In this document: positions 1 to 64,000 of the stretch, one piece after another
Layout: every line of letters starts with the position of its first letter
Numbering within the stretch: the stretch's first letter is position 1
Assembly: GCF_000219125.1 (NCBI RefSeq)
Contig: NZ_AFGF01000040.1
Coordinates: 1 to 64,000, forward strand
DNA from: Acetonema longum DSM 6540
GTDB taxonomy: Bacteria > Bacillota > Negativicutes > Sporomusales > Acetonemataceae
Direction of reading: 5' to 3'
DNA length: 64,000 bases
The notes under the pieces: generated by a model
What the model was told of the DNA's origin: nothing
Seen by the model: only the letters and a program-made list of their open reading frames with translations
Databases searched by the model: none
Made by a program: the position numbers and the translations under genes

Positions 1-44
1 GAACCAGCAGTTATTCGGACCTGTGTTAGACCTCCAATGCAAAC

Positions 45-89
45 AAAAAGCCCTCTGTTGGCCTTAATGGCCTGGCAGCGGGCTTTTTT
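45..89. terminator. Bidirectional intrinsic terminator
   Basis: An A-run followed by GCCC pairs with GGGC followed by six Ts, and inner GGCC arms flank a short loop. The symmetry lets it end transcription of the minus-strand FlxA-like gene and of whatever lies to the left on the plus strand. Confidence 0.75.
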
Positions 90-110
90 GCCTGTTGAAC
101 TATGGTTTGC

Positions 111-875
111 TCATTGATCTTCTTCCAATACGGCTTGTTTGACTTCCTGTTCTTCCGCCAGTTTTTTTCTCCAATCCGCATCCGGATCTGTAACCTTATT
201 GAAGGCCAGTTTCTTGCGTGCTTCCTCTGAAATTTCCACTAATACGCCGGCGCTGCCGCGGGAAGGCTGACCTTGCTGATCCGTTCCGGATTTTTCTAAT
301 GCCGTGTTAACGTCAGACATTTGCGCCATCATATTCCCGGAGGCGATATGAATACGGTCCTTCAATTCGGCAAGTTCCGCCTCTTTTTTCTCGGTGGCGC
401 CTCCTCTGCTTCTATCCATCTTTATTTCGCTCTCTAATACGCCAGCCTTGCCTTCCATGCCGATTTTCACCGACTGGACTGTTTTCGCCCGCTTCATGGA
501 AGCATCAGCGCTGATCATTTCCTGTAGAGCAGGTGTTCTCATCACACGAGGGTCTTGCTGGTCGTTATTGCCTTGGACTGGTTTCTGACTTCTATCTTTA
601 GCGGATGCCTTTTCCCGTTGTTCCTGCTGAATTTCCATTTTTCGCTGGGCCATCTGTCGGTTCAAGTCCTGAAGCTTCTGCTGCAATTCCTTGCGTCGGT
701 TCATTTTTTCTTCCGCAGACATTTCCGGATAATTGGCAAGGCTTTGCATCTGTTGCTGAACATTTTCAATTTGATTCTGAATTGATTTCAGGCGGCTGTC
801 CTGGTTTGCGCCGGCGGTATTCTGCATCTGACTATAAGCGGCAGACTCAGTTCCGGTACTGTTTGTAATTCTCAT
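111..875 (-). CDS. FlxA-like coiled-coil protein
   Basis: This 254-residue hydrophilic protein has no signal peptide or membrane segment. Residues of about 25-90 are rich in Gln, Glu, Lys and Met with heptad-like spacing, the look of the FlxA-like family, whose function is poorly known. The rest is low-complexity and charged, with a second helical stretch near residues 145-180. The start at 875 was chosen because GGGAGGA lies just upstream; a longer reading to 953 has no ribosome site. It stands alone and ends at the terminator at 45-89. The family assignment is from overall composition and is moderately sure; no enzymatic motif is visible. Confidence 0.7.
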   Translation of the reverse strand: MRITNSTGTESAAYSQMQNTAGANQDSRLKSIQNQIENVQQQMQSLANYPEMSAEEKMNRRKELQQKLQDLNRQMAQRKMEIQQEQREKASAKDRSQKPVQGNNDQQDPRVMRTPALQEMISADASMKRAKTVQSVKIGMEGKAGVLESEIKMDRSRGGATEKKEAELAELKDRIHIASGNMMAQMSDVNTALEKSGTDQQGQPSRGSAGVLVEISEEARKKLAFNKVTDPDADWRKKLAEEQEVKQAVLEEDQ

Positions 876-957
876 GGCGAAATCCTCCCAACATATATTG
901 TTTACAAATGTTATCCGTTTCTTGTTTATGATGGTTTGCCTGAAACAAAGCAAACCA

Positions 958-2217
958 TCATAAAACTTCTTTAATAATCCACTGAACGATTCCGGTTACT
1001 GCGTCATATTTTCCGTAAGGTATCTGTGTGGTACTTCCGACAAACTTACTGCAATCCACATAAATGCAATCCATGCCGCTGCCCCAATGGGGCGTTTTTT
1101 CATAACCGTTAATTCCTATGTAAAGTTCACGGTTTTCCACTTCTCTCGCATTCAGTACATTCAAAAATTGTTTATTATTGATATAAAGATTTTCTTTGTC
1201 ATAGTAAACTGCATTCAGCCCGCTCATGTCATCAATCAATATGTTGGTCCCGCGGATATCAAAAACGGTTATCATTTCAATCATGGTATAACGCGGATAG
1301 GATGCTGTATGCAAAAAATAGCCTCCTGATATAGCCGTTAATAAACAACAGCTGATCAAAATGACAGCCGTTTCTTTTTTATAGGGCTTATACCGGGTGA
1401 TTTTTAGCATTCTTTCTTTGAAGAAATCATAATCGCTTTTTCCCAGTAAGGCCGGCAATCCATTCATATTTTTTTCTGTAAGTACCTGCATACTCTTGAA
1501 GAGCAATTTCCCATAATCATAAGGGGCACACCCGCTATGCTGAATGGATACAGTGTCGCAGATATCTTCCATGTCCTGCTGGAAATACGGCAAACAAACA
1601 TATATCAGTGGATTGAACCAGAACACTATTTTTAATAGATCCCAAAAACCGTAAAACCACAGATGTCCCAGCCGGATATGTATTTCTTCATGTTTCAGGA
1701 TGATAGCTAATTCCTGGCGGGAATAGGTTTTGCAGATTATATCCGGGATGACGATTTTGGGTTTTAATAGTCCGGCGGAAAAGGGGGTAACACTGGATTC
1801 ACAGACATAGAGACGTTTTCCCATAATACGGCGTTGTTTCATGCACTGAATCGCCTTCCCGAATTCATCGCGTTGCTTTACAATCAATACTGCCGCTATA
1901 ACAACGCCAATTATGTACACATAATTTACCGGAGAGAAGGAAGCGCACACAGCCTTCCACCAGCCGAACCATTGCAAAGCAAACGAATCTTCATCAAAGA
2001 CTTTCAGTGTGCCGCCAAACAATGTCAAGGGCATAAGACTCCATAAAGCTCCCCTTAAGAACGTTTTCCCGCGAAACGCCGTAATGCGCAGGGTCATGAT
2101 AACGAGTAGCAGGAACACGGAAAGCAAGGTGCACCTTCCGGCCTTCAAGGTAAAATAGGCGGCTGAAAAGTTAAGTAGTTCCGGTATGTTATAAAGCAAG
2201 GATTCTTCAATCGTCAT
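958..2217 (-). CDS. BlaR1/MecR1-type M56 membrane metalloprotease
   Basis: This is a 419-residue membrane protein with hydrophobic segments near residues 30-45, 58-70, 98-113 and 283-300. The zinc-protease motif HEEIH lies at residues 176-180. In the BlaR1/MecR1 family this protease senses a signal and leads to cleavage of the partner BlaI/MecI repressor. Here the part after the last membrane segment is only about 115 residues, and I see no SxxK or KTG penicillin-binding motif, so it probably does not sense beta-lactams through a transpeptidase-like domain. Its start overlaps the end of the upstream repressor gene by 11 bp, so the two are translationally linked. The signal it responds to cannot be read from the sequence. 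Confidence 0.85.
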   Translation of the reverse strand: MTIEESLLYNIPELLNFSAAYFTLKAGRCTLLSVFLLLVIMTLRITAFRGKTFLRGALWSLMPLTLFGGTLKVFDEDSFALQWFGWWKAVCASFSPVNYVYIIGVVIAAVLIVKQRDEFGKAIQCMKQRRIMGKRLYVCESSVTPFSAGLLKPKIVIPDIICKTYSRQELAIILKHEEIHIRLGHLWFYGFWDLLKIVFWFNPLIYVCLPYFQQDMEDICDTVSIQHSGCAPYDYGKLLFKSMQVLTEKNMNGLPALLGKSDYDFFKERMLKITRYKPYKKETAVILISCCLLTAISGGYFLHTASYPRYTMIEMITVFDIRGTNILIDDMSGLNAVYYDKENLYINNKQFLNVLNAREVENRELYIGINGYEKTPHWGSGMDCIYVDCSKFVGSTTQIPYGKYDAVTGIVQWIIKEVL

Positions 2218-2605
2218 TCTTTTGTTCCGTACTTTGCTCTAGAATGTCTGATATTTCCTGCCTCTGCTTATCGGTTAACGGCAAAGTTTGTATAAGTGCT
2301 GTTGCAGCATTGACGCTGTTACCGGCAAAATAGCTTTTTATAAAGTGTTCACTTTTTCCTTTTAAACAGTCTGTTTTTGTTTTGGCGGGAAAATAATGAT
2401 AAATGCGGGAATCTTTCAGATCAATCGTATAATCTAATATCTTTTTTTGGCATAACCGGTTGATCATGACCCTAACCGTTTTTGCGCTGATGCCTTTTTT
2501 CTGCTGTAATGCTTCTATGACTTCAGCTGAAGTCATAGGGCTGTTATTTGCCCAAAACAGTTCCATGATCAGCCATTCGTTTTCACTGGGCATCGTTTCT
2601 TCCAT
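2207..2605 (-). CDS. BlaI/MecI family transcriptional repressor
   Basis: This 132-residue winged-helix protein begins with the family pattern MPSENEWLIMELFW followed by a recognition helix (SAKTVRVMINRLCQKK). The C-terminal half is the helical dimerisation and cleavage region. ATG at 2605 is chosen because GGAGG precedes it by 5 nt; the upstream in-frame codon at 2617 has no such site. The family represses its own operon until the M56 partner is activated. The paired M56 gene directly downstream overlaps its stop, which supports the same two-component logic here. The regulated target beyond the operon is not visible. Confidence 0.88.
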   Translation of the reverse strand: MEETMPSENEWLIMELFWANNSPMTSAEVIEALQQKKGISAKTVRVMINRLCQKKILDYTIDLKDSRIYHYFPAKTKTDCLKGKSEHFIKSYFAGNSVNAATALIQTLPLTDKQRQEISDILEQSTEQKNDD

Positions 2606-2688
2606 GGCACCCTCCATTTAACTTTCTACTTCATATATCGGATAACAGACGTAAATCTTAAGCTTTTTGTAGACATTTTATTACGGGC

Positions 2689-2730
2689 AAAAGCCTGCAG
2701 CAGGCCTTAACGGTCTGCTGCAGGCTTTTT
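2689..2730 (-). terminator. Intrinsic terminator of the RND operon
   Basis: A long near-perfect hairpin (AAGCCTGCAGCAGGCC with its complement across a TTAAC loop) is flanked by A and T runs on both sides. It lies directly beyond the stop of the minus-strand efflux gene and could also stop plus-strand reads. Confidence 0.8.
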
Positions 2731-2784
2731 GTTTACATTCGGAGTCATCCGGATTTGCCCGGCGTTTCTTTGCCAATCTGAACT

Positions 2785-5700
2785 TTATAGCGATTCGGTT
2801 GCTGCCTGATCTTGTTTGGGTTTTCTCCCCAGGAACGGCAGACGGTATTTACCGGTTTGCACATCGTCCAATATGGTATACACAACCGGTACCACAATCA
2901 GGGTCAGAATAGTAGAGGTGATCAGGCCGCCGATAATGGCATGGGCCATGGGGGCGCGGGCTTCGGCGCCGGGGCCGATGCCCAGAGCCAGCGGGAGCAT
3001 GCCGAAGATCATCGCGGCGGTTGTCATGATGATTGGGCGCATGCGGTGCACCGCCGCGTCAACCAATGCCTGATTGCGCTCAACGCCTTGGGCACGGCGC
3101 TGTTTGGCAAAGTCGACCAGCAGGATCGCGTTTTTGGTAACCAGACCCATCAGCATAATGATCCCGATCAGGGACATGATGCTGAGCTCGCTGCCTGTCA
3201 GCAGGAGGCCGACGATGGCGCCGATAATCGACAGAGGCAAAGCAAGCATGATGGAAAAGGGATCGATATAGCTTTCAAACTGGGCGGCGAGCACGAAGAA
3301 AATAAACAGCACTGCGATCACCAGCGCCAGGATCATGCTGCTGAAGGCCTCGTTCATCGATTGGGCCTGGCCGGTGGCGACAAAGCCGTAGCCTTCCGGC
3401 ATGCTTACCGTGCCAATTCTCTTATCGAACTCTTTATTGAATTCGCCCAGGGATATGCCGTTTAAGTTAGCCGAGATCGTAATCTGCTGTTGATTGTCGT
3501 AGCGTTTAATCTGGGCCGGACTTGTGGCATAGACGGTGTCGGTTACCTGGGACAAAGCTACCATGACCGGCTGGCCGTTCTGACTGCGGGCTGAGCCGGT
3601 CAGGTAGACATTGTTGATATCGGTTAAGCTGCGGCGGGCATCCGGATTGAGGATAACCCGGACATCGTGGGAATCGTCGCCTTCCTTGTATTCAGTGGCA
3701 ACTTTGCCGTTGAACATGGTCTGCAGAGTATCGGCAATGCTTGCGGCCGAAATGCCAAAGTCGGCAGCCCGGTCACGGTTCACGACAAATTGGACGTCAG
3801 GATTGCCGGATTCGTAGCTGGAAGACACCTCGACAGCGCCGGGAACAGAGGCGACAATGGCTTCAACCTGTTCGGCGATTTCAGCCAGGGTTTCCAGTTC
3901 CTGTCCCTGGATAATCAGTGACACCGGTTTGCCGCCTGATAGGCCGGACTGCTTGGAAACGCTGATCTCTACGCCGGGAATGCTGCTGAATTGTTGACGG
4001 AGCCCTTCAATAATCATGGTGTCGCTGACCTTCCGTTCGCTTTTGCCGGAAAGCTTGGTAAAAATGGAGATGTCGCGGGAATCGGACACACTGTAGGTCA
4101 GCTGGACTTCCGGATGTTCCTGAATCATCTTGATCATTTCGTCGGCGATAGAACCAACCGCCTGTACGCTCATGCCGGGATCGGCAATTGCCGTGACGCT
4201 GATTTCTCCATTGTCTGCGTCAGGAATAAAGGTAGAACCTAAAAATGGGGTGAGAGCCAGGCTGCCGATGAACAGAGCCAGCGCCAGCACCATGACCTTG
4301 CGGCGGTGGCCCAGGGCCCTGCCCAGAAATTCACCGTACTTTGCGGTGAGCGCGTCGAATTTGCGATTGTATTTGTGCCAGACGCGTCCCAGACGGCTGT
4401 CGTCTTTGATCCCGCTGTGATGGAGGTATTTTGACGACAGCATGGGGGTCAGGGTGAAGGCGACAAACAGTGAGACCAGAACGCTGGCTGCTACGGTGAC
4501 GCCGAATTCTTTAAAGAATTGTCCGACGATACCGCTCATCATGCCGACCGGCAAGAAAACCGCAACTAAAGTAAAGGTTGTTGCCATAACGGCAAGACCA
4601 ATTTCCGAGGTCCCCTCCATAGCAGCCGTTACTTTGTCTTTGCCCATTTGGAGATGGCGGACGATATTCTCGATAACAACAATCGCGTCGTCGATCAACA
4701 GGCCGACAGCCAGCGACAGAGCCAGAAGCGACATGGTATTCAGGGTAAAGCCCAGGGCTTTCATGGCCAGGAAGGAGGCAATGACCGATACAGGGATGGT
4801 GATCGCGCTAATAATCGTACTGCGCCAGTCGCCAAGAAACAGGAAAACAATGATGACGGCCAGCACGCCGCCGACGATCAGATTGAACAGGACGTCATCC
4901 ACCGATTCGTTGATATTTTTGGAGTTGTCCCGGACGATTTCCAGATTGACACCGGCCGGCAGTTCCTGCTGCAGTGATGCCAGCAGGGTTTTGACATCCT
5001 CAGCAATCTGCACCGTGTTGCCGCCTGACTGTTTCATGATGTCAAGACCCAGAGCCGGTTTGCCGTTCAGCTTGGTAATGGCGGCGACATCTTCCGTCGT
5101 ATCTTTGACGGAAGCGATATTTCTGATATATATTTGGGCGCCGTCTTTCAGACCGACCGGCAGATCGAGAAACTGCTGCACGGAAGTTACATTGCCCGCT
5201 GCCCGCAGGCTGGTTTCGTGCTGTCCGTCAGTCACTTTGCCGCCGGGGGCGTCAATATTTTCATTACGCAGGCTGTTGATGACTTCCGGTATGGTGAGCC
5301 CATAGGCCGTTAACTGATTGCCGTCCAGTTGAATCTGAATTTCCCGGTCAAGGCCGCCCTGTACATCAACAGAGGCGACGCCATTCACGGTTTTAAGCCG
5401 TTTGGAGATCACGTCTTCGGCCAGTACGGTCAGCTCCCGCTGACTCATATCGCCTGACAGGGCGATAGACAGGATTGGAGTATCGGAAGGGTCGAACCGG
5501 GATATAACCGGAGTCTTGGCATCTTCCGGCAGTTCGGCCTGCAGGCTGCCCAACTTGTCGCGTACGTCCTGAGCGGCGGCATCTGCATTGGTTTCAGCCG
5601 TAAATTGGATAACCGTCGTCGATACTCCCTCACTGGCTGTGGAGGTGACGTGCTCGACGCCGGAAATGACACTGACCGCTTCTTCCACCTCGAGGGTAAC

Positions 5701-5886
5701 CTTGGATTCAACCTGTTCGGGTGAAGCGCCGGGGTAAATCACTGTTACCGCGACGACGGGGATTTCCACGCTGGGATATTCATCTACGTTGAGTGACAGG
5801 TAGCTGGCCAGTCCCAGCACAACCAGCGCCATAATCATTACCGTAGCGAATACAGGGCGTTTGATGCTAATCTCTGTAATTTTCAT
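2785..5886 (-). CDS. RND multidrug efflux transporter, HAE1 (AcrB/MexB-like) family
   Basis: This 1033-residue inner-membrane pump has the RND layout: an N-terminal membrane helix, a large periplasmic loop, a block of about six helices from residue 330, a second periplasmic loop, and a final helix block from residue 855. The proton-relay region is recognisable in the LLIDDAIVVIENI stretch near residue 395. Members exchange protons for drugs or other amphiphiles and work with a periplasmic adaptor and an outer-membrane channel. The adaptor gene lies 18 bp upstream. No TolC-type channel gene is seen here, so one must come from elsewhere. The start has a GGAGAC ribosome site. The substrate is unknown. 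Confidence 0.95.
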   Translation of the reverse strand: MKITEISIKRPVFATVMIMALVVLGLASYLSLNVDEYPSVEIPVVAVTVIYPGASPEQVESKVTLEVEEAVSVISGVEHVTSTASEGVSTTVIQFTAETNADAAAQDVRDKLGSLQAELPEDAKTPVISRFDPSDTPILSIALSGDMSQRELTVLAEDVISKRLKTVNGVASVDVQGGLDREIQIQLDGNQLTAYGLTIPEVINSLRNENIDAPGGKVTDGQHETSLRAAGNVTSVQQFLDLPVGLKDGAQIYIRNIASVKDTTEDVAAITKLNGKPALGLDIMKQSGGNTVQIAEDVKTLLASLQQELPAGVNLEIVRDNSKNINESVDDVLFNLIVGGVLAVIIVFLFLGDWRSTIISAITIPVSVIASFLAMKALGFTLNTMSLLALSLAVGLLIDDAIVVIENIVRHLQMGKDKVTAAMEGTSEIGLAVMATTFTLVAVFLPVGMMSGIVGQFFKEFGVTVAASVLVSLFVAFTLTPMLSSKYLHHSGIKDDSRLGRVWHKYNRKFDALTAKYGEFLGRALGHRRKVMVLALALFIGSLALTPFLGSTFIPDADNGEISVTAIADPGMSVQAVGSIADEMIKMIQEHPEVQLTYSVSDSRDISIFTKLSGKSERKVSDTMIIEGLRQQFSSIPGVEISVSKQSGLSGGKPVSLIIQGQELETLAEIAEQVEAIVASVPGAVEVSSSYESGNPDVQFVVNRDRAADFGISAASIADTLQTMFNGKVATEYKEGDDSHDVRVILNPDARRSLTDINNVYLTGSARSQNGQPVMVALSQVTDTVYATSPAQIKRYDNQQQITISANLNGISLGEFNKEFDKRIGTVSMPEGYGFVATGQAQSMNEAFSSMILALVIAVLFIFFVLAAQFESYIDPFSIMLALPLSIIGAIVGLLLTGSELSIMSLIGIIMLMGLVTKNAILLVDFAKQRRAQGVERNQALVDAAVHRMRPIIMTTAAMIFGMLPLALGIGPGAEARAPMAHAIIGGLITSTILTLIVVPVVYTILDDVQTGKYRLPFLGRKPKQDQAATESL

Positions 5887-5904
5887 GGCTGTCTCCTTAT
5901 CGTA

Positions 5905-7002
5905 CTATTGAATGGCCCGCACGTTTTCGCCGTCTTTCAGCCGGTTTACGCCGGTCGTAACGACCTTTTCGCCGGCTTGCAGCCCGGAGCTGACGATGAC
6001 GGTATTGCCGCTTACGTCGCCGATTTCCACGGGGCGGCGGACCGCCTTGCTGTCCTCCAGAACGAAAACATGATAAACTCCCTGTTTTTGCACAATGGCC
6101 GACTGCGGGATGCTAAGGGCTTGTGCGCTTTTGCCTGTAGTCAGCGACACGTTGGCAAACATACCGGGTTTGAGTTCATGGGCCGGATTGTCAATGATAA
6201 TTTTGGTGCGGAACATCCGGCTGGCTGTTCCCGCTTCCGGATTCATCACGTCGACTGTTCCCGAAAATGTTTTATCCGGATAGGCATCGATGTGAATGCT
6301 GGCCGGCTGGCCGGTTTTTACCTGCCCTAAATATTTCTGTTCCACATTGATAACCGCGTATACCTGATTGATATCCTGTACAACCATCAGCGCGGCGCCG
6401 GGAGAGACCACCTGACCGATGGTGGCTGCTTTATTGGCAACCACTCCGTCGACAGGCGCCACGATCACGCCGTAACTGTATTGTTCCTGGACGCTGCTCA
6501 GATTTGCCTTGGCACTTGACAGGTCGGCCTCGGCGGTCCTCAGTTTTACTTTGGCGTTATCCAATTGCTGTTCCGAGACAGCTCCCTTTTCATAGAGAGT
6601 CTGGTAGCGCGTAAAGTCGTTCAAGGCCAGGTCATAGCTTGCCTGGGCCTTGCGAACACTGTCGCCGGCCTGGCGGACTCCATTGGCCAGTTCCACTGTC
6701 TCAAGTTTCACCAGGGAATCACCGGCTGAGACCTGCTGGCCTTCCTGTACCAGGACTTCTTTAATCCGTCCGGAAATTTTCGCGCTGACCGCTGCCGAGG
6801 TCTTTCCTTCCAGCGTTCCGTTGAAATTCAGGTTGGGTACGACATCCACATATTGCGCTTCAGCGACCTTCACGCTGACCGTGCTTTCCGGAATGTCCGG
6901 TTGGCGTTTATGGCCGGCCATAATTCCGGTTCCCAGTATCAAGGTTATTCCTGCCAACAGGATCACAGGTATAATCAATTTTTTGGATTTCCAATTTATC
7001 AT
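5905..7002 (-). CDS. RND efflux periplasmic adaptor (membrane fusion protein)
   Basis: The 365-residue protein starts with an uncleaved anchor or signal segment at about residues 8-30, followed by the lipoyl/barrel-sandwich hybrid split by a coiled-coil hairpin at about residues 95-170, then beta-barrel and membrane-proximal domains. The pattern VSAKISGRIKEVLVQEGQQV is typical of HlyD/AcrA adaptors. It bridges the inner-membrane pump encoded just downstream to an outer-membrane channel. AGGAGG precedes the start. A TetR-type palindrome sits about 45 bp upstream, so it is probably the first gene of the repressed pump operon. Confidence 0.93.
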   Translation of the reverse strand: MINWKSKKLIIPVILLAGITLILGTGIMAGHKRQPDIPESTVSVKVAEAQYVDVVPNLNFNGTLEGKTSAAVSAKISGRIKEVLVQEGQQVSAGDSLVKLETVELANGVRQAGDSVRKAQASYDLALNDFTRYQTLYEKGAVSEQQLDNAKVKLRTAEADLSSAKANLSSVQEQYSYGVIVAPVDGVVANKAATIGQVVSPGAALMVVQDINQVYAVINVEQKYLGQVKTGQPASIHIDAYPDKTFSGTVDVMNPEAGTASRMFRTKIIIDNPAHELKPGMFANVSLTTGKSAQALSIPQSAIVQKQGVYHVFVLEDSKAVRRPVEIGDVSGNTVIVSSGLQAGEKVVTTGVNRLKDGENVRAIQ

Positions 7003-7044
7003 CGTGTAAGGTCCTCCTGTATTGTTAAAAGTAAAACTGGCAAA

Positions 7045-7066
7045 ACATACCTACCGGTCGGTATGT
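7045..7066. promoter_or_regulatory. TetR operator, site 1 (pump promoter)
   Basis: The 22-bp imperfect palindrome has arms ACATACCTACC and GGTCGGTATGT. It lies between the TetR gene and the pump operon and matches a second copy upstream of the TetR gene at all but one position. This pairing is typical for an autoregulated TetR repressor. Confidence 0.8.
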
Positions 7067-7110
7067 GACGGATAACGCAACGGGAGCAAAGGGGAAGTCT
7101 TTGGCTAACT

Positions 7111-7692
7111 CTAAGGCGTTATCATCATCAGCAATGATTCAAGCATTTTCTGGCGTACAGCCGGGGAACGGAAATGGCTGCCCAGAGAATTCTGGCCATT
7201 GGATAGCGCGAGAATATTGGCCGCCAGCGCAAAGCTGTCAAAGCCGCCTTTGACTTCGCCGTTTCCCATAGCGGTGTCAATTTGTTTTGCCAGATCGGAG
7301 CAAATGGTCAGATAACTATGTTCGATGCGTTGCTGCATATCAGGAAATTTGCGCATCGCCGTAATGGCGAAGTCCGCATAGTCCAGCTTGCATTCGCCTT
7401 CAGCCCCCAGCAATTCCTTGATATAATTTTCCGGTGTATGGTCGACGAACAGGGAATACAGGATGGCTTTTAACGGTTTTTTTCCGTTCAGCATGTCGGC
7501 GTATCTTGCTTCGAACCGGTCGAAGAGGAACTGCAGCGCTATATGCAGCAATTCGTCTTTGCTGGAAAAATAGTGATAGATCCCTCCCTTGGTAATGCCC
7601 GCTTCATGGGCAACATCCATGAGAGAAACCGACTTGTAGCCGCGAAGCAAAAACAAACGCAGCGCAGCAAGAATGATTTTTTCTTTGGTCAT
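7111..7692 (-). CDS. TetR family repressor of the RND pump
   Basis: The N-terminal 50 residues form a TetR helix-turn-helix (AHEAGITKGGIYHYFSSKDELL); the rest is the variable ligand-binding domain. The protein is 193 residues long, normal for the family. ATG at 7692 is favoured because AAGGTGG lies 7-8 nt upstream; GTG at 7704 is an alternative start. Two near-identical palindromes flank the gene, one before the pump operon and one before its own start, so it probably represses both. The inducer is unknown. Confidence 0.92.
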   Translation of the reverse strand: MTKEKIILAALRLFLLRGYKSVSLMDVAHEAGITKGGIYHYFSSKDELLHIALQFLFDRFEARYADMLNGKKPLKAILYSLFVDHTPENYIKELLGAEGECKLDYADFAITAMRKFPDMQQRIEHSYLTICSDLAKQIDTAMGNGEVKGGFDSFALAANILALSNGQNSLGSHFRSPAVRQKMLESLLMMITP

Positions 7693-7723
7693 TGCAAACG
7701 CCACCTTCCATTAAACAGAACCT

Positions 7724-7745
7724 ACATACCTACCGGACGGTATGT
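7724..7745. promoter_or_regulatory. TetR operator, site 2 (tetR promoter)
   Basis: This is the same 22-bp palindrome as at 7045-7066 with one central base changed (CCGGACGG instead of CCGGTCGG). It lies about 30 bp upstream of the TetR start, which points to autorepression. Confidence 0.8.
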
Positions 7746-8026
7746 ACTTATTATCATTGAAAGGCAGACTTCTGTCAATTGGTTTATTGAGGGAATAAAC
7801 CGCGTGTTCCGTATTGAGAAACAAGGAAATGGCCGCTGAAATGGACGGTTCTTTGTATTTTGCTGACTTTTCATTCGGCAAAATGTCAAAGAGTCCGGTT
7901 AAAAGGAATAGCTGCGCTATTTCCCGGGAAATTTGTTTCTTCCTGACGGCTGCTAGAGTGTCCCGGTAACCCGGAAAAGATGATAGGAGCCATCGAGAGC
8001 ATACGACGATTTCCCGCAGATGCAAC
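7746..8026. other. Intergenic stretch without a recognisable gene
   Basis: Between the tetR operator and the terminator of the binding-protein gene I see no convincing gene. Reading frames here run through the operator and terminator and resemble nothing known. It may carry the tetR promoter on the minus strand. Confidence 0.5.
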
Positions 8027-8070
8027 AAAAAGGAGAGAGCCAGGGAACGCCCCGGTTCTCTCCTTTTTAA
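8027..8070 (-). terminator. Intrinsic terminator of the amino-acid-binding protein gene
   Basis: AAAAAGGAGAG pairs with CTCTCCTTTTT around a GC-containing loop, directly beyond the minus-strand stop at 8079. Confidence 0.8.
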
Positions 8071-8078
8071 TATATCTT

Positions 8079-8861
8079 TTACTGCACTCTTTTGCCAAAC
8101 CACTTTTCATAGATCTTGTCATACTCACCGTTTTTCTTGAGCGCTTCCAATGCCTTATCGATTTTGGCGGCCAGTTCGGTGTTGTTTTTCGCTGTGGCGA
8201 TGCCATACTCTTCGGCTGTCAGCGGGTTGCCCACCTGTTTGACGTCTTTGGTGCCGCTGGTTTTCAGATAATAATCGTTAACCGGACGATCGTTGATTAC
8301 TGCGTCCACGCCGCCGGCTTTCAGTTCCATAAACGCTTCGGCGGGGCTGTTGAATTCGCGTACAGTGGTATCTGTGATTTTTTTGCCTTCCTCGGCGCCG
8401 GTGGTGCCGATCTGCGCGGCCAGCCGTTTGCCCGGCAGGTCTTCAAAGCCTTTAATGGCGGTATTGTCTGCCCGGACGATGATGGTAAGACCGGATTGAT
8501 AATAGGGCTTGGTAAAGCTGACTTTTTGCGCTCTTTCCGGATTGATCGTCATACCGGAAATAATGATATCAATATTTCCGGAGGCCAGAGCCGGAATCAG
8601 CGCATCAAATCCCATGCTCTGGATTTGAACCTCGCTGCCCAGTTCTTTGCCGATGGCCCGGATTAAATCCATGTCGAATCCGGTGTAGTCTTTACTGGTT
8701 TCATCTTGGAATTCAAAGGGAGCAAAGGATGGTTCGGTACCAACCTTGAGGACCGGCTTTTTCGCCTGATTCTCCGTACTTTTTTGTCCGCCGCAGCCGG
8801 CTAAAACCAGAGCGGCCATTAAAATCCCTGTTACGATGCTTACTATCCATTTTTTTGACAC
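8079..8861 (-). CDS. Amino-acid ABC transporter substrate-binding lipoprotein (family 3)
   Basis: The 260-residue protein has a lipoprotein signal ending in LVLAGC at about residues 19-24, then the family-3 periplasmic-binding fold (VGTEPSFAPFEFQDE, GFDMDLIRAIGKELG, ISGMTINPERAQKVSFTKPY). Members capture polar amino acids for an ABC importer. No permease or ATPase gene lies beside it, so it must share a distant transporter or act alone. GTG at 8861 is chosen because AGGAGG lies upstream at good spacing; the longer frame to 8906 has none. A TATAAT/TTGATT promoter precedes it. The amino acid is not predictable. Confidence 0.92.
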   Translation of the reverse strand: MSKKWIVSIVTGILMAALVLAGCGGQKSTENQAKKPVLKVGTEPSFAPFEFQDETSKDYTGFDMDLIRAIGKELGSEVQIQSMGFDALIPALASGNIDIIISGMTINPERAQKVSFTKPYYQSGLTIIVRADNTAIKGFEDLPGKRLAAQIGTTGAEEGKKITDTTVREFNSPAEAFMELKAGGVDAVINDRPVNDYYLKTSGTKDVKQVGNPLTAEEYGIATAKNNTELAAKIDKALEALKKNGEYDKIYEKWFGKRVQ

Positions 8862-9203
8862 AATGCGCAGCCTCCTGATATTTCTTTGATTAGACCATAT
8901 AGTCAATTTTAATAATTATACATACGACCGGAATAATTAATCAAGCATGACTATGCTTCATAAAGGCGGATAGCCAGGTTCTGTCGCTGATGACAGGACG
9001 TTTCCTCTTTATTTCGCAGATTTCAATATATAAAAGATAAAGTGAACAGAGACGCATTGCATAAATTGCTTATTTTTTACCGGACTGTAATTAAATAATA
9101 CTTTTTATAATTTAAGGAAATTTTTCACCGGGCTGATATAATGTAAGAAAGGCTGCTTCTATATTCTGAATTCTGACTCGGCTGATTCTAAGGAGAGATG
9201 TAT
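8862..9203. other. Divergent intergenic region with promoters only
   Basis: This 342-bp AT-rich region separates the minus-strand binding-protein gene from the plus-strand sigma-54 activator. It holds a minus-strand promoter at 8915-8944, an extended -10 (TGATATAAT) at 9134-9142 for the plus strand, and a short inverted repeat AAGCAT-gact-ATGCTT near 8943. I see no gene. Confidence 0.5.
8915..8944 (-). promoter_or_regulatory. Sigma-70-type promoter of the binding-protein gene
   Basis: On the minus strand TTGATT (8939-8944) and TATAAT (8915-8920) are separated by 18 bp, about 55 bp before the GTG start. A GACTATATGGTC dyad between promoter and gene is a possible operator. Confidence 0.55.
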
Positions 9204-10953
9204 GTGACGAAGGTGCATGAACCGGACACTCGCCATGATTGGATTGTCAGCAGCAGGGAAATGCAGGATATATTGAATTCTACCCATGATGCTATTATCG
9301 CGGTAAACAAGGAAGGCATTATTGTGCTGTTCAATGCCGCCGCTGAGCGGCTTCTGGCAATGACAACGCGGCAGGTATGCCCGGGACATCATCCCGAATT
9401 CCCGCCTGCATTGTGTGCTGGAGACCGGACTGCCCGAACTCAATCAGCGGCAGGATACCGGCAATGCCTGTATTCTTACCAACCGGGTTCCGGTGCGTGA
9501 TGAAAATAACCAAATCGTCGGCGCGGCGGCTGTGTTCAGGGATATAACCGAAGTGCGCCAGCTGGCCGAAGAAATAAGCAGTGTCAGGGAAATGAAAAAG
9601 TTGTTGGAGGCGATCATCAACGCCAGTCAGGACGTGATTTCGGTAGTGGACGGCCAGGGGAAGATTATTCTGGTCAATCCCGCCTATACACGGCTGATTG
9701 GTATGCGCCGGGAAGACGTAATGGGCAAGCCTCCCACTGTGGACATCCGGCAGGGAGAAAGCGTGCATCTGCGGGTTATGCAATCCCGGGAAGCGGTGCG
9801 GGGCGTACCGCTTCGGGTCGGCCCCGCTAACCGTGAGGTCATCATCAACGCGGCGCCGCTGCTGGTAGATGGCCGCTTGTGCGGCAGTGTGGCTATGGCT
9901 CATGACATTTCGGAATTCAAAGGGTTGATCGCGAGCCGGACCGGGAGGGCGCCTTTGCAGGAACAGGCTTGTTATACTTTTGACGATATTGTGGCCGTGG
10001 GATCAGCCATGCGGATGGCGCTGGAAAATGCCCGCCGGGCTGCGGCCACTCCCGCCACGGTGCTGCTCTTGGGAGAGAGCGGGACGGGAAAAGAACGGTT
10101 TGCTCATGCCATCCATAGCGCCAGCCAGCGCAGCAACCGGCCCTTTGTCCGTGTGAACTGCGCCGCCATACCGGAAACTCTGTTGGAGAGCCAGCTGTTT
10201 GGCTATGAGGCCGGCGCCTTCAGCGGCGCTCTGAAAAGCGGCAAGAAAGGACTTTTGGAAGAGGCGGACGGCGGGACGCTGTTCCTGGATGAAATCGGCG
10301 AAATCTCACCGGCGATGCAGGTAAAATTGCTGCGAGTCCTTCAGGAAAAAGAATTTATCAGGGTCGGCGGCGTCCGGGCGATTCAATTGGATGTCAGAGT
10401 GATTGCAGCTACCAATCAGAATCTGGAGGAAGCGGTGAAAAACGGCGGTTTCCGCAAGGATCTTTATTACCGGATTCATGTTTTTCCCGTATTCATTCCG
10501 CCTCTGCGATGCCGCCGCGGAGATTTAACCCAGTTAATCGGGCATTTACTGGCCAAGCTTAACTGGGAATATGGGCGCAGTGTGCAGGGAATCAGTGAAG
10601 CGGCGGCTGACATGCTGGCAAGGCACAACTGGCCGGGGAATGTGCGGGAATTGGAGAATGTCCTCAGTCGGGCCTTGATTGTTATGAATTTTGACGAAGA
10701 TACCATCCTGACGGCTCATTTGCCGCCTCTGGCACCCGCCGCCGGGCTAGCCGGCAGGTATAGTCCGGCGGCTGACGATTTGCCCCTCAGTCCACTGACG
10801 GAAACGGTAGCGGCGGCGGAACGGCGGGCTATCGCCGCGGCCCTTGACGGCTGCGGCGGCAACCGGGCCGAAGCCGCCCGAAAACTCGGCATCTCCTTAC
10901 GCACTCTGTATTATAAAATAGACAAGTATGCAATAGCCGATGATAGCGTCTAA
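9204..10953 (+). CDS. Sigma-54-dependent PAS/AAA+ activator, apparent frameshift near 9378
   Basis: The deduced protein has an N-terminal PAS domain, a second PAS at about codons 130-240, a sigma-54 AAA+ domain with Walker A GESGTGKE, the GAFTGA-like loop written here GAFSGA, Walker [11 protein letters not shown], and a C-terminal Fis-type helix-turn-helix ([19 protein letters not shown]). The first PAS runs in one frame to about 9376 and continues from 9379 in the next frame ([10 protein letters not shown]), so one base is extra or two are missing. This is either a true lesion or a sequence error; the AAA+ and DNA-binding parts are intact. GTG at 9204 has AGGAGA 7 nt upstream. The next gene has a -24/-12 promoter and is its likely target. 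Confidence 0.82.
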
Positions 10954-10970
10954 GGTGTAATGCAGAAATT

Positions 10971-11022
10971 AGCACTGCAACGAATTGCAATGGCTGCAAT
11001 TTGTTGCAGTGCTTTTGTTTTT
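10971..11022 (+). terminator. Intrinsic terminator after the sigma-54 activator
   Basis: AGCACTGCAAC pairs perfectly with GTTGCAGTGCT, inner TGCA repeats extend the stem, and a T-rich tract follows. It lies about 50-90 bp upstream of the -24/-12 promoter, so the inverted repeat could also be an activator-binding site. Confidence 0.75.
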
Positions 11023-11061
11023 TTCGGGCCGGTCATGCCATCCCCGGCCACGTTTATCTGC

Positions 11062-11077
11062 TGGCATATTTTTTGCT
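11062..11077 (+). promoter_or_regulatory. Sigma-54 (-24/-12) promoter of leucine dehydrogenase
   Basis: TGGCATATTTTTTGCT matches the TGGCAC-N5-TTGCA consensus with the invariant GG and GC at correct spacing. Transcription would begin near 11088, which excludes the upstream ATG at 11085 and supports GTG at 11124 as the start. The gene directly upstream encodes a sigma-54 activator. Confidence 0.8.
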
Positions 11078-11123
11078 ATAAATAATGTTCAGCCTAGGCA
11101 GAAAATTTTTAGGAGGGATTCTC

Positions 11124-12197
11124 GTGGGAATTTTTGAAAAGATGGAACAGCATGGATATGAGCAACTGGTGTTCTGTCATGATCCGGCTTCCGGCCTGAA
11201 GGCGATTATCTGTATCCATGATACCACCCTGGGCCCGGCTTTGGGCGGCACCCGGATGTGGCCCTATGAATGCGAGGAGGACGCTATCACCGATGTGGTG
11301 CGCCTGGCCCGGGGAATGACCTATAAAAATGCCGCTGCCGGCCTTAATCTGGGTGGCGGTAAGGCTGTCATCATCGGCAATTCCCGGACCGATAAAAGCG
11401 AAGCGCTTTTCCGGGCCTTCGGCCGGTTCGTCCAGAGCTTGAACGGCCGGTATATCACGGCGGAAGACGTGGGAACAACCGTGGAGGATATGGAACACAT
11501 TCGCATGGAAACCTCCCATGTGGTCGGACTGGGCGGCATGGCGCGTTCCAGCGGCGATCCCTCGCCGGTCACTGCCTACGGAGTCTGGAAAGGCATGAAG
11601 GCCTGCGCTGCAGAGGTATGGGGGACTGATTCGCTGCGGGCGAAAACGGTGGCAGTGCAAGGGCTGGGTCATGTGGGTTATGGCTTATGCCGGCATCTTT
11701 ATGAGGAAGGAGCAAACCTCATTGTGACCGATATCAATGAGGAAAATGTACGCCGCGTGGTGGCTGAATTCGGCGCCCGGTCGGCAGCTCCCGATGAAAT
11801 CTACGGGGTGGAATGCGACATCTTTGCTCCTTGCGCTTTGGGGGCCATTATCAATGATGCTACCCTTCCCCGGTTAAAGTGCCGCATCGTCGCCGGCGCC
11901 GCCAATAACCAGCTGAAAGAAGCCCGTCACGGCGAGCTTCTCCGGGATAAAAAGATTCTCTATGCTCCCGATTTTATTATCAACGCCGGCGGCGTGATCA
12001 ACGTGTCCGACGAACTGCGGGAAGGCGGCTATAACCGGGAGAGAGCCCTTAAACAGGTAGACGGCATTTACGATATCATGGAACAGGTTATCGCTATTTC
12101 TAAGCGAGACGGCATTCCCACCTATAAAGCCGCCGATATTTTGGCCGAAAGCCGGGTTGCCCTCATCGGTAAAGTACAAAAAACCTTATTGCCCTAA
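11124..12197 (+). CDS. Leucine (branched-chain/phenylalanine-type) dehydrogenase
   Basis: This 357-residue cytoplasmic enzyme reversibly deaminates a hydrophobic amino acid to its 2-oxo acid with NAD. The family signature is clear ([20 protein letters not shown]). With the chosen start the two catalytic lysines fall at residues 68 and 80, the numbering known for Bacillus leucine dehydrogenase. The nucleotide fold follows at about residue 180 ([15 protein letters not shown]). GTG at 11124 has AGGAGGG just upstream. Its sigma-54 promoter and adjacent activator suggest induction by an amino acid or nitrogen signal. Substrate preference between Leu, Val and Phe cannot be settled from the sequence. 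Confidence 0.92.
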
Positions 12198-12206
12198 TCT
12201 TTTTCC

Positions 12207-12380
12207 TTCTCGCACCGGGGCAGCGCCGGGAATACAGGTCGAAGAGCACTGCCTGCTGCTTCGGTGCGAGAGGGGATGGCGGATAAAAAACAGAAACCAG
12301 TCCAGCTTACATAAAGGAAAAGTCGGAATGGGGCCACTTCTTACTGCCAAGAGACGGTAGGAATGGCCTATTTTATATTT
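12207..12380 (+). other. Structured intergenic region, probable terminator plus unknown hairpin
   Basis: TCTCGCACCG near 12209 pairs perfectly with CGGTGCGAGA near 12262-12271 and encloses smaller stems. A second imperfect hairpin, GGCCA...TGGCC with a TACTGCC/GGTA inner stem at 12333-12367, is followed by a TATTTTATATTTT tract. The second could end the leucine dehydrogenase transcript. The first has no T-run and I do not recognise it as a known riboswitch. The only reading frame here is short and unconvincing. Confidence 0.45.
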
Positions 12381-12516
12381 TGATTCATTCGGGCAGGAAT
12401 CTGGGAAGCAATAGGAGAATTGTTTCTAAAATTAAAAAAGTTCGGGACACACTCGTCTATGAGCCTTTTATTTACGGAAACTTTCGCGTCTCGATCGGCA
12501 CAGGAGGAATCCATAT

Positions 12517-13236
12517 ATGTCTGAATTAATGTACACGGTGGAAAAAAACTGCCCGTTATGCACCAAGGAATTTAAAACCACCAAGGTGCGCAACAACCTG
12601 GCGATGTTGAAGCAGGACACGGATTTTTGTACGTATTACAAGGAAGTAAACCCTTATTATTATGCTATCTGGGTCTGCCCTAATTGCGGCTATGCCGTGC
12701 AGGATACCTATATCACCGAAACGCTGATGCCGGTTGGGGAACAAAGAATCCGTGATTTTTTAAAGGGCAAGCAGGTCAAGGCGGATTTCAGCGGCGTCCG
12801 GACACGGGAGCAGGCGGTGGCCACCTATAAACTGGCGATTTTTTACGCCGAAATGAGTCTGACCCTGGCGAGCCGGCTAGCCAGTCTCTACTTGAAATTA
12901 GCCTGGTTGTACCGGGAAGGTAAGCAGGAGAAGGAAGAACAGGCGGTTTTGAGAAAATCCCTGGAATACTACGAGAAAGCAGCGATTAAGGAACAGTTCC
13001 CTATTGGCAATATGACGGAAATAACTCTGCAGTATCTTATGGGAGAACTATACCGCCGCACCGGCAGGCTGGATGATGCTCTCAGCTATCTTGGCAAAGT
13101 AGTTTCCGATCCTCTGGCCAAGGGAGAAAAACGTCTGCTGGAAATGGCCCGCGATGCCTGGCATCTGGCCAAGGAGGACAAGAAGCGGATGGATGAAGCG
13201 GTGGCTGCCGCTGTGGAGAACGACCAGAAAAATTAA
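12517..13236 (+). CDS. DUF2225 family protein
   Basis: The 239-residue cytoplasmic protein has a zinc-binding-like N-terminus with two cysteine pairs (NCPLCTKEF near residue 12 and CPNCGYA near residue 52). A helical, TPR-like C-terminal half follows from about residue 95, with YYEKAAIKEQ and GELYRRTGRLDDALSYLGK patterns. This is the arrangement of DUF2225 proteins, common in Firmicutes and of unknown function. AGGAGG precedes the ATG. It lies 50 bp before the antiporter gene and may be co-transcribed with it. Confidence 0.85.
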   Translation: MSELMYTVEKNCPLCTKEFKTTKVRNNLAMLKQDTDFCTYYKEVNPYYYAIWVCPNCGYAVQDTYITETLMPVGEQRIRDFLKGKQVKADFSGVRTREQAVATYKLAIFYAEMSLTLASRLASLYLKLAWLYREGKQEKEEQAVLRKSLEYYEKAAIKEQFPIGNMTEITLQYLMGELYRRTGRLDDALSYLGKVVSDPLAKGEKRLLEMARDAWHLAKEDKKRMDEAVAAAVENDQKN

Positions 13237-13286
13237 CGGCTGCATGCCGCAGCTATATGTTTATGTTAAGGGAAAGGGGCAACCTA

Positions 13287-14786
13287 ATGAAAATGTTATT
13301 CTCAGGGGAAACAAGGAGATTTAAGATCTCAATGCTCTCCGCCAGCTTCTTACTGGCTTTTATAGCCCTGCCGGCACTTTCCTGGGCAGCGGGCCCGGAA
13401 GGACAAAGTCTGGGGCACACGCTGCCGATGTGGAGTGTTATACCGTTTGCAGGGATTCTCTTGTCTATTGCCATTTTTCCGTTGGTGAATGCTCACTGGT
13501 GGGAGCATAACATGGGAAAGATCAGTCTGATGTGGTCTTTGCTATTTTTCTTTCCGTTCCTGTATGGCTATGGCGTGGGTGAGGCCGCTTATAACATCCT
13601 TCATGTCTATGTGGTGGACTATATTCCGTTCATCATCTTGCTGGGCGGTTTGTTTACCGTTTCCGGCGGCATTATTGTGCGCGGCGCGCTGACGGGTACT
13701 CCCGGGCTGAACTCCGCCATACTGGTGATTGGCTCAGTGCTGGCCAGCCTGATCGGTACTACCGGCGCTTCCATGCTGTTGATCCGTCCCTTGATCCGGG
13801 CCAATAGCACCCGGAAGAATAAAGTACACACCATTATCTTTTTCATTTTCATGGTCAGCAACATCGGGGGATCTCTGACTCCGATCGGTGATCCGCCTTT
13901 GTTTTTAGGATTCTTGCACGGGGTGCCTTTTTTCTGGACCATGCAGCTGCTGCCGATGTTCCTTTTGAATATCGGTTTATTGCTGGCCGTATACTGGGTG
14001 CTGGACTCTTATCTCTATAAAAGAGAAGCGGCCGGACTGAATGTCAGCCTGACTGCCGATGAAAACCGATGCAATGACCCGGTCCGCCTGGGCGGGCTCA
14101 TCAACCTGGTTTTCCTTTTAGGGATTATCGTTGCTGTTATCTTAAGCGGCGTACTGGCCAAAACACCGCTTTTTTATGATGAAGCAGCCGGTCATGTCAC
14201 CGGTATTCCTCTCATGACCAATAACGGACATACGTTAATGCTTCCCTGGATCAATCTGGCCCGGGACGGTTTTATCATCCTGATGGCTGTCTTGTCCTGG
14301 CTGCTGACTCCCATGTCCCTGCGTCATGACAATCATTTCGGCTGGGGACCGATCAAAGAGGTAGCTGTGCTGTTTGCCGGCATATTTGCCACGATTATTC
14401 CGGCTCTCGCTATTTTGCAGGCCAGAGGCGGCGAACTGGGCGTCACTACGCCGGCACAGTTTTTCTGGGTCGCCGGGGCGTTATCCAGCTTCCTCGATAA
14501 TGCGCCCACCTATCTGACATTCCTGAGCCTGGCCGGCGGCATGGGCCATACGACAGGCGTCTGGACCGACCTGGGTACCGTCGCCCCGCATGTGCTGATG
14601 GCCATATCCGCAGGATCGGTATTCATGGGGGCTAACACCTATATCGGCAATGCGCCCAACTTCATGGTCCGTTCCATTGCCGAGGAGAATGAGATTCCCA
14701 TGCCCAGCTTTTTTAAATATATGGTATGGTCTATCGGCATTTTGATCCCGCTGTTTATTATCGACACGCTGCTGTTCTTCCTGTAA
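13287..14786 (+). CDS. Sodium/proton antiporter, NhaD/CitMHS-like
   Basis: The 499-residue polytopic protein has roughly a dozen membrane segments after an N-terminal hydrophobic leader. Conserved motifs of the ion-transporter superfamily are present: GGSLTPIGDPPLFLGFL in the first half and SSFLDNAPTYLTFL with ANTYIGNAPNFMV in the second, the paired re-entrant regions. The nearest families are NhaD-type Na+/H+ antiporters and citrate-transporter-like proteins. ATG at 13287 is chosen for the GGAAAGGGG site upstream. It is followed by a strong terminator. Ion specificity is inferred only. Confidence 0.85.
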   Translation: MKMLFSGETRRFKISMLSASFLLAFIALPALSWAAGPEGQSLGHTLPMWSVIPFAGILLSIAIFPLVNAHWWEHNMGKISLMWSLLFFFPFLYGYGVGEAAYNILHVYVVDYIPFIILLGGLFTVSGGIIVRGALTGTPGLNSAILVIGSVLASLIGTTGASMLLIRPLIRANSTRKNKVHTIIFFIFMVSNIGGSLTPIGDPPLFLGFLHGVPFFWTMQLLPMFLLNIGLLLAVYWVLDSYLYKREAAGLNVSLTADENRCNDPVRLGGLINLVFLLGIIVAVILSGVLAKTPLFYDEAAGHVTGIPLMTNNGHTLMLPWINLARDGFIILMAVLSWLLTPMSLRHDNHFGWGPIKEVAVLFAGIFATIIPALAILQARGGELGVTTPAQFFWVAGALSSFLDNAPTYLTFLSLAGGMGHTTGVWTDLGTVAPHVLMAISAGSVFMGANTYIGNAPNFMVRSIAEENEIPMPSFFKYMVWSIGILIPLFIIDTLLFFL

Positions 14787-14800
14787 GCTGTCTTGATTTA

Positions 14801-14840
14801 AACCGGCTGCGAGTTTAGCTTGCAGCCGGTTCTGTTTTTT
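14801..14840 (+). terminator. Intrinsic terminator of the antiporter gene
   Basis: AACCGGCTGC pairs with GCAGCCGGTT around an AT-rich loop and is followed by TCTGTTTTTT. Confidence 0.85.
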
Positions 14841-14916
14841 ATGGCGTTTCATATCGTGGAATAGTTTCTCATAATACGAAAAAAAAGAAGGAATATTTAC
14901 AATTTAACGAGTATTA

Positions 14917-14936
14917 TATGCCGTAGAAATGGCATA
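14917..14936. promoter_or_regulatory. Candidate IclR operator
   Basis: TATGCC-gtagaaat-GGCATA is a perfect 6-bp inverted repeat located 40 bp before the IclR start, in an AT-rich promoter region. Such a site fits autoregulation by the adjacent IclR protein; there is only one copy nearby. Confidence 0.45.
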
Positions 14937-14975
14937 CCGTGTCATATAATGAAACTACAGCCGAAAGGAGCAGTC

Positions 14976-15776
14976 ATGCAGCGTCAATGTTTAGAAGTCC
15001 AGGCCGTACAGCGGGCGCTGGATATCTTAGAAGTGGTGGGCAACAGTGTACAACCGGTTTCGTTGAAGGAATTGGCCTATCATACCGCCCTGCCCAAATC
15101 CACAGCCTATCGTTTACTGGGTAATCTGGAGCATCGGGGGTATGTTCGCTGTAGCGGCGACGGCAGCTATCAGCTGGGACTGAAACTCTTGATGATGAGT
15201 CAGCGGGTGGAGCAGGCTTTTGAACTCAAACATCTGGTGCGGCCTTTTTTGCTGGAGTTAAATGAAAGATTCAAAGAAACCGTGCATTTGGGAGTCTTGG
15301 AGCAGAACCGGGTCCTCTATGTGGATTCGGTGGAGAGTCCCCAGCCGATTCGGTTGGTGGCTGAGACGGGATCTACCAATGCAGCCTATTGCACCTCTCT
15401 GGGCAAGGCTTTGCTGATCCGGCATTCCGATGAAGCCATCCGGCAGATTCTGACGGCGGATGGCATGCAAAAACGCACGGATTATACGATTACGGCTGAA
15501 GATGCTTTTTTTGCGGCCATGGCCCAAACCAGACAGCTGGGGTATGCCCTGGATAATATGGAAAGTGCGCCGGAATGCCGTTGCGTAGGCGCCCCGATCT
15601 ATAATCACCGGGGCCAGGCGGTTGCCGCTATCAGCATTTCCGGACCGGCCACCCGCTTTTCCCTGACGCTGATCGCAAACGAAGCGGCGCCCGAATTGCT
15701 TGAGGATTCCCGGCAAATCTCCCGTTTTCTCGGGCTGATGCAGGAGAGCCGGTTGTCCGGAGGACGAGCTTTATAG
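14976..15776 (+). CDS. IclR family regulator (KdgR-like)
   Basis: The 266-residue protein has an N-terminal winged helix (SLKELAYHTALPKSTAYRLL) and a C-terminal effector-binding domain from about residue 75 (RPFLLELNERFKETVHLGVL, NAAYCTSLGKALL). AAAGGAG lies 5 nt before ATG 14976. It is followed 17 bp later by kduD, so it most likely controls 2-keto-3-deoxygluconate or hexuronate use as KdgR-type IclR proteins do. The inverted repeat at 14917-14936 is a possible binding site. The effector is inferred from the neighbour, not from the sequence. Confidence 0.9.
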   Translation: MQRQCLEVQAVQRALDILEVVGNSVQPVSLKELAYHTALPKSTAYRLLGNLEHRGYVRCSGDGSYQLGLKLLMMSQRVEQAFELKHLVRPFLLELNERFKETVHLGVLEQNRVLYVDSVESPQPIRLVAETGSTNAAYCTSLGKALLIRHSDEAIRQILTADGMQKRTDYTITAEDAFFAAMAQTRQLGYALDNMESAPECRCVGAPIYNHRGQAVAAISISGPATRFSLTLIANEAAPELLEDSRQISRFLGLMQESRLSGGRAL

Positions 15777-15792
15777 AAGAAAGGGGATTCTT

Positions 15793-16554
15793 ATGATTTT
15801 AGACAAGTTTTCCTTAGCCGGCCGGGTTGCGATTGTAACCGGCGCCAGCCGCGGGCTGGGTGAAGGCATGGCCCTGGGACTGGCGGAAGCCGGCGCCGAT
15901 CTGGTGGTGGTGGCCAGTTCCGACCGCATCCATGGGACAGCCGAGAAAGTAAGGAAGCTGGGCCGCCGATGCGCAGTCGTTCAGGCCGATCTCGGCAGCA
16001 TTAAGCCCATCTCGGAAATCATCCGGACTTCTCTCGATCAATACGGCAAAATCGATATCCTGGTCAACTGCGCCGGAATCATCCGCCGGGCCCCGGCCAT
16101 TGAATTCAGTGAACAGGATTGGGATGACGTGATTGATGTCAACCAAAAGACTGTGTTTTTCATGTGTCAGGCCGCCGCCAAAGAAATGCTGAAACAAAAA
16201 AAAGGCAAGATCATCAATATCGCGTCTCTGTTGAGCTTCCAGGGAGGCATTATTGTTCCTTCCTATACCGCTTCCAAGTCCGCTGTAGCCGGCCTTACCA
16301 AGGCCCTGGCCAATGAGTGGGCCGCTCATGGCATCAATGTGAACGCCATTGCCCCCGGCTATATGGCCACTGAAATGACCGAGGCCCTGCAAAACAGTGC
16401 CGAAAGAGCGCCGGCTATCCTGTCGCGGATTCCCCAGGGACGCTGGGGCACGCCGGAGGACATGAAAGGGGCGGTTGTGTACCTGGCTTCGGATGCTTCC
16501 GACTACCTGCAGGGTCAGATCCTGGCGGTTGACGGCGGCTGGCTGGGCCGCTAG
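15793..16554 (+). CDS. kduD: 2-dehydro-3-deoxy-D-gluconate 5-dehydrogenase (SDR)
   Basis: The 253-residue short-chain dehydrogenase has the NAD-binding TGASRGLGEG motif near residue 17, NCAG at about residue 92, a catalytic YTASKS near residue 156 and the C-terminal dinucleotide-fold tail. KduD interconverts 2,5-diketo-3-deoxygluconate and 2-keto-3-deoxygluconate with NAD(H). The adjacent IclR gene and the nearby KDPG aldolase and KDG kinase support this assignment over a generic gluconate 5-dehydrogenase. GAAAGGGG precedes the ATG and the gene is in an operon with the regulator. Confidence 0.82.
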   Translation: MILDKFSLAGRVAIVTGASRGLGEGMALGLAEAGADLVVVASSDRIHGTAEKVRKLGRRCAVVQADLGSIKPISEIIRTSLDQYGKIDILVNCAGIIRRAPAIEFSEQDWDDVIDVNQKTVFFMCQAAAKEMLKQKKGKIINIASLLSFQGGIIVPSYTASKSAVAGLTKALANEWAAHGINVNAIAPGYMATEMTEALQNSAERAPAILSRIPQGRWGTPEDMKGAVVYLASDASDYLQGQILAVDGGWLGR

Positions 16555-16590
16555 CACCTGGCATCATTTTTAATATAGGCTGACAAATGT

Positions 16591-16618
16591 TGAGGCAGTG
16601 TCTGTTGACACTGCCTCA
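16591..16618. terminator. Hairpin after kduD
   Basis: TGAGGCAGTGTC pairs perfectly with GACACTGCCTCA around TGTT. The following tract is weakly T-rich, so its termination strength is uncertain. Confidence 0.6.
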
Positions 16619-16756
16619 GATTGTTTATAAAGCGCCGGAGTTTTTAAGTTTTATTTAAAATCCTGTTATGCTTGTCCCGGGCCGCAGGGAAAAAGGACCG
16701 GATTAGAGAATTGCGCCATATGGCCGCGAATAAACGCAAAAAATGGGGGATTCTCG

Positions 16757-17653
16757 ATGAGAGTGCTAATTGCCGAAGATGCTGCAGTTAACAGGAAAGT
16801 GTTGCAGGATATGCTTACCGAGATGGGCTATGAACCCGTTCTGGCCCGTGATGGGAATGAGGCTATGCAGGTCTTGCAGCAGGACGAATCTCTTCAGCTC
16901 ATCATATTAGATTGGGTTATGCCGGGCATGTCGGGATTGGATGTCTGCCGGGTTATCCGCCATCAATGGCAAGAGGAGTATGACTACAAATATATTTTAA
17001 TGCTGACGGGCAAGAACAGGGAAGACGACTTAACCGAAGGCTTTGAAGCCGGAGCTGACGACTATGTGGTTAAACCGTTTGGGTATAATGATTTGAAAAT
17101 GCGGTTGAAGGCCGGACAACGCATCATCGAAATGAATAATAAATTAAAAATCCTGGCCACTCGCGACACACTGACAGGACTGTACAACCGGCAAGCAATT
17201 TTAGGCTGCTTGGGCCATGAACTGGCCAAGATGAAAAAGAAAAAGCTGAAAATCGCAGTGGCTATGCTGGACATTGATCATTTTAAGTCGGTTAATGATA
17301 CTTACGGACATCTGGCAGGGGACTGCGTTCTCGGCGAGACGGCCAGGCGAATACAGTACGCCTTGTCGCGGGAGAGCTTTGTCGGCAGAGTCGGCGGTGA
17401 AGAATTTCTGATCATTTTTCCCCAGGCAGATGAGCAAACCGTAATTGCAGTCTGTGAGAATATCAGGAAACTCATTGGCGATACTGCCATATCGGTTTTT
17501 CCCATCAAAATATCGATAACGATCAGTATCGGCGTGGCGACATCGGATGAAGACGAAACGCTTGACGGACTGATCAGCCGGGCCGACAGCGCCTTGTATA
17601 CCGGCAAACGCCAGGGAAGAGACCGGGTGGTGTTCTATTCGCAGGAAGCTTAA
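16757..17653 (+). CDS. Response regulator with GGDEF domain (diguanylate cyclase)
   Basis: The 298-residue protein joins a receiver domain (acidic pocket IAED, phosphoacceptor D52 in LDWVMPG, Lys in VVKPFG) to a GGDEF domain ending with the active-site variant GGEEF near residue 215. It should make cyclic di-GMP when the receiver is phosphorylated. No RxxD inhibitory site is visible just before GGEEF (the sequence there is SRES), so product inhibition is probably weak. GGGGGA precedes the ATG. No histidine kinase is adjacent. It is unrelated to the sugar genes on either side and has its own terminator. Confidence 0.92.
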   Translation: MRVLIAEDAAVNRKVLQDMLTEMGYEPVLARDGNEAMQVLQQDESLQLIILDWVMPGMSGLDVCRVIRHQWQEEYDYKYILMLTGKNREDDLTEGFEAGADDYVVKPFGYNDLKMRLKAGQRIIEMNNKLKILATRDTLTGLYNRQAILGCLGHELAKMKKKKLKIAVAMLDIDHFKSVNDTYGHLAGDCVLGETARRIQYALSRESFVGRVGGEEFLIIFPQADEQTVIAVCENIRKLIGDTAISVFPIKISITISIGVATSDEDETLDGLISRADSALYTGKRQGRDRVVFYSQEA

Positions 17654-17683
17654 AAAGGGGGCTGTCCAAGACAGCCCCCTTTG
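17654..17683. terminator. Intrinsic terminator after the GGDEF gene
   Basis: AAAGGGGGCTGTC pairs perfectly with GACAGCCCCCTTT around CAA. Confidence 0.85.
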
Positions 17684-17797
17684 TCAGATGAGAATCTTAT
17701 TCGGCGCGAATCCGCATGGTGGCAAATTCACTTTATGCTCTGGATCATAAATGATGGCGCGCCGTTTTTGTGAATGTGGCCCCCTTTCCTGGTTCCT

Positions 17798-18298
17798 CTA
17801 TTCCGTTACATAGCAGGCGACGATTTCGCCATAATATAAAGTATGATAGTCGGTGTCGCCATACCATTTGCTCTGGAATGCAGGGACGAGATCAGAGGGA
17901 GACATGTCCTGCCTATACACGGTTTGGCATTCATAATGTAATCCGGCCAGGTTGATCACCGGCGTTGCGATCTTCTGGCCGGGAACAGTTTGCAGATTGG
18001 CTGCGGCAAACTTATCCAGGTCGCGGCCGGACTTGGTGCCGCAGAGACTCAAGGCCTTCCCCTGGTCCCCGAAGGGGAAGGAGACGGTAAATTCGCCGCT
18101 TGTTTCGATCAATTCATGGGTAAAACGGGAATGCCGGATCATGGCTGTGAATACCGGCTTGCCCCAGATAAAGCCTATATTGCCCCAGCCAATGGTCATA
18201 GTATTGCGTTTGTCACCATGGGCAGTGGTAAGAAATGCCCCTTTGCTCAGAATAGGCAGTGCTTGGCTGGCATATTCATGATAGGCTACTTGCTTCAC
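17798..18298 (-). CDS. Flavin reductase-like domain protein (FMN-binding split barrel)
   Basis: The 166-residue protein shows the flavin-reductase-like fold: MTIGWGNIGFIWGKPVFTAM near residues 34-53 and GEFTVSFPF near residue 70. Members bind FMN and reduce it or act as small redox partners; the substrate here is unknown. Two cysteines near the middle and end are not in a recognisable cluster motif. GTG at 18298 has GGAGG 8 nt upstream. A palindrome at 18364-18379 lies upstream. It is a single-gene unit read opposite to its neighbours. Confidence 0.85.
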   Translation of the reverse strand: MKQVAYHEYASQALPILSKGAFLTTAHGDKRNTMTIGWGNIGFIWGKPVFTAMIRHSRFTHELIETSGEFTVSFPFGDQGKALSLCGTKSGRDLDKFAAANLQTVPGQKIATPVINLAGLHYECQTVYRQDMSPSDLVPAFQSKWYGDTDYHTLYYGEIVACYVTE

Positions 18299-18363
18299 AA
18301 TCTCATCCTCCTCAGTTTTTACCGGTCTGCCGCGAAAGGCCTGTGTGCAGCAAGCCGGATATG

Positions 18364-18379
18364 GTTAGTATTTACTAAC
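18364..18379. promoter_or_regulatory. Candidate operator upstream of the flavin reductase
   Basis: GTTAGTA-tt-TACTAAC is a perfect 7-bp inverted repeat about 65 bp before the minus-strand GTG start. It resembles HxlR/MarR-type operators in size, but no such regulator gene is adjacent. Confidence 0.45.
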
Positions 18380-18505
18380 TATGCATTTCTATTGATTGGT
18401 CAAATTTTCCTCCCGTTGCGATAAGTGGAAAATAGTTTTGTAAAATTCGAATAATTGCATGGATTCCTGCTGGAAAAGCAGGAATATTCATTTGGGGCGC
18501 GAATA

Positions 18506-18544
18506 CCATTAGTAAACCGGTTTACTAAACCGGTTTACTAATGG
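18506..18544. promoter_or_regulatory. 39-bp perfect palindrome, LacI-type double operator of the KDPG aldolase gene
   Basis: Positions 18506-18524 and 18526-18544 are exact reverse complements around a single C. Two AAACCGGTTT cores lie inside, spaced 14 bp centre to centre. AAACCGGTTT-like cores are typical of LacI-family sites. The LacI gene two genes downstream is the natural ligand, so this is probably its operator, covering the promoter or leader of the aldolase gene. Confidence 0.8.
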
Positions 18545-18562
18545 ATGGAGGCGTATATTGTC

Positions 18563-19216
18563 ATGATGCAAAAACTGAAAATTCTGAGCAAAATTACCGA
18601 CTGCGGCCTGGTTGCAGTAGTCAGAGCGGAAAACTCCGAGCAGGCGGTTAAAATTGCCGATGCCTGCGCCAAAGCCGGCATTGCCGGCATCGAGATCACC
18701 TTTACCGTGCCGGGCGCGGCCAAGGTCATTGAAGATCTGGCCAAAGTATATCAATCCGGCGAGATCATTATCGGCGCCGGTACTGTAATGGACCCGGAAA
18801 CTGCCCGCATTGCGATTTTGGCCGGCGCTCAGTATATTGTCAGTCCGTCCCTGAATTTTGATACTATTAAGCTGTGTAACCGCTATCAGATCCCCGTGAT
18901 GCCCGGCTGCGCCACCATCCGGGAAATCGTCGAAGCCATGGAAGCCGGTGCGGATATTATCAAGGTTTTCCCCGGCGAAGCATTGGGCGCTACCTTCGTC
19001 AAGGCGGTAAAAGGCCCTCTGCCCCAGGCTCCCTTGATGCCTACCGGCGGCGTCGGCTTAGACAACGTGGCTGACTGGATCAAAGCTGGCTGCGTAGCTG
19101 TGGGTGCAGGCGGTAACCTGACCGCCGGCGCCAAGAAAGGGGACTATCAGTCTATTACGGACATCGGTAAGCAGTTTATCGAAAAAATCCGCGCCGCCCG
19201 CGCAGGGGCCCGTTGA
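18563..19216 (+). CDS. eda: KHG/KDPG aldolase
   Basis: The 217-residue enzyme cleaves 2-keto-3-deoxy-6-phosphogluconate to pyruvate and glyceraldehyde 3-phosphate by a Schiff-base mechanism. The catalytic lysine is in ADIIKVFPGE near residue 134 and the acid/base glutamate in AGIEITF near residue 44, at positions close to those of E. coli Eda. ATG 18563 follows GGAGG at 11 nt; the ATG at 18545 sits directly against the palindrome and lacks a site. It begins the KDG operon with kdgK and the LacI gene downstream. Its stop codon lies inside a copy of the dispersed repeat. Confidence 0.92.
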   Translation: MMQKLKILSKITDCGLVAVVRAENSEQAVKIADACAKAGIAGIEITFTVPGAAKVIEDLAKVYQSGEIIIGAGTVMDPETARIAILAGAQYIVSPSLNFDTIKLCNRYQIPVMPGCATIREIVEAMEAGADIIKVFPGEALGATFVKAVKGPLPQAPLMPTGGVGLDNVADWIKAGCVAVGAGGNLTAGAKKGDYQSITDIGKQFIEKIRAARAGAR

Positions 19217-19300
19217 AAAAGGCCCATCTGCGTCACTTCAGCCTCCTGCGGGCGGGCTCATTCAGAAAGCGTCTCTTTTCGGGTCATAGGCAACAGATGG
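19212..19300 (+). repeat. Dispersed intergenic repeat, copy A
   Basis: The unit starts GTTGAAAAAGGCCCATCTGC and continues with a TCACTTCAGCCTCCTGCGGGC core, a CTCATTCAGAAA segment and a TCTCTTTTCGG segment, ending near CAACAGATGG. CCATCTG near the start is complementary to CAGATGG at the end, so the element can fold end to end. Its first bases supply the stop codon of the aldolase gene. Copies B-E share the core. Confidence 0.85.
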
Positions 19301-19482
19301 TTTTGTTGTGATTATGTCGAAAAGCGACCTGCTTTCCTCCTGATCTCACGATGCTCCGCATCTTTCTAGTATCGGCGTACCCTGCGAACGTACAGTCTCA
19401 CGCCCGTCCTCGTCGCGCCTAGGTTCGAGGTCGCAGTAGTTCCTGTGTATATATACTTAATAATTGAAGGGGGTATACATAA

Positions 19483-20505
19483 GTGGCGAAAGTAGTATGT
19501 TTCGGTGAAATCATGTTGAGATTGGCCCCTCCCGGATATCTTCGCTTTGAGCAGGCGAATGCCTTTGAAGTGGTGTATGGCGGCGGCGAGGCAAATGTGT
19601 GCGTATCGGCGGCCAATTATGGTCTGGATGCAGCCTTTGTCACCAAAGTTCCTGACAATCCCATCGGCCAGGCGGCTGTGAATGAAATGCGCCGATATGG
19701 CGTCGATACCACTCATATGGCCAGAGGCGGCGAGCGCCTGGGTATTTACTTTTGTGAAAAAGGGGCTTCCCAGCGTCCTTCCAAAGTAGTCTACGACCGC
19801 AAATATTCTTCGATCTCCACGGCTAGAAAAGAGGATTTCGACTGGGACAAAATCTTCAAGGGCGCTCAGTGGTTCCATTTTACCGGCATAACCCCGGCTC
19901 TGTCGGACAGCGCTGCCGAAGCCGTTCTGGAATCCTGCAAAAAAGCCAAGGAACACGGCCTGACCGTAAGCTGCGACCTGAACTTCCGCAAAAATCTTTG
20001 GACCAGCGAAAAGGCCGGCAAAGTCATGGCTGCCTATATGCCTTATGTGGATGTGGCCATCGCCAATGAAGAAGATGCGGAAAAAGTCTTCGGCATTAAG
20101 GCCCAAAACACTGATGTAACCGGCGGCTCCTTGAGCCATGAAGGCTATAAAGATGTGGCCAAACAGTTAAAGGACCGGTTTGGCTTCAAAACTGTGGCCA
20201 TTACCCTGCGGGGCAGCATTTCAGCTTCGGATAACAACTGGGCGGCCATGCTGTATCAGGATGACCAGTATCATTTCTCCCGCAGCTATCCCATCCATAT
20301 CGTGGACCGGGTGGGTGGCGGCGATTCTTTTGCCGGCGGCCTGATTTACGCCATGCTGTCGGATTATTCCGCCAAGGACTCCCTGGAGTTTGCCGTAGCG
20401 GCATCCTGCCTGAAGCACTCCATCGAAGGCGACCACAATCACGTGACAGTCGGCGAAGTCAAAACTCTGATGGCCGGCGACGGCTCCGGACGGGTACAGC
20501 GCTAA
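19483..20505 (+). CDS. kdgK: 2-keto-3-deoxygluconate kinase (PfkB family)
   Basis: The 340-residue sugar kinase has the PfkB N-terminal glycine motif (VVYGGGEANVCVSAANYGL) and the C-terminal signature with catalytic Asp (DRVGGGDSFAGGLIY, near residue 275). KdgK phosphorylates KDG to KDPG, the substrate of the aldolase encoded just upstream. GTG at 19483 has GAAGGGGG upstream. A 266-bp gap containing repeat copy A separates it from eda, so it may also have its own promoter. The substrate is inferred from family and neighbours. Confidence 0.9.
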   Translation: MAKVVCFGEIMLRLAPPGYLRFEQANAFEVVYGGGEANVCVSAANYGLDAAFVTKVPDNPIGQAAVNEMRRYGVDTTHMARGGERLGIYFCEKGASQRPSKVVYDRKYSSISTARKEDFDWDKIFKGAQWFHFTGITPALSDSAAEAVLESCKKAKEHGLTVSCDLNFRKNLWTSEKAGKVMAAYMPYVDVAIANEEDAEKVFGIKAQNTDVTGGSLSHEGYKDVAKQLKDRFGFKTVAITLRGSISASDNNWAAMLYQDDQYHFSRSYPIHIVDRVGGGDSFAGGLIYAMLSDYSAKDSLEFAVAASCLKHSIEGDHNHVTVGEVKTLMAGDGSGRVQR

Positions 20506-20522
20506 CAATGGGGGAATCTGGC

Positions 20523-21575
20523 ATGACTGGGGACCGTGACCGACCCGGTCAGGCGGCAATGCCGATTACTATCAGTGATGTTGCCGCTCAGGCAGGGGTC
20601 TCGAAAAGCACGGTCTCCCGTTACCTGAATGAACGCTATGAGTGCATGAGTCTGGAAACCCGTGACCGGATCACTGCGGTCATCGACGCCACCGGTTACC
20701 GGCCCAATGCTCTGGCCCGCGGTCTCAAGCAGAAAAGAACTCATACACTTGCGGCGATTGTGGCCAATATTTTAAATCCGTTTTCGACCAGTGTGATCCG
20801 GGGGATTGAGGACTATTGCCAACAGGCTGGATTCAACCTGATCCTGTGCAATGCCGATGACCGCCCCGCCAAGGAAAGACAGTATGTGGATATTCTGGCC
20901 GCTAAGCAGATTGACGGCCTGATTATCAATACCACCGGCAAAAACAATTCGCTGCTGGCATCCATCAGCCAACAGATGCCGGTGGTGCTGATTGACCGTA
21001 AGGTTCCTGAACTGCAGTGCGACACAGTGACAGTGGACTGCGCTGCCGGGGTGAAAGCGGTCATCGACCATCTGATCCGCCAGGGACACAATAAAATTGC
21101 CATGCTGACCTTGCCCTACCAGGCAGTTAGTCCGCGGCTGGAACGGGTGCATGGCTATCGGGAGGCTCTTGTCGCCAATGGCATCCCCTACCGGGAGGAC
21201 TGGCTGCTGGAGACCGACGCTACGGAGACTGCCGTGGAAAAGACCCTTGCCGCCTTGTTTACCCGACCGGACAGACCAAGCGCCCTCTTTGGCGTAAACA
21301 ACCTGATGACCATGGCCATCGTGAAAGTGCTAAAACGCTTAAAGATTAAGGTTCCCCAGGATGTGGCGGTGATCGGCTTCGATGACTGGGAATGGGCTTC
21401 TCAGATTGAGCCGCCGGTTACGGTTGTAGCCCAGCCTGCCTATGACATGGGGAAAAAAGCGGCTGCTTTATTGATCGGCCGGCTTCAGGGCAAAAATCCC
21501 GGCCGTAAGCCGGCAGTGGTGACGTATATGCCGGAACTGGTCATTCGCAAGTCCTGCGGCGAGGGGGACTGTTGA
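20523..21575 (+). CDS. LacI family repressor (KdgR-like)
   Basis: The 350-residue protein has a LacI headpiece (TISDVAAQAGVSKSTVSRYLNERY) and a periplasmic-binding-type sugar domain from about residue 70 to the end. ATG 20523 is chosen because GGGGGA lies 7 nt upstream; the first ATG at 20508 overlaps that site. It follows kdgK by 17 bp and so is the third gene of the KDG unit. It is the best candidate to bind the 39-bp palindrome before eda, with KDG or a related sugar acid as inducer. Its stop codon lies in repeat copy B. Confidence 0.9.
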   Translation: MTGDRDRPGQAAMPITISDVAAQAGVSKSTVSRYLNERYECMSLETRDRITAVIDATGYRPNALARGLKQKRTHTLAAIVANILNPFSTSVIRGIEDYCQQAGFNLILCNADDRPAKERQYVDILAAKQIDGLIINTTGKNNSLLASISQQMPVVLIDRKVPELQCDTVTVDCAAGVKAVIDHLIRQGHNKIAMLTLPYQAVSPRLERVHGYREALVANGIPYREDWLLETDATETAVEKTLAALFTRPDRPSALFGVNNLMTMAIVKVLKRLKIKVPQDVAVIGFDDWEWASQIEPPVTVVAQPAYDMGKKAAALLIGRLQGKNPGRKPAVVTYMPELVIRKSCGEGDC

Positions 21576-21655
21576 AAGGTCCATCTGCGTCACTTCAGCC
21601 TCCTGCGGGCGGGATCATTCAGAAAACATTTCTTTTCGGTTTCATATGCAGTAGT
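21571..21655 (+). repeat. Dispersed intergenic repeat, copy B
   Basis: GTTGAAAGGTCCATCTGCGT followed by the same TCACTTCAGCCTCCTGCGGGC core and a TTTCTTTTCGG segment matches copy A over most of its length. Its first bases again provide the TGA stop of the preceding gene, here the LacI gene. Confidence 0.85.
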
Positions 21656-21673
21656 CTATACAAATTTTATGTG

Positions 21674-21718
21674 ATCACTCCCATTTGTTCTGTGAACAGC
21701 CGGGAGTGATTTTCTTTA
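21674..21718 (+). terminator. Intrinsic terminator after the KDG operon
   Basis: ATCACTCCC pairs with GGGAGTGAT across a 19-nt loop and is followed by TTTCTTTAT. The rest of the gap up to 21896 holds repeat copy B and AT-rich promoter-like sequence; I see no gene. Confidence 0.75.
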
Positions 21719-21896
21719 TAGAGCGGATGATGGAAAAGTTTTGCAGGGGCCATTTACCGAAAAGCCTTTCCCATTTTCCCCTACTCTGTGGTAAAATAAC
21801 CGTAGACTAAAGGGCCTAATTTGTTGACCCTTGTCGTCCGGACTCCTGTGCTGCAGGGATTCCACAGCGTCAAATACCTGCCGGAGGGTTGATGAA

Positions 21897-24287
21897 ATGA
21901 CAAAAAAATATATAAAACCGGTTAAGGAACGAGTGGCCGGATTTATTGCGAAGTCTAAAGAATGTGCTGCGAAGGCTGCTGTTACGCTTAAGGCTGCCAA
22001 ATCTAAAGGATACGCTGCTACAATGAGAGAATGCCTCGTCAGATCGAAGGAATATGCTGCTGCATCCGCCGTGAAATTTTTGTCGCTTCTGCGACAGGAC
22101 CCTCGGACCCACATAGAACGGGCTAAGGTATTTCTGGCCAGCGAAGAAGGAAAAAAATTTCGCCACCGCTGTAAATGGGCCGGGATGATCGCCGGGGGAA
22201 CGCTGGCGGTCTTGTTCATCGCACTTTATATATATTTAAAACCGATTATTGATGCGGCGCCTGCTCTGACCCGCAACATACGTCCGGCGGTGTCTTCCCA
22301 GATCATCTCCAGCGACGGGCAGGTCATTGCTACGCTGCATGCCGAAGAGAACCGTTTACCTGTTCCGCTGAATAGAATTCCCAAGCATCTGCAGCAGTCC
22401 TTTATCGCTACGGAAGATGTCCGCTTCTACAGTCATGGCGGCATTGATTTTCGGGCGATTTTCCGGGCTATGTGGATTAATCTCAGCCGGGGGAGCGTCC
22501 TGGAGGGCGGCAGCACCATTACCCAGCAGCTGGCTAAGAACGCCATTCTGACTCAGGACCGGACGATCACGCGTAAACTGCAGGAAGCTTTTCTGTCCTG
22601 GGAACTGGAGAGCCAGTATACAAAAGATGAAATCTTGGAGATGTACTTAAACCAGATTTATTTCGGCGAAGGCGCCTATGGCGCTCAGACTGCGGCCAGA
22701 GTCTATTTCGGCAAAAACGTGGAGGAAATCACGGTAGCCGAAGCAGCTTTGCTGGCGGGAATTCCCAAGCGCCCCAGCGACTATTCGCCATATCAGGACT
22801 TCAATGCCGCCAAGGGACGCCAGATCATGGTCCTGGGCCAAATGCTCGAAGCCGGTTTTATCACCCAGGAAGAGTTTGCCGCGGCTAAACAGGAAGAAAT
22901 ACATATCGGCGGCAAGAAAGAAACTGAAAGGGAAAAAGCCGCCAGGGAGAAAGAGAAAGCGGATCGGGAGCGGGAACAGCTGAAACGGGCCACTGCCCCT
23001 TACTTTGTTGACTATGTCCTGCAGCAGATGATTGCCAAATATGGCGCCAATATGGTCTATAAGGGCGGCCTCAAGATTTACACCACTCTGGACATGAATA
23101 TGCAGCGGGATGCGGAGCAGACTATTCTCAAAAATCTGCCCAAACAGTTTGTCGACAAGAAAAATAATGATCAGCCCCAGGCCGCCTTGGTATCCATTGA
23201 TCCCAAGACCGGTCATATTAAGGCCATGGTCGGCGGCCGGGGAACCGACAAATTTAACCGGGCCGTACTGGCGGAGCGTCAGCCCGGTTCTTCCTTCAAG
23301 TCCTTTGTCTATCTGGCGGCTGTTGCCGAAGGGGTGTCGCCGGATACGGTAATAGAAGATAAAGAAGTAAAATTCAAAAACTATGAGCCGAAAAATTACG
23401 ATAAAAAATGGCACGGCATGGTAACCCTGCGGTCGGCCCTGGAACGTTCCCTGAACGTAATCGCGGTCAGACTGGTTGATTTTGTCGGACCGGATAAGCC
23501 GCTGGATTATGCTGAAAAAATGGGGATCACAACTTTGGTGCGCAAAGGCAAGGAGAATGACCGGACCTTAGGTCTGGGCCTGGGCGGATTAATCCGCGGC
23601 GTTACCGTCCTTGAGATGACCTCGGCTTATGGCGTCCTGGCCAATAAAGGCGTCCGGGCCGAGCCGGTGAGCATATTGAAAGTGGTAGACCAGGACGGCA
23701 ATATTCTGGAAACCTACGAAAAACCCAGATTGGCCGAAGTGGTAGATCCTAAGGTGACATCGGTCCTGGTGGATATGCTGCGCGGCGTCCTTCTGCGGGG
23801 AACCGGCCAGGTAGCGGCCATTCCCCGCCCGGCGGCCGGCAAGACCGGCACCACCAATGATTACCGGGATGCCTGGTTTATCGGCTTTACCCCCAATCTG
23901 GTGACTGGGGTATGGATCGGCTGCGATAACAACGAAAGCCTGCAGGATGTTACCGGCGGCTGGCTGCCTGCCCTGATGTGGCGGGAATACATGGAGGGAG
24001 AGGCATCCAAACTGCCGGTGGAGCAATTCCCGCCTGCGGCCAAATTAGCCTATAAGACTACCTCCATTCGGGAAGCCTTTTCCGAAACCCCTCTCTTGAA
24101 AGATCCTAAGAACGAAGTGATCATCAGTCCTTTTACACCGCCGGTTCAGCCCCCCAAACCGGAAGAGCCGGAGGCGGATGATCATGACGCCGACGGGGAC
24201 GAGTCGAAAGATAAACCCAAGGAAAAACCGCTTACAAAACCGACCCAGCGTCCGACCCAAAGGCCGACGGACCGTCCGGGCAGGTGA
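21897..24287 (+). CDS. Class A penicillin-binding protein, PBP1A family
   Basis: This bifunctional 796-residue wall synthase polymerises glycan chains and cross-links peptides outside the inner membrane. A single membrane segment lies near residues 97-117. The glycosyltransferase domain has ATEDVRFYSHGGIDFRAIFRA with its catalytic Glu; the transpeptidase domain has SSFK (catalytic Ser), SLN and KTGTT. The roughly 95-residue cytoplasmic N-terminus is unusual: Lys/Ala-rich with recurring SKEYAA/SKECAA units. A Pro/Lys-rich tail with repeated TQRPT ends it. GGAGGG lies 8 nt before ATG 21897. A TPR protein gene follows after 34 bp. Confidence 0.95.
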   Translation: MTKKYIKPVKERVAGFIAKSKECAAKAAVTLKAAKSKGYAATMRECLVRSKEYAAASAVKFLSLLRQDPRTHIERAKVFLASEEGKKFRHRCKWAGMIAGGTLAVLFIALYIYLKPIIDAAPALTRNIRPAVSSQIISSDGQVIATLHAEENRLPVPLNRIPKHLQQSFIATEDVRFYSHGGIDFRAIFRAMWINLSRGSVLEGGSTITQQLAKNAILTQDRTITRKLQEAFLSWELESQYTKDEILEMYLNQIYFGEGAYGAQTAARVYFGKNVEEITVAEAALLAGIPKRPSDYSPYQDFNAAKGRQIMVLGQMLEAGFITQEEFAAAKQEEIHIGGKKETEREKAAREKEKADREREQLKRATAPYFVDYVLQQMIAKYGANMVYKGGLKIYTTLDMNMQRDAEQTILKNLPKQFVDKKNNDQPQAALVSIDPKTGHIKAMVGGRGTDKFNRAVLAERQPGSSFKSFVYLAAVAEGVSPDTVIEDKEVKFKNYEPKNYDKKWHGMVTLRSALERSLNVIAVRLVDFVGPDKPLDYAEKMGITTLVRKGKENDRTLGLGLGGLIRGVTVLEMTSAYGVLANKGVRAEPVSILKVVDQDGNILETYEKPRLAEVVDPKVTSVLVDMLRGVLLRGTGQVAAIPRPAAGKTGTTNDYRDAWFIGFTPNLVTGVWIGCDNNESLQDVTGGWLPALMWREYMEGEASKLPVEQFPPAAKLAYKTTSIREAFSETPLLKDPKNEVIISPFTPPVQPPKPEEPEADDHDADGDESKDKPKEKPLTKPTQRPTQRPTDRPGR

Positions 24288-24321
24288 GTGAGTTTTCAGT
24301 GGGCTATAAAGGAGGTACATA

Positions 24322-26037
24322 ATGTTTTCTATATATGGGAATAAAATCAGGACAGCTTACCTGATGGCGGTGGCTGCGGTTCTCTGGGCGGTAACCCTTA
24401 CCGTGAGCGCAGCGCCGGGAGATAAAGATTTTGTGGTTTCCTACACCCATATGGGCAGCGAGTTCGAGACAGCTTCCGGGATGGAGGACAAAGCCTTTCT
24501 TTATGCCCGGCAGGCCGCTGCTGATCAAGTCGTGAATGCTTTCCAGAATTATACGGAATGGAAGAAATATAGTTTTTCTCAATCACAGTTACGGCCTGCG
24601 GCTATGAGCATCGGACAGGTCCGGGTTTTAGAACGCCAGGCTGTCAACCAGGCCGGCAGTCCCGGCGCCTATATTAAAATCAGAGTAACTGTGAATCCGG
24701 CCCAGATTGCCTCTATTGGGGCGGAGCCACATATTTTGCAGCAAAATGTTGCTCTTAGCGCTGAGAATGAAAGTCTGCTGCGCCAGACGGCGGTCCAGGC
24801 GACTGCGGCGGCGCTGGAACGGCAACTGCGGGCCAATACCCTGCTGGAAGAGGCCAACCGGCTGTATGTGGCGAAGGATTACAACCAGGCGCTGAACCTG
24901 TATAACCAGGTCCTTGCCTTGGAATCCCGCCGTGTAGAGGCCCTTGTCAATAAAGGCAGCATCTATTATCTGAAAGAAGCTTACGATCAGGCAGTGCGTG
25001 AACTGAACCAGGCGATAAAAATCAATCCTCAGTATATGTACGCCTATTACTACCGTGGCCTGGTCCGTTACCAGCAAGGCAGCGATGATCAAGCTCTGGC
25101 GGACTTCAACAAGGCGGTCGCTCTGGCGCCTGATTTTGCTTTGGCCTACTATTATCGGGGCAACTGCTACTATATGAAGGGACAATATGATACGGCGATC
25201 AACGAGTATAGCCGCGCTCTGGAGTTGGACCCTCAGGATGCCTACGCCTATCTCAACCGTGCCAACGTTTACCGGGAGCGAAACCAATTGGAACAGGCCG
25301 TCCCGGATTATACCAGGGCCCTGGAAATTCAGCCGGACCTGGCAGCCGGCAGATCCCAGCGGGCAAACGCCTATTATTTGACCGGCAGGTACAAAGAAGC
25401 CGCAGCCGACTATACGGAACTGATTAAACTGGATGGCAAAGATGCGGTTGCTTACGTAGGCCGGGCTCAGGCGCTTCAGGCGATGGGGCGGAACCAGCAG
25501 GCCATGTCGGACTATAACGTCGCCCTGGCTTTGGACCATGGGATTGCCGGCGGCCTGACCGGGCGCGGCGGCTGCTATCTGATGGCTGGCCGGTATGATG
25601 AAGCCATTGCCGATTTAACCAAAGCGCTCCAACAAGACTCTGCCGACCACCGGGCCTATGAATTGCGCGGCGTGGCCTATTTAAAAAAGGACATGCTGGA
25701 TTTGGCTCTGGTGGACCTGGACAAGGCGGTCGCTCTGCATCCCCAGAATGCGTCGGCCTACTTCAACCTAGCCATAGCCTTGGAAGCTAAGGAAGTGGCG
25801 GAATCTAAAAAGAAGGCCGAGACAGGCAAGACAGCACCGGACCCGAAAGACCCGAAGACCAGCGCATTTGTCAAGGATGCCATTCTCAGAGCCGAGATTG
25901 CTGACCAGAACAAACGCATGGCCCTGATCATTGGCTCCTATAAGAACTTCCTGAAATACGCCCCCCCTGGTCATCCCGGCATTGAACGGGCTAAAGAAAG
26001 ATTGAAAGTGCTGGAAAAAGCGGTCCTGGATATTTAA
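24322..26037 (+). CDS. Exported TPR-repeat protein
   Basis: The 571-residue protein has an N-terminal signal or anchor segment at about residues 12-32 ending near SAAP, a non-repeat domain to about residue 165, then around nine consecutive TPR units (for example YYYRGLVRYQQGSDDQALAD, AYLNRANVYRERNQLEQAV). TPRs mediate protein contacts. The position 34 bp after a PBP1A gene suggests a role in envelope assembly, but that is inference. GGAGG precedes the ATG. A terminator follows closely. Confidence 0.88.
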   Translation: MFSIYGNKIRTAYLMAVAAVLWAVTLTVSAAPGDKDFVVSYTHMGSEFETASGMEDKAFLYARQAAADQVVNAFQNYTEWKKYSFSQSQLRPAAMSIGQVRVLERQAVNQAGSPGAYIKIRVTVNPAQIASIGAEPHILQQNVALSAENESLLRQTAVQATAAALERQLRANTLLEEANRLYVAKDYNQALNLYNQVLALESRRVEALVNKGSIYYLKEAYDQAVRELNQAIKINPQYMYAYYYRGLVRYQQGSDDQALADFNKAVALAPDFALAYYYRGNCYYMKGQYDTAINEYSRALELDPQDAYAYLNRANVYRERNQLEQAVPDYTRALEIQPDLAAGRSQRANAYYLTGRYKEAAADYTELIKLDGKDAVAYVGRAQALQAMGRNQQAMSDYNVALALDHGIAGGLTGRGGCYLMAGRYDEAIADLTKALQQDSADHRAYELRGVAYLKKDMLDLALVDLDKAVALHPQNASAYFNLAIALEAKEVAESKKKAETGKTAPDPKDPKTSAFVKDAILRAEIADQNKRMALIIGSYKNFLKYAPPGHPGIERAKERLKVLEKAVLDI

Positions 26038-26043
26038 CAAAAT

Positions 26044-26088
26044 AAAAGATGTCGCACTGCATTGTAAATGCTTTGTGACATCTTTTTT
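26044..26088 (+). terminator. Intrinsic terminator of the PBP/TPR operon
   Basis: AAAAGATGTC pairs with GACATCTTTT, partial inner pairing extends the stem, and a T-run follows. Confidence 0.8.
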
Positions 26089-26261
26089 ATATGCTGCGGA
26101 GAATTAATCATTCATCTTAGTCTGATGCGGTCCAATGTAAAATATTATATTGTATATAAATACACTTGGCAGGAATTAATAGTCTTTAAAGAGAAACATA
26201 CCCGTAACTTATCGGATGGTAGGATTTGGATGTCTTTGCAGGAAACTATCCAAGAATCTGC

Positions 26262-27149
26262 TTAAATGATCAATTTCTCTCTAACCAGTTTTATAAAAGC
26301 CCGCATTGGGTGGTTAACCCATTTCCCTTTATGTTTAACCAAAAAAGCGCTGATCTTGATTTCCGGTCCCTGCCAGGGTAACGCCACTAATTCCTGGTTT
26401 ACGAGTTCTTTGTGTACGGCTACCAGTGGCAGCACCGTTAATCCCAGATTCTGCAGTACCAGCTGCTTAATTGCCTGAATCTGTCCAACTTCGAGAATTG
26501 TTTTAACGTGAATATTCGCTTTTCCCAGGATGTCTTCAAACGCCAACCGGTAGCAGCTGCTGGCTTCCCCCAGGATAAAGGTCTGATTCGTGAGATCGAT
26601 GGGATGGATTGAATTTGCTTTGACAAGTTCATGTTGGGGCGAAGCGATCAGCACAATGGGTTCCATCCATAAAAACGTACTGTCCAGTTCGGAGTCACTC
26701 AAAGACCGTTCCAGCAAAAAAGCAATATCCATCACATTTTTTCTGAGTAAAGAGCGAAAGTCACTGGCAGTGCCGAATTTTAAGTTTAAATCCACATCCG
26801 GATACAAAGAGCTGTACTCCTTGAGCAAAGCCGGCATGCGATAGACGCACAGGGACTCGGGCATGCCGATGATGAGCGGGCCCCGGGGAACGCTGGAGCG
26901 GTTCAGCACATTTTTCGCGTCTTCTTCCAGCCTGACGATTTGCTCCGCATAGTCGTATAGGCGTTGGCCGTCTTCGGTCAGCACGGTTTGTTGGCCGAAT
27001 CGTTCGAACAATAGAGTATTTAGTTCCTTCTCCAGTAACTGAATATGGGTTGTGACTGTAGACTGTGTATAGCTTAAAAATTGAGCGGCTTGTGAAAAAT
27101 TGCCGAGTTTAACGATACTAATAAAGGTTTTTAACTGCCGAATTTCCAA
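26262..27149 (-). CDS. LysR family transcriptional regulator
   Basis: The 295-residue protein has an N-terminal LysR winged helix (LKTFISIVKLGNFSQAAQFL, QSTVTTHIQLLEKEL) and the two-lobed effector domain. TTG at 27149 is chosen because GGGAGG precedes it and translation from there gives the canonical LysR N-terminus; the frame extends upstream without a ribosome site and would overlap the divergent gene's promoter. It is divergent from the PxpB-like gene and probably controls the oxoprolinase locus. The effector is unknown. Confidence 0.92.
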   Translation of the reverse strand: MEIRQLKTFISIVKLGNFSQAAQFLSYTQSTVTTHIQLLEKELNTLLFERFGQQTVLTEDGQRLYDYAEQIVRLEEDAKNVLNRSSVPRGPLIIGMPESLCVYRMPALLKEYSSLYPDVDLNLKFGTASDFRSLLRKNVMDIAFLLERSLSDSELDSTFLWMEPIVLIASPQHELVKANSIHPIDLTNQTFILGEASSCYRLAFEDILGKANIHVKTILEVGQIQAIKQLVLQNLGLTVLPLVAVHKELVNQELVALPWQGPEIKISAFLVKHKGKWVNHPMRAFIKLVREKLII

Positions 27150-27255
27150 TGCCGTACCTCCCGGTCCATAGCCGCGCCCCAAATATGTCCAAACTATTAA
27201 TAATATTAGTGTATCACAGAGAAAGGAGTTGCTGCAAATCAGGGAAGAAGACTTA

Positions 27256-27984
27256 ATGCCGGAAGTTAAGATGCTCATGGCGGGAGAACAAGGTCTGGTT
27301 GCCGATTTCGGCAACATTATATCCGAAAACGTAAATAATGTGGTGCAGCAATTAGCCGCGCGGCTTAACCGGAGCCAGACGGCGGGAATCACTGAAGTTG
27401 TCCCGACCTACCGTTCCGTAATGGTTTATTTTGACCCAATATTAATCAAGCGTTCTGCTTTAACCGCAATCATCTGCGATCTGCTGGGGCAAATCATTGC
27501 CGGGATCGGCACGCCGCCGCCCCGCAGGACGATTTCTGTGCCGGTCTGCTATGGGGGTGTTTTCGGGCCGGATATGGATTTTGTAGCCCGCCATACCGGA
27601 CTGTCGGTCCCGGAAGTCATCGCTATTCATACGGCAACATCCTATTTGATCTACATGCTGGGTTTTATACCGGCTTTTCCTTATTTGGGGGGCTTATCCG
27701 AGAAGCTGATTGTGCCTCGGGTCAGCAAAACCCGTCCCCGTATCCCGGAGGGATCGGTTGGCATCGCCGCCAGACTGACCGGTTTCTACACACTGGAGAG
27801 TGCCGGTGAATGGCGGATTATCGGCCGCACGCCCTTAAAGGCCTTCAATCCGGAAGCCTCTAATCCCTTTGCGTTTACCGCCGGGGATTATCTGCGGTTC
27901 ACATCTGTATCGGTGGACGAATTTTTTGCCATCCGCCGTCAGGTTGAGAAAGGAAACTATCATCCTGATATTCAGGTACAGTGA
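27256..27984 (+). CDS. PxpB/KipI-like protein, divergent paralogue
   Basis: The 242-residue protein is homologous to the KipI-type subunit of 5-oxoprolinase and to the second copy at 30268. Several residues strongly conserved in the family differ: GFIPAFPYLGG instead of GFTPGFPYLGG, and GIAARLTGFYTLESAGEW instead of the usual GIAGxQTGxYPxxSPGGW. It has no PxpC partner beside it. It may be a regulatory or degenerate subunit. The start is uncertain: ATG 27256 follows a weak GGAAG site, while TTG 27229 directly abuts AAAGGAG. Confidence 0.8.
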   Translation: MPEVKMLMAGEQGLVADFGNIISENVNNVVQQLAARLNRSQTAGITEVVPTYRSVMVYFDPILIKRSALTAIICDLLGQIIAGIGTPPPRRTISVPVCYGGVFGPDMDFVARHTGLSVPEVIAIHTATSYLIYMLGFIPAFPYLGGLSEKLIVPRVSKTRPRIPEGSVGIAARLTGFYTLESAGEWRIIGRTPLKAFNPEASNPFAFTAGDYLRFTSVSVDEFFAIRRQVEKGNYHPDIQVQ

Positions 27985-28029
27985 ACTCTTCAGCCAAACA
28001 AACAAAAATACTTTTTGCAAGGACATGCC

Positions 28030-28048
28030 GTAAAAGGTCGGCCTTTTA
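28030..28048 (+). terminator. Short hairpin after the first PxpB-like gene
   Basis: TAAAAGG-tcgg-CCTTTTA is a perfect inverted repeat 45 bp after the stop. It is short and has only four Ts, so termination may be partial. Confidence 0.45.
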
Positions 28049-28207
28049 GCCCATGCAGCTGCCTTCAACAAAATTGAACCTGCCTATTGAAGAAATGAAT
28101 TATGCGAATCAGCGGCGGAGGTGCTATGATGGCCTCACGCAAGCCGCAGTGATCTTCCAGCCGGCGATTTGCCGGCAGCGGCCAAATTATAAGAAGGTGG
28201 GATGCAT

Positions 28208-28999
28208 ATGAGTTCATTAGCAGAACGCCAGCCGAGGGAACTTAGAGAGATGATTCATAATAATGAATTCATTCTCCCAACCGCCGGCATGGCCAAAGGG
28301 TATGTGCAGGGCAACCTGGCCATTGTCCCGAAAGCGCTGGCTTACGATTTTTTACTGTTTGCCCAGCGCAATCCAAAGCCCTGTCCCATTCTCGACGTAA
28401 CTGACGTGGGTTCGCCGGAGCCGAAACGGGTGGCCCCAGGCGCCGATCTCCGGTTTGAGATTCCGAAATACCGCGTCTACCAAAATGGAGTTCTAACGGC
28501 CGAAGTGACGGATATTGCCGCCTACTGGCGGGATGATCTGGTAGCTTTTCTGCTGGGATGCAGCTTTACCTTCGAGAGCGCTCTGCTGAATGCCGGTCTG
28601 CCGGTGCGGCATATTGAGCAAAACTGCAATGTGCCGATGTACCTTACCGACATCGATTGTGTACCGGCCGGCGCATTTCATGGGCGGATGGTGGTCAGTA
28701 TGCGGCCCATGCCGGCCAGCCAGGTTGTACGGGCGGTGCAGATCACATCCCGCTTTCCGGCTGTCCATGGCGCGCCGGTTCATATCGGCGATCCGGCGGT
28801 GATTGGTATCAGGGATATCATGAAGCCTGATTTTGGTGATTCGGTCACAATTCATCCCGGAGAAACACCGGTATTTTGGGCCTGCGGCGTTACACCCCAG
28901 GCAGTGGCGATGACAGTGAAGCCGGAAATCATGATTACTCATTCTCCCGGCCATATGTTCATCTGCGACATCCGCGACGAAGAGTTGGCGGCGTTGTAA
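28208..28999 (+). CDS. DUF1445 (YcsI-type) putative hydro-lyase
   Basis: The 263-residue cytoplasmic protein belongs to the DUF1445/YcsI family, some members of which act on D-glutamate. It contains the family pattern FLLGCSFTFESALLNAGLPVRHIE near residue 115 and GVTPQAVAM near the end. In Bacillus subtilis ycsI lies beside the NRAMP-like ycsG, kipI, kipA and ycsF, and the same partners surround it here. ATG 28208 is favoured because AAGGTGG lies 7 nt upstream. A role in feeding or draining oxoproline/glutamate is inferred from context. Confidence 0.87.
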   Translation: MSSLAERQPRELREMIHNNEFILPTAGMAKGYVQGNLAIVPKALAYDFLLFAQRNPKPCPILDVTDVGSPEPKRVAPGADLRFEIPKYRVYQNGVLTAEVTDIAAYWRDDLVAFLLGCSFTFESALLNAGLPVRHIEQNCNVPMYLTDIDCVPAGAFHGRMVVSMRPMPASQVVRAVQITSRFPAVHGAPVHIGDPAVIGIRDIMKPDFGDSVTIHPGETPVFWACGVTPQAVAMTVKPEIMITHSPGHMFICDIRDEELAAL

Positions 29000-29022
29000 A
29001 TTAATATAAACAGGAGGAATAG

Positions 29023-30249
29023 ATGATGGCAGATCCGATTCTTACCAAACCTGCCCGGGGAAAAACAAATTGGTCGGTACTCCTGGGAGCAGCGTTCATT
29101 ATGGCTACCTCGGCGATTGGTCCTGGTTTTTTGACCCAGACAACGGTTTTTACCGAAAGGTTTGCCGCTAATTTCGCCTTTGCTATTTTAGCCTCCATTA
29201 TTATTGATATCGGAGCGCAACTGAATGTCTGGCGCGTCATCACTATGAGCCGCATGCGCGGTCAGGATGTTGCCAATGCGGTTCTGCCGGGATTGGGCCA
29301 TTTTGTGGCTGCGTTAATTGTCCTGGGCGGCCTGGCCTTCAACATCGGTAATATTGCCGGTGCAGGCATGGGTTTAAATGTCCTGCTCGGCGTATCCAAT
29401 CAAACGGGAGCAATCATTTCCTGCATCATCGCTCTCGGCATTTTCGCCTCAAAAGAAGCCGGTGTTGCCATGGACAGGGTGGCCAAGATCTTAGGCGGCT
29501 TGATGATCCTTCTGACTACCTATGTCATGTTCGTTTCAAATCCGCCGGCAGGTCAGGCGGCGGTCAGCTCCATTTTCCCGGCTGATTATGGGATTCTGAT
29601 GCTGCCGATGATCACCCTGGTCGGTGGCACGGTGGGCGGTTACATCACCTTTGCCGGCGGTCATCGCTTGCTTGATGCCGGCATTGCCGGTTATGAAAAT
29701 CTGAAAGAGGTCAATAAAAGCGCCATCACCGGCATCCTGGTCACAGGCGTCATGCGGACTATTCTGTTTCTGGCCGTTCTCGGTGTGGTCGCGGCCGGCA
29801 GCAAGCTCAATCCAGCCAATCCGCCGGCCTCCGTGTTCCAGATTGCTGCCGGTCAGATGGGCTATATCTTCTTTGGCCTGGTGCTCTGGGCCGCTGCCAT
29901 CACTTCGGTGGTTGGCGCCGCCTATACCAGTGTTTCCTTCCTGCGTTCTTTCTCCAAAACCATTGATAGATACAACTCCTATACCATCATGCTGTTTATC
30001 GTCATCTCCACAGCCGTGTTTGTCACGATTGGCCAGCCGGTAAAAATACTGGTTCTGGCCGGCTCCCTGAACGGGCTTATTTTGCCGGTCACTTTAGGCA
30101 CTATGCTGTTTGCCTGCCGCAATCCGAAAATTATTGGCGAGCAGTACCGTCATCCCACCTGGCTTGTGATTTTCGGTCTCCTGGCCGTACTGATCACCGC
30201 CTATGCGGGCATTACTTCATTATCAGGCATGGCGGCGCTCTGGAAGTAA
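29023..30249 (+). CDS. NRAMP family divalent-metal/proton transporter (YcsG-like)
   Basis: The 408-residue polytopic protein has about 11 membrane segments. Its first helix carries TSAIGPGFLTQ in place of the canonical NRAMP DPGN metal-binding motif, so the classic Asp/Asn ligands are not evident. This suggests a substrate other than a divalent metal, consistent with its place in an oxoprolinase locus. AGGAGG precedes ATG 29023. It is followed 18 bp later by pxpB. Transport of pyroglutamate or a related amino acid is a plausible guess, not shown. Confidence 0.85.
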   Translation: MMADPILTKPARGKTNWSVLLGAAFIMATSAIGPGFLTQTTVFTERFAANFAFAILASIIIDIGAQLNVWRVITMSRMRGQDVANAVLPGLGHFVAALIVLGGLAFNIGNIAGAGMGLNVLLGVSNQTGAIISCIIALGIFASKEAGVAMDRVAKILGGLMILLTTYVMFVSNPPAGQAAVSSIFPADYGILMLPMITLVGGTVGGYITFAGGHRLLDAGIAGYENLKEVNKSAITGILVTGVMRTILFLAVLGVVAAGSKLNPANPPASVFQIAAGQMGYIFFGLVLWAAAITSVVGAAYTSVSFLRSFSKTIDRYNSYTIMLFIVISTAVFVTIGQPVKILVLAGSLNGLILPVTLGTMLFACRNPKIIGEQYRHPTWLVIFGLLAVLITAYAGITSLSGMAALWK

Positions 30250-30267
30250 TCACGCGGAGGGAATAAC

Positions 30268-31014
30268 ATGAGTGAAATTCAGTTTCTGCAGGCGGGAGAT
30301 CAAGGCTTGGTCGTCGAATTCGGCAATGAAATCAATGCGCAGATTAACCGTCGGGTCCACAGTCTGGCCCGCTCTCTGTCAACATCAAACCAGGCTGGTA
30401 TCCTGGAAGTGGTTCCGACCTACCGTTCCCTGCTGGTCTATTTCGATCCGCTGCAACTGAGCCGCTCAGCGTTGGTCCGGCTGGCAAAAGAACTGCTGGA
30501 CGCGGCGGGAACGGTTCAGGCGCCTCAGGTTGAAGGTATGGGCCGGGTGGTGCACATTCCGGTATGTTATGGCGGCGAATTTGGCCCTGACCTGGATTTT
30601 GTCGCTCAGCATAACGATCTTTCCCCGGATGAAGTCATCGCTATCCATACATCCGTGCCTTATCAGGTTTATATGCTGGGCTTTACGCCGGGTTTTCCTT
30701 ACCTGGGCGGCATGTCGGAAAAAATTGCGACACCCCGGCTGGAAAAACCCAGAGTGCGAATTCCGGCCGGCTCGGTGGGAATCGCCGGCAGTCAAACCGG
30801 CTTTTATCCCGTGGAAAGCCCCGGCGGCTGGCAGCTCATAGGTCGCACGCCAATTAACGGTTTTGACGCGCATAGTTCACGGCCATTTGCTTTTGCCGCC
30901 GGCGACTATTTGCAGTTTAAAGCAGTAACATTAGACGAATTTTCCGCCATTCGCCGGGAGGTGGAAGCAGGTGCTTATACGCCTGAGTCCACTGTTCTTC
31001 AGAGGAGGGATTGA
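30268..31014 (+). CDS. pxpB: 5-oxoprolinase subunit B
   Basis: The 248-residue KipI-type protein keeps the family motifs GFTPGFPYLGGM and SVGIAGSQTGFYPVESPGGW. Together with PxpA and PxpC it forms the prokaryotic ATP-dependent 5-oxoprolinase, which opens pyroglutamate to glutamate. GGAGGG precedes the ATG. Its stop is one base from the pxpC start, so the two are translated together. The homologue at 27256 is less conserved. Confidence 0.93.
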   Translation: MSEIQFLQAGDQGLVVEFGNEINAQINRRVHSLARSLSTSNQAGILEVVPTYRSLLVYFDPLQLSRSALVRLAKELLDAAGTVQAPQVEGMGRVVHIPVCYGGEFGPDLDFVAQHNDLSPDEVIAIHTSVPYQVYMLGFTPGFPYLGGMSEKIATPRLEKPRVRIPAGSVGIAGSQTGFYPVESPGGWQLIGRTPINGFDAHSSRPFAFAAGDYLQFKAVTLDEFSAIRREVEAGAYTPESTVLQRRD

Positions 31015-31015
31015 G

Positions 31016-32050
31016 ATGTTTACCGTAACCAATCCCGGCTTGCTCACCACGATCCAGGATGAAGGCCGCTGGGGCTATCAGGCTTATGGTATGCCTGTGG
31101 CCGGCGCCATGGACCGTTACGCCTACCGGGTGGCCAATTTGCTGGCCGGCAATAAGGATGGCGCAGCCGTCATTGAAATGACACTCATGGGAGCCGCCTT
31201 TAGGTTCGATACGGATCTTCTGATTGCCGTCTGCGGCGCCGACATGCAGGCTGCCCTTGACGGGGTCAGTGTGACTAATTGGTCCAGCTTCTGGGTGAAA
31301 CGCGGCAGCGAGCTTACGTTTGGCTATGTCAGGACAGGCTGCCGGGCTTATCTGGCTGTCCATGGCGGCATCAACGTTCCCGATGTGCTGGGGAGCCGCT
31401 CTACCTATACCCGGGCCAAGGTGGGAGGCCTCCAGGGAAGAGCGCTGTTGGCGGGGGATACCCTGGCCGCCGGTCAGGACAAAACAGGGGCCCCCCGGCC
31501 CCGGATGCTGCAGCCAACCTGCATTCCTTCCCAGAACCCAAACATTGACCTTCGGGTGTTGCTGGGCCCTCAGGACACCATGTTTGCTCCGGAAGCCATT
31601 GCCACCTTCTTCCGGAGCCCCTACACGGTCACCGATGAGGCCGACCGGATGGGGTATAGGCTGGAAGGCGAAAAAATCGCTCATACCGGCAAAGCGGACA
31701 TCATCTCCGATGCCTTGTGCCTGGGCGCCATTCAAATCCCGGCTCACGGCATGCCGATTATCATGATGGCCGACCGCCAGACAACCGGGGGTTACGCTAA
31801 GATCGGCACTGTCATCGGCCCGGATCTGAGAAAGCTGGCCCAGGCCAAACCCGGCGATGCGGTACGTTTCCGGCAGGTCATGGAAGAAGCGGCGGTAGAA
31901 GCCCTGCGCCTGGAGCGGCAAACCTACCTGGAGATTGCTGCGTCCTTCCGGGAGGATGTCGCAGCCGTGCCGGTTCCTTCTGCCGGGCGCGTCTTCCGGG
32001 TCGCTGTTAACGGCGCGGCCTACCGGGTGGAAATCGAAGAAGTACTGTAA
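31016..32050 (+). CDS. pxpC: 5-oxoprolinase subunit C
   Basis: The 344-residue KipA-type (biotin-dependent carboxylase-like) protein begins FTVTNPGLLTTIQDEGRWGY, typical of the family, and contains GPQDTMF and GMPIIMMADRQTTGGY. It partners PxpB in 5-oxoprolinase. GAGGAGGG lies 6 nt before ATG 31016. The last 20 residues (FRVAVNGAAYRVEIEEV) look like the start of a biotinyl-carrier domain but stop there, a small oddity. The pxpA gene follows after 21 bp. Confidence 0.93.
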   Translation: MFTVTNPGLLTTIQDEGRWGYQAYGMPVAGAMDRYAYRVANLLAGNKDGAAVIEMTLMGAAFRFDTDLLIAVCGADMQAALDGVSVTNWSSFWVKRGSELTFGYVRTGCRAYLAVHGGINVPDVLGSRSTYTRAKVGGLQGRALLAGDTLAAGQDKTGAPRPRMLQPTCIPSQNPNIDLRVLLGPQDTMFAPEAIATFFRSPYTVTDEADRMGYRLEGEKIAHTGKADIISDALCLGAIQIPAHGMPIIMMADRQTTGGYAKIGTVIGPDLRKLAQAKPGDAVRFRQVMEEAAVEALRLERQTYLEIAASFREDVAAVPVPSAGRVFRVAVNGAAYRVEIEEVL

Positions 32051-32071
32051 AGGTTATTAAGGAGGTGTATC

Positions 32072-32833
32072 ATGCATATTGACCTGAATTGTGACATGGG
32101 AGAAAGTTTTGGTGTATATACACTGGGCTATGATGAGGCAGCCATGCCTTATGTGACATCCATCAACGTAGCCTGCGGCTTTCATGCCTCTGATCCGTCT
32201 AACATGCTGAAGACAGTCTGTCTGGCCAAGAAATACAACCTGGCCATTGGCGCTCATCCGTCCTTTCCCGATTTGGTCGGTTTCGGCAGACGGGCCATGG
32301 CCGCTTCCCATGAGGAGATCTTTGCCGATGTGGTGTACCAGATCGGCGCCTTAGCCGGCGTCTGTCAGTCCCAAGGCTTGAAACTGCAGCATGTGAAAGT
32401 CCATGGAGCGATGTATAATCAGGCGGAAAAAGACATTGCCATCGGCGCTGCTATCGCCGAAGCGATCAAGAGCGTGGATCCCGCCTTGTATATGGTCTGT
32501 TCCTCCGGCTCACCCATGGTAACAGCCGCGAAGAATGCCGGCGTCAACTATGTGGAAGAAGCATTCGCCGACCGGGCTTATACCAGGGAAGGAAGGCTGG
32601 CGCCCCGTTCCCAGGCGGGAGCAGTCATCCATGATGTGAATATGGTTGCCCAACGGGTACTGGCCCTGGTGAAGACCGGCAAGGTACGGACCATCGACGA
32701 CACGGAAATCTCTCTGAATGCCGAAACCATTTGCGTTCACGGCGATACTCCGGGGGCAGTCGAAATGATCAAGAAAATCCATAGTTTGTTAGAACAAGAA
32801 GGCATTGGGCTGAAACCGTTTGGCAAACGCTGA
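32072..32833 (+). CDS. pxpA: 5-oxoprolinase subunit A (LamB/YcsF family)
   Basis: The 253-residue protein starts with the family hallmark DLNCDMGESFGVY and has ACGFHASDP and the GAHPSFPDLVGFGRR motif. PxpA supplies part of the active site of ATP-dependent 5-oxoprolinase. It is the last gene of the locus, preceded by AAGGAGG and followed by a strong terminator. Confidence 0.94.
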   Translation: MHIDLNCDMGESFGVYTLGYDEAAMPYVTSINVACGFHASDPSNMLKTVCLAKKYNLAIGAHPSFPDLVGFGRRAMAASHEEIFADVVYQIGALAGVCQSQGLKLQHVKVHGAMYNQAEKDIAIGAAIAEAIKSVDPALYMVCSSGSPMVTAAKNAGVNYVEEAFADRAYTREGRLAPRSQAGAVIHDVNMVAQRVLALVKTGKVRTIDDTEISLNAETICVHGDTPGAVEMIKKIHSLLEQEGIGLKPFGKR

Positions 32834-32868
32834 ACCCAACCTTCGGCCCAATCGTCTCTTCTGACAGA

Positions 32869-32901
32869 AAAGACCACCCGTGTACCGAGCGGGTGGTCTT
32901 T
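32869..32901. terminator. Bidirectional intrinsic terminator
   Basis: AAAGACCACCCG pairs perfectly with CGGGTGGTCTTT. It lies between pxpA and the convergent small gene, and both strands present a short T-run. Confidence 0.85.
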
Positions 32902-32904
32902 GGC

Positions 32905-33303
32905 TTAAGCGATAAAGTTAATGCGGCTGGTTGTTTCAGTCTGTTCGGGAAAGCCTTGGATGACTTCCCGGTAAGCCCGGATGCTTTTTTCCCGGTACCA
33001 GACATTGGTATGCAGCTCCCGTTCGTGCTCCTGAGAGGATTTTAAGCGGGAATGGGCCCGTTGAGCCAGAGATGAGGCGACGGCCGCGAAGTTCGGAGAC
33101 TTTAGGATCTGGCTTGATTCCGGGGCTGAGGCCGGCTGTGCCTGCGGCGGGTTGTCCTGTGCCTGAGCGGCTTCGCTCCATTCGCGGTAACGTTGGGCAA
33201 CACTGGCTGATGTGGGCTGGGCCGGGATGGGAGAAGTCTGACCGGGCTGCAGCAACAGCCAGGGATCATTCATGGCTCCCTGCATAAGCGGACGTAAGGT
33301 CAT
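32905..33303 (-). CDS. Hypothetical protein, Pro/Gln-rich
   Basis: This 132-residue protein is not recognised. Residues 20-70 are rich in Pro, Gln, Ala and Ser; the C-terminal half is charged and probably helical. There is no signal peptide or membrane segment. The frame ends exactly at a terminator and a weak AGGTG lies before ATG 33303, which supports it being real. It is read opposite to pxpA and upstream of a divergent regulator. Confidence 0.5.
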   Translation of the reverse strand: MTLRPLMQGAMNDPWLLLQPGQTSPIPAQPTSASVAQRYREWSEAAQAQDNPPQAQPASAPESSQILKSPNFAAVASSLAQRAHSRLKSSQEHERELHTNVWYREKSIRAYREVIQGFPEQTETTSRINFIA

Positions 33304-33488
33304 TTGCATCACCTACACTAATACAGCTGTCCATCTGTTCTTCTGGTTATAATATCGGCAAAATTCGCCGGAATGTTAACTTATTTCTCTGCGGCTCCGG
33401 TGAATGCAGAGCAGGACACATTGTATTAGGCGCCGGCAGGAGATATAATGGATCTGAACAAGGAATCGAAAAAGAGAGGACGTATGGG

Positions 33489-34880
33489 ATGATTCGCCTG
33501 GCCCTTGTCGGACCGCTGGATTCGGTCAGATTAATTCAAGAAGTCGCGGCAGAACGGCGTGATATGATTGAAGCCGTTCCCATGGTCTACCAGGATGCCG
33601 GCCAGGTAGCCGCCATTTTGGCCGAGCGGGAGCGGGAAGCCGACGTATGGCTGTTTTCCGGCAAGGTCCCTTATAGCCACGCCATGAATGCCCGCTCTGC
33701 CGGCAAGCCATTTTTTTATATTCCTCATACCGGGACCAGCCTTTACCGGGCCTTGCTGCAAATAACCTATATCGAAAAAAAGGCCATCGAGAGCATTAGT
33801 TTCGATACCTTCAGCCGGCGGGAAATTGAAGAAGCCTTTGCCGACATTGAACTGCAGATGCCGTCAGCTTATATCAATTACTACGAAGGGATTGTCTCGG
33901 CCAAAGAAATGACCGAATTTCATTATGATTTATGGCAAAATGGAAAAATTCAGGCCGCAGTCACCTGTTTTTTGTCCACTTATCTGGAACTGAAAGAAAA
34001 GGGTGTGCCGGCATTTCGGATCTGGCCGACCCGGGAGAATATCCGCATGATGCTGGACATTGCCGTAAGCGCATCGGAAGCCATCCGGTTTAAACTCAGC
34101 CAGATTGCCGTTCAAATCGTCGAAATTGACGGGTATGGCGACTTTGTCCGGGATGCCATGTCAGCCTACGCGGTCCAACGGGTGGAGATTAAGGTGAATG
34201 ACCTTCTGGTGGATTATGCCGAAAGGGTCAGGGGGTCCACCGTGACGCACGGCAACGGTCGGTATGTGATCTATTCCACCCGGGGCATTGTGGATGAAGT
34301 GACCCGGAATTTTACCGTTATGCCCTTGCTGGAAGAATTTATCCGACAGCTGGATGTGAGCATCAGCGGCGGTATCGGGTTTGGCACTACCGCCCACGCC
34401 GCCGAAAAAAATGCTCATATTGCCCTGGGATTGGCCCGACGGCAGGGGCGGGGCAAATGGATGGTGGTTCTGGACGACCGCAGTGTGGTGGGCCCTTTGA
34501 ACTCTGCGACACATCTCCGTTATGATCTTCGTAGCGACGATGCTCAAAGCCGGGATTTGGCTCAGCGGCTGGGAATTTCCGTGACTACTCTGAACCGGCT
34601 GCTGGCGGCAGTAGCCAAGCTGGACAAGGGTTCCTTTGCGGCAGATGACCTGGCCCTGTATCTATCCATGACAACCCGTAATGCCCGTCGTCTCTTGGCC
34701 GGGCTGGTGGAACAGGGATTGGCCTCTGTTACCGGCGAGGAAGCAGTGACTAAAGGGAGGCCCCGTAAACTATATACGCTTCTTACCCGGGAATTGACGG
34801 ATTTTACCCGGAACAAGGCGAGTTCAGATACTCCGGCGGATAAGAATGGGATTGACAGTTATACTTCTTCCGGATTATAA
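33489..34880 (+). CDS. Multidomain transcriptional regulator with cyclase-like and HTH regions
   Basis: The 463-residue cytoplasmic protein begins with a Rossmann-like sensory region (IRLALVGPLDSVRLIQEVAAE). A segment near residues 285-325 (SISGGIGFGTTAHAAEKNAH) resembles the degenerate GGDEF/nucleotide-cyclase-like fold seen in CdaR-type regulators. Two possible helix-turn-helix units follow (AQRLGISVTTLNRLLAAVAK and LSMTTRNARRLLAGLVEQG). It precedes an M20 amidohydrolase and AbgT transporter, separated from them by a terminator, so it probably regulates them. I do not know the exact family name. GAGGA lies 8 nt before the ATG. Confidence 0.7.
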   Translation: MIRLALVGPLDSVRLIQEVAAERRDMIEAVPMVYQDAGQVAAILAEREREADVWLFSGKVPYSHAMNARSAGKPFFYIPHTGTSLYRALLQITYIEKKAIESISFDTFSRREIEEAFADIELQMPSAYINYYEGIVSAKEMTEFHYDLWQNGKIQAAVTCFLSTYLELKEKGVPAFRIWPTRENIRMMLDIAVSASEAIRFKLSQIAVQIVEIDGYGDFVRDAMSAYAVQRVEIKVNDLLVDYAERVRGSTVTHGNGRYVIYSTRGIVDEVTRNFTVMPLLEEFIRQLDVSISGGIGFGTTAHAAEKNAHIALGLARRQGRGKWMVVLDDRSVVGPLNSATHLRYDLRSDDAQSRDLAQRLGISVTTLNRLLAAVAKLDKGSFAADDLALYLSMTTRNARRLLAGLVEQGLASVTGEEAVTKGRPRKLYTLLTRELTDFTRNKASSDTPADKNGIDSYTSSGL

Positions 34881-34916
34881 TATAACAAAGCAAATAAGTT
34901 ACAACTAATGGCAACG

Positions 34917-34954
34917 AGGCCTCTGTACACTACGATGTACAGAGGTCTTTTTAT
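34917..34954 (+). terminator. Intrinsic terminator after the regulator gene
   Basis: CCTCTGTACA pairs with TGTACAGAGG around a short loop and is followed by TCTTTTTATTTT. Confidence 0.85.
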
Positions 34955-35104
34955 TTTCTGAATCAGAGAGCATCATGGTGATCCTTTTGCGATATTTACG
35001 GAAATGACTTTAAAAAGTCCGAAAATGATAGTACAATAATCAAACAAATGTATCGCACATATTGACATGAATGATTCAATGCATTATCAAAAGGTGGTTT
35101 TATC

Positions 35105-36328
35105 GTGGAAATCGATAAAGATGTACAGAATATGTTGCCGATGTTGATAGACTGGCGCCGGGACTTTCACTCTCATCCCGAACTCAGCGGTCAAGAGCGG
35201 CGCTCCTCGGCAGTGATTCAAAAGGCCTTGGACAGGATGGGAATCGAATATCAAACCTTTACCAACCATCCGGGAGTGGTAGGCATTGTACGGGGCAAGC
35301 AGCCCGGCCCGGCAGTGGCGCTGCGGGCGGATATGGATGCCCTGCCGATTCATGAAGACAGTGAGACACCTTATCGTTCCCGTTATGACGGCGTCATGCA
35401 TGCCTGTGGTCATGACGCCCATATGGCGATCTTGCTGGGTGCTGCCAAACTGCTACGCCAAAAGGCCGATTTCGCCGGTACAGTCAAGCTTATTTTTCAG
35501 CCGGCGGAAGAAGCCGCGCCGGTAGGCGGTGCTCAGGCGATGATGGATGACGGGGCCCTTGACAACCCGGCGGTGGATGCGATTTTCGGCCTGCACGTCT
35601 GGCCTGAACTGCCCACCGGGGAAGTGGGTATCCGTTCGGGACGGATTATGGCCGCCTCCGACCGGTTTACGGTCAAGCTCTTCGGCAAAGGCGCCCACGG
35701 CGCAATGCCCCATCAGGGCATTGATGCTGTTGCCATGATGAGTGACGCCATACAAGGGTTTAACCATATCATGAACCGTCAGATCAGTCCCCTGGAAGTC
35801 GCAACCCTGAATATCGGGACCATTGCCGCCGGCGAGCGTTACAATGTGCTTCCCAAAGAAGTTGTCCTGGAAGGGACAGTGCGCACGCTGGGAGAATCGG
35901 TGCGACAAGAAATTCCCGTACGCATGAAACGTGCGCTGGAAGGCGTTGCTCAGGCCCATGGCGGACGGTTTGATCTGAAATATGATTTTGGCTATCCCGG
36001 ATTGAAAAACTGGGAAGAACCAACTTCGTTCTTCGCCCAGGCGGCACAAGATCTTCTGGGGGAAAGCGGTGTTCACACCGATCTTGCGCCGGTGCTGGGC
36101 GGCGAGGACTTTGCTCGCTATCTCACCCGGATTCCGGGAGCATTCCTCTGGCTGGGCTGCGTATCGGCCGGCCGGGAACAGCATCCCTTGCACAATTCCC
36201 GTTTTGATATTGACGAAAGCTGTCTGCTGACAGGTGCTATCCTTATGTACCGGACAGCGTTAAATGCGCTTTCCTATTATCAAACTCATACAAGCCAAAG
36301 GGGGGATGAGGCGCGGCTCTATGTCTGA
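35105..36328 (+). CDS. M20 family amidohydrolase/aminoacylase
   Basis: The 407-residue cytoplasmic metallohydrolase has the M20D metal-binding pattern: DMDALPIHED, HACGHDAHMA, the Glu pair in FQPAEEAAPVGG, and LGGEDFARYL near residue 336. Members remove acyl groups from N-acyl amino acids or cleave small peptides; some are p-aminobenzoyl-glutamate hydrolases. The AbgT-type transporter gene follows after 41 bp, so import and hydrolysis of an acyl or aminobenzoyl amino acid is likely. GTG at 35105 has AAGGTGG 8 nt upstream. Confidence 0.9.
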   Translation: MEIDKDVQNMLPMLIDWRRDFHSHPELSGQERRSSAVIQKALDRMGIEYQTFTNHPGVVGIVRGKQPGPAVALRADMDALPIHEDSETPYRSRYDGVMHACGHDAHMAILLGAAKLLRQKADFAGTVKLIFQPAEEAAPVGGAQAMMDDGALDNPAVDAIFGLHVWPELPTGEVGIRSGRIMAASDRFTVKLFGKGAHGAMPHQGIDAVAMMSDAIQGFNHIMNRQISPLEVATLNIGTIAAGERYNVLPKEVVLEGTVRTLGESVRQEIPVRMKRALEGVAQAHGGRFDLKYDFGYPGLKNWEEPTSFFAQAAQDLLGESGVHTDLAPVLGGEDFARYLTRIPGAFLWLGCVSAGREQHPLHNSRFDIDESCLLTGAILMYRTALNALSYYQTHTSQRGDEARLYV

Positions 36329-36369
36329 TGCGCAACAGTTTCGATCTCATATAACAGAGGAGGTAGCTT

Positions 36370-37947
36370 ATGTCTAATCCTGTTTCGGTGCAAAATTCAA
36401 CAGAAAAAGAGAGCTTTTTTCAGCGTTTCCTTAACGTCGTCGAATTTATCGGTAACAAGTTTCCGACTCCCTTTACACTTTTCGCATTATTAGGATTGTT
36501 TGTTTTACTCATTTCCTGGGTTTTTGACGGCACAAGCGTTTCCTTTGTCGGGCAAGGCGGCAAAACCCAGGTGGTCAAGATTTCCAGCTTGTTGACGGCT
36601 GACGGCTTCCGCTATATTCTCACTGACATGATTAAGAATTTTATCAATTTCCCGCCGTTGGGTCTGGTGGTTACCATGATGCTGGCCATGGGTCTGGCCG
36701 AATCCAGTGGATTTATCAGCGCCTTTGTCCGTAAGGTCATGATGGGAGTGCCGCCATGGGCGGTTACCGCCACTGTCATGTTGCTGGGGATCAATGGCAA
36801 TCTAGCTTCCGATGCTTCCATGGTCTTTGTGCCGGCCGCAGCCGCTGCGGTATATGCCGGCATGGGCCGCAATCCCATTTTGGGAATGTCGGTTGCTTTC
36901 GCCGCCACTTCAGCCGGTTTTAGCGCCAATTTCCTGCCTGCCGGCACGGACGCGCTGCTGGCCGGTATTACTCAATCGGCCACTGGCATCGTTCCTCAGA
37001 CAGCCAAGGTAGCGGTTCATCCTCTCATTAACTATTACCTGATGAGTTCTTCAGTGATCATGTTGACGGTTGTCGGCACCCTGGTGGCCGAAAAAGTTGT
37101 GGCCCCCCGCCTGGATAAACTCATGCCCTATATGGACCTTGGAGCTGGCTCCACTGCCGAGCACCGACTGACGCCTGAAGAAAATAAAGGTTTGAAATAT
37201 GCCGGCTGGACCGCCGTGGTGTATATCCTCATCCTGCTGGGCATGCTCATTCCCGAAACCGGTCTGCTGCGCGACCCGAAAACTCACTCGATTCTGCCTG
37301 CGTCGCCTCTGTTAAACGGTATCATCCCTATCCTGTTCTTCTTTTTCCTCTGTATTTCCGTTGCCTTTGGCTATGGCAAGGGCATCATCAAGAAAGAAGG
37401 CGACGCTACCAAATTGATGACCCAAGGCATGGCCGGGTCTCTCAGCTTTATCGTCACTGCCTTTTCCGCCGCCCAGTTTGTGGCCTGGTTTACCAAATCC
37501 AATATCGCCACGATTATGGCGGTTAAAGGCGCCGAGGTATTGAAAGCGTTGGATTTTACCGGAATCCCGCTGATTATCTCTTTCGTCCTGCTGGCGGCAT
37601 TTGTTGACTTGTTTGTAATCAGCGGCTCGGCCAAGTGGCTGGTTCTGGCGCCGGTCTTTGTGCCGATGTTTGGCCTGATTGGTTATGAGCCTGCCTTAAC
37701 CCAGGCAGCCTACCGGATCGGCGAAAGCTCGGTCAACACTGTGACTCCGCTCAACTACTACGTGCCGGTTATGCTGGGCATTATGTCCCGCTACCTGAAG
37801 AGCGAGGAAAAGACCGCCGGCATGGGGACCCTGATGGCCACCCAACTGCCCTATGCGCTTGCTTTCCTGGTATGCTGGACAGCTTGGTTGATCCTGTTTA
37901 TTGTGTTGGACCTGCCGCTGGGCCCTGGCGCCAAGATTTTCTTATAA
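36370..37947 (+). CDS. AbgT family transporter
   Basis: The 525-residue polytopic inner-membrane protein belongs to the AbgT family, which takes up p-aminobenzoyl-glutamate or exports sulfonamides. Family traits include the early FLNVVEFIGNKFPTPFTLF, the re-entrant region NGNLASDASMVFVPAAAAAVYAG and the late SSVNTVTPLNYYVP. It forms an operon with the M20 hydrolase, whose product would act on the imported substrate. GAGGAGG precedes the ATG. Confidence 0.93.
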   Translation: MSNPVSVQNSTEKESFFQRFLNVVEFIGNKFPTPFTLFALLGLFVLLISWVFDGTSVSFVGQGGKTQVVKISSLLTADGFRYILTDMIKNFINFPPLGLVVTMMLAMGLAESSGFISAFVRKVMMGVPPWAVTATVMLLGINGNLASDASMVFVPAAAAAVYAGMGRNPILGMSVAFAATSAGFSANFLPAGTDALLAGITQSATGIVPQTAKVAVHPLINYYLMSSSVIMLTVVGTLVAEKVVAPRLDKLMPYMDLGAGSTAEHRLTPEENKGLKYAGWTAVVYILILLGMLIPETGLLRDPKTHSILPASPLLNGIIPILFFFFLCISVAFGYGKGIIKKEGDATKLMTQGMAGSLSFIVTAFSAAQFVAWFTKSNIATIMAVKGAEVLKALDFTGIPLIISFVLLAAFVDLFVISGSAKWLVLAPVFVPMFGLIGYEPALTQAAYRIGESSVNTVTPLNYYVPVMLGIMSRYLKSEEKTAGMGTLMATQLPYALAFLVCWTAWLILFIVLDLPLGPGAKIFL

Positions 37948-37971
37948 TCTTTTCCCCTTTCCTTTTGCAAA

Positions 37972-38010
37972 CAGACTGCCTGCCGGGAATCCGGCAGGCA
38001 GTCTGTTTCT
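37972..38010 (+). terminator. Intrinsic terminator of the AbgT operon
   Basis: CAGACTGCCTGCCGG pairs perfectly with CCGGCAGGCAGTCTG around GAAT, followed by a TTTCT tract. Confidence 0.85.
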
Positions 38011-38122
38011 GGGCAGGTCTGTATCTTTTGCGGCAGCGCACTTGACTTGACCGGAAAGAACATATATATTAAAAATCATAAATATGACATGGCAAATGAC
38101 AAATGACGGAGGAGAGAAGAAA

Positions 38123-39367
38123 ATGGCGGTTGTGAAACCCTTCTGCGGCTTGCGGCCGGCGCCGGAACTGGCGTCTCGCGTGGCTTCCCTGCCCTATGAC
38201 GTAATGGACTCGGATGAGGCTCGGGCCTTGGTCAAAACGAACCCTTACAGTTTCCTGCGGGTGACAAAATCCGAGGTGGATCTGCCGCCGGAGATCGATA
38301 TTCATTCCCCCCGGGTTTATGAGAAAGCCAAGGACAACCTTGCGGAATTTATCGCCCAAGGAATCCTGCGCCAGGATTCAGAGCCTTGTTTTTATGTGTA
38401 TAAGCAAAAAATGGGGCACCATGTGCAGATTGGTTTGGTGGCAGCGGTTTCGGCGGAAGAATATGAGCATAATATTATCAGGAAACATGAACTGACCCGG
38501 CCAGACAAGGAGCAGGACCGGGTGGATCATATCCGGGCCACCGGTGCTCAGACCGGACCGGTTTTTTTGACCTATAAAGCCACAGATACAGTCAGCGGGT
38601 TGATTGACCAAGCCATGGCCGAACCGCCGGCTTATGATTTTATGACGGAAGACGGCATCAGCCACACTCTTTACCTGGTAGCGGACCGGGCCTTGTGCAG
38701 CCGCATTGAAGCCGCCTTTCAGCAGGTTGACGTTTTGTACATTGCCGACGGCCATCACCGCTCGGCTGCCGCCGCCCGGGTTCGGGAGAGCCTGCGGAAA
38801 AGCAATCCGGGACATAACGGTCAGGAGGAATATAATCGGTTCCTGGCGGTTATTTTCCCTCACGATATGATGCAGATCATGGACTATAACCGGGCAGTGA
38901 CCGATCTGGCCGGAAGGAGCCCGGAAGGTTTTTTGACGGAAATTTCCCGGAAGTTTATCGTGGAACTAAAGGCCGGCGGTGGCGCATATAAACCCTCGGC
39001 TGCCCATACTCTCGGCATGTATCTGGGGGGCTGCTGGTACAAGCTGACGGCGAAACCCAACTCCTTTGATCCGGACGATCCGGTGGGAGCCCTGGATGTA
39101 AGCATCCTGCAAAGGAACCTGTTGGCGCCGCTTCTCGCCATCAAAGATCCCCGCACCGACAAGCGAATCCACTTCGTAGGCGGCATTCGGGGCATGAAGG
39201 AACTGGAACGCCTGGTGGACAGCGGCCGCTATGCCGTAGCCTTTTCCCTCTATCCCACCTCGATTCAGGAACTGATGGCCATTGCCGATGCCGGAGAAAT
39301 CATGCCTCCCAAATCCACCTGGTTTGAGCCGAAGCTGAGGGACGCCATGGTAATCCACTTAATATAA
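38123..39367 (+). CDS. DUF1015 family protein
   Basis: The 414-residue cytoplasmic protein shows the DUF1015 pattern: VVKPFCGLRP at the start, SLPYDVM near residue 23, NPYSFLRVTKSE near residue 40, IRATGAQTGPVFL near residue 140 and the motif ADGHHRSAAAAR near residue 214. The biochemical role is not firmly known. GGAGGAG precedes ATG 38123; an upstream ATG at 38084 has no site. It is followed by gamma-carbonic anhydrase after 125 bp. Confidence 0.87.
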   Translation: MAVVKPFCGLRPAPELASRVASLPYDVMDSDEARALVKTNPYSFLRVTKSEVDLPPEIDIHSPRVYEKAKDNLAEFIAQGILRQDSEPCFYVYKQKMGHHVQIGLVAAVSAEEYEHNIIRKHELTRPDKEQDRVDHIRATGAQTGPVFLTYKATDTVSGLIDQAMAEPPAYDFMTEDGISHTLYLVADRALCSRIEAAFQQVDVLYIADGHHRSAAAARVRESLRKSNPGHNGQEEYNRFLAVIFPHDMMQIMDYNRAVTDLAGRSPEGFLTEISRKFIVELKAGGGAYKPSAAHTLGMYLGGCWYKLTAKPNSFDPDDPVGALDVSILQRNLLAPLLAIKDPRTDKRIHFVGGIRGMKELERLVDSGRYAVAFSLYPTSIQELMAIADAGEIMPPKSTWFEPKLRDAMVIHLI

Positions 39368-39492
39368 TCATAATTACAACATAGTTAACATTTGTCGTAA
39401 TTTGTGGTATCGTAGAATATGATGAAGGAAAGGCCTTCCAGGTCCTCCTTCATCCGATATCAGATACGGATATGGAAACGGAAGGTGAACAT

Positions 39493-40041
39493 ATGATTCA
39501 AGAATTTGAAGGCATTTTGCCTACTTTGGACCCTAAGACGTTTATTGCTGACGGAGCCATGGTGATCGGCGCCGTGACTATGAAAGAATTCAGCAGTGTC
39601 TGGTTTAATACCACTGTCCGGGGCGATGTGAACAAGATTGAGATCGGACGCTACTCCAACGTCCAGGATAACAGTGTGGTGCATGTGGCTGACTCTCTTG
39701 CCACTAAGATCGGCGATTTTGTGACGGTTGGGCATAATGTGGTCGTTCATGGCTGCACCATCGAGGATCATTGCCTGATCGGCATGGGAGCTGTGATTCT
39801 GAATGGCGCGGTCATTGGCAAAGGCAGTATTGTCGCCGCCGGTGCGGTGGTCCGGGAAAATCAGGTTATCCCGCCCTATTCATTGGTTGTCGGTCTCCCG
39901 GCCAAGGTCATAAAATCCATTCCTGAGGAATGGGACAAACTCCACGCCCAGGCGGTCAAATATAAGACCCTCTGGACCGAACGCTATCGCATCCTGCCGG
40001 ATGCGGGCGGCGAACGGTATCATGGGGAAAAAATCGTATAA
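39493..40041 (+). CDS. Gamma-carbonic anhydrase-like hexapeptide-repeat protein
   Basis: The 182-residue protein is a left-handed beta-helix made of hexapeptide repeats, with conserved metal-binding histidines in VVHVADS, VGHNVVVHGCTI and NTTVRGDVNKIEIG. Members are zinc or iron carbonic anhydrases or related acyltransferase-like proteins. AAGGTGA lies 5 nt before ATG 39493, which is preferred over the frame start at 39472. It is an isolated gene. Confidence 0.9.
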   Translation: MIQEFEGILPTLDPKTFIADGAMVIGAVTMKEFSSVWFNTTVRGDVNKIEIGRYSNVQDNSVVHVADSLATKIGDFVTVGHNVVVHGCTIEDHCLIGMGAVILNGAVIGKGSIVAAGAVVRENQVIPPYSLVVGLPAKVIKSIPEEWDKLHAQAVKYKTLWTERYRILPDAGGERYHGEKIV

Positions 40042-40177
40042 TAAGGAAACGGTTTTAGTATCCGGTGGCGGAATGTCATCGGATATTTTTTCTTTGTACG
40101 GAAAAGATATCATAGCTGCGGCAGGATTTGGGCTGCAGTTCGCGAATAGATGGGTAAAATAAAAGGAGGAATGACCG

Positions 40178-41182
40178 TTGGAAATGAGGCGATTGGGGCG
40201 TACCGATATGAAGGTAACCGCCATTAGCTTTGGAGCACTGCCTATACAGCGCTGCAGCATGGATGAGGCGGGACCGGTGCTCCATGCTGCGCTGGACGCA
40301 GGCATTAATTTTTTTGATACAGCCCGGGCTTATACTGACAGTGAGGCCAAAATCGGCCGGTACATTTCATCCCGCCGCAAGGAGTACTACCTGGCTGATA
40401 AGAGCATGGCCCGGACAAAAGCAGGCATACTCAAGGATATTGACATCAGCTTAGGCAATATGAAGACGGATACTATTGATCTGTATCAGATCCATAATAT
40501 TAAAGAGCAGAAAGACTTAGACGCCGTACTGGCTCCCGATGGAGCGCTGGAAGGCCTGAAAGCGGCCCAGGCCGCCGGTAAGATTCGCTTTATCGGCGTA
40601 ACCGGTCACAGCATTCCGCTGCTGATTCAGGCTTTAAGAACTAATGAATTCAGTACGGTACAGGTGCCGTTCAACTGTATTGAAACAGGGGCGCTGGAAG
40701 AACTGTTCCCATTGGCCGACTCCCTGGATATTGGCAAGATTGCCATGAAACCGCTGGGCGGCGGTCAGATTACCAAAACCGAACTGGCTCTCCGGTTTAT
40801 CCTGGCCCATAATGTGGTGGCCATCCCCGGCATGGACGAAGTGAAGCATATCGAAGAAAATTTGGCGCCGGCAAAGCATTTTCGCCCGCTCACTGCGGTT
40901 GAACAGCGGGAACTGGCGGAGGAAGCCAAAACGATCGGCTCCAATTTCTGCCGCCGCTGCGGTTATTGTATGCCCTGCGCCGTGAATATCGATATACCCA
41001 CCACTTTTATTTATCACCTGCAGTATGTCCGCTACGGCATGACCGATGCCATTCCCCAGCGTTACGCCTCCCTGCCGGCCAAAGCCTCGGCCTGCATTGA
41101 ATGCGGCGTTTGTGAGAGCCGCTGCCCCTATGACTTGCCGATTCGGGAGAGGATGAAGAAGGTAGCCGCCGATCTCGGTTAA
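40178..41182 (+). CDS. Aldo/keto reductase with C-terminal ferredoxin domain
   Basis: The 334-residue protein has an aldo/keto reductase barrel (NFFDTARAYTDSE with catalytic Tyr) to about residue 240. A cysteine-rich tail follows with CRRCGYCMPC and CIECGVCESRCP, able to bind two [4Fe-4S] clusters. Such fusions are typical of anaerobes and may take electrons from ferredoxin; the substrate is unknown. TTG at 40178 is preferred because AAGGAGGA lies 7 nt upstream; ATG 40184 is 13 nt away. Its stop overlaps the convergent gene. Confidence 0.9.
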   Translation: MEMRRLGRTDMKVTAISFGALPIQRCSMDEAGPVLHAALDAGINFFDTARAYTDSEAKIGRYISSRRKEYYLADKSMARTKAGILKDIDISLGNMKTDTIDLYQIHNIKEQKDLDAVLAPDGALEGLKAAQAAGKIRFIGVTGHSIPLLIQALRTNEFSTVQVPFNCIETGALEELFPLADSLDIGKIAMKPLGGGQITKTELALRFILAHNVVAIPGMDEVKHIEENLAPAKHFRPLTAVEQRELAEEAKTIGSNFCRRCGYCMPCAVNIDIPTTFIYHLQYVRYGMTDAIPQRYASLPAKASACIECGVCESRCPYDLPIRERMKKVAADLG

Positions 41183-41577
41183 TTTTCCTCCTCAGGCTGT
41201 TGGGGCGTTTCCTCTTGCGGCGGGTCAAATAAGGCCGTTTGCTCCCACAGCTTTGGCGGTTGCTCTGTTTCAGGCTGGCATTCAGGCTGAAGCGGAGCCG
41301 GTGCCAAAGGGAAGTCGGAGGGGCTGGCCGTCATCTCTAGCTCCAGGCCGCCGGTATAGGGCGAAAATGTGTTAAAAACAAATGCATAAAACGTGGCGGC
41401 TGCAGCCGAACATAAACCGAAGAACAAACCGAGAAACATCCCGCCGACGATTCCCAGTACATTTCTTTCCACCAATCCGATGAAGATTCCCAACCCACCG
41501 CCGAAACAGACGCCGGCGGCAAAAAATAAGCGAAAAATCATCGGGCACGGCACACGGGTAATCCGATAAGAAGCCAT
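41179..41577 (-). CDS. Small hypothetical membrane protein
   Basis: The 132-residue protein has two hydrophobic segments at about residues 13-35 and 40-65 with glycine-rich faces. An acidic, Pro/Gln-rich C-terminal tail of about 55 residues ends in EEEN. It is not recognised. GAGGTGG lies 5 nt before ATG 41577. It overlaps the convergent aldo/keto reductase by four bases and is divergent from the flavoprotein gene. Confidence 0.65.
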   Translation of the reverse strand: MASYRITRVPCPMIFRLFFAAGVCFGGGLGIFIGLVERNVLGIVGGMFLGLFFGLCSAAAATFYAFVFNTFSPYTGGLELEMTASPSDFPLAPAPLQPECQPETEQPPKLWEQTALFDPPQEETPQQPEEEN

Positions 41578-41620
41578 TGAGGCCACCTCATTCCCATTAA
41601 ACTTTTCAAGGGGGGATTGT

Positions 41621-42496
41621 ATGTCAGAAACAATTTACGATATCGCGGTTGTCGGCGGTGGGCCGGCCGGACTTTCAGCAGCTTTAACCGGACGGATCCG
41701 CAACAAAAATATTCTGTTGTTCGAACATCTGGATTTTAGCCTGAAACTGCAAAAAGCCCATAAAGTGCATAATTATTTGGGCATACCCGAGATCTCCGGG
41801 AAAGATCTGATGCAACAGTTTGTCGATCATGTCCTGCATTTTGAACCCCATCTGGTCAAACAAAAAGTGGTAAACGTCTTTCCTGCCGGCGAAGGTTTCA
41901 ACCTGCTTACTCCTACCGATGCCTATCAGGCAAAAACTGTCATCCTGGCTACCGGGGTAGTCAGCACCGCCTTGTTTGCCGGGGAACGGGAATATCTGGG
42001 ACGGGGCGTCAGCTACTGCGCTACCTGTGACGGCATGCTGTACCGGAACCGGGATGTGGCCGTGATATCCTATACGGCGGAAGGCGAGCATGAGGCTGAA
42101 TTTTTGGGGGAAATCTGCCGCAATGTATACTATCTGCCTCAGTATAAACCGGAGCAGGAACTTAAGCCGGAGCGGTCCAATATTGTTGTCAGGCAGCAGC
42201 GGCCTCAGAAAATTACCGGCAAGGATACGGTAGGGCAGCTTATTACCGACAAAGAGAGCTTGGATGTAGCCGGCATCTTCATACTGCGCCAGTCTGATCC
42301 GGTGGAGAATATTCTCGCCGGCATCGAACTCAACGGTGAAGTCATCAAGGTCAATCCCGACATGTCAACCAGCATTCCCGGCGTTTTCGCCGCCGGCGAC
42401 TGCACCGGCAAGCCTTTGCAGATATCCCGGGCCACCGGCCAAGGGCTGGTGGCGGTATTGAGCGCCATTAACTATCTCGATATGACAGCCACATGA
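41621..42496 (+). CDS. Thioredoxin-reductase-like flavoprotein lacking an NADPH motif
   Basis: The 291-residue FAD protein has the N-terminal GGGPAGLSAAL motif and the redox pair CATC (Cys133/136) in YCATCDGM as in thioredoxin reductases. The usual NADPH-binding GxGxxA is replaced by AVISYTAEGEHEAEF near residue 148, and no HRRxxxR motif follows. This pattern is known from ferredoxin-linked or otherwise pyridine-nucleotide-independent thioredoxin reductases of clostridia. It probably reduces a thioredoxin with ferredoxin electrons; the donor is inference. AGGGGGGA precedes the ATG. Its 3' end overlaps the convergent gene by 29 bp. Confidence 0.85.
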   Translation: MSETIYDIAVVGGGPAGLSAALTGRIRNKNILLFEHLDFSLKLQKAHKVHNYLGIPEISGKDLMQQFVDHVLHFEPHLVKQKVVNVFPAGEGFNLLTPTDAYQAKTVILATGVVSTALFAGEREYLGRGVSYCATCDGMLYRNRDVAVISYTAEGEHEAEFLGEICRNVYYLPQYKPEQELKPERSNIVVRQQRPQKITGKDTVGQLITDKESLDVAGIFILRQSDPVENILAGIELNGEVIKVNPDMSTSIPGVFAAGDCTGKPLQISRATGQGLVAVLSAINYLDMTAT

Positions 42497-43517
42497 GCCT
42501 GAAGGTAAAATAAAGGGACAGGAGCCCGAAAAAAGGATAAATAGTCCGGAGCAGGGCGGTGAAGCCAAGACCGCTGAAAGCCAGACCGGCGGCAGTAACG
42601 ATGAGCACGCAGCGGTTTAAGGGCCAGCGTCCGACCCCGGCCAACTTATCCGCCGCGCCGTACAGGTTGACGATGGTAGTGGTGTAAATCGCCATCAGCA
42701 GTACCGCCGCATACAGCAGGTAACTGGCCCAATGCTGAGACTGGGCGATGGATAACATAGGCACTTCCGAGGTCACTACCTGAGGGTAGTGGATTAAGAT
42801 GACCGCCGTCAGCCAAAACGCCAGCAAAGTCAATATTAAACCGCCCAATTGTCCGCCTCGTTGGCGGACTGTTTTTTCCGGCGCGGCTTTGCCCAAAGGA
42901 GCCAAAATGCTGGCGCCCAGCACCATATTATAAGAAAGATAAAGCAGCCCGGACAGAATAAACCGCCAGGAAAGCGGTTCCGCTTCGATGAAGAGCAAAG
43001 GTACGGCTTCGACCCCGTGATGCACCAGAGAATAAAAGCTGATTCCCACCGAACAGCAGATCATAACCGGCATCAGCAGCATATTGACCGAGGCGATGCC
43101 CCGGATGCCGCCCATCATGGTGATCAAAAGGGCGACGGTCATGACGGCCAGGCCGGCGGCATAGGGCAGGTTAAAGAAGTCCCGTCCGATGGTGGCTGCC
43201 GCAGCCAGCATGATGCTCAGTCCGCTGAACAAAAAGACAGCGGTGCAAGCATCCAGGATAGCCCCCAGTTTGGGGCCGCAGACATAATACAGGATCTGAT
43301 GATACCCTGTGGCCTGGAGACGGTGCCCCAACTCGATAATATAAGGGCCTAAGCGGAAGAATCCGTAACTGGCAATTGCCAGTCCAATGAGACCATACAA
43401 TCCGTAAGCGGCGAAAAATTGCAGTAATTCCTGGCCTGAGGCAAATCCCGCCCCAATGACGGTGCTTACATAGGTAAAGGCGATCTGTATGCTCGCCAGC
43501 AGTTGGGATCGGCTCAT
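42468..43517 (-). CDS. YkvI-like membrane transporter
   Basis: The 349-residue polytopic protein has about ten membrane segments and begins with TYVSTVIGAGFASGQELLQFF, the LeuT-like unwound first helix typical of the YkvI family of APC-superfamily proteins. No substrate is known. ATG 43517 is chosen because GAGGTG precedes it; the longer frame to 43550 lacks a site. A dispersed repeat copy lies upstream. It is convergent with the flavoprotein. Confidence 0.87.
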   Translation of the reverse strand: MSRSQLLASIQIAFTYVSTVIGAGFASGQELLQFFAAYGLYGLIGLAIASYGFFRLGPYIIELGHRLQATGYHQILYYVCGPKLGAILDACTAVFLFSGLSIMLAAAATIGRDFFNLPYAAGLAVMTVALLITMMGGIRGIASVNMLLMPVMICCSVGISFYSLVHHGVEAVPLLFIEAEPLSWRFILSGLLYLSYNMVLGASILAPLGKAAPEKTVRQRGGQLGGLILTLLAFWLTAVILIHYPQVVTSEVPMLSIAQSQHWASYLLYAAVLLMAIYTTTIVNLYGAADKLAGVGRWPLNRCVLIVTAAGLAFSGLGFTALLRTIYPFFGLLSLYFTFRLMWLSYRDS

Positions 43518-43560
43518 TCCATCACCTCGATTCTCTACGGGAACCCCCAAATCGCTGTGG

Positions 43561-43613
43561 ACCGTTGAAAAGGCTCATCTGCGTCACTTCAGCCTCCTGT
43601 GGGTGCGCCTGGC
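43561..43613 (+). repeat. Dispersed intergenic repeat, copy C (partial)
   Basis: CCGTTGAAAAGGCTCATCTG and the TCACTTCAGCCTCCTGTGGG core match copies A and B. The tail diverges after the core, though a CTAGGTTTGC segment around 43656 resembles the CTAGGTTCGAGG segment beyond copy A. Confidence 0.75.
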
Positions 43614-43691
43614 ATCTGAACTTTTTTTGAACGATCCCAGATTCGAGACTACGGCTAGGTTTGCAACAACTCCTAAATTATATGAAAGAGA

Positions 43692-43715
43692 GACCGCTGC
43701 TAGCAGTCTTTTTTA
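43692..43715 (+). terminator. Short hairpin with T-run before serS
   Basis: GACCGCTGC-TAGCAGTC is a short imperfect hairpin followed by six Ts. It insulates the serS promoter at 43738-43766 from upstream transcription. Confidence 0.5.
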
Positions 43716-43737
43716 GAGCCCAAAAAGCTTGCCAGTA

Positions 43738-43766
43738 TTTACATCCCAGCGTGAATAAGGTAAAAT
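43738..43766 (+). promoter_or_regulatory. Promoter of the serS leader
   Basis: TTTACA (43738-43743) and TAAAAT (43761-43766) are separated by 17 bp. Transcription from about 43773 would include the whole T-box. Confidence 0.65.
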
Positions 43767-43772
43767 AAAAGA

Positions 43773-44020
43773 AAATATACTATGGCTATAGATCATGGTT
43801 AAATGCGGTGAAAAGGCAAGATCGGCAAGTGTTTTTCAGAGAACCGGCGGCTGGTGCAAGCCGGTAATACTACCGGTTATCCACCTTGGAGCGGACGGCG
43901 GTGAGCCGTACGGGAAGGCGCCCGTTACAGCGTGGATGAGCGGACTGGTCGGGTCAACCGGGGTGGCAACGCGGGAATCAATTCTCGTCCCTATAGTGGA
44001 CGGGAGTTTTTTATTTATTG
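43773..44020 (+). promoter_or_regulatory. T-box riboswitch (tRNA-Ser responsive)
   Basis: The leader shows the T-box box GGGTGGCAACGCGG at about 43961, with the UGGC bulge (43964-43967) that pairs with the 3' end of uncharged tRNA-Ser (discriminator G). Stem I carries the CAGAGAACCGGCGG and GCTGGTGCAAGCCGG segments. A likely UCC serine specifier lies at 43880-43882 before ACCTTGGAG. The leader ends in a terminator (CTCGTCC with GGACGGG, then six Ts) near 43990-44015. Uncharged tRNA-Ser should stabilise the antiterminator and switch serS on. Confidence 0.92.
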
Positions 44021-44059
44021 AACGTCAACCAATCTACTATATATCAGGGGGAATCATTA

Positions 44060-45328
44060 ATGTTGGACATGAAATTTGTCAGAGACCATACCGACAAAGT
44101 TGAGACAGCACTTAAAAATCGGGGTGCAGCCGTCAGCCTGGACCAATTCAAGGCACTGGAGAAAGAACGGCGCGAACTTTTATTGGCAGTGGAAACGTTG
44201 AAAAATAACCGCAACACTGTCTCCCAGGAGATCAGTCGGATGAAAAAGGCCGGGGAAAATGCCGACGCAAAGATTTTAGAAATGCGTCAGGTGGGTGACC
44301 GGATCGGGGAACTGGACAATAAAGTAAAAGAGACGGAAGCAGCCTTGGAGAATATCCTGCTGAATATTCCTAACGTGCCCCATGATTCTGTGCCGGTGGG
44401 GCCGAATGAGCACAGCAACAAGGAGATACGCCGCTGGGGCAATCCCCAAAATTTCGAGTTTACACCCAAAGCTCACTGGGATATCGGTGAAAGCCTGGGA
44501 ATTCTGGATTTTGAGCGGGGCGGCAAAGTTACCGGGGCCCGCTTTACCTTCTATCGGGGTCTGGGAGCAAAACTGGAGCGCGCGCTGATTAATTTCATGC
44601 TGGACCTTCATACCGGCAAGCATGGCTACATCGAATTCCTCCCGCCGTTTATCGTCAATAAGGACAGCATGTTCGGCACCGGCCAGCTGCCTAAATTCGC
44701 CGAAGACATGTTTAAGCTGGAAGGACTGGATTATTACCTGATTCCGACCGCCGAAGTACCGGTGACCAACTACCACCGTCAGGAGATTTTGGAGGCTAAG
44801 GATCTGCCTCTATACTATACGGCCTACAGCGCCTGTTTCCGGGCCGAAGCCGGAGCAGCCGGACGGGACACCCGGGGGCTGATCCGCCAGCACCAGTTTA
44901 ACAAAGTGGAACTGGTGAAGTTCAGCTTGCCGGAGCAGTCCTATGATGAACTGGAAAAATTGACGAATAACGCCGAGCAGGTGCTGCAGCTTTTGGGCCT
45001 GCCTTACCGGGTCATGCTGCTTTCCACCGGCGACATGGGTTTTTCCTCGGCGAAAACCTATGATCTGGAAGTTTGGCTGCCCAGCTTTAACGCCTACCGG
45101 GAGATTTCTTCCTGCTCGAATTTCGAAGACTTCCAGGCCCGCCGGGCTGACATCAAGTTCCGCCGGGAGCCTAAAGCCAAGCCGGAATACGTGCATACCC
45201 TGAACGGGTCCGGTGTGGCCATCGGCCGTACCGTGTCGGCTATCCTGGAAAATTACCAGCAGCCGGACGGTTCCGTCATCGTGCCGGAAGCGCTTCGTCC
45301 CTTTATGGGAGTGGATGTCATCCGATAA
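44060..45328 (+). CDS. serS: Serine--tRNA ligase
   Basis: The 422-residue class II aminoacyl-tRNA synthetase has the N-terminal coiled-coil arm (about residues 25-110) and the catalytic core with motif 2 ([20 protein letters not shown]) and motif 3 ([18 protein letters not shown]). It charges tRNA-Ser and also tRNA-Sec, whose gene lies at 48931. GGGGGA lies 7 nt before ATG 44060. Expression is set by the T-box upstream. Confidence 0.97.
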
Positions 45329-45356
45329 CTTACAAAATTACGATTACTCCATTTTA

Positions 45357-45387
45357 ATCCCGCCCGCTTTTTGGCGGGATCTTTTTT
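45357..45387 (+). terminator. Intrinsic terminator of serS
   Basis: ATCCCGCC pairs with GGCGGGAT and is followed by CTTTTTT. Confidence 0.88.
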
Positions 45388-45424
45388 ATGCTATCTCAGA
45401 AAGACCCTCCTTTATCGAGGATCT

Positions 45425-45670
45425 CTAGGCAGGATAGACTAAAATTTGCGCCGCGTCCTCATTACGCAGGGCAATTAAGGTTTCACGGACCAGATAAGCT
45501 GTCGGATTGCCGGCAGGGCTGGTGCGGATGCAGATGATAGCAGTGCCCGGGACAATACCCAGATCCAGCACCCGGCGGCGCAGCAATCCGCTTACTTCGA
45601 TCGAAGCTACTTTGCAGGCTGCGCCCACAGCCAGATTGGACAGTGGAATGGGCTGGGGATTTATATCCAT
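45425..45670 (-). CDS. FeoA-domain protein
   Basis: The 81-residue protein is a single FeoA/SH3-like domain (PLSNLAVGAACKVASIE, RRRVLDLGIVPGTAI). FeoA proteins assist the ferrous-iron transporter FeoB from the cytoplasmic side. No feoB gene is in the window. It is divergent from a second FeoA gene. GGAGG precedes the ATG. Confidence 0.88.
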   Translation of the reverse strand: MDINPQPIPLSNLAVGAACKVASIEVSGLLRRRVLDLGIVPGTAIICIRTSPAGNPTAYLVRETLIALRNEDAAQILVYPA

Positions 45671-45851
45671 TATGTACCTCCGGGATGTTTTCTCTGCTAT
45701 ATGATATGAACCGAAACCTGATTTTTGTCACTGCATCGAGTAAGAAACCCGGTGATAAATGGCGAATGAAGCAGGTATAAACGAAACGAGCCGAGTTTGA
45801 TTGCAGCCGGTTTTACCGGTAGAGATGCCGAAAGGGTTCATGAACGGTCCG

Positions 45852-45880
45852 TTGACAAAGGAGCGGGTAAGGGGTATGAT
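45852..45880 (+). promoter_or_regulatory. Promoter of the plus-strand FeoA gene
   Basis: TTGACA (45852-45857) and TATGAT (45875-45880) are separated by 17 bp, a near-consensus sigma-A promoter about 55 bp before the start. Confidence 0.75.
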
Positions 45881-45933
45881 GAGGATGGATTGAGAATGAA
45901 ATTCAATATCTCGAGAGACAGGGGGAAGAAAAA

Positions 45934-46173
45934 ATGGTCAAGGCATTAAGTCAATTGCTTCCGGGGCAAATCGGCCAGGTAAAAAAGGTACGGGGCGGCG
46001 GTGCTATTCAGCGGCGGATTGTCGATATGGGAGTTGTGACTGGGACCAAGATTGCGGTGCAACGGTATGCTCCCCTGGGAGATCCGATGGAAATCAAACT
46101 CAAAGGTTTTAATCTGTCTTTGCGTAAAGCCGAGGCTGATTTTATTGAAGTCGAGGTCGCTGATTCCATATAA
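45934..46173 (+). CDS. FeoA-domain protein
   Basis: The 79-residue FeoA domain (LSQLLPGQIGQVKKVRGGG, QRRIVDMGVVTGTKIAVQRYAPLGDP) fits the classical FeoA more closely than the divergent copy. It probably works with a FeoB encoded elsewhere. GGGGGA precedes the ATG, a near-consensus promoter lies upstream, and a small Cys-rich gene follows 65 bp later. Confidence 0.9.
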   Translation: MVKALSQLLPGQIGQVKKVRGGGAIQRRIVDMGVVTGTKIAVQRYAPLGDPMEIKLKGFNLSLRKAEADFIEVEVADSI

Positions 46174-46238
46174 GCTGATTAGCAGTTATCGATGATAGCT
46201 GCCCAATAATAAAAACAGGAACGGGAGGGAATATGATC

Positions 46239-46397
46239 ATGGAACAACTCATTCTTTATGGGGTGGGTTTGGCCGCAGTCGGTTATGTTGGCAAACTGGC
46301 CTGGAATGCCAGCCATGGCAAAACAGAATGCAATTGCGGCAAATGTAATCCGGCCTGTGCGAAAGTCCATCAATACCCCGTTAAACAAAACCGCTGA
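46239..46397 (+). CDS. Small FeoB-associated-type Cys-rich membrane protein
   Basis: A 52-residue product: one N-terminal membrane segment (LILYGVGLAAVGYVGKLAW) and a cysteine cluster CNCGKCNPAC, the layout of the short Cys-rich proteins found next to FeoB. GGGAGGGA lies 8 nt before ATG 46239; ATG 46233 is too close. It follows FeoA, which supports an iron role. FeoB itself is absent, so the unit looks like a detached part of a feo operon. Confidence 0.75.
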   Translation: MEQLILYGVGLAAVGYVGKLAWNASHGKTECNCGKCNPACAKVHQYPVKQNR

Positions 46398-46465
46398 ATG
46401 TCACTAAGCAGCCGGCATGGGGCAGGGATATAAATGGATAGTCTATTCCGCGCGTCATTTTGATA

Positions 46466-46494
46466 TTGCAATCAATGCAACGATATGGTATATT
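46466..46494 (+). promoter_or_regulatory. Promoter upstream of the P-II gene
   Basis: TTGCAA (46466-46471) and TATATT (46489-46494) are separated by 17 bp. Transcription from about 46501 would pass through the hairpin at 46528 before reaching the P-II gene. Confidence 0.65.
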
Positions 46495-46527
46495 AGTAAC
46501 AGTTAAATACTGATCGGTAAAGCAGTG

Positions 46528-46561
46528 AAGCTTACGGGACAGAGTGTCTGTAAGCTTTTTT
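46528..46561 (+). terminator. Terminator-like hairpin in the P-II leader
   Basis: AAGCTTAC pairs with GTAAGCTT around a 14-nt loop and a T-run follows. It may end the FeoA transcript, attenuate the P-II gene, or end a short RNA from the promoter at 46466. Confidence 0.75.
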
Positions 46562-46638
46562 GCATTTTGATGCGATGACCCGGTCTGGGCGGGTGGCTTC
46601 GGATGATCCAGGAATCTAAGAAAGGCTAGGGTGAGAGT

Positions 46639-46980
46639 ATGCAAAAAATAGAGTGCATCATCCGACCGGATAAGTTGGAGAATGTGAAAGAGGCACTCGG
46701 TAAAATGGGAATCAGCGGCATGACTGTAACCCAGGTCGTTGGCTGTGGCCTGCAGCGGGGCCATGTGGAAGTATACCGCGGCAGTGAATATGCCATTCAT
46801 TTATTGCCAAAAGTAAAAATCGAAATCGTCGCACCGGATGACAGGGTGGGGCAGGTTGTGAGAATCGTGTCTATCGAAGCGCGCACCGGGCAGATTGGTG
46901 ACGGCAAGATCTTGATCTATCCATTGGACAATGCTATGCGGATTCGTACCAGTGATGCAAGAGTAACGGCCCTCCTCTAG
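46639..46980 (+). CDS. P-II family nitrogen regulatory protein
   Basis: The 113-residue protein is a full-length GlnB/GlnK-type trimeric signal protein. The T-loop carries Tyr51 (YRGSEYAIHLLPK), the residue uridylylated in enteric P-II, and the B-loop RTGQIGDGKI is intact for ATP/ADP and 2-oxoglutarate binding. No amtB or glnA lies beside it, so its target is unclear. The ATG has only a weak site (AGGGTGAG). The leader has its own promoter and terminator-like hairpin. A strong terminator follows. Confidence 0.93.
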   Translation: MQKIECIIRPDKLENVKEALGKMGISGMTVTQVVGCGLQRGHVEVYRGSEYAIHLLPKVKIEIVAPDDRVGQVVRIVSIEARTGQIGDGKILIYPLDNAMRIRTSDARVTALL

Positions 46981-47002
46981 TCCATGAATATAATTTGAAC
47001 AT

Positions 47003-47051
47003 AACCACGAAAGCAAGTCCACTGCTATTGGACTTGCTTTCGTGGTTTTAT
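47003..47051. terminator. Intrinsic terminator of the P-II gene
   Basis: An 18-bp perfect stem begins AACCACGAAAGCAAGTCC and is followed by a T-rich tract. Confidence 0.88.
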
Positions 47052-47172
47052 TATGAAAAGAAATCTTTATCGAAATTTTATGAATACTGTGTTAAAATAA
47101 TGTCAAAGTTTTCTGCCGGATATCTGCAATCGGGAGTGGAGGGAATCAAATCAGAACCAAGGAGAGGATGAA

Positions 47173-48873
47173 ATGAGATTGAAAATCAGGCTCAGCATAG
47201 GTGCCCAGATTTTGGCGTGTTCGATTGCCGTGGCAGTGGCGTTTACGGCGGTTAATGCTTTTGCTTATTACAAAGTCATACAGATTGAACGCAGCTATGA
47301 ACAATTGCTATCATATTCGATTTCATTGATCAAAGATGTTAAAGGAGTCAATATCGAGCTTTGGAATCAAAGCACACAGGTGAGGTCCTATGTGATGTCT
47401 GCGGATAAACGTAACCTGCAGCAATACTGGGATTCACAGCAGCGGATGCAGGCTCTGCTGGCAACGCTGGGGACACGGATGCAGTCACCTGAGGCTGAAC
47501 GTGAGTTTAGTGTCTGGCAGCTGGCTATCCGAGACTATGTCCGGATCTTAGACAATGGGATTTCGGTCCGGGATAAAATAGGACAAGAAGATACAGTTAA
47601 GTATTTCGCCACGATTGCCGAACGGGCTGAAGGGATTGATGCCATTACCAGGATGTTTCTTGCATTTATTGATAATGAAGTTGCCGTAAAAAAGGAAGAA
47701 AATCATGCTTCGGTGATTATTGTTGAGAATACGGTGATGGGTTTAAATGCTCTTATTTTTCTTTTGGTGGTTGGTTTTTCATTCTGGATTTCCCGTCGGA
47801 TCGCCAGATCTCTGGCGGGTGTGGTCATCGTTGCTGACCGGATTGCGGACGGGGATCTAACGTATCGCTCTTTGAATTATAAAGGTGATGACGAAATCGG
47901 GGATTTGGTGAAATCCTTTCAAACTATGACAGAGCACCTTAGAAACTTGATGTCACAGGTGCGCAGATCGGTGGAACAGGTGGCTTCATCCAGTCAGCAA
48001 CTGACTGCGATTGCCGAACAGTCGGCCCAGGCGGCGAGCCAGGTAGCCGGAAACGTAGCCCAGGTGGCCGGCGGTGCGGCTAATCAGGTATCGGCGGCAG
48101 AACGCTCCGTAGCAATAGTAGGAGATATGTATAAAGCGATTCACCACATCGCAGCCACTGCCGGAAAAGTGTCGATTTATTCGGATGATGCCGCCAAAGC
48201 GGCCGTTGCCGGCAGTGAAACTGTGTCTCAGGCCACCGGTCAGATCCGGACTATCACCGAGACGGTGAATAAGTCAGCTCAGGCAGTACAGAAGCTGGGT
48301 GCCAGTTCACAGCAAATCGGCGAAATTGTCGATGTGATTACCGGTATTGCCGGGCAGACTAATCTATTGGCGCTCAATGCCGCTATTGAAGCGGCCCGGG
48401 CCGGTGAAGCCGGCAGAGGTTTCGCGGTAGTTGCCGATGAGGTGCGTACACTGGCCGAACAGTCCCAGGAAGCCGCTCAGAAGATCGCTGATATCGTCAG
48501 GTCTATCCAGACTGAAACCGGCGTAGCTGTCAGGGTTATGAATGAGGGAGCGGCCGAGGTGGAACAGGGCACTAAGTCCATCACCGCTACCGGTGATACA
48601 TTTAACCATATCGTCATTCTAGTCCAGGGATTGAATCGCCAGATTCAGGAGATCAGCGCCGCTGCCCAGCAACTTTCCGCTTCCAGCGACGAGGTGGTCA
48701 AATCCGTTAATGGCGTAAAAAGCATCGCCACTGATACGGCTGGCAACACCCAGACCATTTCAGCCGCTGCCGAAGAACAATCCGCCTCCATGGAAGAAAT
48801 CTCTTCTTCCAGCCAGGCCCTCTCCCTCATGGCAGCAGACCTGCAGACAGCCATAGGCAAGTTCAAGCTGTAA
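47173..48873 (+). CDS. Methyl-accepting chemotaxis protein
   Basis: The 566-residue receptor has membrane segments at about residues 10-32 and 190-210 framing a helical periplasmic sensor (four-helix-bundle type), then a HAMP domain and a long cytoplasmic signalling coiled coil. The hairpin tip has [20 protein letters not shown], which binds CheA/CheW. A GGAGAGG site precedes the ATG. No chemotaxis operon is adjacent, so it is a stand-alone receptor. The ligand is unknown. Confidence 0.95.
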
Positions 48874-48930
48874 TCTTCTGCCCTCTGGCACTTTCTTGAA
48901 AAGCATGTTACAATAATTTTACAGAATCTT

Positions 48931-49028
48931 GGGGGTGGATGGAACCTGGTGGTTTCTGCAGTCTTCAAAACTGTTTGTGGGGCAGTATTCCTGTCCTTGG
49001 TGGGTTCGATTCCTACACGCCCTCGCCA
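48931..49028 (+). tRNA. selC: tRNA-Sec (UCA anticodon)
   Basis: The 98-nt gene has the unusual bacterial tRNA-Sec form: an 8-nt acceptor side, a 6-bp D stem (GGAACC/GGTTTC), an anticodon loop CTTCAAA with anticodon TCA, a long variable arm (stem GGGGCAG/CTGTCCT), a T arm GTGGG-TTCGATT-CCTAC and encoded CCA. It reads UGA codons as selenocysteine. One acceptor pair (G-A at the inner end) is imperfect. No selA, selB or selD is in the window. Confidence 0.92.
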
Positions 49029-49038
49029 GCAAGAAATT

Positions 49039-49069
49039 AAGCTCTTGGGGTTTTGCCCCGGGAGCTTTA
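49039..49069 (+). terminator. Intrinsic terminator of selC
   Basis: AAGCTC and GGGG pair with CCCC and GAGCTT around TTTTG in an imperfect hairpin, then TTAG. Confidence 0.7.
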
Positions 49070-49114
49070 GTTGCTTGACGTATTACGCTGAACGATCTAT
49101 AATAAAACATAAAA

Positions 49115-49127
49115 TGTGCATATACAC
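49115..49127. promoter_or_regulatory. MarR operator, site 1
   Basis: TGTGCATATACAC, a near-palindrome, lies 35 bp before the MarR start. The identical 13-mer recurs before the next gene. Confidence 0.7.
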
Positions 49128-49161
49128 TTAATGGTTGCAACCACCATAGAAAGGCATAGCA

Positions 49162-49605
49162 ATGAATCATATCTCTCAGGTTTACCCCAAATACCCCAGC
49201 ATTTGCCTCTGCATGAATGTCCGACGGGCCTCACGGGCTGTTACCCAGTTTTATGATGAGGTGTTAAAACCCAGCGGGCTTAGTGTTGTTCAACTGTCGC
49301 TGCTACAGCATATTGAAGTGGCCCAACAGGCCAGTATCAGTAACCTGGCCAAGCTGATGCGCATTGACCGGACGACCTTGAACCGCAATATGAAGCCACT
49401 GACGGATGCCGGGCTGATTGTCATCCGGCCGGGCGAAGACTCGCGTACCCGGCAGGTTATGATCACCGCGGCCGGCCAGGCGACGATGGCAACAGCCTGG
49501 GAGCTGTGGGGAGAGGCGCAGGTATCGCTGAAAGAATATCTGGGGCAAGAGGAGCTGATTAAGCTAATCGAATTATCATCCAAACTGGAGGCTCTTGTAC
49601 CCTGA
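49162..49605 (+). CDS. MarR family transcriptional regulator
   Basis: The 147-residue protein has a MarR winged helix (ISNLAKLMRIDRTTLNRNMK, DAGLIVIRPGEDSRTRQVMIT). Cysteines at positions 15 and 17 in the N-terminal part (SICLCMN) could allow redox sensing, which is inference. An identical TGTGCATATACAC element lies before this gene and before the 4Fe-4S gene, so it probably controls both. GAAAGG precedes the ATG. Confidence 0.9.
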   Translation: MNHISQVYPKYPSICLCMNVRRASRAVTQFYDEVLKPSGLSVVQLSLLQHIEVAQQASISNLAKLMRIDRTTLNRNMKPLTDAGLIVIRPGEDSRTRQVMITAAGQATMATAWELWGEAQVSLKEYLGQEELIKLIELSSKLEALVP

Positions 49606-49668
49606 TGGGCGGATGATTTCCGCAGAGCTGTCAGCAGTAATCAGTAAAATTATTTATGCCTGAATTTA

Positions 49669-49681
49669 TGTGCATATACAC
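49669..49681. promoter_or_regulatory. MarR operator, site 2
   Basis: This is an exact copy of TGTGCATATACAC, 29 bp before the 4Fe-4S protein gene. It implies that the gene is part of the adjacent MarR regulon. Confidence 0.7.
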
Positions 49682-49709
49682 GTTTATTAAGAATGAGGAG
49701 TGAAGATTG

Positions 49710-50480
49710 ATGCAGCAAGCGATCCGGGAGTTTGTTTTGAACCTGGGTGTGGATGATGTGGGCTTTGCGCGGGCGGGGGATTATCAGAACCCCAAATCTT
49801 ACGAAATCCGCCAGTTTTTGCCGGAGGCCGAATCTTTCATTGTCTTGGCATTCAAGGTGCTGTCCAGTTGTGAAAGCCCCAGTTGGAGCGTTGCCTTAAA
49901 CGGATATATGGATCTGGGAGCTTATGCCCGGGAAGCTTCTTATAAGACAGCACGGTTCCTGGAAAATAGGTTTAACGCCAAGGTGGCTACTGTACCTCTG
50001 TCTTATCCTTTTGAAGTCCGCCATGACCGCAGGGGCATTGCTGATTTTTCCCAGAGGCACGCGGCGATCGCTGCCGGACTAGGTACTTTCGGCCGTCATA
50101 ATCTGGTGGTTCATCCCCGCTTCGGCACACGGGTTAACTTTGTCAGCATTATAACCGACCTGGAATTGGAACCATCGCCCAAGATTGAACAAGATCTCTG
50201 CATCCACTGCAATCTCTGCGTAAACAATTGCCCGGTCAAAGCCCTAGAGCAGGAAGGCAAAACCAATGTGGCAAAATGCCTGAAAAATGCTCTGCCCTAC
50301 AGCCTGGGAACGGACATAGCCTTTTGGACAGAATTCGGCGCTGCTTCCCCCGAAGAACAGAAAGAATTGCTGCGCAGCGAACGGTACGGTCGGCTGCACC
50401 AGGCCGCCCATATAGGCAACCAATATATGTGCTTTAATTGTGTGAAGTCCTGTCCGGTTGGGGTGACAGCAGGGCAGTGA
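49710..50480 (+). CDS. 4Fe-4S protein, epoxyqueuosine-reductase-like
   Basis: The 256-residue protein resembles QueG-type proteins but is shorter. The C-terminal half has CIHCNLCVNNCP near residue 170 and CFNCVKSCP near residue 243, giving ligands for [4Fe-4S] clusters. The N-terminal half is the QueG-like flavin/cobalamin-binding part (AAIAAGLGTFGRHNLVVHP). It is better viewed as a reductase of unknown substrate than as true QueG. ATG 49710 has GAGGAG 9 nt upstream; TTG 49707 is an alternative. The shared operator links it to MarR. Confidence 0.82.
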   Translation: MQQAIREFVLNLGVDDVGFARAGDYQNPKSYEIRQFLPEAESFIVLAFKVLSSCESPSWSVALNGYMDLGAYAREASYKTARFLENRFNAKVATVPLSYPFEVRHDRRGIADFSQRHAAIAAGLGTFGRHNLVVHPRFGTRVNFVSIITDLELEPSPKIEQDLCIHCNLCVNNCPVKALEQEGKTNVAKCLKNALPYSLGTDIAFWTEFGAASPEEQKELLRSERYGRLHQAAHIGNQYMCFNCVKSCPVGVTAGQ

Positions 50481-50615
50481 CGTTCAGTCTGCTCTCGTTT
50501 TTTATATTAAAACATTGAACTTCTTCCCATAAGCGAATAAAATTAGAAGTGAATGAATGTAAGGGTTTGTCTTGCTTTTCCCCTGCCGTAATCATGCTGA
50601 GGGAGGGATTCCGAT

Positions 50616-51260
50616 ATGCTGTACTGCGCTATTATCGGTGATATTGTCGGTTCACGGAAATTAGCGGATAGAAGCGAAGTTCAGAAAAAGTTCCAGGCGG
50701 TGGCAGAAAGAGCCTGCCGGCAATATCAGGCGGATATTGCATCACCGTTTACAGTGACAATCGGAGATGAGTTTCAGGTGCTGTTAAAAAGAGTACAGAC
50801 TGCGCCTGAAGTGATTAAGACTGTAATCAGAGAAATGGCGCCCATTGATCTTGTTTTCGGGGTTGGCATCGGGGATATTTCCACTGACATTAATCGGGAA
50901 ATGGCCATTGGCATGGACGGACCGGCGTTCCATGCCGCCAGGAAGGCGGTGGAGCAAGCCAAACGGAAGAAACCCGGCGTTATTTATCGTACGGCTCTCC
51001 CAGAGGTTGGGGCAGGGACGGATATGATTAATTCCCTACAATATTTTATTGAATCTTGCAGCAAAAAAAGGACAAAGCGCCAGAAGCAAGTCCTGGAACT
51101 GTTGGAAAAAGGTTCCACTCAGGAAGAAATTGCAGAACATCTCGATATTAAACAGCAAAGCGTATCCAATATTGTAAACTGGTCCTATATGCCGGAAATA
51201 ACCGGTGCGCAAAAAGCAATAGCAAGTTATTTAGAATGGATTGACCATTATAGGCATTAG
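50616..51260 (+). CDS. SatD family protein
   Basis: The 214-residue protein shows the SatD-family N-terminus YCAIIGDIVGSRKLADR, TIGDEFQVLL near residue 50 and FGVGIGDIS near residue 80, a cyclase-like arrangement. The C-terminal part carries a helix-turn-helix (STQEEIAEHLDIKQQSVSNI). The function is unknown. GAGGGAGGG precedes the ATG. A DUF3307 membrane protein gene follows, a pairing I have seen described for these families, so they probably act together. Confidence 0.82.
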   Translation: MLYCAIIGDIVGSRKLADRSEVQKKFQAVAERACRQYQADIASPFTVTIGDEFQVLLKRVQTAPEVIKTVIREMAPIDLVFGVGIGDISTDINREMAIGMDGPAFHAARKAVEQAKRKKPGVIYRTALPEVGAGTDMINSLQYFIESCSKKRTKRQKQVLELLEKGSTQEEIAEHLDIKQQSVSNIVNWSYMPEITGAQKAIASYLEWIDHYRH

Positions 51261-51273
51261 ATCTTGTATAGTG

Positions 51274-51322
51274 AAAACAGGATTCTCGCCCTGTTTTTTA
51301 AAATACAGGATGGGAATCCTGT
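51274..51322 (+). terminator. Terminator and second hairpin between SatD and DUF3307
   Basis: AACAGG pairs with CCTGTT followed by a T-run at 51294-51299, forming a terminator. A second hairpin, ACAGGAT-ggg-AATCCTGT, follows at 51305-51322. ACAGGATTC of the first could instead pair with GAATCCTGT of the second. Downstream expression is therefore probably reduced relative to SatD. Confidence 0.6.
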
Positions 51323-51348
51323 AAAATAAGAGGGATGGGGAGGCAGTG

Positions 51349-52146
51349 GTGGATATAAACATGATTCTGGCTTTATTGGTGCTGAGCCACGTCATAGCCG
51401 ATTTTGTTTTTCAGGGCGATGGAATCGCGGTGGGAAAGAAAACCGGCTTTCAAAGAATGTTTCAACACGTAGGGCATCATCTGCTGATAAGCGGCATACT
51501 CCTTCTGCCTTATCTTAACAGTCGTCTATTGGGGATCATCATAGTGCTTGCCCTGCTCCATGGGGCTATAGACAAAGGTAAGACCGCATATGATGAACGG
51601 AATGGGGAGCAGGACAAAGGCTTTGAGTCGTTTATGGCTGACCAGGCGCTTCATCTGGTTTTAATCGGACTGTCCTGTTCTTTTATAAAAGATATTCAGT
51701 TGAATCAATTTGCGCTGAGTTTCGGCGGCTTTTTGTCAGACTGCTACCCGGTATTTTTGAACGCAACCAACCAGGATGCATTTCAATTCATTGTTGTTTT
51801 GACGGGGTACATATTCAATTTTAAAGGGGCAACGATCCTTATTCAGAAAGTGCTCGACAAATACCTTCATTTAAAAATGAGTGGAATCAATGAAGATACT
51901 ATGAATAAGGACCAGAGGAAAAAGAACGCCGGTGAAGCAATAGGCAATTTAGAGCGGCTGTTGATTCTCACTCTGGTATTGCAGCAACATTATGCGCCTA
52001 TCGGCCTGGTAGTGGCGGGAAAAGCCCTGGCGCGGCACAAGCGGCTGGAAGAAAAGAATTTTGCCGAGTATTTTTTAGTCGGTACATTTACCAGTATCAG
52101 CATTGCGCTTTTAACGGGGATACTGATTGCAGCGATCATCAATTGA
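51349..52146 (+). CDS. DUF3307 membrane protein
   Basis: The 265-residue protein has about five to six membrane segments. Its first segment region LLVLSHVIADFVFQGDGIAVGKK is the DUF3307 signature, and HHLLISGILLLPYL follows. The function is unknown. The gene follows SatD. GTG 51349 is chosen as it gives 5 nt to GGGGAGG; GTG 51346 and ATG 51361 are alternatives. Confidence 0.8.
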   Translation: MDINMILALLVLSHVIADFVFQGDGIAVGKKTGFQRMFQHVGHHLLISGILLLPYLNSRLLGIIIVLALLHGAIDKGKTAYDERNGEQDKGFESFMADQALHLVLIGLSCSFIKDIQLNQFALSFGGFLSDCYPVFLNATNQDAFQFIVVLTGYIFNFKGATILIQKVLDKYLHLKMSGINEDTMNKDQRKKNAGEAIGNLERLLILTLVLQQHYAPIGLVVAGKALARHKRLEEKNFAEYFLVGTFTSISIALLTGILIAAIIN

Positions 52147-52176
52147 AGTGCATGGAACTGAAAGGAGGCGGTGGGA

Positions 52177-52908
52177 TTGTTTACCGAGATCGACGCAAGG
52201 AAGAAATTGCTTGACGCCAAGCGTCCATTGCCGGTTCATACCGTCCAAAGCCTGCAGGAACATCTTTTAATCGAGTGGACCTATCATTCCAATGCCATTG
52301 AGGGCAATACCTTAACCTTAGCCGAAACCCAAGTAGTCCTGGAAGGGATCACTGTGGGCGGCAAGACGCTGCGGGAACACCTGGAGGTCATCAATCATCG
52401 GGAAGCGATTCTTTACATTGAAGAGATTGTTAAAAAAGACGAATCTTTGTCCGAGTGGCAGATTAAGAACATCCACCATCTGATAGTAAGCAAAATTGAT
52501 GATGAAAACGCAGGGGCATATCGCCGGGAGAATGTGCGGATTGCCGGCGCCAAATACATTCCGCCGCCTTTTTACGAACTGCCGGGGGAAATGGAAAGGC
52601 TGATACAATGGTATGAAGGTGACGGCAGAGTATTGCACCCTGTAGAACGGGCGGCTCAGCTTCATATCCGGTTTGTCGGGATACATCCTTTTGCAGGCGG
52701 CAACGGCAGGACCTCCCGGCTGCTTTTGAATCTGGAACTCATGAAGCATGGCTATCCGCCGGTTGTGATTCATCGGGAATTACGGACGGAGTACTATGAT
52801 TCTTTGGATCAGGCTCATACTACTGGCGACTGCCGGGACTTTATCGTTTTGGTAGAAGCAGAATTGAAGCATGAACTTGACACATATTTGAAGCTATTGG
52901 ATAATTGA
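52177..52908 (+). CDS. Fic domain protein (class II)
   Basis: The 243-residue protein has the catalytic Fic motif HPFAGGNGRTSR with His near residue 170. The N-terminal inhibitory helix SNAIEGN near residue 38 fits the class II pattern in which Glu blocks ATP binding. Such enzymes transfer AMP to target proteins, or remove it. TTG at 52177 has AAAGGAGG 8 nt upstream; GTG 52171 is too close. It follows DUF3307 by 30 bp and is probably co-transcribed. The target is unknown. Confidence 0.9.
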   Translation: MFTEIDARKKLLDAKRPLPVHTVQSLQEHLLIEWTYHSNAIEGNTLTLAETQVVLEGITVGGKTLREHLEVINHREAILYIEEIVKKDESLSEWQIKNIHHLIVSKIDDENAGAYRRENVRIAGAKYIPPPFYELPGEMERLIQWYEGDGRVLHPVERAAQLHIRFVGIHPFAGGNGRTSRLLLNLELMKHGYPPVVIHRELRTEYYDSLDQAHTTGDCRDFIVLVEAELKHELDTYLKLLDN

Positions 52909-52993
52909 TAGCGAACATATCAATGCCTAACCCAATAAAGGACGGCACAATGCCGGCATCCTTCGATCTTTTAAACTGAGAGGAGATAAAACA

Positions 52994-53254
52994 ATGATTG
53001 AACAAAAAATTACCTTAACCGATGCAGGCGGCCTTCACGCCAGGCCGGCCGCCCTTTTTGTCCAGTTGTGCAAATCATTTCAATGCAAGGTAACAGTAAA
53101 GCTCGGGGAAAAGCAGGCTGATGCAAAGAGCATCCTCAGCCTGATGACCCTGGGAGCCGGTAACGGCGCGATTATTACCGTATGTGCCGACGGTGCTGAT
53201 GAAGTGCAGGCCATGGAGAAAATTACTTCTTTTTTCAGCGAAAATTCCCACTGA
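52994..53254 (+). CDS. HPr-like phosphocarrier protein
   Basis: The 86-residue protein is an HPr of the phosphotransferase system. It has the catalytic His15 (GGLHARPAA) and the regulatory Ser46 (AKSILSLMTLG), so both PEP-dependent transfer and HPr-kinase control are possible, as in Firmicutes catabolite repression. No ptsI is adjacent. GAGAGGAG precedes the ATG. It may be the general HPr or a Crh-like copy; His15 favours HPr. Confidence 0.93.
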   Translation: MIEQKITLTDAGGLHARPAALFVQLCKSFQCKVTVKLGEKQADAKSILSLMTLGAGNGAIITVCADGADEVQAMEKITSFFSENSH

Positions 53255-53391
53255 CCGGATAACATCCGTTGAGCGGCCTATGAGCCATTTTCGATCCTAT
53301 TTATAATAGATATATCCATACTGAGTTTCCGGATAAAATAAATCTGCCAGGAAAAACTAGAAACAAACATGTTTCCTGGGAGGTAGAGCGC

Positions 53392-53640
53392 ATGCTATGG
53401 TCGATATTGATTGGAATGGTGGCCGGATGGTTGGCCGGACAGGTATCAAGAGGGCAAGGCTTTGGTGTTTTAGGAAATATAGTTGTGGGTATCATAGGAG
53501 CGGTTGTGGGGAATTTCCTGTTTGGCTTACTTGGCCTGCAGTCTTACGGGACACTCGGTTCTATTGTGACTAGCACCGTTGGGGCGGTATTATTTCTCTG
53601 GGTGGTACGACTTTTCACCGGATTGCCGGACAGGCGGTAG
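53392..53640 (+). CDS. GlsB/YeaQ/YmgE family membrane protein
   Basis: The 82-residue protein is almost wholly hydrophobic with three membrane segments and Gly-rich helices (GMVAGWLAGQVSRGQGFGVL, GNIVVGIIGAVVGNFLF), the family pattern. Members are stress-associated inner-membrane proteins of unknown mechanism. GGGAGG precedes the ATG. A fragment of the dispersed repeat begins right after its stop codon. Confidence 0.9.
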   Translation: MLWSILIGMVAGWLAGQVSRGQGFGVLGNIVVGIIGAVVGNFLFGLLGLQSYGTLGSIVTSTVGAVLFLWVVRLFTGLPDRR

Positions 53641-53641
53641 G

Positions 53642-53665
53642 CACTGTTGAAAAAGGCCCATCTGC
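53642..53665 (+). repeat. Dispersed intergenic repeat, copy D (head only)
   Basis: CTGTTGAAAAAGGCCCATCT matches the first 20 bases of copy A and then breaks off at TGCAACCC. It begins one base after the GlsB stop codon. Confidence 0.75.
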
Positions 53666-53686
53666 AACCCAATATAGCACAAACGT

Positions 53687-53716
53687 AGCGCCGGGAGTAA
53701 TCCCGGCGCTGTTTTT
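53687..53716 (+). terminator. Intrinsic terminator of the GlsB gene
   Basis: AGCGCCGGGA pairs with TCCCGGCGCT around GTAA and is followed by GTTTTT. Confidence 0.88.
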
Positions 53717-53858
53717 CGGTCTTATGAGCCGCTATTTCGTATTCTGAGTCAGGGAATTGGCCATCTGAATTTGCATAGTTATTTTTAGTCACGTTTGGTA
53801 GATTTGTCATATTTTTGTCATACTTACCCGATATGATAGAGGCAAGAAAGCAGTACAT

Positions 53859-54023
53859 TTGTCCGGCAGCATCAGTTTACATACATTATGGCATTGGGCT
53901 ATGATCCGTATATTTTGACAATTCCTGGTGCTGCCGGATAAAGTGGCTGAGATATAAATAGTGCTCTGAACTTTTAAGGTGACAGAACACTAGGGCTCGC
54001 GTCTCTGACGTGGGTCCTTTTTT
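53859..54023 (+). ncRNA. Candidate structured RNA with terminator
   Basis: A 17-bp stem joins TTGTCCGGCAGCATCAG (53859) to CTGGTGCTGCCGGATAA (53925) with two G-U wobbles around a 49-nt loop. A second hairpin, AGTGCTCTG with CAGAACACT, follows at 53960-53991. The third, GGGCTCGCGTC with GACGTGGGTCC at 53993-54017, is followed by six Ts. No gene lies in these 165 bases, and no coding gene directly follows on the same strand. The class is unknown; it could be an sRNA or a leader for a lost gene. Confidence 0.55.
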
Positions 54024-54040
54024 CATATGATACAGAAAAA

Positions 54041-54129
54041 CTATCTGTTGCCTATGAAGCCGAAAAGAAACCCTTTATGAATGAGTCCGCCCGCAGGAGG
54101 CTGAAGTGACGCAGCTGGGCCTTTTTCAA
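54041..54129 (-). repeat. Dispersed intergenic repeat, copy E (full length)
   Basis: Read on the minus strand it starts TTGAAAAAGGCCCAGCTGCG, continues with the TCACTTCAGCCTCCTGCGGGC core, CTCATTCATAAA and TTTCTTTTCGG segments, and ends CATAGGCAACAGATAG. It is close to copy A over the full 90 bp and lies directly after the stop of the minus-strand hydrolase gene. Confidence 0.85.
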
Positions 54130-54136
54130 GGGTTCC

Positions 54137-54874
54137 CTAGTTGCTTGCGGCATGAATGAACGCCCGGAACAGTGCCAGCATGGCCGGATTGGTTGCCGCT
54201 AATATTTCCGGATGCCACTGGACTCCCAATACAAAAAGCTCCCCCGGGCGTTCTATGGCTTCGATGACACCATCTTTGGAGCGGGCAGTCACGTTAAAGC
54301 CCGGAGCAACCGCCTTCAGCGCCTGATGGTGATAGCTGTTCACCGGGAGCTGCGTCTGTCCCAGGATGCCGGCCAGAGCCGACGCCGGTTCCAAATCCGC
54401 CGTATGCCACAAGGCGTCCCGCTGGGCAGTGGTCTGAGAGTGTTTGATGCTGCAGCCTTCTATTTGCGACAGATCCTGATACAGCGTGCCGCCATAAGCG
54501 ATATTGAGCATTTGGATCCCCCGGCAGATTCCCAGCATGGGTTTGCGCGAATCCTCCGCTGCCTGGATGGCCAGCAATTCATGGCGATCCCGGTAATGAT
54601 TGACGGTACCCAGTTTTTCCAGCGGCTCCTCTCCGAACAGCAGAGGATCCACATCAGGACCGCCGGACAGAATAAGTCCATCTATGGCCAGGATCTGCTC
54701 CCGGACAATAGTCTCGTCGGTTATCGGCGGCAGCAGCAGAGGTACGCCGCCGGCCAGGGTCACGGCGGTGATATAATCCATATTGACACAAGCCCTGGCT
54801 ATTCCCGACGTGACGGCTCCTTCCATAGGTATGGTGCTGCAGGTGATCCCAATGATTGGTTTGCGCGCTGACAA
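54137..54874 (-). CDS. Gamma-glutamyl-gamma-aminobutyrate hydrolase-like (peptidase C26)
   Basis: The 245-residue class-I glutamine-amidotransferase-like enzyme has the nucleophile in GICRGIQMLN and the His-Glu pair in VQWHPE. PuuD-type members cleave gamma-glutamyl bonds. TTG at 54874 is chosen because GGGAGGGG lies 5 nt upstream; the longer frame starts within that site. It is divergent from the isoaspartyl dipeptidase gene, another isopeptide-cleaving enzyme. The natural substrate is not certain. Confidence 0.88.
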   Translation of the reverse strand: MSARKPIIGITCSTIPMEGAVTSGIARACVNMDYITAVTLAGGVPLLLPPITDETIVREQILAIDGLILSGGPDVDPLLFGEEPLEKLGTVNHYRDRHELLAIQAAEDSRKPMLGICRGIQMLNIAYGGTLYQDLSQIEGCSIKHSQTTAQRDALWHTADLEPASALAGILGQTQLPVNSYHHQALKAVAPGFNVTARSKDGVIEAIERPGELFVLGVQWHPEILAATNPAMLALFRAFIHAASN

Positions 54875-55080
54875 GGTAACCCCTCCCATTTTCACGGTTT
54901 TTCCCCGGCGCTTGCCGGCACAACAGGGTGAGTGCGGAGCCTCCGCAAAGAATGCGCAAATAAACGGCGCACTTTTATCATAGATTATGTAATAGTTATG
55001 GCAAACGACAATAAACTCCTTTATGGGTTAAAAAAGACCGGCCTGCCTAGCCGGAAAATCAGAGAAAGAAGGTTGTATGA

Positions 55081-56256
55081 TTGACGGTATTGATTAAAAA
55101 CGCTAATGTATACGCTCCGGAAAACCTTGGCCGGCAGGATATTTTGATTGCCGGCGAAAAAATTCTCCGCCTGGACCGGAACATTGAACCTGGCGGCGTG
55201 GCGGCCTGCTTGCCGGATATGGAGATCCTGGATGCCCGGGGGAGCGTCGTTCTGCCCGGGCTGATAGATCCCCATGTCCATTTAATTGGCGGCGGCGGTG
55301 AGATGGGATTTGCTACCCGCACGCCGGAAGTCTCTCTGGAAAAGATCATTGAAGCCGGTGTGACCACGGCGGTCGGTTTATTGGGAACCGATGGCATTGC
55401 CCGGTCTGTGGAGCCGCTTCTGGCCAAGGCCAAGGGGCTTGAAACCGAAGGAATTACTACTTACATTTATACCGGCTCTTATACGACGCCCAGCGTAACC
55501 ATTACCGGCAGCGTGGCCCGGGATATCATGTTTATCGATAAGATCATCGGCGTGAAGATGGCCTTGTCGGATCACCGTTCGTCACATTTTACTTTTGACG
55601 AGCTGGTCCGGCTGGCATCTGACGCCCGGGTGGCAGGCATGCTGAGCGGCAAGCCTGGTATTGTCCATATTCACATGGGCGAAGGCAAAGGCCGGCTGGA
55701 TATGATCATGAAGGCCGCAGCTGAAACCGATATCCCAGTTACCCAATTTATGCCGACCCACGTTACCCGTACCAGAGAATTGTTTGAGCAGGCCAAAGAA
55801 TTTGCCAAACTGGGGGGACACATTGACATCACATCCTTCGGTGAACTTACGGCTGCTGACAAAATTAAGCCCAGTCGGGCGATCTCAGAGTGTATCAAGG
55901 ACGGCGTTCCGGCGGCAAATATCACCGTCAGTTCCGACGGCAACGGCAGCGTCCCCCAATACGACTCAGCGGGAAACATCATCGGCATAGGCATAGGCAG
56001 TCTGGATGCATCCCTCATGGTGTTGAAAAATCTGGTGCAACAGGAAAAATTGGATATCGGTCAGGCGATTCCTTTTTTTACCGCCCATGTGGCCAAAGTC
56101 TTAGGCATCTATCCCCGGAAAGGCTGCATCCGTCAGGACAGCGACGCGGACCTGCTGGTTATGGACCGGGATCTCAAGCTGCAGGTGGTTTTGGCTAAAG
56201 GCAGGAAGATGATGGATCAGGGGCGGGTGATTGCTAAGGGGACTTTTGCCCGGTGA
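55081..56256 (+). CDS. iadA: Beta-aspartyl (isoaspartyl) dipeptidase
   Basis: The 391-residue amidohydrolase has the first metal-binding pair in DPHVHLIG, the bridging Lys in VKMALSDH near residue 162, His in HIHMG and PTHVTRT, and the catalytic Asp in SSDGNGS near residue 285. It hydrolyses beta-aspartyl dipeptides arising from damaged proteins. TTG at 55081 has AGAAGG 8 nt upstream. It is divergent from the PuuD-type hydrolase. Confidence 0.92.
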   Translation: MTVLIKNANVYAPENLGRQDILIAGEKILRLDRNIEPGGVAACLPDMEILDARGSVVLPGLIDPHVHLIGGGGEMGFATRTPEVSLEKIIEAGVTTAVGLLGTDGIARSVEPLLAKAKGLETEGITTYIYTGSYTTPSVTITGSVARDIMFIDKIIGVKMALSDHRSSHFTFDELVRLASDARVAGMLSGKPGIVHIHMGEGKGRLDMIMKAAAETDIPVTQFMPTHVTRTRELFEQAKEFAKLGGHIDITSFGELTAADKIKPSRAISECIKDGVPAANITVSSDGNGSVPQYDSAGNIIGIGIGSLDASLMVLKNLVQQEKLDIGQAIPFFTAHVAKVLGIYPRKGCIRQDSDADLLVMDRDLKLQVVLAKGRKMMDQGRVIAKGTFAR

Positions 56257-56285
56257 GCCAGACCGGTTCTTGCCCGGCTTAACAA

Positions 56286-57377
56286 TCAATTCGGGTCGGA
56301 GCCGGAGGGATTCCGGGTTTCAAGATAGACGCTTTGACTGGGCAAAGCAATTTTTACTCCTTCGTCTTCCAATATCTTCATAATCTCGAAATGAACCTCT
56401 TCATTAATCTTCAGGTATTCTCCCCATACGGCGGTGGCTGTAAAGCAATAGATAAGAATGGTCAGTCCATGTTGCCCGAAAGAATTCAATCTCACAAAAA
56501 TCGTTTTATTATCAATGCCCTTGTGGTCTAAAAGCATCTTTTCGATGCGGGTTATACAATTTTTTAGTTTGTCGCTGGAAGTGTCATACCTTACTTCCAA
56601 ATTAAAAGAGATCCGGCGTAAGGTTCTCCGGCTGAAGTTGATAATCGGCGAATTAATCAGTCCGGCATTGGGAATTGTGACGACAGATGCATCGAACTGC
56701 CTGATTCTGATGCTGCGAAAGCTGATGTCTTCCACGGTCCCTTCCACATCGCCGGTTTTAACCCAATCGCCGATGCTAAACGGTTTATCGGTGATGATCA
56801 CAACGCCCGAGAAAATATTGGCCAGCAAATCCTTGGCAGCCAGGGCGAAGGCCAGACCGCCCAGCCCCAGGCCGGCGATAAACCCATTGATGTCGTACCC
56901 CCATCTGCTGGCTACGACCACAAACGCCATGGCGATGACCAGCAGTCTGAGTATTTTGGAGAAAAAGGGGATGAGAATGCTGTCGATTTTTTTGTTAAAC
57001 AGGCGAAAGACTTCTTTCTCGTCGGCGGCATAAAGACCGATCAGGGTATAGACGCTGTCGGCGGTGAAAACGACAATAGCCGTGGCCGCCAGATTATCTA
57101 AAAAAGTATAAGATGCAGCGGGCAGATAGTGTTTCAAACCCAGGTAAAATCCCATAAAGACAAAGAAATGCTTTAATGGCTTCTGCAAAGCCTGCAATAA
57201 GAAAGCGTTGCCCATGCTGGGCATAGAGAAGAAAAAGCGGAAAATATAGCGGACAAAAAGATTCTGCAGCAGGATAAAGGCGCCCAGTATGCCGAGTGAT
57301 ACCGACAGGCGCGCAAGATGGGCATGGTTAAAAAGCGTCTGAAAGTATTCCGTGAGTTCCGGTAGATTGAAATTCAA
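56286..57377 (-). CDS. MscS family mechanosensitive channel
   Basis: The 363-residue membrane protein has several N-terminal helices and the MscS core: pore helix GFIAGLGLGGLAFALAAKD followed by DLLANIFSGVVIITDKPFSIGDWV and GTVEDISFRSIRIRQFD of the beta domain. These channels open on hypo-osmotic stress. TTG at 57377 has GGAGG 7 nt upstream. It is a single-gene unit, convergent with iadA. Confidence 0.94.
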   Translation of the reverse strand: MNFNLPELTEYFQTLFNHAHLARLSVSLGILGAFILLQNLFVRYIFRFFFSMPSMGNAFLLQALQKPLKHFFVFMGFYLGLKHYLPAASYTFLDNLAATAIVVFTADSVYTLIGLYAADEKEVFRLFNKKIDSILIPFFSKILRLLVIAMAFVVVASRWGYDINGFIAGLGLGGLAFALAAKDLLANIFSGVVIITDKPFSIGDWVKTGDVEGTVEDISFRSIRIRQFDASVVTIPNAGLINSPIINFSRRTLRRISFNLEVRYDTSSDKLKNCITRIEKMLLDHKGIDNKTIFVRLNSFGQHGLTILIYCFTATAVWGEYLKINEEVHFEIMKILEDEGVKIALPSQSVYLETRNPSGSDPN

Positions 57378-57553
57378 CTATGATCCTCCTTCCAAAGGTT
57401 AAGATACCGGTTTTAGTAATATTCAACATAACTGTCTTTCTTGCCTGCCGGAATAAGTTGCGTGGGATCAATAGAAAAATATAGAAGATATTGCCGGGAA
57501 ATATGCGTTATAATAAAAGTGGCTCGAATTTAAACGAAACAAGGAGATCAGAA

Positions 57554-58030
57554 ATGGCCATTGAAGCAGTGAAAGAATATTTTAGGCAATACGGCAGAGA
57601 AAAAGAGATTCGGGAATTTGCCGAATCCAGCGCCACGGTGGAACTAGCCGCTCAGGCAGTCGGGGTCATACCGGCGCGGATTGCTAAAACGTTGTCTTTT
57701 CAAGGGGAGACAGGCTGTATTTTAGTAGTGACAGCTGGCGATGCCAAAGTGGACAACGTCAAGTTTAAGGCTGAATTCGGCTTGAAGGCCAGAATGCTGA
57801 CACCGGAGGACGCGCTGGCGCAAACCGGACATGCGGTGGGCGGCGTCTGCCCTTTTGGCATAAAAAACCCTGAGGTCAAAACCTATCTGGACATTTCGTT
57901 AAAACGGTTTGACACGATCTTCCCGGCCTGCGGCAGCAGCAACTCGGCCATCGAATTAACCTGTGATGAATTGTATCGCTATTCTCAGGGATTAAAATGG
58001 GTGGATGTCTGCAAAAATTGGGAAGAATAA
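57554..58030 (+). CDS. YbaK/EbsC family aminoacyl-tRNA deacylase
   Basis: The 158-residue protein has the YbaK-domain pattern: RIAKTLSFQ with the conserved Lys near residue 47, VGGVCPFGIK near residue 96 and CGSSNSAIELT near the end. The family hydrolyses mischarged aminoacyl-tRNAs in trans. AAGGAG lies 7 nt before ATG 57554; the frame upstream to 57491 has no site. Confidence 0.9.
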   Translation: MAIEAVKEYFRQYGREKEIREFAESSATVELAAQAVGVIPARIAKTLSFQGETGCILVVTAGDAKVDNVKFKAEFGLKARMLTPEDALAQTGHAVGGVCPFGIKNPEVKTYLDISLKRFDTIFPACGSSNSAIELTCDELYRYSQGLKWVDVCKNWEE

Positions 58031-58084
58031 AGAAACCAGGCCCTGATATCCTGACGGATACCGAGTCCTGGTCAGATTGCCGGC

Positions 58085-58119
58085 AATGAAAAGGACAGGC
58101 TCAGCCTGTCCTTTTCATT
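58085..58119. terminator. Bidirectional intrinsic terminator
   Basis: AATGAAAAGGACAGGC pairs perfectly with GCCTGTCCTTTTCATT around TCA. It lies between the deacylase gene and the convergent lipoprotein gene. A weaker hairpin around 58037-58076 precedes it. Confidence 0.85.
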
Positions 58120-58179
58120 GTTATGTTTTAAGCAGCTACGGTGCTTATGTCAGGTTGGCGTAGTGCCGACGCACGTCCG

Positions 58180-59049
58180 TTAGTCCTTTATGGTTATGGT
58201 GAGAACTTGTTCTTTCGATAATACGTTATCCGATTTTAAGACATCCACCCGGCGGTTGGCGCTCCAAGAGGCCGAGTCCTGACCTTTTTTGAGAGGATGA
58301 TCTTCGCCAAAGGCATAAACAACGACGCGGTCGGCAGCAATGCCATTGTCAACAAAGTATTTTTTTATGGTTTGAGCACGACGCTCGGACAATGACTGGT
58401 TGTAATCCCGGTCGCCCCACTGATCGGCATGACCGATCACGATAACATACATTTTATTATTTTCTTTGAGAAGTTTAAGATTGTCGTTCATTACCCCAGC
58501 TTGATCGGCGCGGAGAGCTGCCTGATCAAAATCGAAGTATACTGACGACAGCTGTTTGCTGCTGACTGTTACGGGCGCCGGGGCTTCCGGAGCTGGAGTG
58601 GATTTTTTACCCCAGTTCTTCAAAAATTCAACCATTTTGGTTTGATTGTTGTCTTGGGCGATTTGAAGGGCCGTTTTGCCGTTGTTATCGACAGCATTGA
58701 TGTCAGCCCCATTTTCCAACAGCAGTCTTGCTACGTCAATATAACCCTGTTGAGCGGCATACATTAAAGCAGTTTTGCCATCCTTGTCTTTAGCGTTAAC
58801 ATCTGCGCCTTTGTCAATCAATATTTTTGCAACATCGGTGTGTCCCTGATAGGCCGCCAGCATCAGGACGGTTTTGCCATCCTTGGCTTTTAAGTTGGGG
58901 TCTTCGCCCTGGTCCAGCAAAGATTGCACCTGAGTGGTATTACCGTCTTTTACTGCAGTCACTAATGCTTTCTCTTTTTCAGAGCAGCCTGATACAAGAA
59001 GCATCGCAAAGACCGCCAGTAACAAGGCAAACTTGGAAACCAATTTCAT
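58180..59049 (-). CDS. Ankyrin-repeat/OmpA-domain lipoprotein
   Basis: The 289-residue exported lipoprotein has a lipobox LLVSGC near residue 22. Four ankyrin repeats at about residues 25-155 follow (DGKTVLMLAAYQGHTDVAKI, DGKTALMYAAQQGYIDVARL). A short Pro/Ala linker leads to an OmpA/Pal-type peptidoglycan-binding domain (SVYFDFDQAALR, NQSLSERRAQTIKKYF, SANRRVDV). It should anchor in a membrane and hold peptidoglycan, a sign of a diderm envelope. ATG 59049 has GGAGG 8 nt upstream. The partner of the ankyrin region is unknown. Confidence 0.92.
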   Translation of the reverse strand: MKLVSKFALLLAVFAMLLVSGCSEKEKALVTAVKDGNTTQVQSLLDQGEDPNLKAKDGKTVLMLAAYQGHTDVAKILIDKGADVNAKDKDGKTALMYAAQQGYIDVARLLLENGADINAVDNNGKTALQIAQDNNQTKMVEFLKNWGKKSTPAPEAPAPVTVSSKQLSSVYFDFDQAALRADQAGVMNDNLKLLKENNKMYVIVIGHADQWGDRDYNQSLSERRAQTIKKYFVDNGIAADRVVVYAFGEDHPLKKGQDSASWSANRRVDVLKSDNVLSKEQVLTITIKD

Positions 59050-59285
59050 AGCAAATATCCTCCGTTTTTCAAGCTTATTTGAAACCATTCTGCGAGAACA
59101 ACTCGTTTTCTATTCTGGAAAATTCACCCCCTAGAAGTTTTATGTACCTATTTTACCATAATCTTCGCAACTAATAAATCCGACTTAACGCTTATCCATA
59201 ATTTACCTTGCAGGACCGGCAACCTACGAACAGATAGAGAGGATGAGTGCACTGTCCAAGGAGTATGCTAGAACCCGGCTGCTTA

Positions 59286-60500
59286 TCATTTAATAAAGCC
59301 GGTTGACAGCAGCAGCTCATACACCTTCAGCGCCGCGAACAGATTGGTCCGGTCCTCCATTTTTTGCAGGTCCAGGCCGGAAAGTTCCTCGATCTTTTTC
59401 AGGCGGTACCGGAAGGAATTGATATGCAGGTGCAGCCGGTCCGCCGTTGTTTTATTGTCCAGGTCTGCATCGAAGAAGCAGCGCAGAGTCTCCAGGAGAT
59501 CCCGGTTATTGGCAGCGTCAAAAGTCAGGATTGAGCCTAGATAGCGGTTGCAGAACTGTTTCAGATCAGTAAGATCATTATTGCAAATCAGGGTGAAGAG
59601 TCCTAAGTCAGAAATGTGCCGGATACCATTTTTCCTACTGGTCAGCTTGGAAAGGTGCAGGGCGAAGAGCGCTTCCCGGTAGCTGCGGTGAAGTTGGCTA
59701 ATGGTGTACTTATTGCCGATGCCAATGGCGACAGGGTAGTTGAACTTGTCCCGGATGTCCGCATAGTGCCGTTTGATATTGGTCAAATGCCGGTCCCAGC
59801 CATACTCGACCTCCAGAGTCCTCTTGTCATAATGCGTCGGGCAAATCAGGACCAAGTAGTGATTGTCCCAAATCGTGCAGAAAATATCCAGGCTATTGTC
59901 AACCAGCCATTCTTTGGTATAAGAATGGAGCGTCTGCATTTCCCGGTTATTTAGAGAGATTCCCGGTTCCATGACAGTTACGTAATACAGGCTGTCCAAG
60001 TCCAGATTCAGCAGGGGATGGCTGTGCTTCATCAGATCTTTGATATTAATATTTCGCAGCAGTATATCGGTAATAAAATTGTGGAAGTACATATCTTCAA
60101 TCGCTTCGACAGCCGCTACGCGGGTTAAGTAAGTTTTCACCGCCAGAGCCGCCTGTTCCAGCGGCTTTTGGCAGACGGCGTAATCCGGCGGGTCTACTTC
60201 CTCCACGATGATAAAGCCGTCTTGATTCCCGCTGCCGACCCGGTAGTATAAGGTTCTGGTCAGCTCATGATAAAATGGCCTTTGGTTCTGATCCCAATCC
60301 GGTAAAGACAGGTAATGGTTGGTAAAATATTCTGCCTCTTTATCCCTTTTACCGTTGCCGGTATAGATCATTCCCTTATAATCGGTGATGGTTACCGGTT
60401 TCCGGGTGGATTCCCGGAGATAGGCCATTACTTTCTCCAGGTGATTTAATTCCAAAACGGAATTTGTCAGCAAGACGGTTATGTCCTCTGTCCCAGCCAT
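59286..60500 (-). CDS. PucR/CdaR-type transcriptional regulator
   Basis: The 404-residue protein has an unassigned N-terminal sensor of about 140 residues. A GGDEF-like region near residue 260 follows (NYPVAIGIGNKYTISQLHRS), and the C-terminal PucR-type helix-turn-helix (NKTTADRLHLHINSFRYRLK) ends the protein. It is divergent from the cytochrome/flavoprotein operon and is its probable activator. AGGAGG lies 9 nt before the ATG. The effector is probably the substrate of the flavoprotein, which is inference. Confidence 0.88.
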   Translation of the reverse strand: MAGTEDITVLLTNSVLELNHLEKVMAYLRESTRKPVTITDYKGMIYTGNGKRDKEAEYFTNHYLSLPDWDQNQRPFYHELTRTLYYRVGSGNQDGFIIVEEVDPPDYAVCQKPLEQAALAVKTYLTRVAAVEAIEDMYFHNFITDILLRNINIKDLMKHSHPLLNLDLDSLYYVTVMEPGISLNNREMQTLHSYTKEWLVDNSLDIFCTIWDNHYLVLICPTHYDKRTLEVEYGWDRHLTNIKRHYADIRDKFNYPVAIGIGNKYTISQLHRSYREALFALHLSKLTSRKNGIRHISDLGLFTLICNNDLTDLKQFCNRYLGSILTFDAANNRDLLETLRCFFDADLDNKTTADRLHLHINSFRYRLKKIEELSGLDLQKMEDRTNLFAALKVYELLLSTGFIK

Positions 60501-60691
60501 GACGCTGTTCCTCCTGCCGTATGATTATTTCCTCCGCTTATGATTTTCCATAAAACACGAAATGAAAAATATACAGTTTGACAAGATTTTTGCCAAAAAT
60601 TTGTATTGAATGACAAAGGGAACGATATGTGAATCATCGAACGTGTGAATTATCAAAATTCTTTTAATGATACCCAGCAAGCACCGCTTCT

Positions 60692-60724
60692 GGCGTATGG
60701 GATATATTTCTATCATACCATGCC
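60692..60724. promoter_or_regulatory. Imperfect inverted repeat before the cytochrome operon
   Basis: GGCGTATGG and CCATGCC flank an inner ATA-tatttc-TAT dyad in the divergent promoter region, about 60 bp before the cytochrome gene. It is a possible binding site of the PucR-type regulator. Confidence 0.35.
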
Positions 60725-60782
60725 AAGGTGGAAAAGGCTATGCCGGGTTATTTAGTTTGGACTGAAGGGAGGGAGAGCGGTT

Positions 60783-61334
60783 ATGACAGAACACGATGCT
60801 CAAAATTCAGAAACCCCTAAGAACTTTTTTTTACGAAAAAAGCGGTGGCTCATCGCTGCCATGGTGATCTTTTTCCTTGGAATAACAATTGTCGCCGCTG
60901 GTTTGAAAGCCGGCGAGAATCCGAGATTTTGCGCTAATTGTCACATTATCGAACCCTATTATCAGTCCTGGAAAGAGGGGCCGCTTTTGGCCGCCAGGCA
61001 TAGCGCTGAAAATGTTAACTGTACTGATTGCCACCAGGCTACTATCGTGGAGAAGATGCATGAGGGCTTTGCCTATGTGACCGGTCAGTATGAAGATCCG
61101 TTAAAAGAGCGCAGCGCCACCCGGGAAGACTGCCTCAAATGCCATCAGGACGATTGGCAGCAGACGGTTACCGCCACCCAGTATGATCATCGTAATCCTC
61201 ACGACTCTCACTTGGGAGAGATCGACTGCAGTCTTTGCCACAAAATGCACCGGACATCCGAAGTATATTGCGCTCAGTGCCATGAGTTTGACTGGTTCAA
61301 GAAGCTTGGCAGCGATTGGAAACAATCGCAATAA
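60783..61334 (+). CDS. NapC/NirT-like multiheme c-type cytochrome
   Basis: The 183-residue protein has one N-terminal membrane anchor (about residues 22-42) and five CXXCH heme sites (CANCH, CTDCH, CLKCH, CSLCH, CAQCH) on the outer side. NapC/NrfH-type proteins oxidise menaquinol and pass electrons to periplasmic reductases. The gene 30 bp downstream encodes a Tat-exported flavoprotein, the obvious partner. GGGAGGGAG precedes the ATG. Typical NrfH has four hemes, so the fifth is a variation. Confidence 0.92.
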   Translation: MTEHDAQNSETPKNFFLRKKRWLIAAMVIFFLGITIVAAGLKAGENPRFCANCHIIEPYYQSWKEGPLLAARHSAENVNCTDCHQATIVEKMHEGFAYVTGQYEDPLKERSATREDCLKCHQDDWQQTVTATQYDHRNPHDSHLGEIDCSLCHKMHRTSEVYCAQCHEFDWFKKLGSDWKQSQ

Positions 61335-61363
61335 AACTACACGAAATAAGAGGAGGGACTTCC

Positions 61364-62887
61364 ATGGACCAAAATTTAAACCGGCGTAATTTTATCAAGA
61401 CAACGGCAGCGGCCGGCCTGGCAATTGCCTCAGCGGCGGTGCTGCCTGGCTGTTCAGCTGCCACCACTGGCAAGGGCGGATCGGTCAGCTGGAAGGAAGA
61501 GGCGGATGTCGTGGTCGTCGGCTCAGGCTTCGCCGGCCTGGCCGCCGCCATTGAGGCTGTTGCCGCCGGATCCAGCGTGAAGGTGCTGGAGAAGATGCCG
61601 ATTTCGGGCGGCAACTCCATCATTAACGGCGGCGACCTGGCCGCCGCCGGAACAAAAATGCAGGCCGAAGCCGGCATTAAGGACTCCGTGGACCTGATGG
61701 TGGAGGATATGTTAAAAGCAGGTTCTTATCTCAACCACGTGGAAAAAGTCCGCCTATTGGCGGAAAAATCCAGTGAAACTGTGGACTGGACCATGAGTCT
61801 GGGCGTTAAATATCGCAGGGTCAACTTCCATGGCGGCCATTCGGTGCCGCGGGCCCATGCCACGGCCAATGCTTCCGGCGGTGATATTGTAAAAGCCGAG
61901 CTGGCCAGGTTAAAAGAAAAAGGAGTCAATGTGGCCAAAAATAGCAAAGTGGTCCGGCTGATTCAGAACGATGCAGGCCGGGTCCTTGGCGTGGAAGTGA
62001 AGACCGGTTACAAATTTGGCGATGAAAACAGCGGCACAACCTCGTTCATTAAAGCGAAAAAGGCGGTGGTGCTGGCTGCCGGCGGTTTTTCCCAGGATGT
62101 AAGAATGCGTATGATTCACGATCCCCGCCTGACGGACAATCTGGACAGCACCAACCATGCCGGCGCCACCGGCGAACTTTTGCGGGAAGCGCTGAAACTG
62201 GGAGCAATGGATATCCATATGGACTGGATCCAATGCGGCCCCTGGACCAGTCCGGATGAAAAAGGCTTCGGCTATGTGCCCCAGTTCTGCGAGCGGCTGG
62301 TGGGCTATGCGCCGATGGTAAACCCCAAAACAGGCAAACGATTTATTAAAGAAACCGGCGACCGCAAGGTCAGAGCTGACGCCATCCTGAAGTTCGGCTA
62401 TCCGGTAGTCATCCTGGGTGATTCCTACGCGGTCCAACGCCAGATAGTGCCCAAAATACTGGAAGCCGGCATGAAAAATGGCTCTGTCAAGAAATACGAC
62501 ACTTTGGAAGAACTGGCTAGAGCCTATGAAATTCCGGTAGGACCTTTCCTGGAAGAAGTCCGCCGCTGGAACTCCATGGTGCTGAACGGCAAGGACACCG
62601 ATCATGACTGCTTAATCCTGGAAGGAGCCAAACCCACGATCGAAGGGCCTTTCTACGCTGCCAGACTATGGCCGCGGGTTCACCATACCATGGGTGGTCT
62701 GCTCACCAATCTCAAAGCTCAGGTCATCAATCAGGACTACAACCCGATTCCAGGGCTGTATGCTGCCGGCGAGATCACCGGAGGCATACATGGCGCTGTG
62801 CGTCTGGGAAGCTGCGCCCTGACCGACTGCCTGGTGAACGGCCGGATCGCCGGCCAGGAGGCGGCCAGGGAGCAAGCCTGGACTTAA
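61364..62887 (+). CDS. Tat-exported FAD-dependent reductase, fumarate-reductase-like
   Basis: The 507-residue protein has a twin-arginine leader (NRRNFIKTTAAAG) with a following lipobox-like LPGC. The FAD-binding VVVGSGFAGLAAAIEA comes next at about residue 50 and the flavocytochrome-c-type C-terminus RVHHTMGGLLTN and GAVRLGSCALTDCLVNGR ends it. It has no heme sites, so electrons must come from the cytochrome encoded just upstream. Family members reduce fumarate, urocanate or other unsaturated acids. The substrate here is unknown. GAGGAGG precedes ATG 61364. A terminator follows. Confidence 0.9.
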   Translation: MDQNLNRRNFIKTTAAAGLAIASAAVLPGCSAATTGKGGSVSWKEEADVVVVGSGFAGLAAAIEAVAAGSSVKVLEKMPISGGNSIINGGDLAAAGTKMQAEAGIKDSVDLMVEDMLKAGSYLNHVEKVRLLAEKSSETVDWTMSLGVKYRRVNFHGGHSVPRAHATANASGGDIVKAELARLKEKGVNVAKNSKVVRLIQNDAGRVLGVEVKTGYKFGDENSGTTSFIKAKKAVVLAAGGFSQDVRMRMIHDPRLTDNLDSTNHAGATGELLREALKLGAMDIHMDWIQCGPWTSPDEKGFGYVPQFCERLVGYAPMVNPKTGKRFIKETGDRKVRADAILKFGYPVVILGDSYAVQRQIVPKILEAGMKNGSVKKYDTLEELARAYEIPVGPFLEEVRRWNSMVLNGKDTDHDCLILEGAKPTIEGPFYAARLWPRVHHTMGGLLTNLKAQVINQDYNPIPGLYAAGEITGGIHGAVRLGSCALTDCLVNGRIAGQEAAREQAWT

Positions 62888-62933
62888 GAATATCCTAGAA
62901 ATCTGCACAAAATTCATCTGCAGCTTTGAAATA

Positions 62934-62960
62934 GGACCCTTTTCAACGGTCTCCTAGGAC
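62934..62960 (-). repeat. Dispersed repeat, head fragment
   Basis: On the minus strand CCTAGGAGACCGTTGAAAAG matches the flank and first bases of copies C and E (GACCGTTGAAAAGG, CTAGGGAACCCTTGAAAAAGG). A similar ACCGGTTGAAAAAAG lies at about 63035-63050. Confidence 0.5.
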
Positions 62961-62990
62961 ATTGCAACAGAAAATCAAGGCAGCATCACA

Positions 62991-63026
62991 AGCCGGAGCG
63001 CCTGCTTTCACAGGGCTCCGGCTTTT
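62991..63026 (+). terminator. Intrinsic terminator of the cytochrome/flavoprotein operon
   Basis: AGCCGGAGC pairs with GCTCCGGCT around a 15-nt loop and is followed by TTTAAAA. Confidence 0.8.
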
Positions 63027-63127
63027 AAAACCGCTTTTTTCAACCGGTCCTCAAGGATTGTAAAATATTCTGCCGAACATATAGTACTGTCACTATGAAT
63101 TGTACTGCCTAAGGAGCGTGACCCATC

Positions 63128-63301
63128 ATGATCGTTACCCTGCTACAGGATCCCTGCTGCCGGCCCAGATGAAAGAAACTGCTTTGCCTGCCGCTGGCTG
63201 CCTCTGATGACAGCGGCTTTTATCAGTCGGTTAAACTGGATGAACCTTCCGATACCGTTATGCAGGCTTATGATATTTACACAATATTAGTGTTACCCTA
63301 A
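63128..63301 (+). other. Short ORF with in-frame TGA, candidate selenoprotein or thioredoxin-like pseudogene
   Basis: From ATG 63128 (AAGGAG 11 nt upstream) the frame reads MIVTLLQDPCCRPR, meets TGA at 63170, and continues in the same frame to TAA at 63301, 57 residues with the TGA read as one. The later part (VKLDEPSDTVMQAYDIYTI) resembles the middle of a thioredoxin fold. A perfect 7-bp stem GCCGCTG/CAGCGGC lies at 63190-63217, 17 nt after the TGA, roughly where bacterial SECIS hairpins lie. The protein is short and ends abruptly, so decay of a larger gene is equally possible. Confidence 0.4.
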
Positions 63302-63395
63302 CATATCCCCTCCGGCACCTATGGTATCATGATAAAACATAGGTGAAACCAATGCAAAAGCCTTTTATGCGATCAATAACGGAGGGGTACATGTC

Positions 63396-64000
63396 ATGTT
63401 GCAGGAATATCAGTTTTACGGGAAGCCGAAACGTTACATCTTTGCCGTCACAGTGGGAATAGCCGTTGGTCTGGCTACAATCCTGCATGTTCTGCTGTTT
63501 GGACAAGGCGATAATGAGCTTGTCACGGAAGCGGCCCTGATGATCGGTCTGCAAGGCAATGACATTTTTTTATGGAGTACCAACCTGTATCTTCTTTATT
63601 GGGCGTACCGCAGGGGGATAAAAAGCGTGATCCCCCTGACTCTCTGGCTGAATTTTTTCATTTGGGTTTGCGTTCAGGGTTTTAAGCTGATCGCACTGGG
63701 CATTCAGACGATGGGATGGGCATCCCTCGCCTGGACGCTTCGCCCCACCGGCGAAGCGATGGGCTTTCCCAGCGGCCATGCAGCCCATGCCTTTGCCATG
63801 GCCTTGGTGCTGACCTGTTTTTATCCGCGCTGGACCTGGCTCTGGTATACATGCGCTGCGGCTATTTCCTGGTCGCGGGTTGAAAGCAGCGCTCATACCG
63901 ATTTGCAGGTTGTAGTGGGCACCATAGCCGGCCTGATCATTGCCTGGGTGATGATGGTCCGGTGGCTGCGGGAAAATGACGCCCAAAAGGCCGGGCTGTT
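63396..64000 (+). CDS. PAP2 family phosphatase (partial, runs off the window)
   Basis: At least 201 residues are present on the plus strand, with no stop before the window edge. There are several membrane segments. The PAP2 signature is recognisable: TLRPTGEAMGFPSGHAAH, and SRVESSAHTDLQ as the third motif. The usual spacing of the final His to Asp (HxxxD) is not kept: the Asp comes two residues after His. GGAGGGG lies 8 nt before ATG 63396. The family dephosphorylates lipid phosphates such as undecaprenyl pyrophosphate. An inverted repeat CACCTATG/CATAGGTG lies just upstream at 63316-63345. Confidence 0.85.
   Translation, partial: MLQEYQFYGKPKRYIFAVTVGIAVGLATILHVLLFGQGDNELVTEAALMIGLQGNDIFLWSTNLYLLYWAYRRGIKSVIPLTLWLNFFIWVCVQGFKLIALGIQTMGWASLAWTLRPTGEAMGFPSGHAAHAFAMALVLTCFYPRWTWLWYTCAAAISWSRVESSAHTDLQVVVGTIAGLIIAWVMMVRWLRENDAQKAGL

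Follow-up and report, generated by a model that had tools for sequence, protein, structure and literature searches.

The 64,000-nucleotide stretch of Acetonema longum DNA analysed here (the window) contains a complete open reading frame at 41621-42496 on the plus strand, which starts with ATG and encodes a 291-residue protein with the FAD domain and CxxC pair of NADPH-dependent thioredoxin reductases (TIGR01292) but without either of their NADPH motifs. This raises the question of which electron donor such an enzyme would use in a Negativicute, and how far the thiol economy of its host may depend on that donor. Based on the reading frame, phmmer matches, a phylogenetic tree and a fold comparison, we assign the product, with a probability of about 0.92, to the ferredoxin-flavin thioredoxin reductases (FFTRs), with ferredoxin as donor in place of NADPH. 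Ferredoxin use by the A. longum protein itself is expected by analogy with this family.

Sequence motifs and predicted fold

The original prediction described an intact FAD motif and CATC pair together with the absence of GxGxxA and HRRxxxR, and both parts of this description hold. Sequence and alignment place GGGPAG at residues 12-17 (41654-41671, plus strand), with G12 and G14-G17 (GPAG) invariant across 23 aligned FFTRs, and the redox-active CATC at residues 133-136 in the second domain (42017-42028, plus strand). Canonical NADPH enzymes served as the reference for the two NADPH motifs, in a gap-free register counted from the CxxC. In this register, a canonical enzyme of the same class (L052) reads VVGGGDAAVEEA...VHRRDSLR and the A. 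longum protein reads VISYTAEGEHEA...LPQYKPEQ. Thus, SYTAEG (residues 150-155; 42068-42085, plus strand) replaces the NADPH-binding GxGxxA, with all three of its fixed positions substituted, and PQYKPEQ (residues 173-179; 42137-42157, plus strand) replaces HRRxxxR. The substituted stretch is itself conserved among close relatives. The C-terminus ends in ...INYLDMTAT and tryptophan is absent from the whole protein, which has no counterpart of the C-terminal tail with a conserved Trp described for cyanobacterial FFTRs in PMC12796991. Upstream of the gene, the last base of a GGGGGG run lies 5 bases from the ATG, and a promoter and terminator scan returned nothing exceeding chance.

Among solved structures, the best phmmer matches are 6gnc (9.7e-73), 6gna (4.8e-69) and 6gnd (1.2e-67), all titled in Foldseek as Clostridium acetobutylicum FFTRs, followed by the Gloeobacter FFTR 5j60 (2.5e-35) and by NADPH enzymes at 2.5e-33 or weaker. 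According to PMC8469568, 6GNC is CaFFTR2 and 6XTF is the Gloeobacter FFTR with ferredoxin 1. The NCBIfam model of the NADPH-type enzyme (TRX_reduct, TIGR01292) scores 193.4 bits, below its cut-off of 343.45; the best Pfam match is the general Pyr_redox_2, and the model of the iron-sulphur FTR beta chain (PF02943) gives no match in the protein. The A. longum and C. acetobutylicum enzymes share their length, FAD motif, CATC and missing NADPH motifs, but they are only 39-42% identical, and after the CxxC the former reads CDGMLY where the latter read CDAPLY.

The fold was predicted with AlphaFold from an alignment of 65 of 80 sequences (79 references and the A. longum protein; a further row, holding X, had already been dropped from the references), giving a mean pLDDT of 94.1 and a pTM of 0.82; a model computed without an alignment (pLDDT 29.7) was set aside. 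Over the whole chain, the model superposes on the clostridial FFTRs at 2.7-3.3 Å, and in Foldseek at 2.8 Å on 6gnc (TM 0.86, 42% identity) and 2.6 Å on 6gna. The Gloeobacter violaceus and Prochlorococcus FFTRs (5j60, 6xtf), which also lack the NADPH motifs and have an open fold like that of the model, differ more in sequence (about 30% identity), and the Gloeobacter enzyme superposes over the whole chain at 3.8-4.1 Å (6xtf, 3.8 Å). Most NADPH enzymes among the rows shown lie about 10-16 Å away, owing to a different relative orientation of their two domains. In VIA-align, the clostridial FFTRs reach Z scores of 36.9, 35.4 and 33.8 and the Gloeobacter structures 29.5 and 29.1, and no other structure exceeds 28.3; here the atypical Desulfovibrio reductase 5nii lies at 5.6 Å and some other flavoproteins at 7-10 Å. 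The open FFTR domain arrangement of the model, 2.6-4.1 Å from known FFTRs, is supporting evidence, weak if taken alone, rather than proof, since AlphaFold may know these structures from its training.

Motif loss, phylogeny and distribution

Two sets of homologous frames, with a few loci in common, were used to follow the loss of the NADPH motifs. The first holds 139 frames (65 FFTR-like frames of the class at >160 bits and 74 other reductase-like frames chosen by the authors), and the second 109. In the first set, 64 of the 65 FFTR-like frames have the CxxC and are missing both NADPH motifs, the exception being L090, which lacks the second Cys; in the second, neither motif occurs in 63 of 64 FFTR-like frames, the exception, L182, retaining GxGxxA. 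With the loss shared so widely, the A. longum sequence is not a case of chance decay. As a caveat to the original prediction, a missing HRRxxxR does not mark such an enzyme by itself, since 47 of the 74 author-chosen other frames keep GxGxxA without it.

The tree comprises 99 author-chosen rows drawn from the 139 and 109 frames plus three PDB segments, with L088 and L157 as identical rows. The A. longum protein falls in a branch (100/98) with 24 Negativicute FFTRs, 16 FFTRs of the clostridial set (including L157, in fact a Negativicute), 6gnc, 6gna and L182. All NADPH enzymes in the tree lie outside this branch. So do the AhpF-like protein and the reductase-thioredoxin fusion of the A. longum genome. 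Within the branch, the A. longum protein differs in position from its clostridial counterparts, as 22 of the 24 Negativicute rows and L157 form a branch of their own (100/99). The remaining two, L092 and L095, group with 6gnc and 6gna, with a thioredoxin gene near each, and look like acquisitions from clostridia. Sequence, fold and tree thereby group the protein with the clostridial FFTRs and agree with the original prediction, which had pointed to the ferredoxin-using, pyridine-nucleotide-independent thioredoxin reductases of clostridia and to a tie between thiol redox state and ferredoxin in a Negativicute.

Alternatively, the protein could be a thioredoxin reductase that depends on NAD(P)H and whose dinucleotide motifs are merely atypical and degenerate, as the overall architecture is that of an NTR and other homologues in the genome lose HRRxxxR yet keep GxGxxA. 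However, the A. longum protein keeps none of the three fixed residues of GxGxxA, the motif is missing across its relatives, and sequence, fold and tree side with the FFTRs, leaving this alternative extremely improbable. Points that we count against the assignment as an FFTR are the lack of an adjacent trxA, the identity of only ~40% to characterised enzymes and the presence of L090 in the branch. L090 (G031:C28), an FFTR-like frame, reads SYCAKVDG and has lost the second active-site cysteine; judged by its sequence, it cannot work in the usual way. The first branch of the FFTR clade is L182 (985-1833; Eubacteriales bacterium), which still carries GAGAEA and may represent an intermediate stage on the way to losing the dinucleotide site.

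Cyanobacterial FFTRs are placed elsewhere, on the NADPH-enzyme side of the tree. Forcing them together with the clostridial and Negativicute FFTRs costs 31.3 log-likelihood units (p-AU 0.071), so that a single clade is not rejected; separate losses of NADPH binding are favoured by the tree but not proven. Seven further reductase homologues without GxGxxA and HRRxxxR (L190, L196, L202, L207, L220, L224 and L232) come from Nitrospirota, Omnitrophota, Aminicenantes, a Lokiarchaeon and a Bacillales genome; in the tree, five of these fall together with cyanobacterial FFTRs, and the seven are possibly ferredoxin-type enzymes as well.

The FFTR-type protein is common, as judged from counts at three levels. 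Of the 200 class genomes, 93 contain a close homologue (E 2e-61 or better, at least 39% identity; counted by eye), and one more genome (G144) has a shorter match at 1.7e-44; the authors picked 20 loci from this match list. Within the order, 27 of 28 genomes have a close homologue, the exception being only 72% complete, and in the phylum sample matches at E 1e-55 or better occur in 119 of 398 genomes. The FFTR is thus the rule in one order of Negativicutes. Canonical NADPH enzymes with both motifs were found in five of the 28 genomes of the order among the frames over the cut-off that were read (L049, L052, L064, L066 and L069).

Two other kinds of homologue recur. In other Negativicutes, a separate class of mostly 286-300 residues (L097-L102, L104-L107, L109-L111, L113-L116) has a GxGxYALHEA-like motif without HRRxxxR; the 10 of its rows included in the tree cluster on a single branch (99/95), separate from the FFTRs as well as from the NADPH enzymes. 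Homologues of ~305 residues (L103, L112, L117-L121, L123-L134, L136), found in no fewer than 20 of the order's 28 genomes, carry a GGGNSALQAAIEL-like motif, again without HRRxxxR, and the nine placed in the tree cluster with the AhpF-like protein.

Gene neighbourhood and the probable thioredoxin partner

The gene is flanked upstream by a minus-strand frame for a 135-residue protein with hydrophobic stretches and no Pfam match (41179-41586) and, beyond it, by an aldo-keto reductase with a C-terminal 4Fe-4S dicluster domain (40178-41182, plus strand), which is not an operon partner here because the opposite-strand frame intervenes. Downstream, a convergent minus-strand frame for a 360-residue probable membrane protein without a Pfam match (42468-43550) shares 29 bases with the 3' end of the FFTR gene, followed by a seryl-tRNA synthetase, named by eye (44018-45328). 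Flank homologues of these four neighbours occur in 28, 24, 34 and 13 of 65 class loci, respectively, as lower bounds, most flanks being 1.5-3 kb. The recurrence of these neighbours suggests vertical inheritance.

A trxA-trxB operon was considered and rejected, as no trxA adjoins the gene in the window. A thioredoxin gene lies in the flank of only two of the 65 class loci (L092 and L095, both on the 6gnc/6gna branch), and trxA adjoins the FFTR gene in 10 loci outside the class set; the neighbourhood of clostridial trxA-trxB operons is unlike that of the Negativicute FFTR loci. Clostridioides difficile TrxB1 and TrxB4, likened here by description only, also have no NAD(P)H motifs and group with FFTRs according to PMC10880999, but they are encoded in operons with trxA.

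This arrangement could also fit an FFTR-fold disulfide reductase for which ferredoxin or flavodoxin is the donor but a protein other than thioredoxin the target. The missing adjacent trxA, the probable membrane proteins and 4Fe-4S aldo-keto reductase as conserved neighbours, and the reading ML in place of the FF thioredoxin-binding motif of PMC9025218 speak in its favour. However, the CATC is retained, as is the GRG ahead of it, a thioredoxin-binding motif according to PMC9025218, and three thioredoxin-containing relatives (see below) have the FFTR as their only full-length reductase homologue found. We regard a non-thioredoxin target as very unlikely and retain the assignment as an FFTR-type thioredoxin reductase.

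For this enzyme, we infer from the family that NADPH cannot be used, that TrxA is the acceptor, and a catalytic cycle of the following kind. A homodimer holding FAD in an open, flavin-exposed arrangement would accept two single electrons from reduced low-potential ferredoxin, itself reduced by the genome's own pyruvate:ferredoxin oxidoreductase (PFOR). A domain rotation would then allow the CATC disulfide to be reduced and the electrons to be passed on to TrxA, the thioredoxin with WCGPC. What was once the NADPH domain would no longer hold a dinucleotide site and would persist as a scaffold on which the CxxC sits and thioredoxin docks.

Thiol and ferredoxin systems of the genome and its relatives

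The A. longum genome (99.93% complete, 295 contigs, so that a gap could still hide a gene) contains three proteins at 190 bits or more with the thioredoxin-reductase model, the next scoring 84 bits. Besides the FFTR-type protein, these are a 519-residue AhpF-like protein, which adjoins an AhpC-like gene (both named by eye), and a 413-residue thioredoxin reductase-thioredoxin fusion (G000:C239:27258-28406; L003, L007, L016), which has GSGDAA and, in place of HRRxxxR, IHDEGIL. The membrane genes beside the fusion resemble those of YeeE/YedE transporters, and homologues of the fusion occur in G111 and other genomes. In model searches of the genome, neither a canonical NADPH thioredoxin reductase nor an iron-sulphur FTR beta chain (PF02943) was found. 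The genome does encode one free WCGPC thioredoxin (TrxA) and three PFORs scoring above the cut-off, and the 30 Fer4 loci read include at least seven small ferredoxin-like frames with two clusters.

In three relatives, G054 (in one contig), G069 and G023, no hit other than the FFTR reaches E 1e-40, and the FFTR is the sole full-length thioredoxin reductase homologue found. Of the weaker hits listed, the nine that were read (L311-L319) lack a CxxC where the reductases have theirs. Two thioredoxins and one TlpA-like frame occur in each of the three genomes.

The FFTR could be the only electron route to the housekeeping thioredoxin in A. longum, and more clearly so in the G054-like relatives, with the whole thiol economy running on ferredoxin, not NADPH; we hold this reading tentatively, at somewhat less than even odds. 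If true, the thioredoxin-dependent thiol economy of an outer-membrane Firmicute would run on ferredoxin. A ferredoxin-run thioredoxin system has been reported for Gloeobacter and Prochlorococcus, FFTR-only cyanobacteria are described in PMC9025218 and PMC12796991, and the latter gives for the Gloeobacter FFTR a flavin potential low enough (-448 mV) to favour ferredoxin.

A literature search on ferredoxin-thioredoxin reductase with Sporomusa found nothing, and PMC10880999 (2024) was the sole paper returned for Negativicutes combined with thioredoxin reductase and ferredoxin. This work counts two to four TrxBs in Negativicutes and Clostridia and assigns to most of these bacteria an NTR plus a non-NTR, probably an FFTR, likewise recognising a non-NTR by the absence of GxGxxA and HRRxxxR. 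Since it already states as much, an FFTR in Negativicutes is not new in kind, and knowledge of the enzyme class is unchanged. What is mildly new, at the level of genome sequences, is a genome in which neither a canonical NADPH enzyme nor an FTR was found, and three relatives that appear to be FFTR-only. The assignment would correct a likely wrong annotation as an NADPH thioredoxin reductase. The remaining interest lies in the lineages in which the FFTR is seemingly the sole thioredoxin reductase, which would offer good material on how thiol redox state tracks the ferredoxin pool. In four relatives (L297, L298, L302 and L303), a second thioredoxin carries WCGYC or WCGFC in place of WCGPC.
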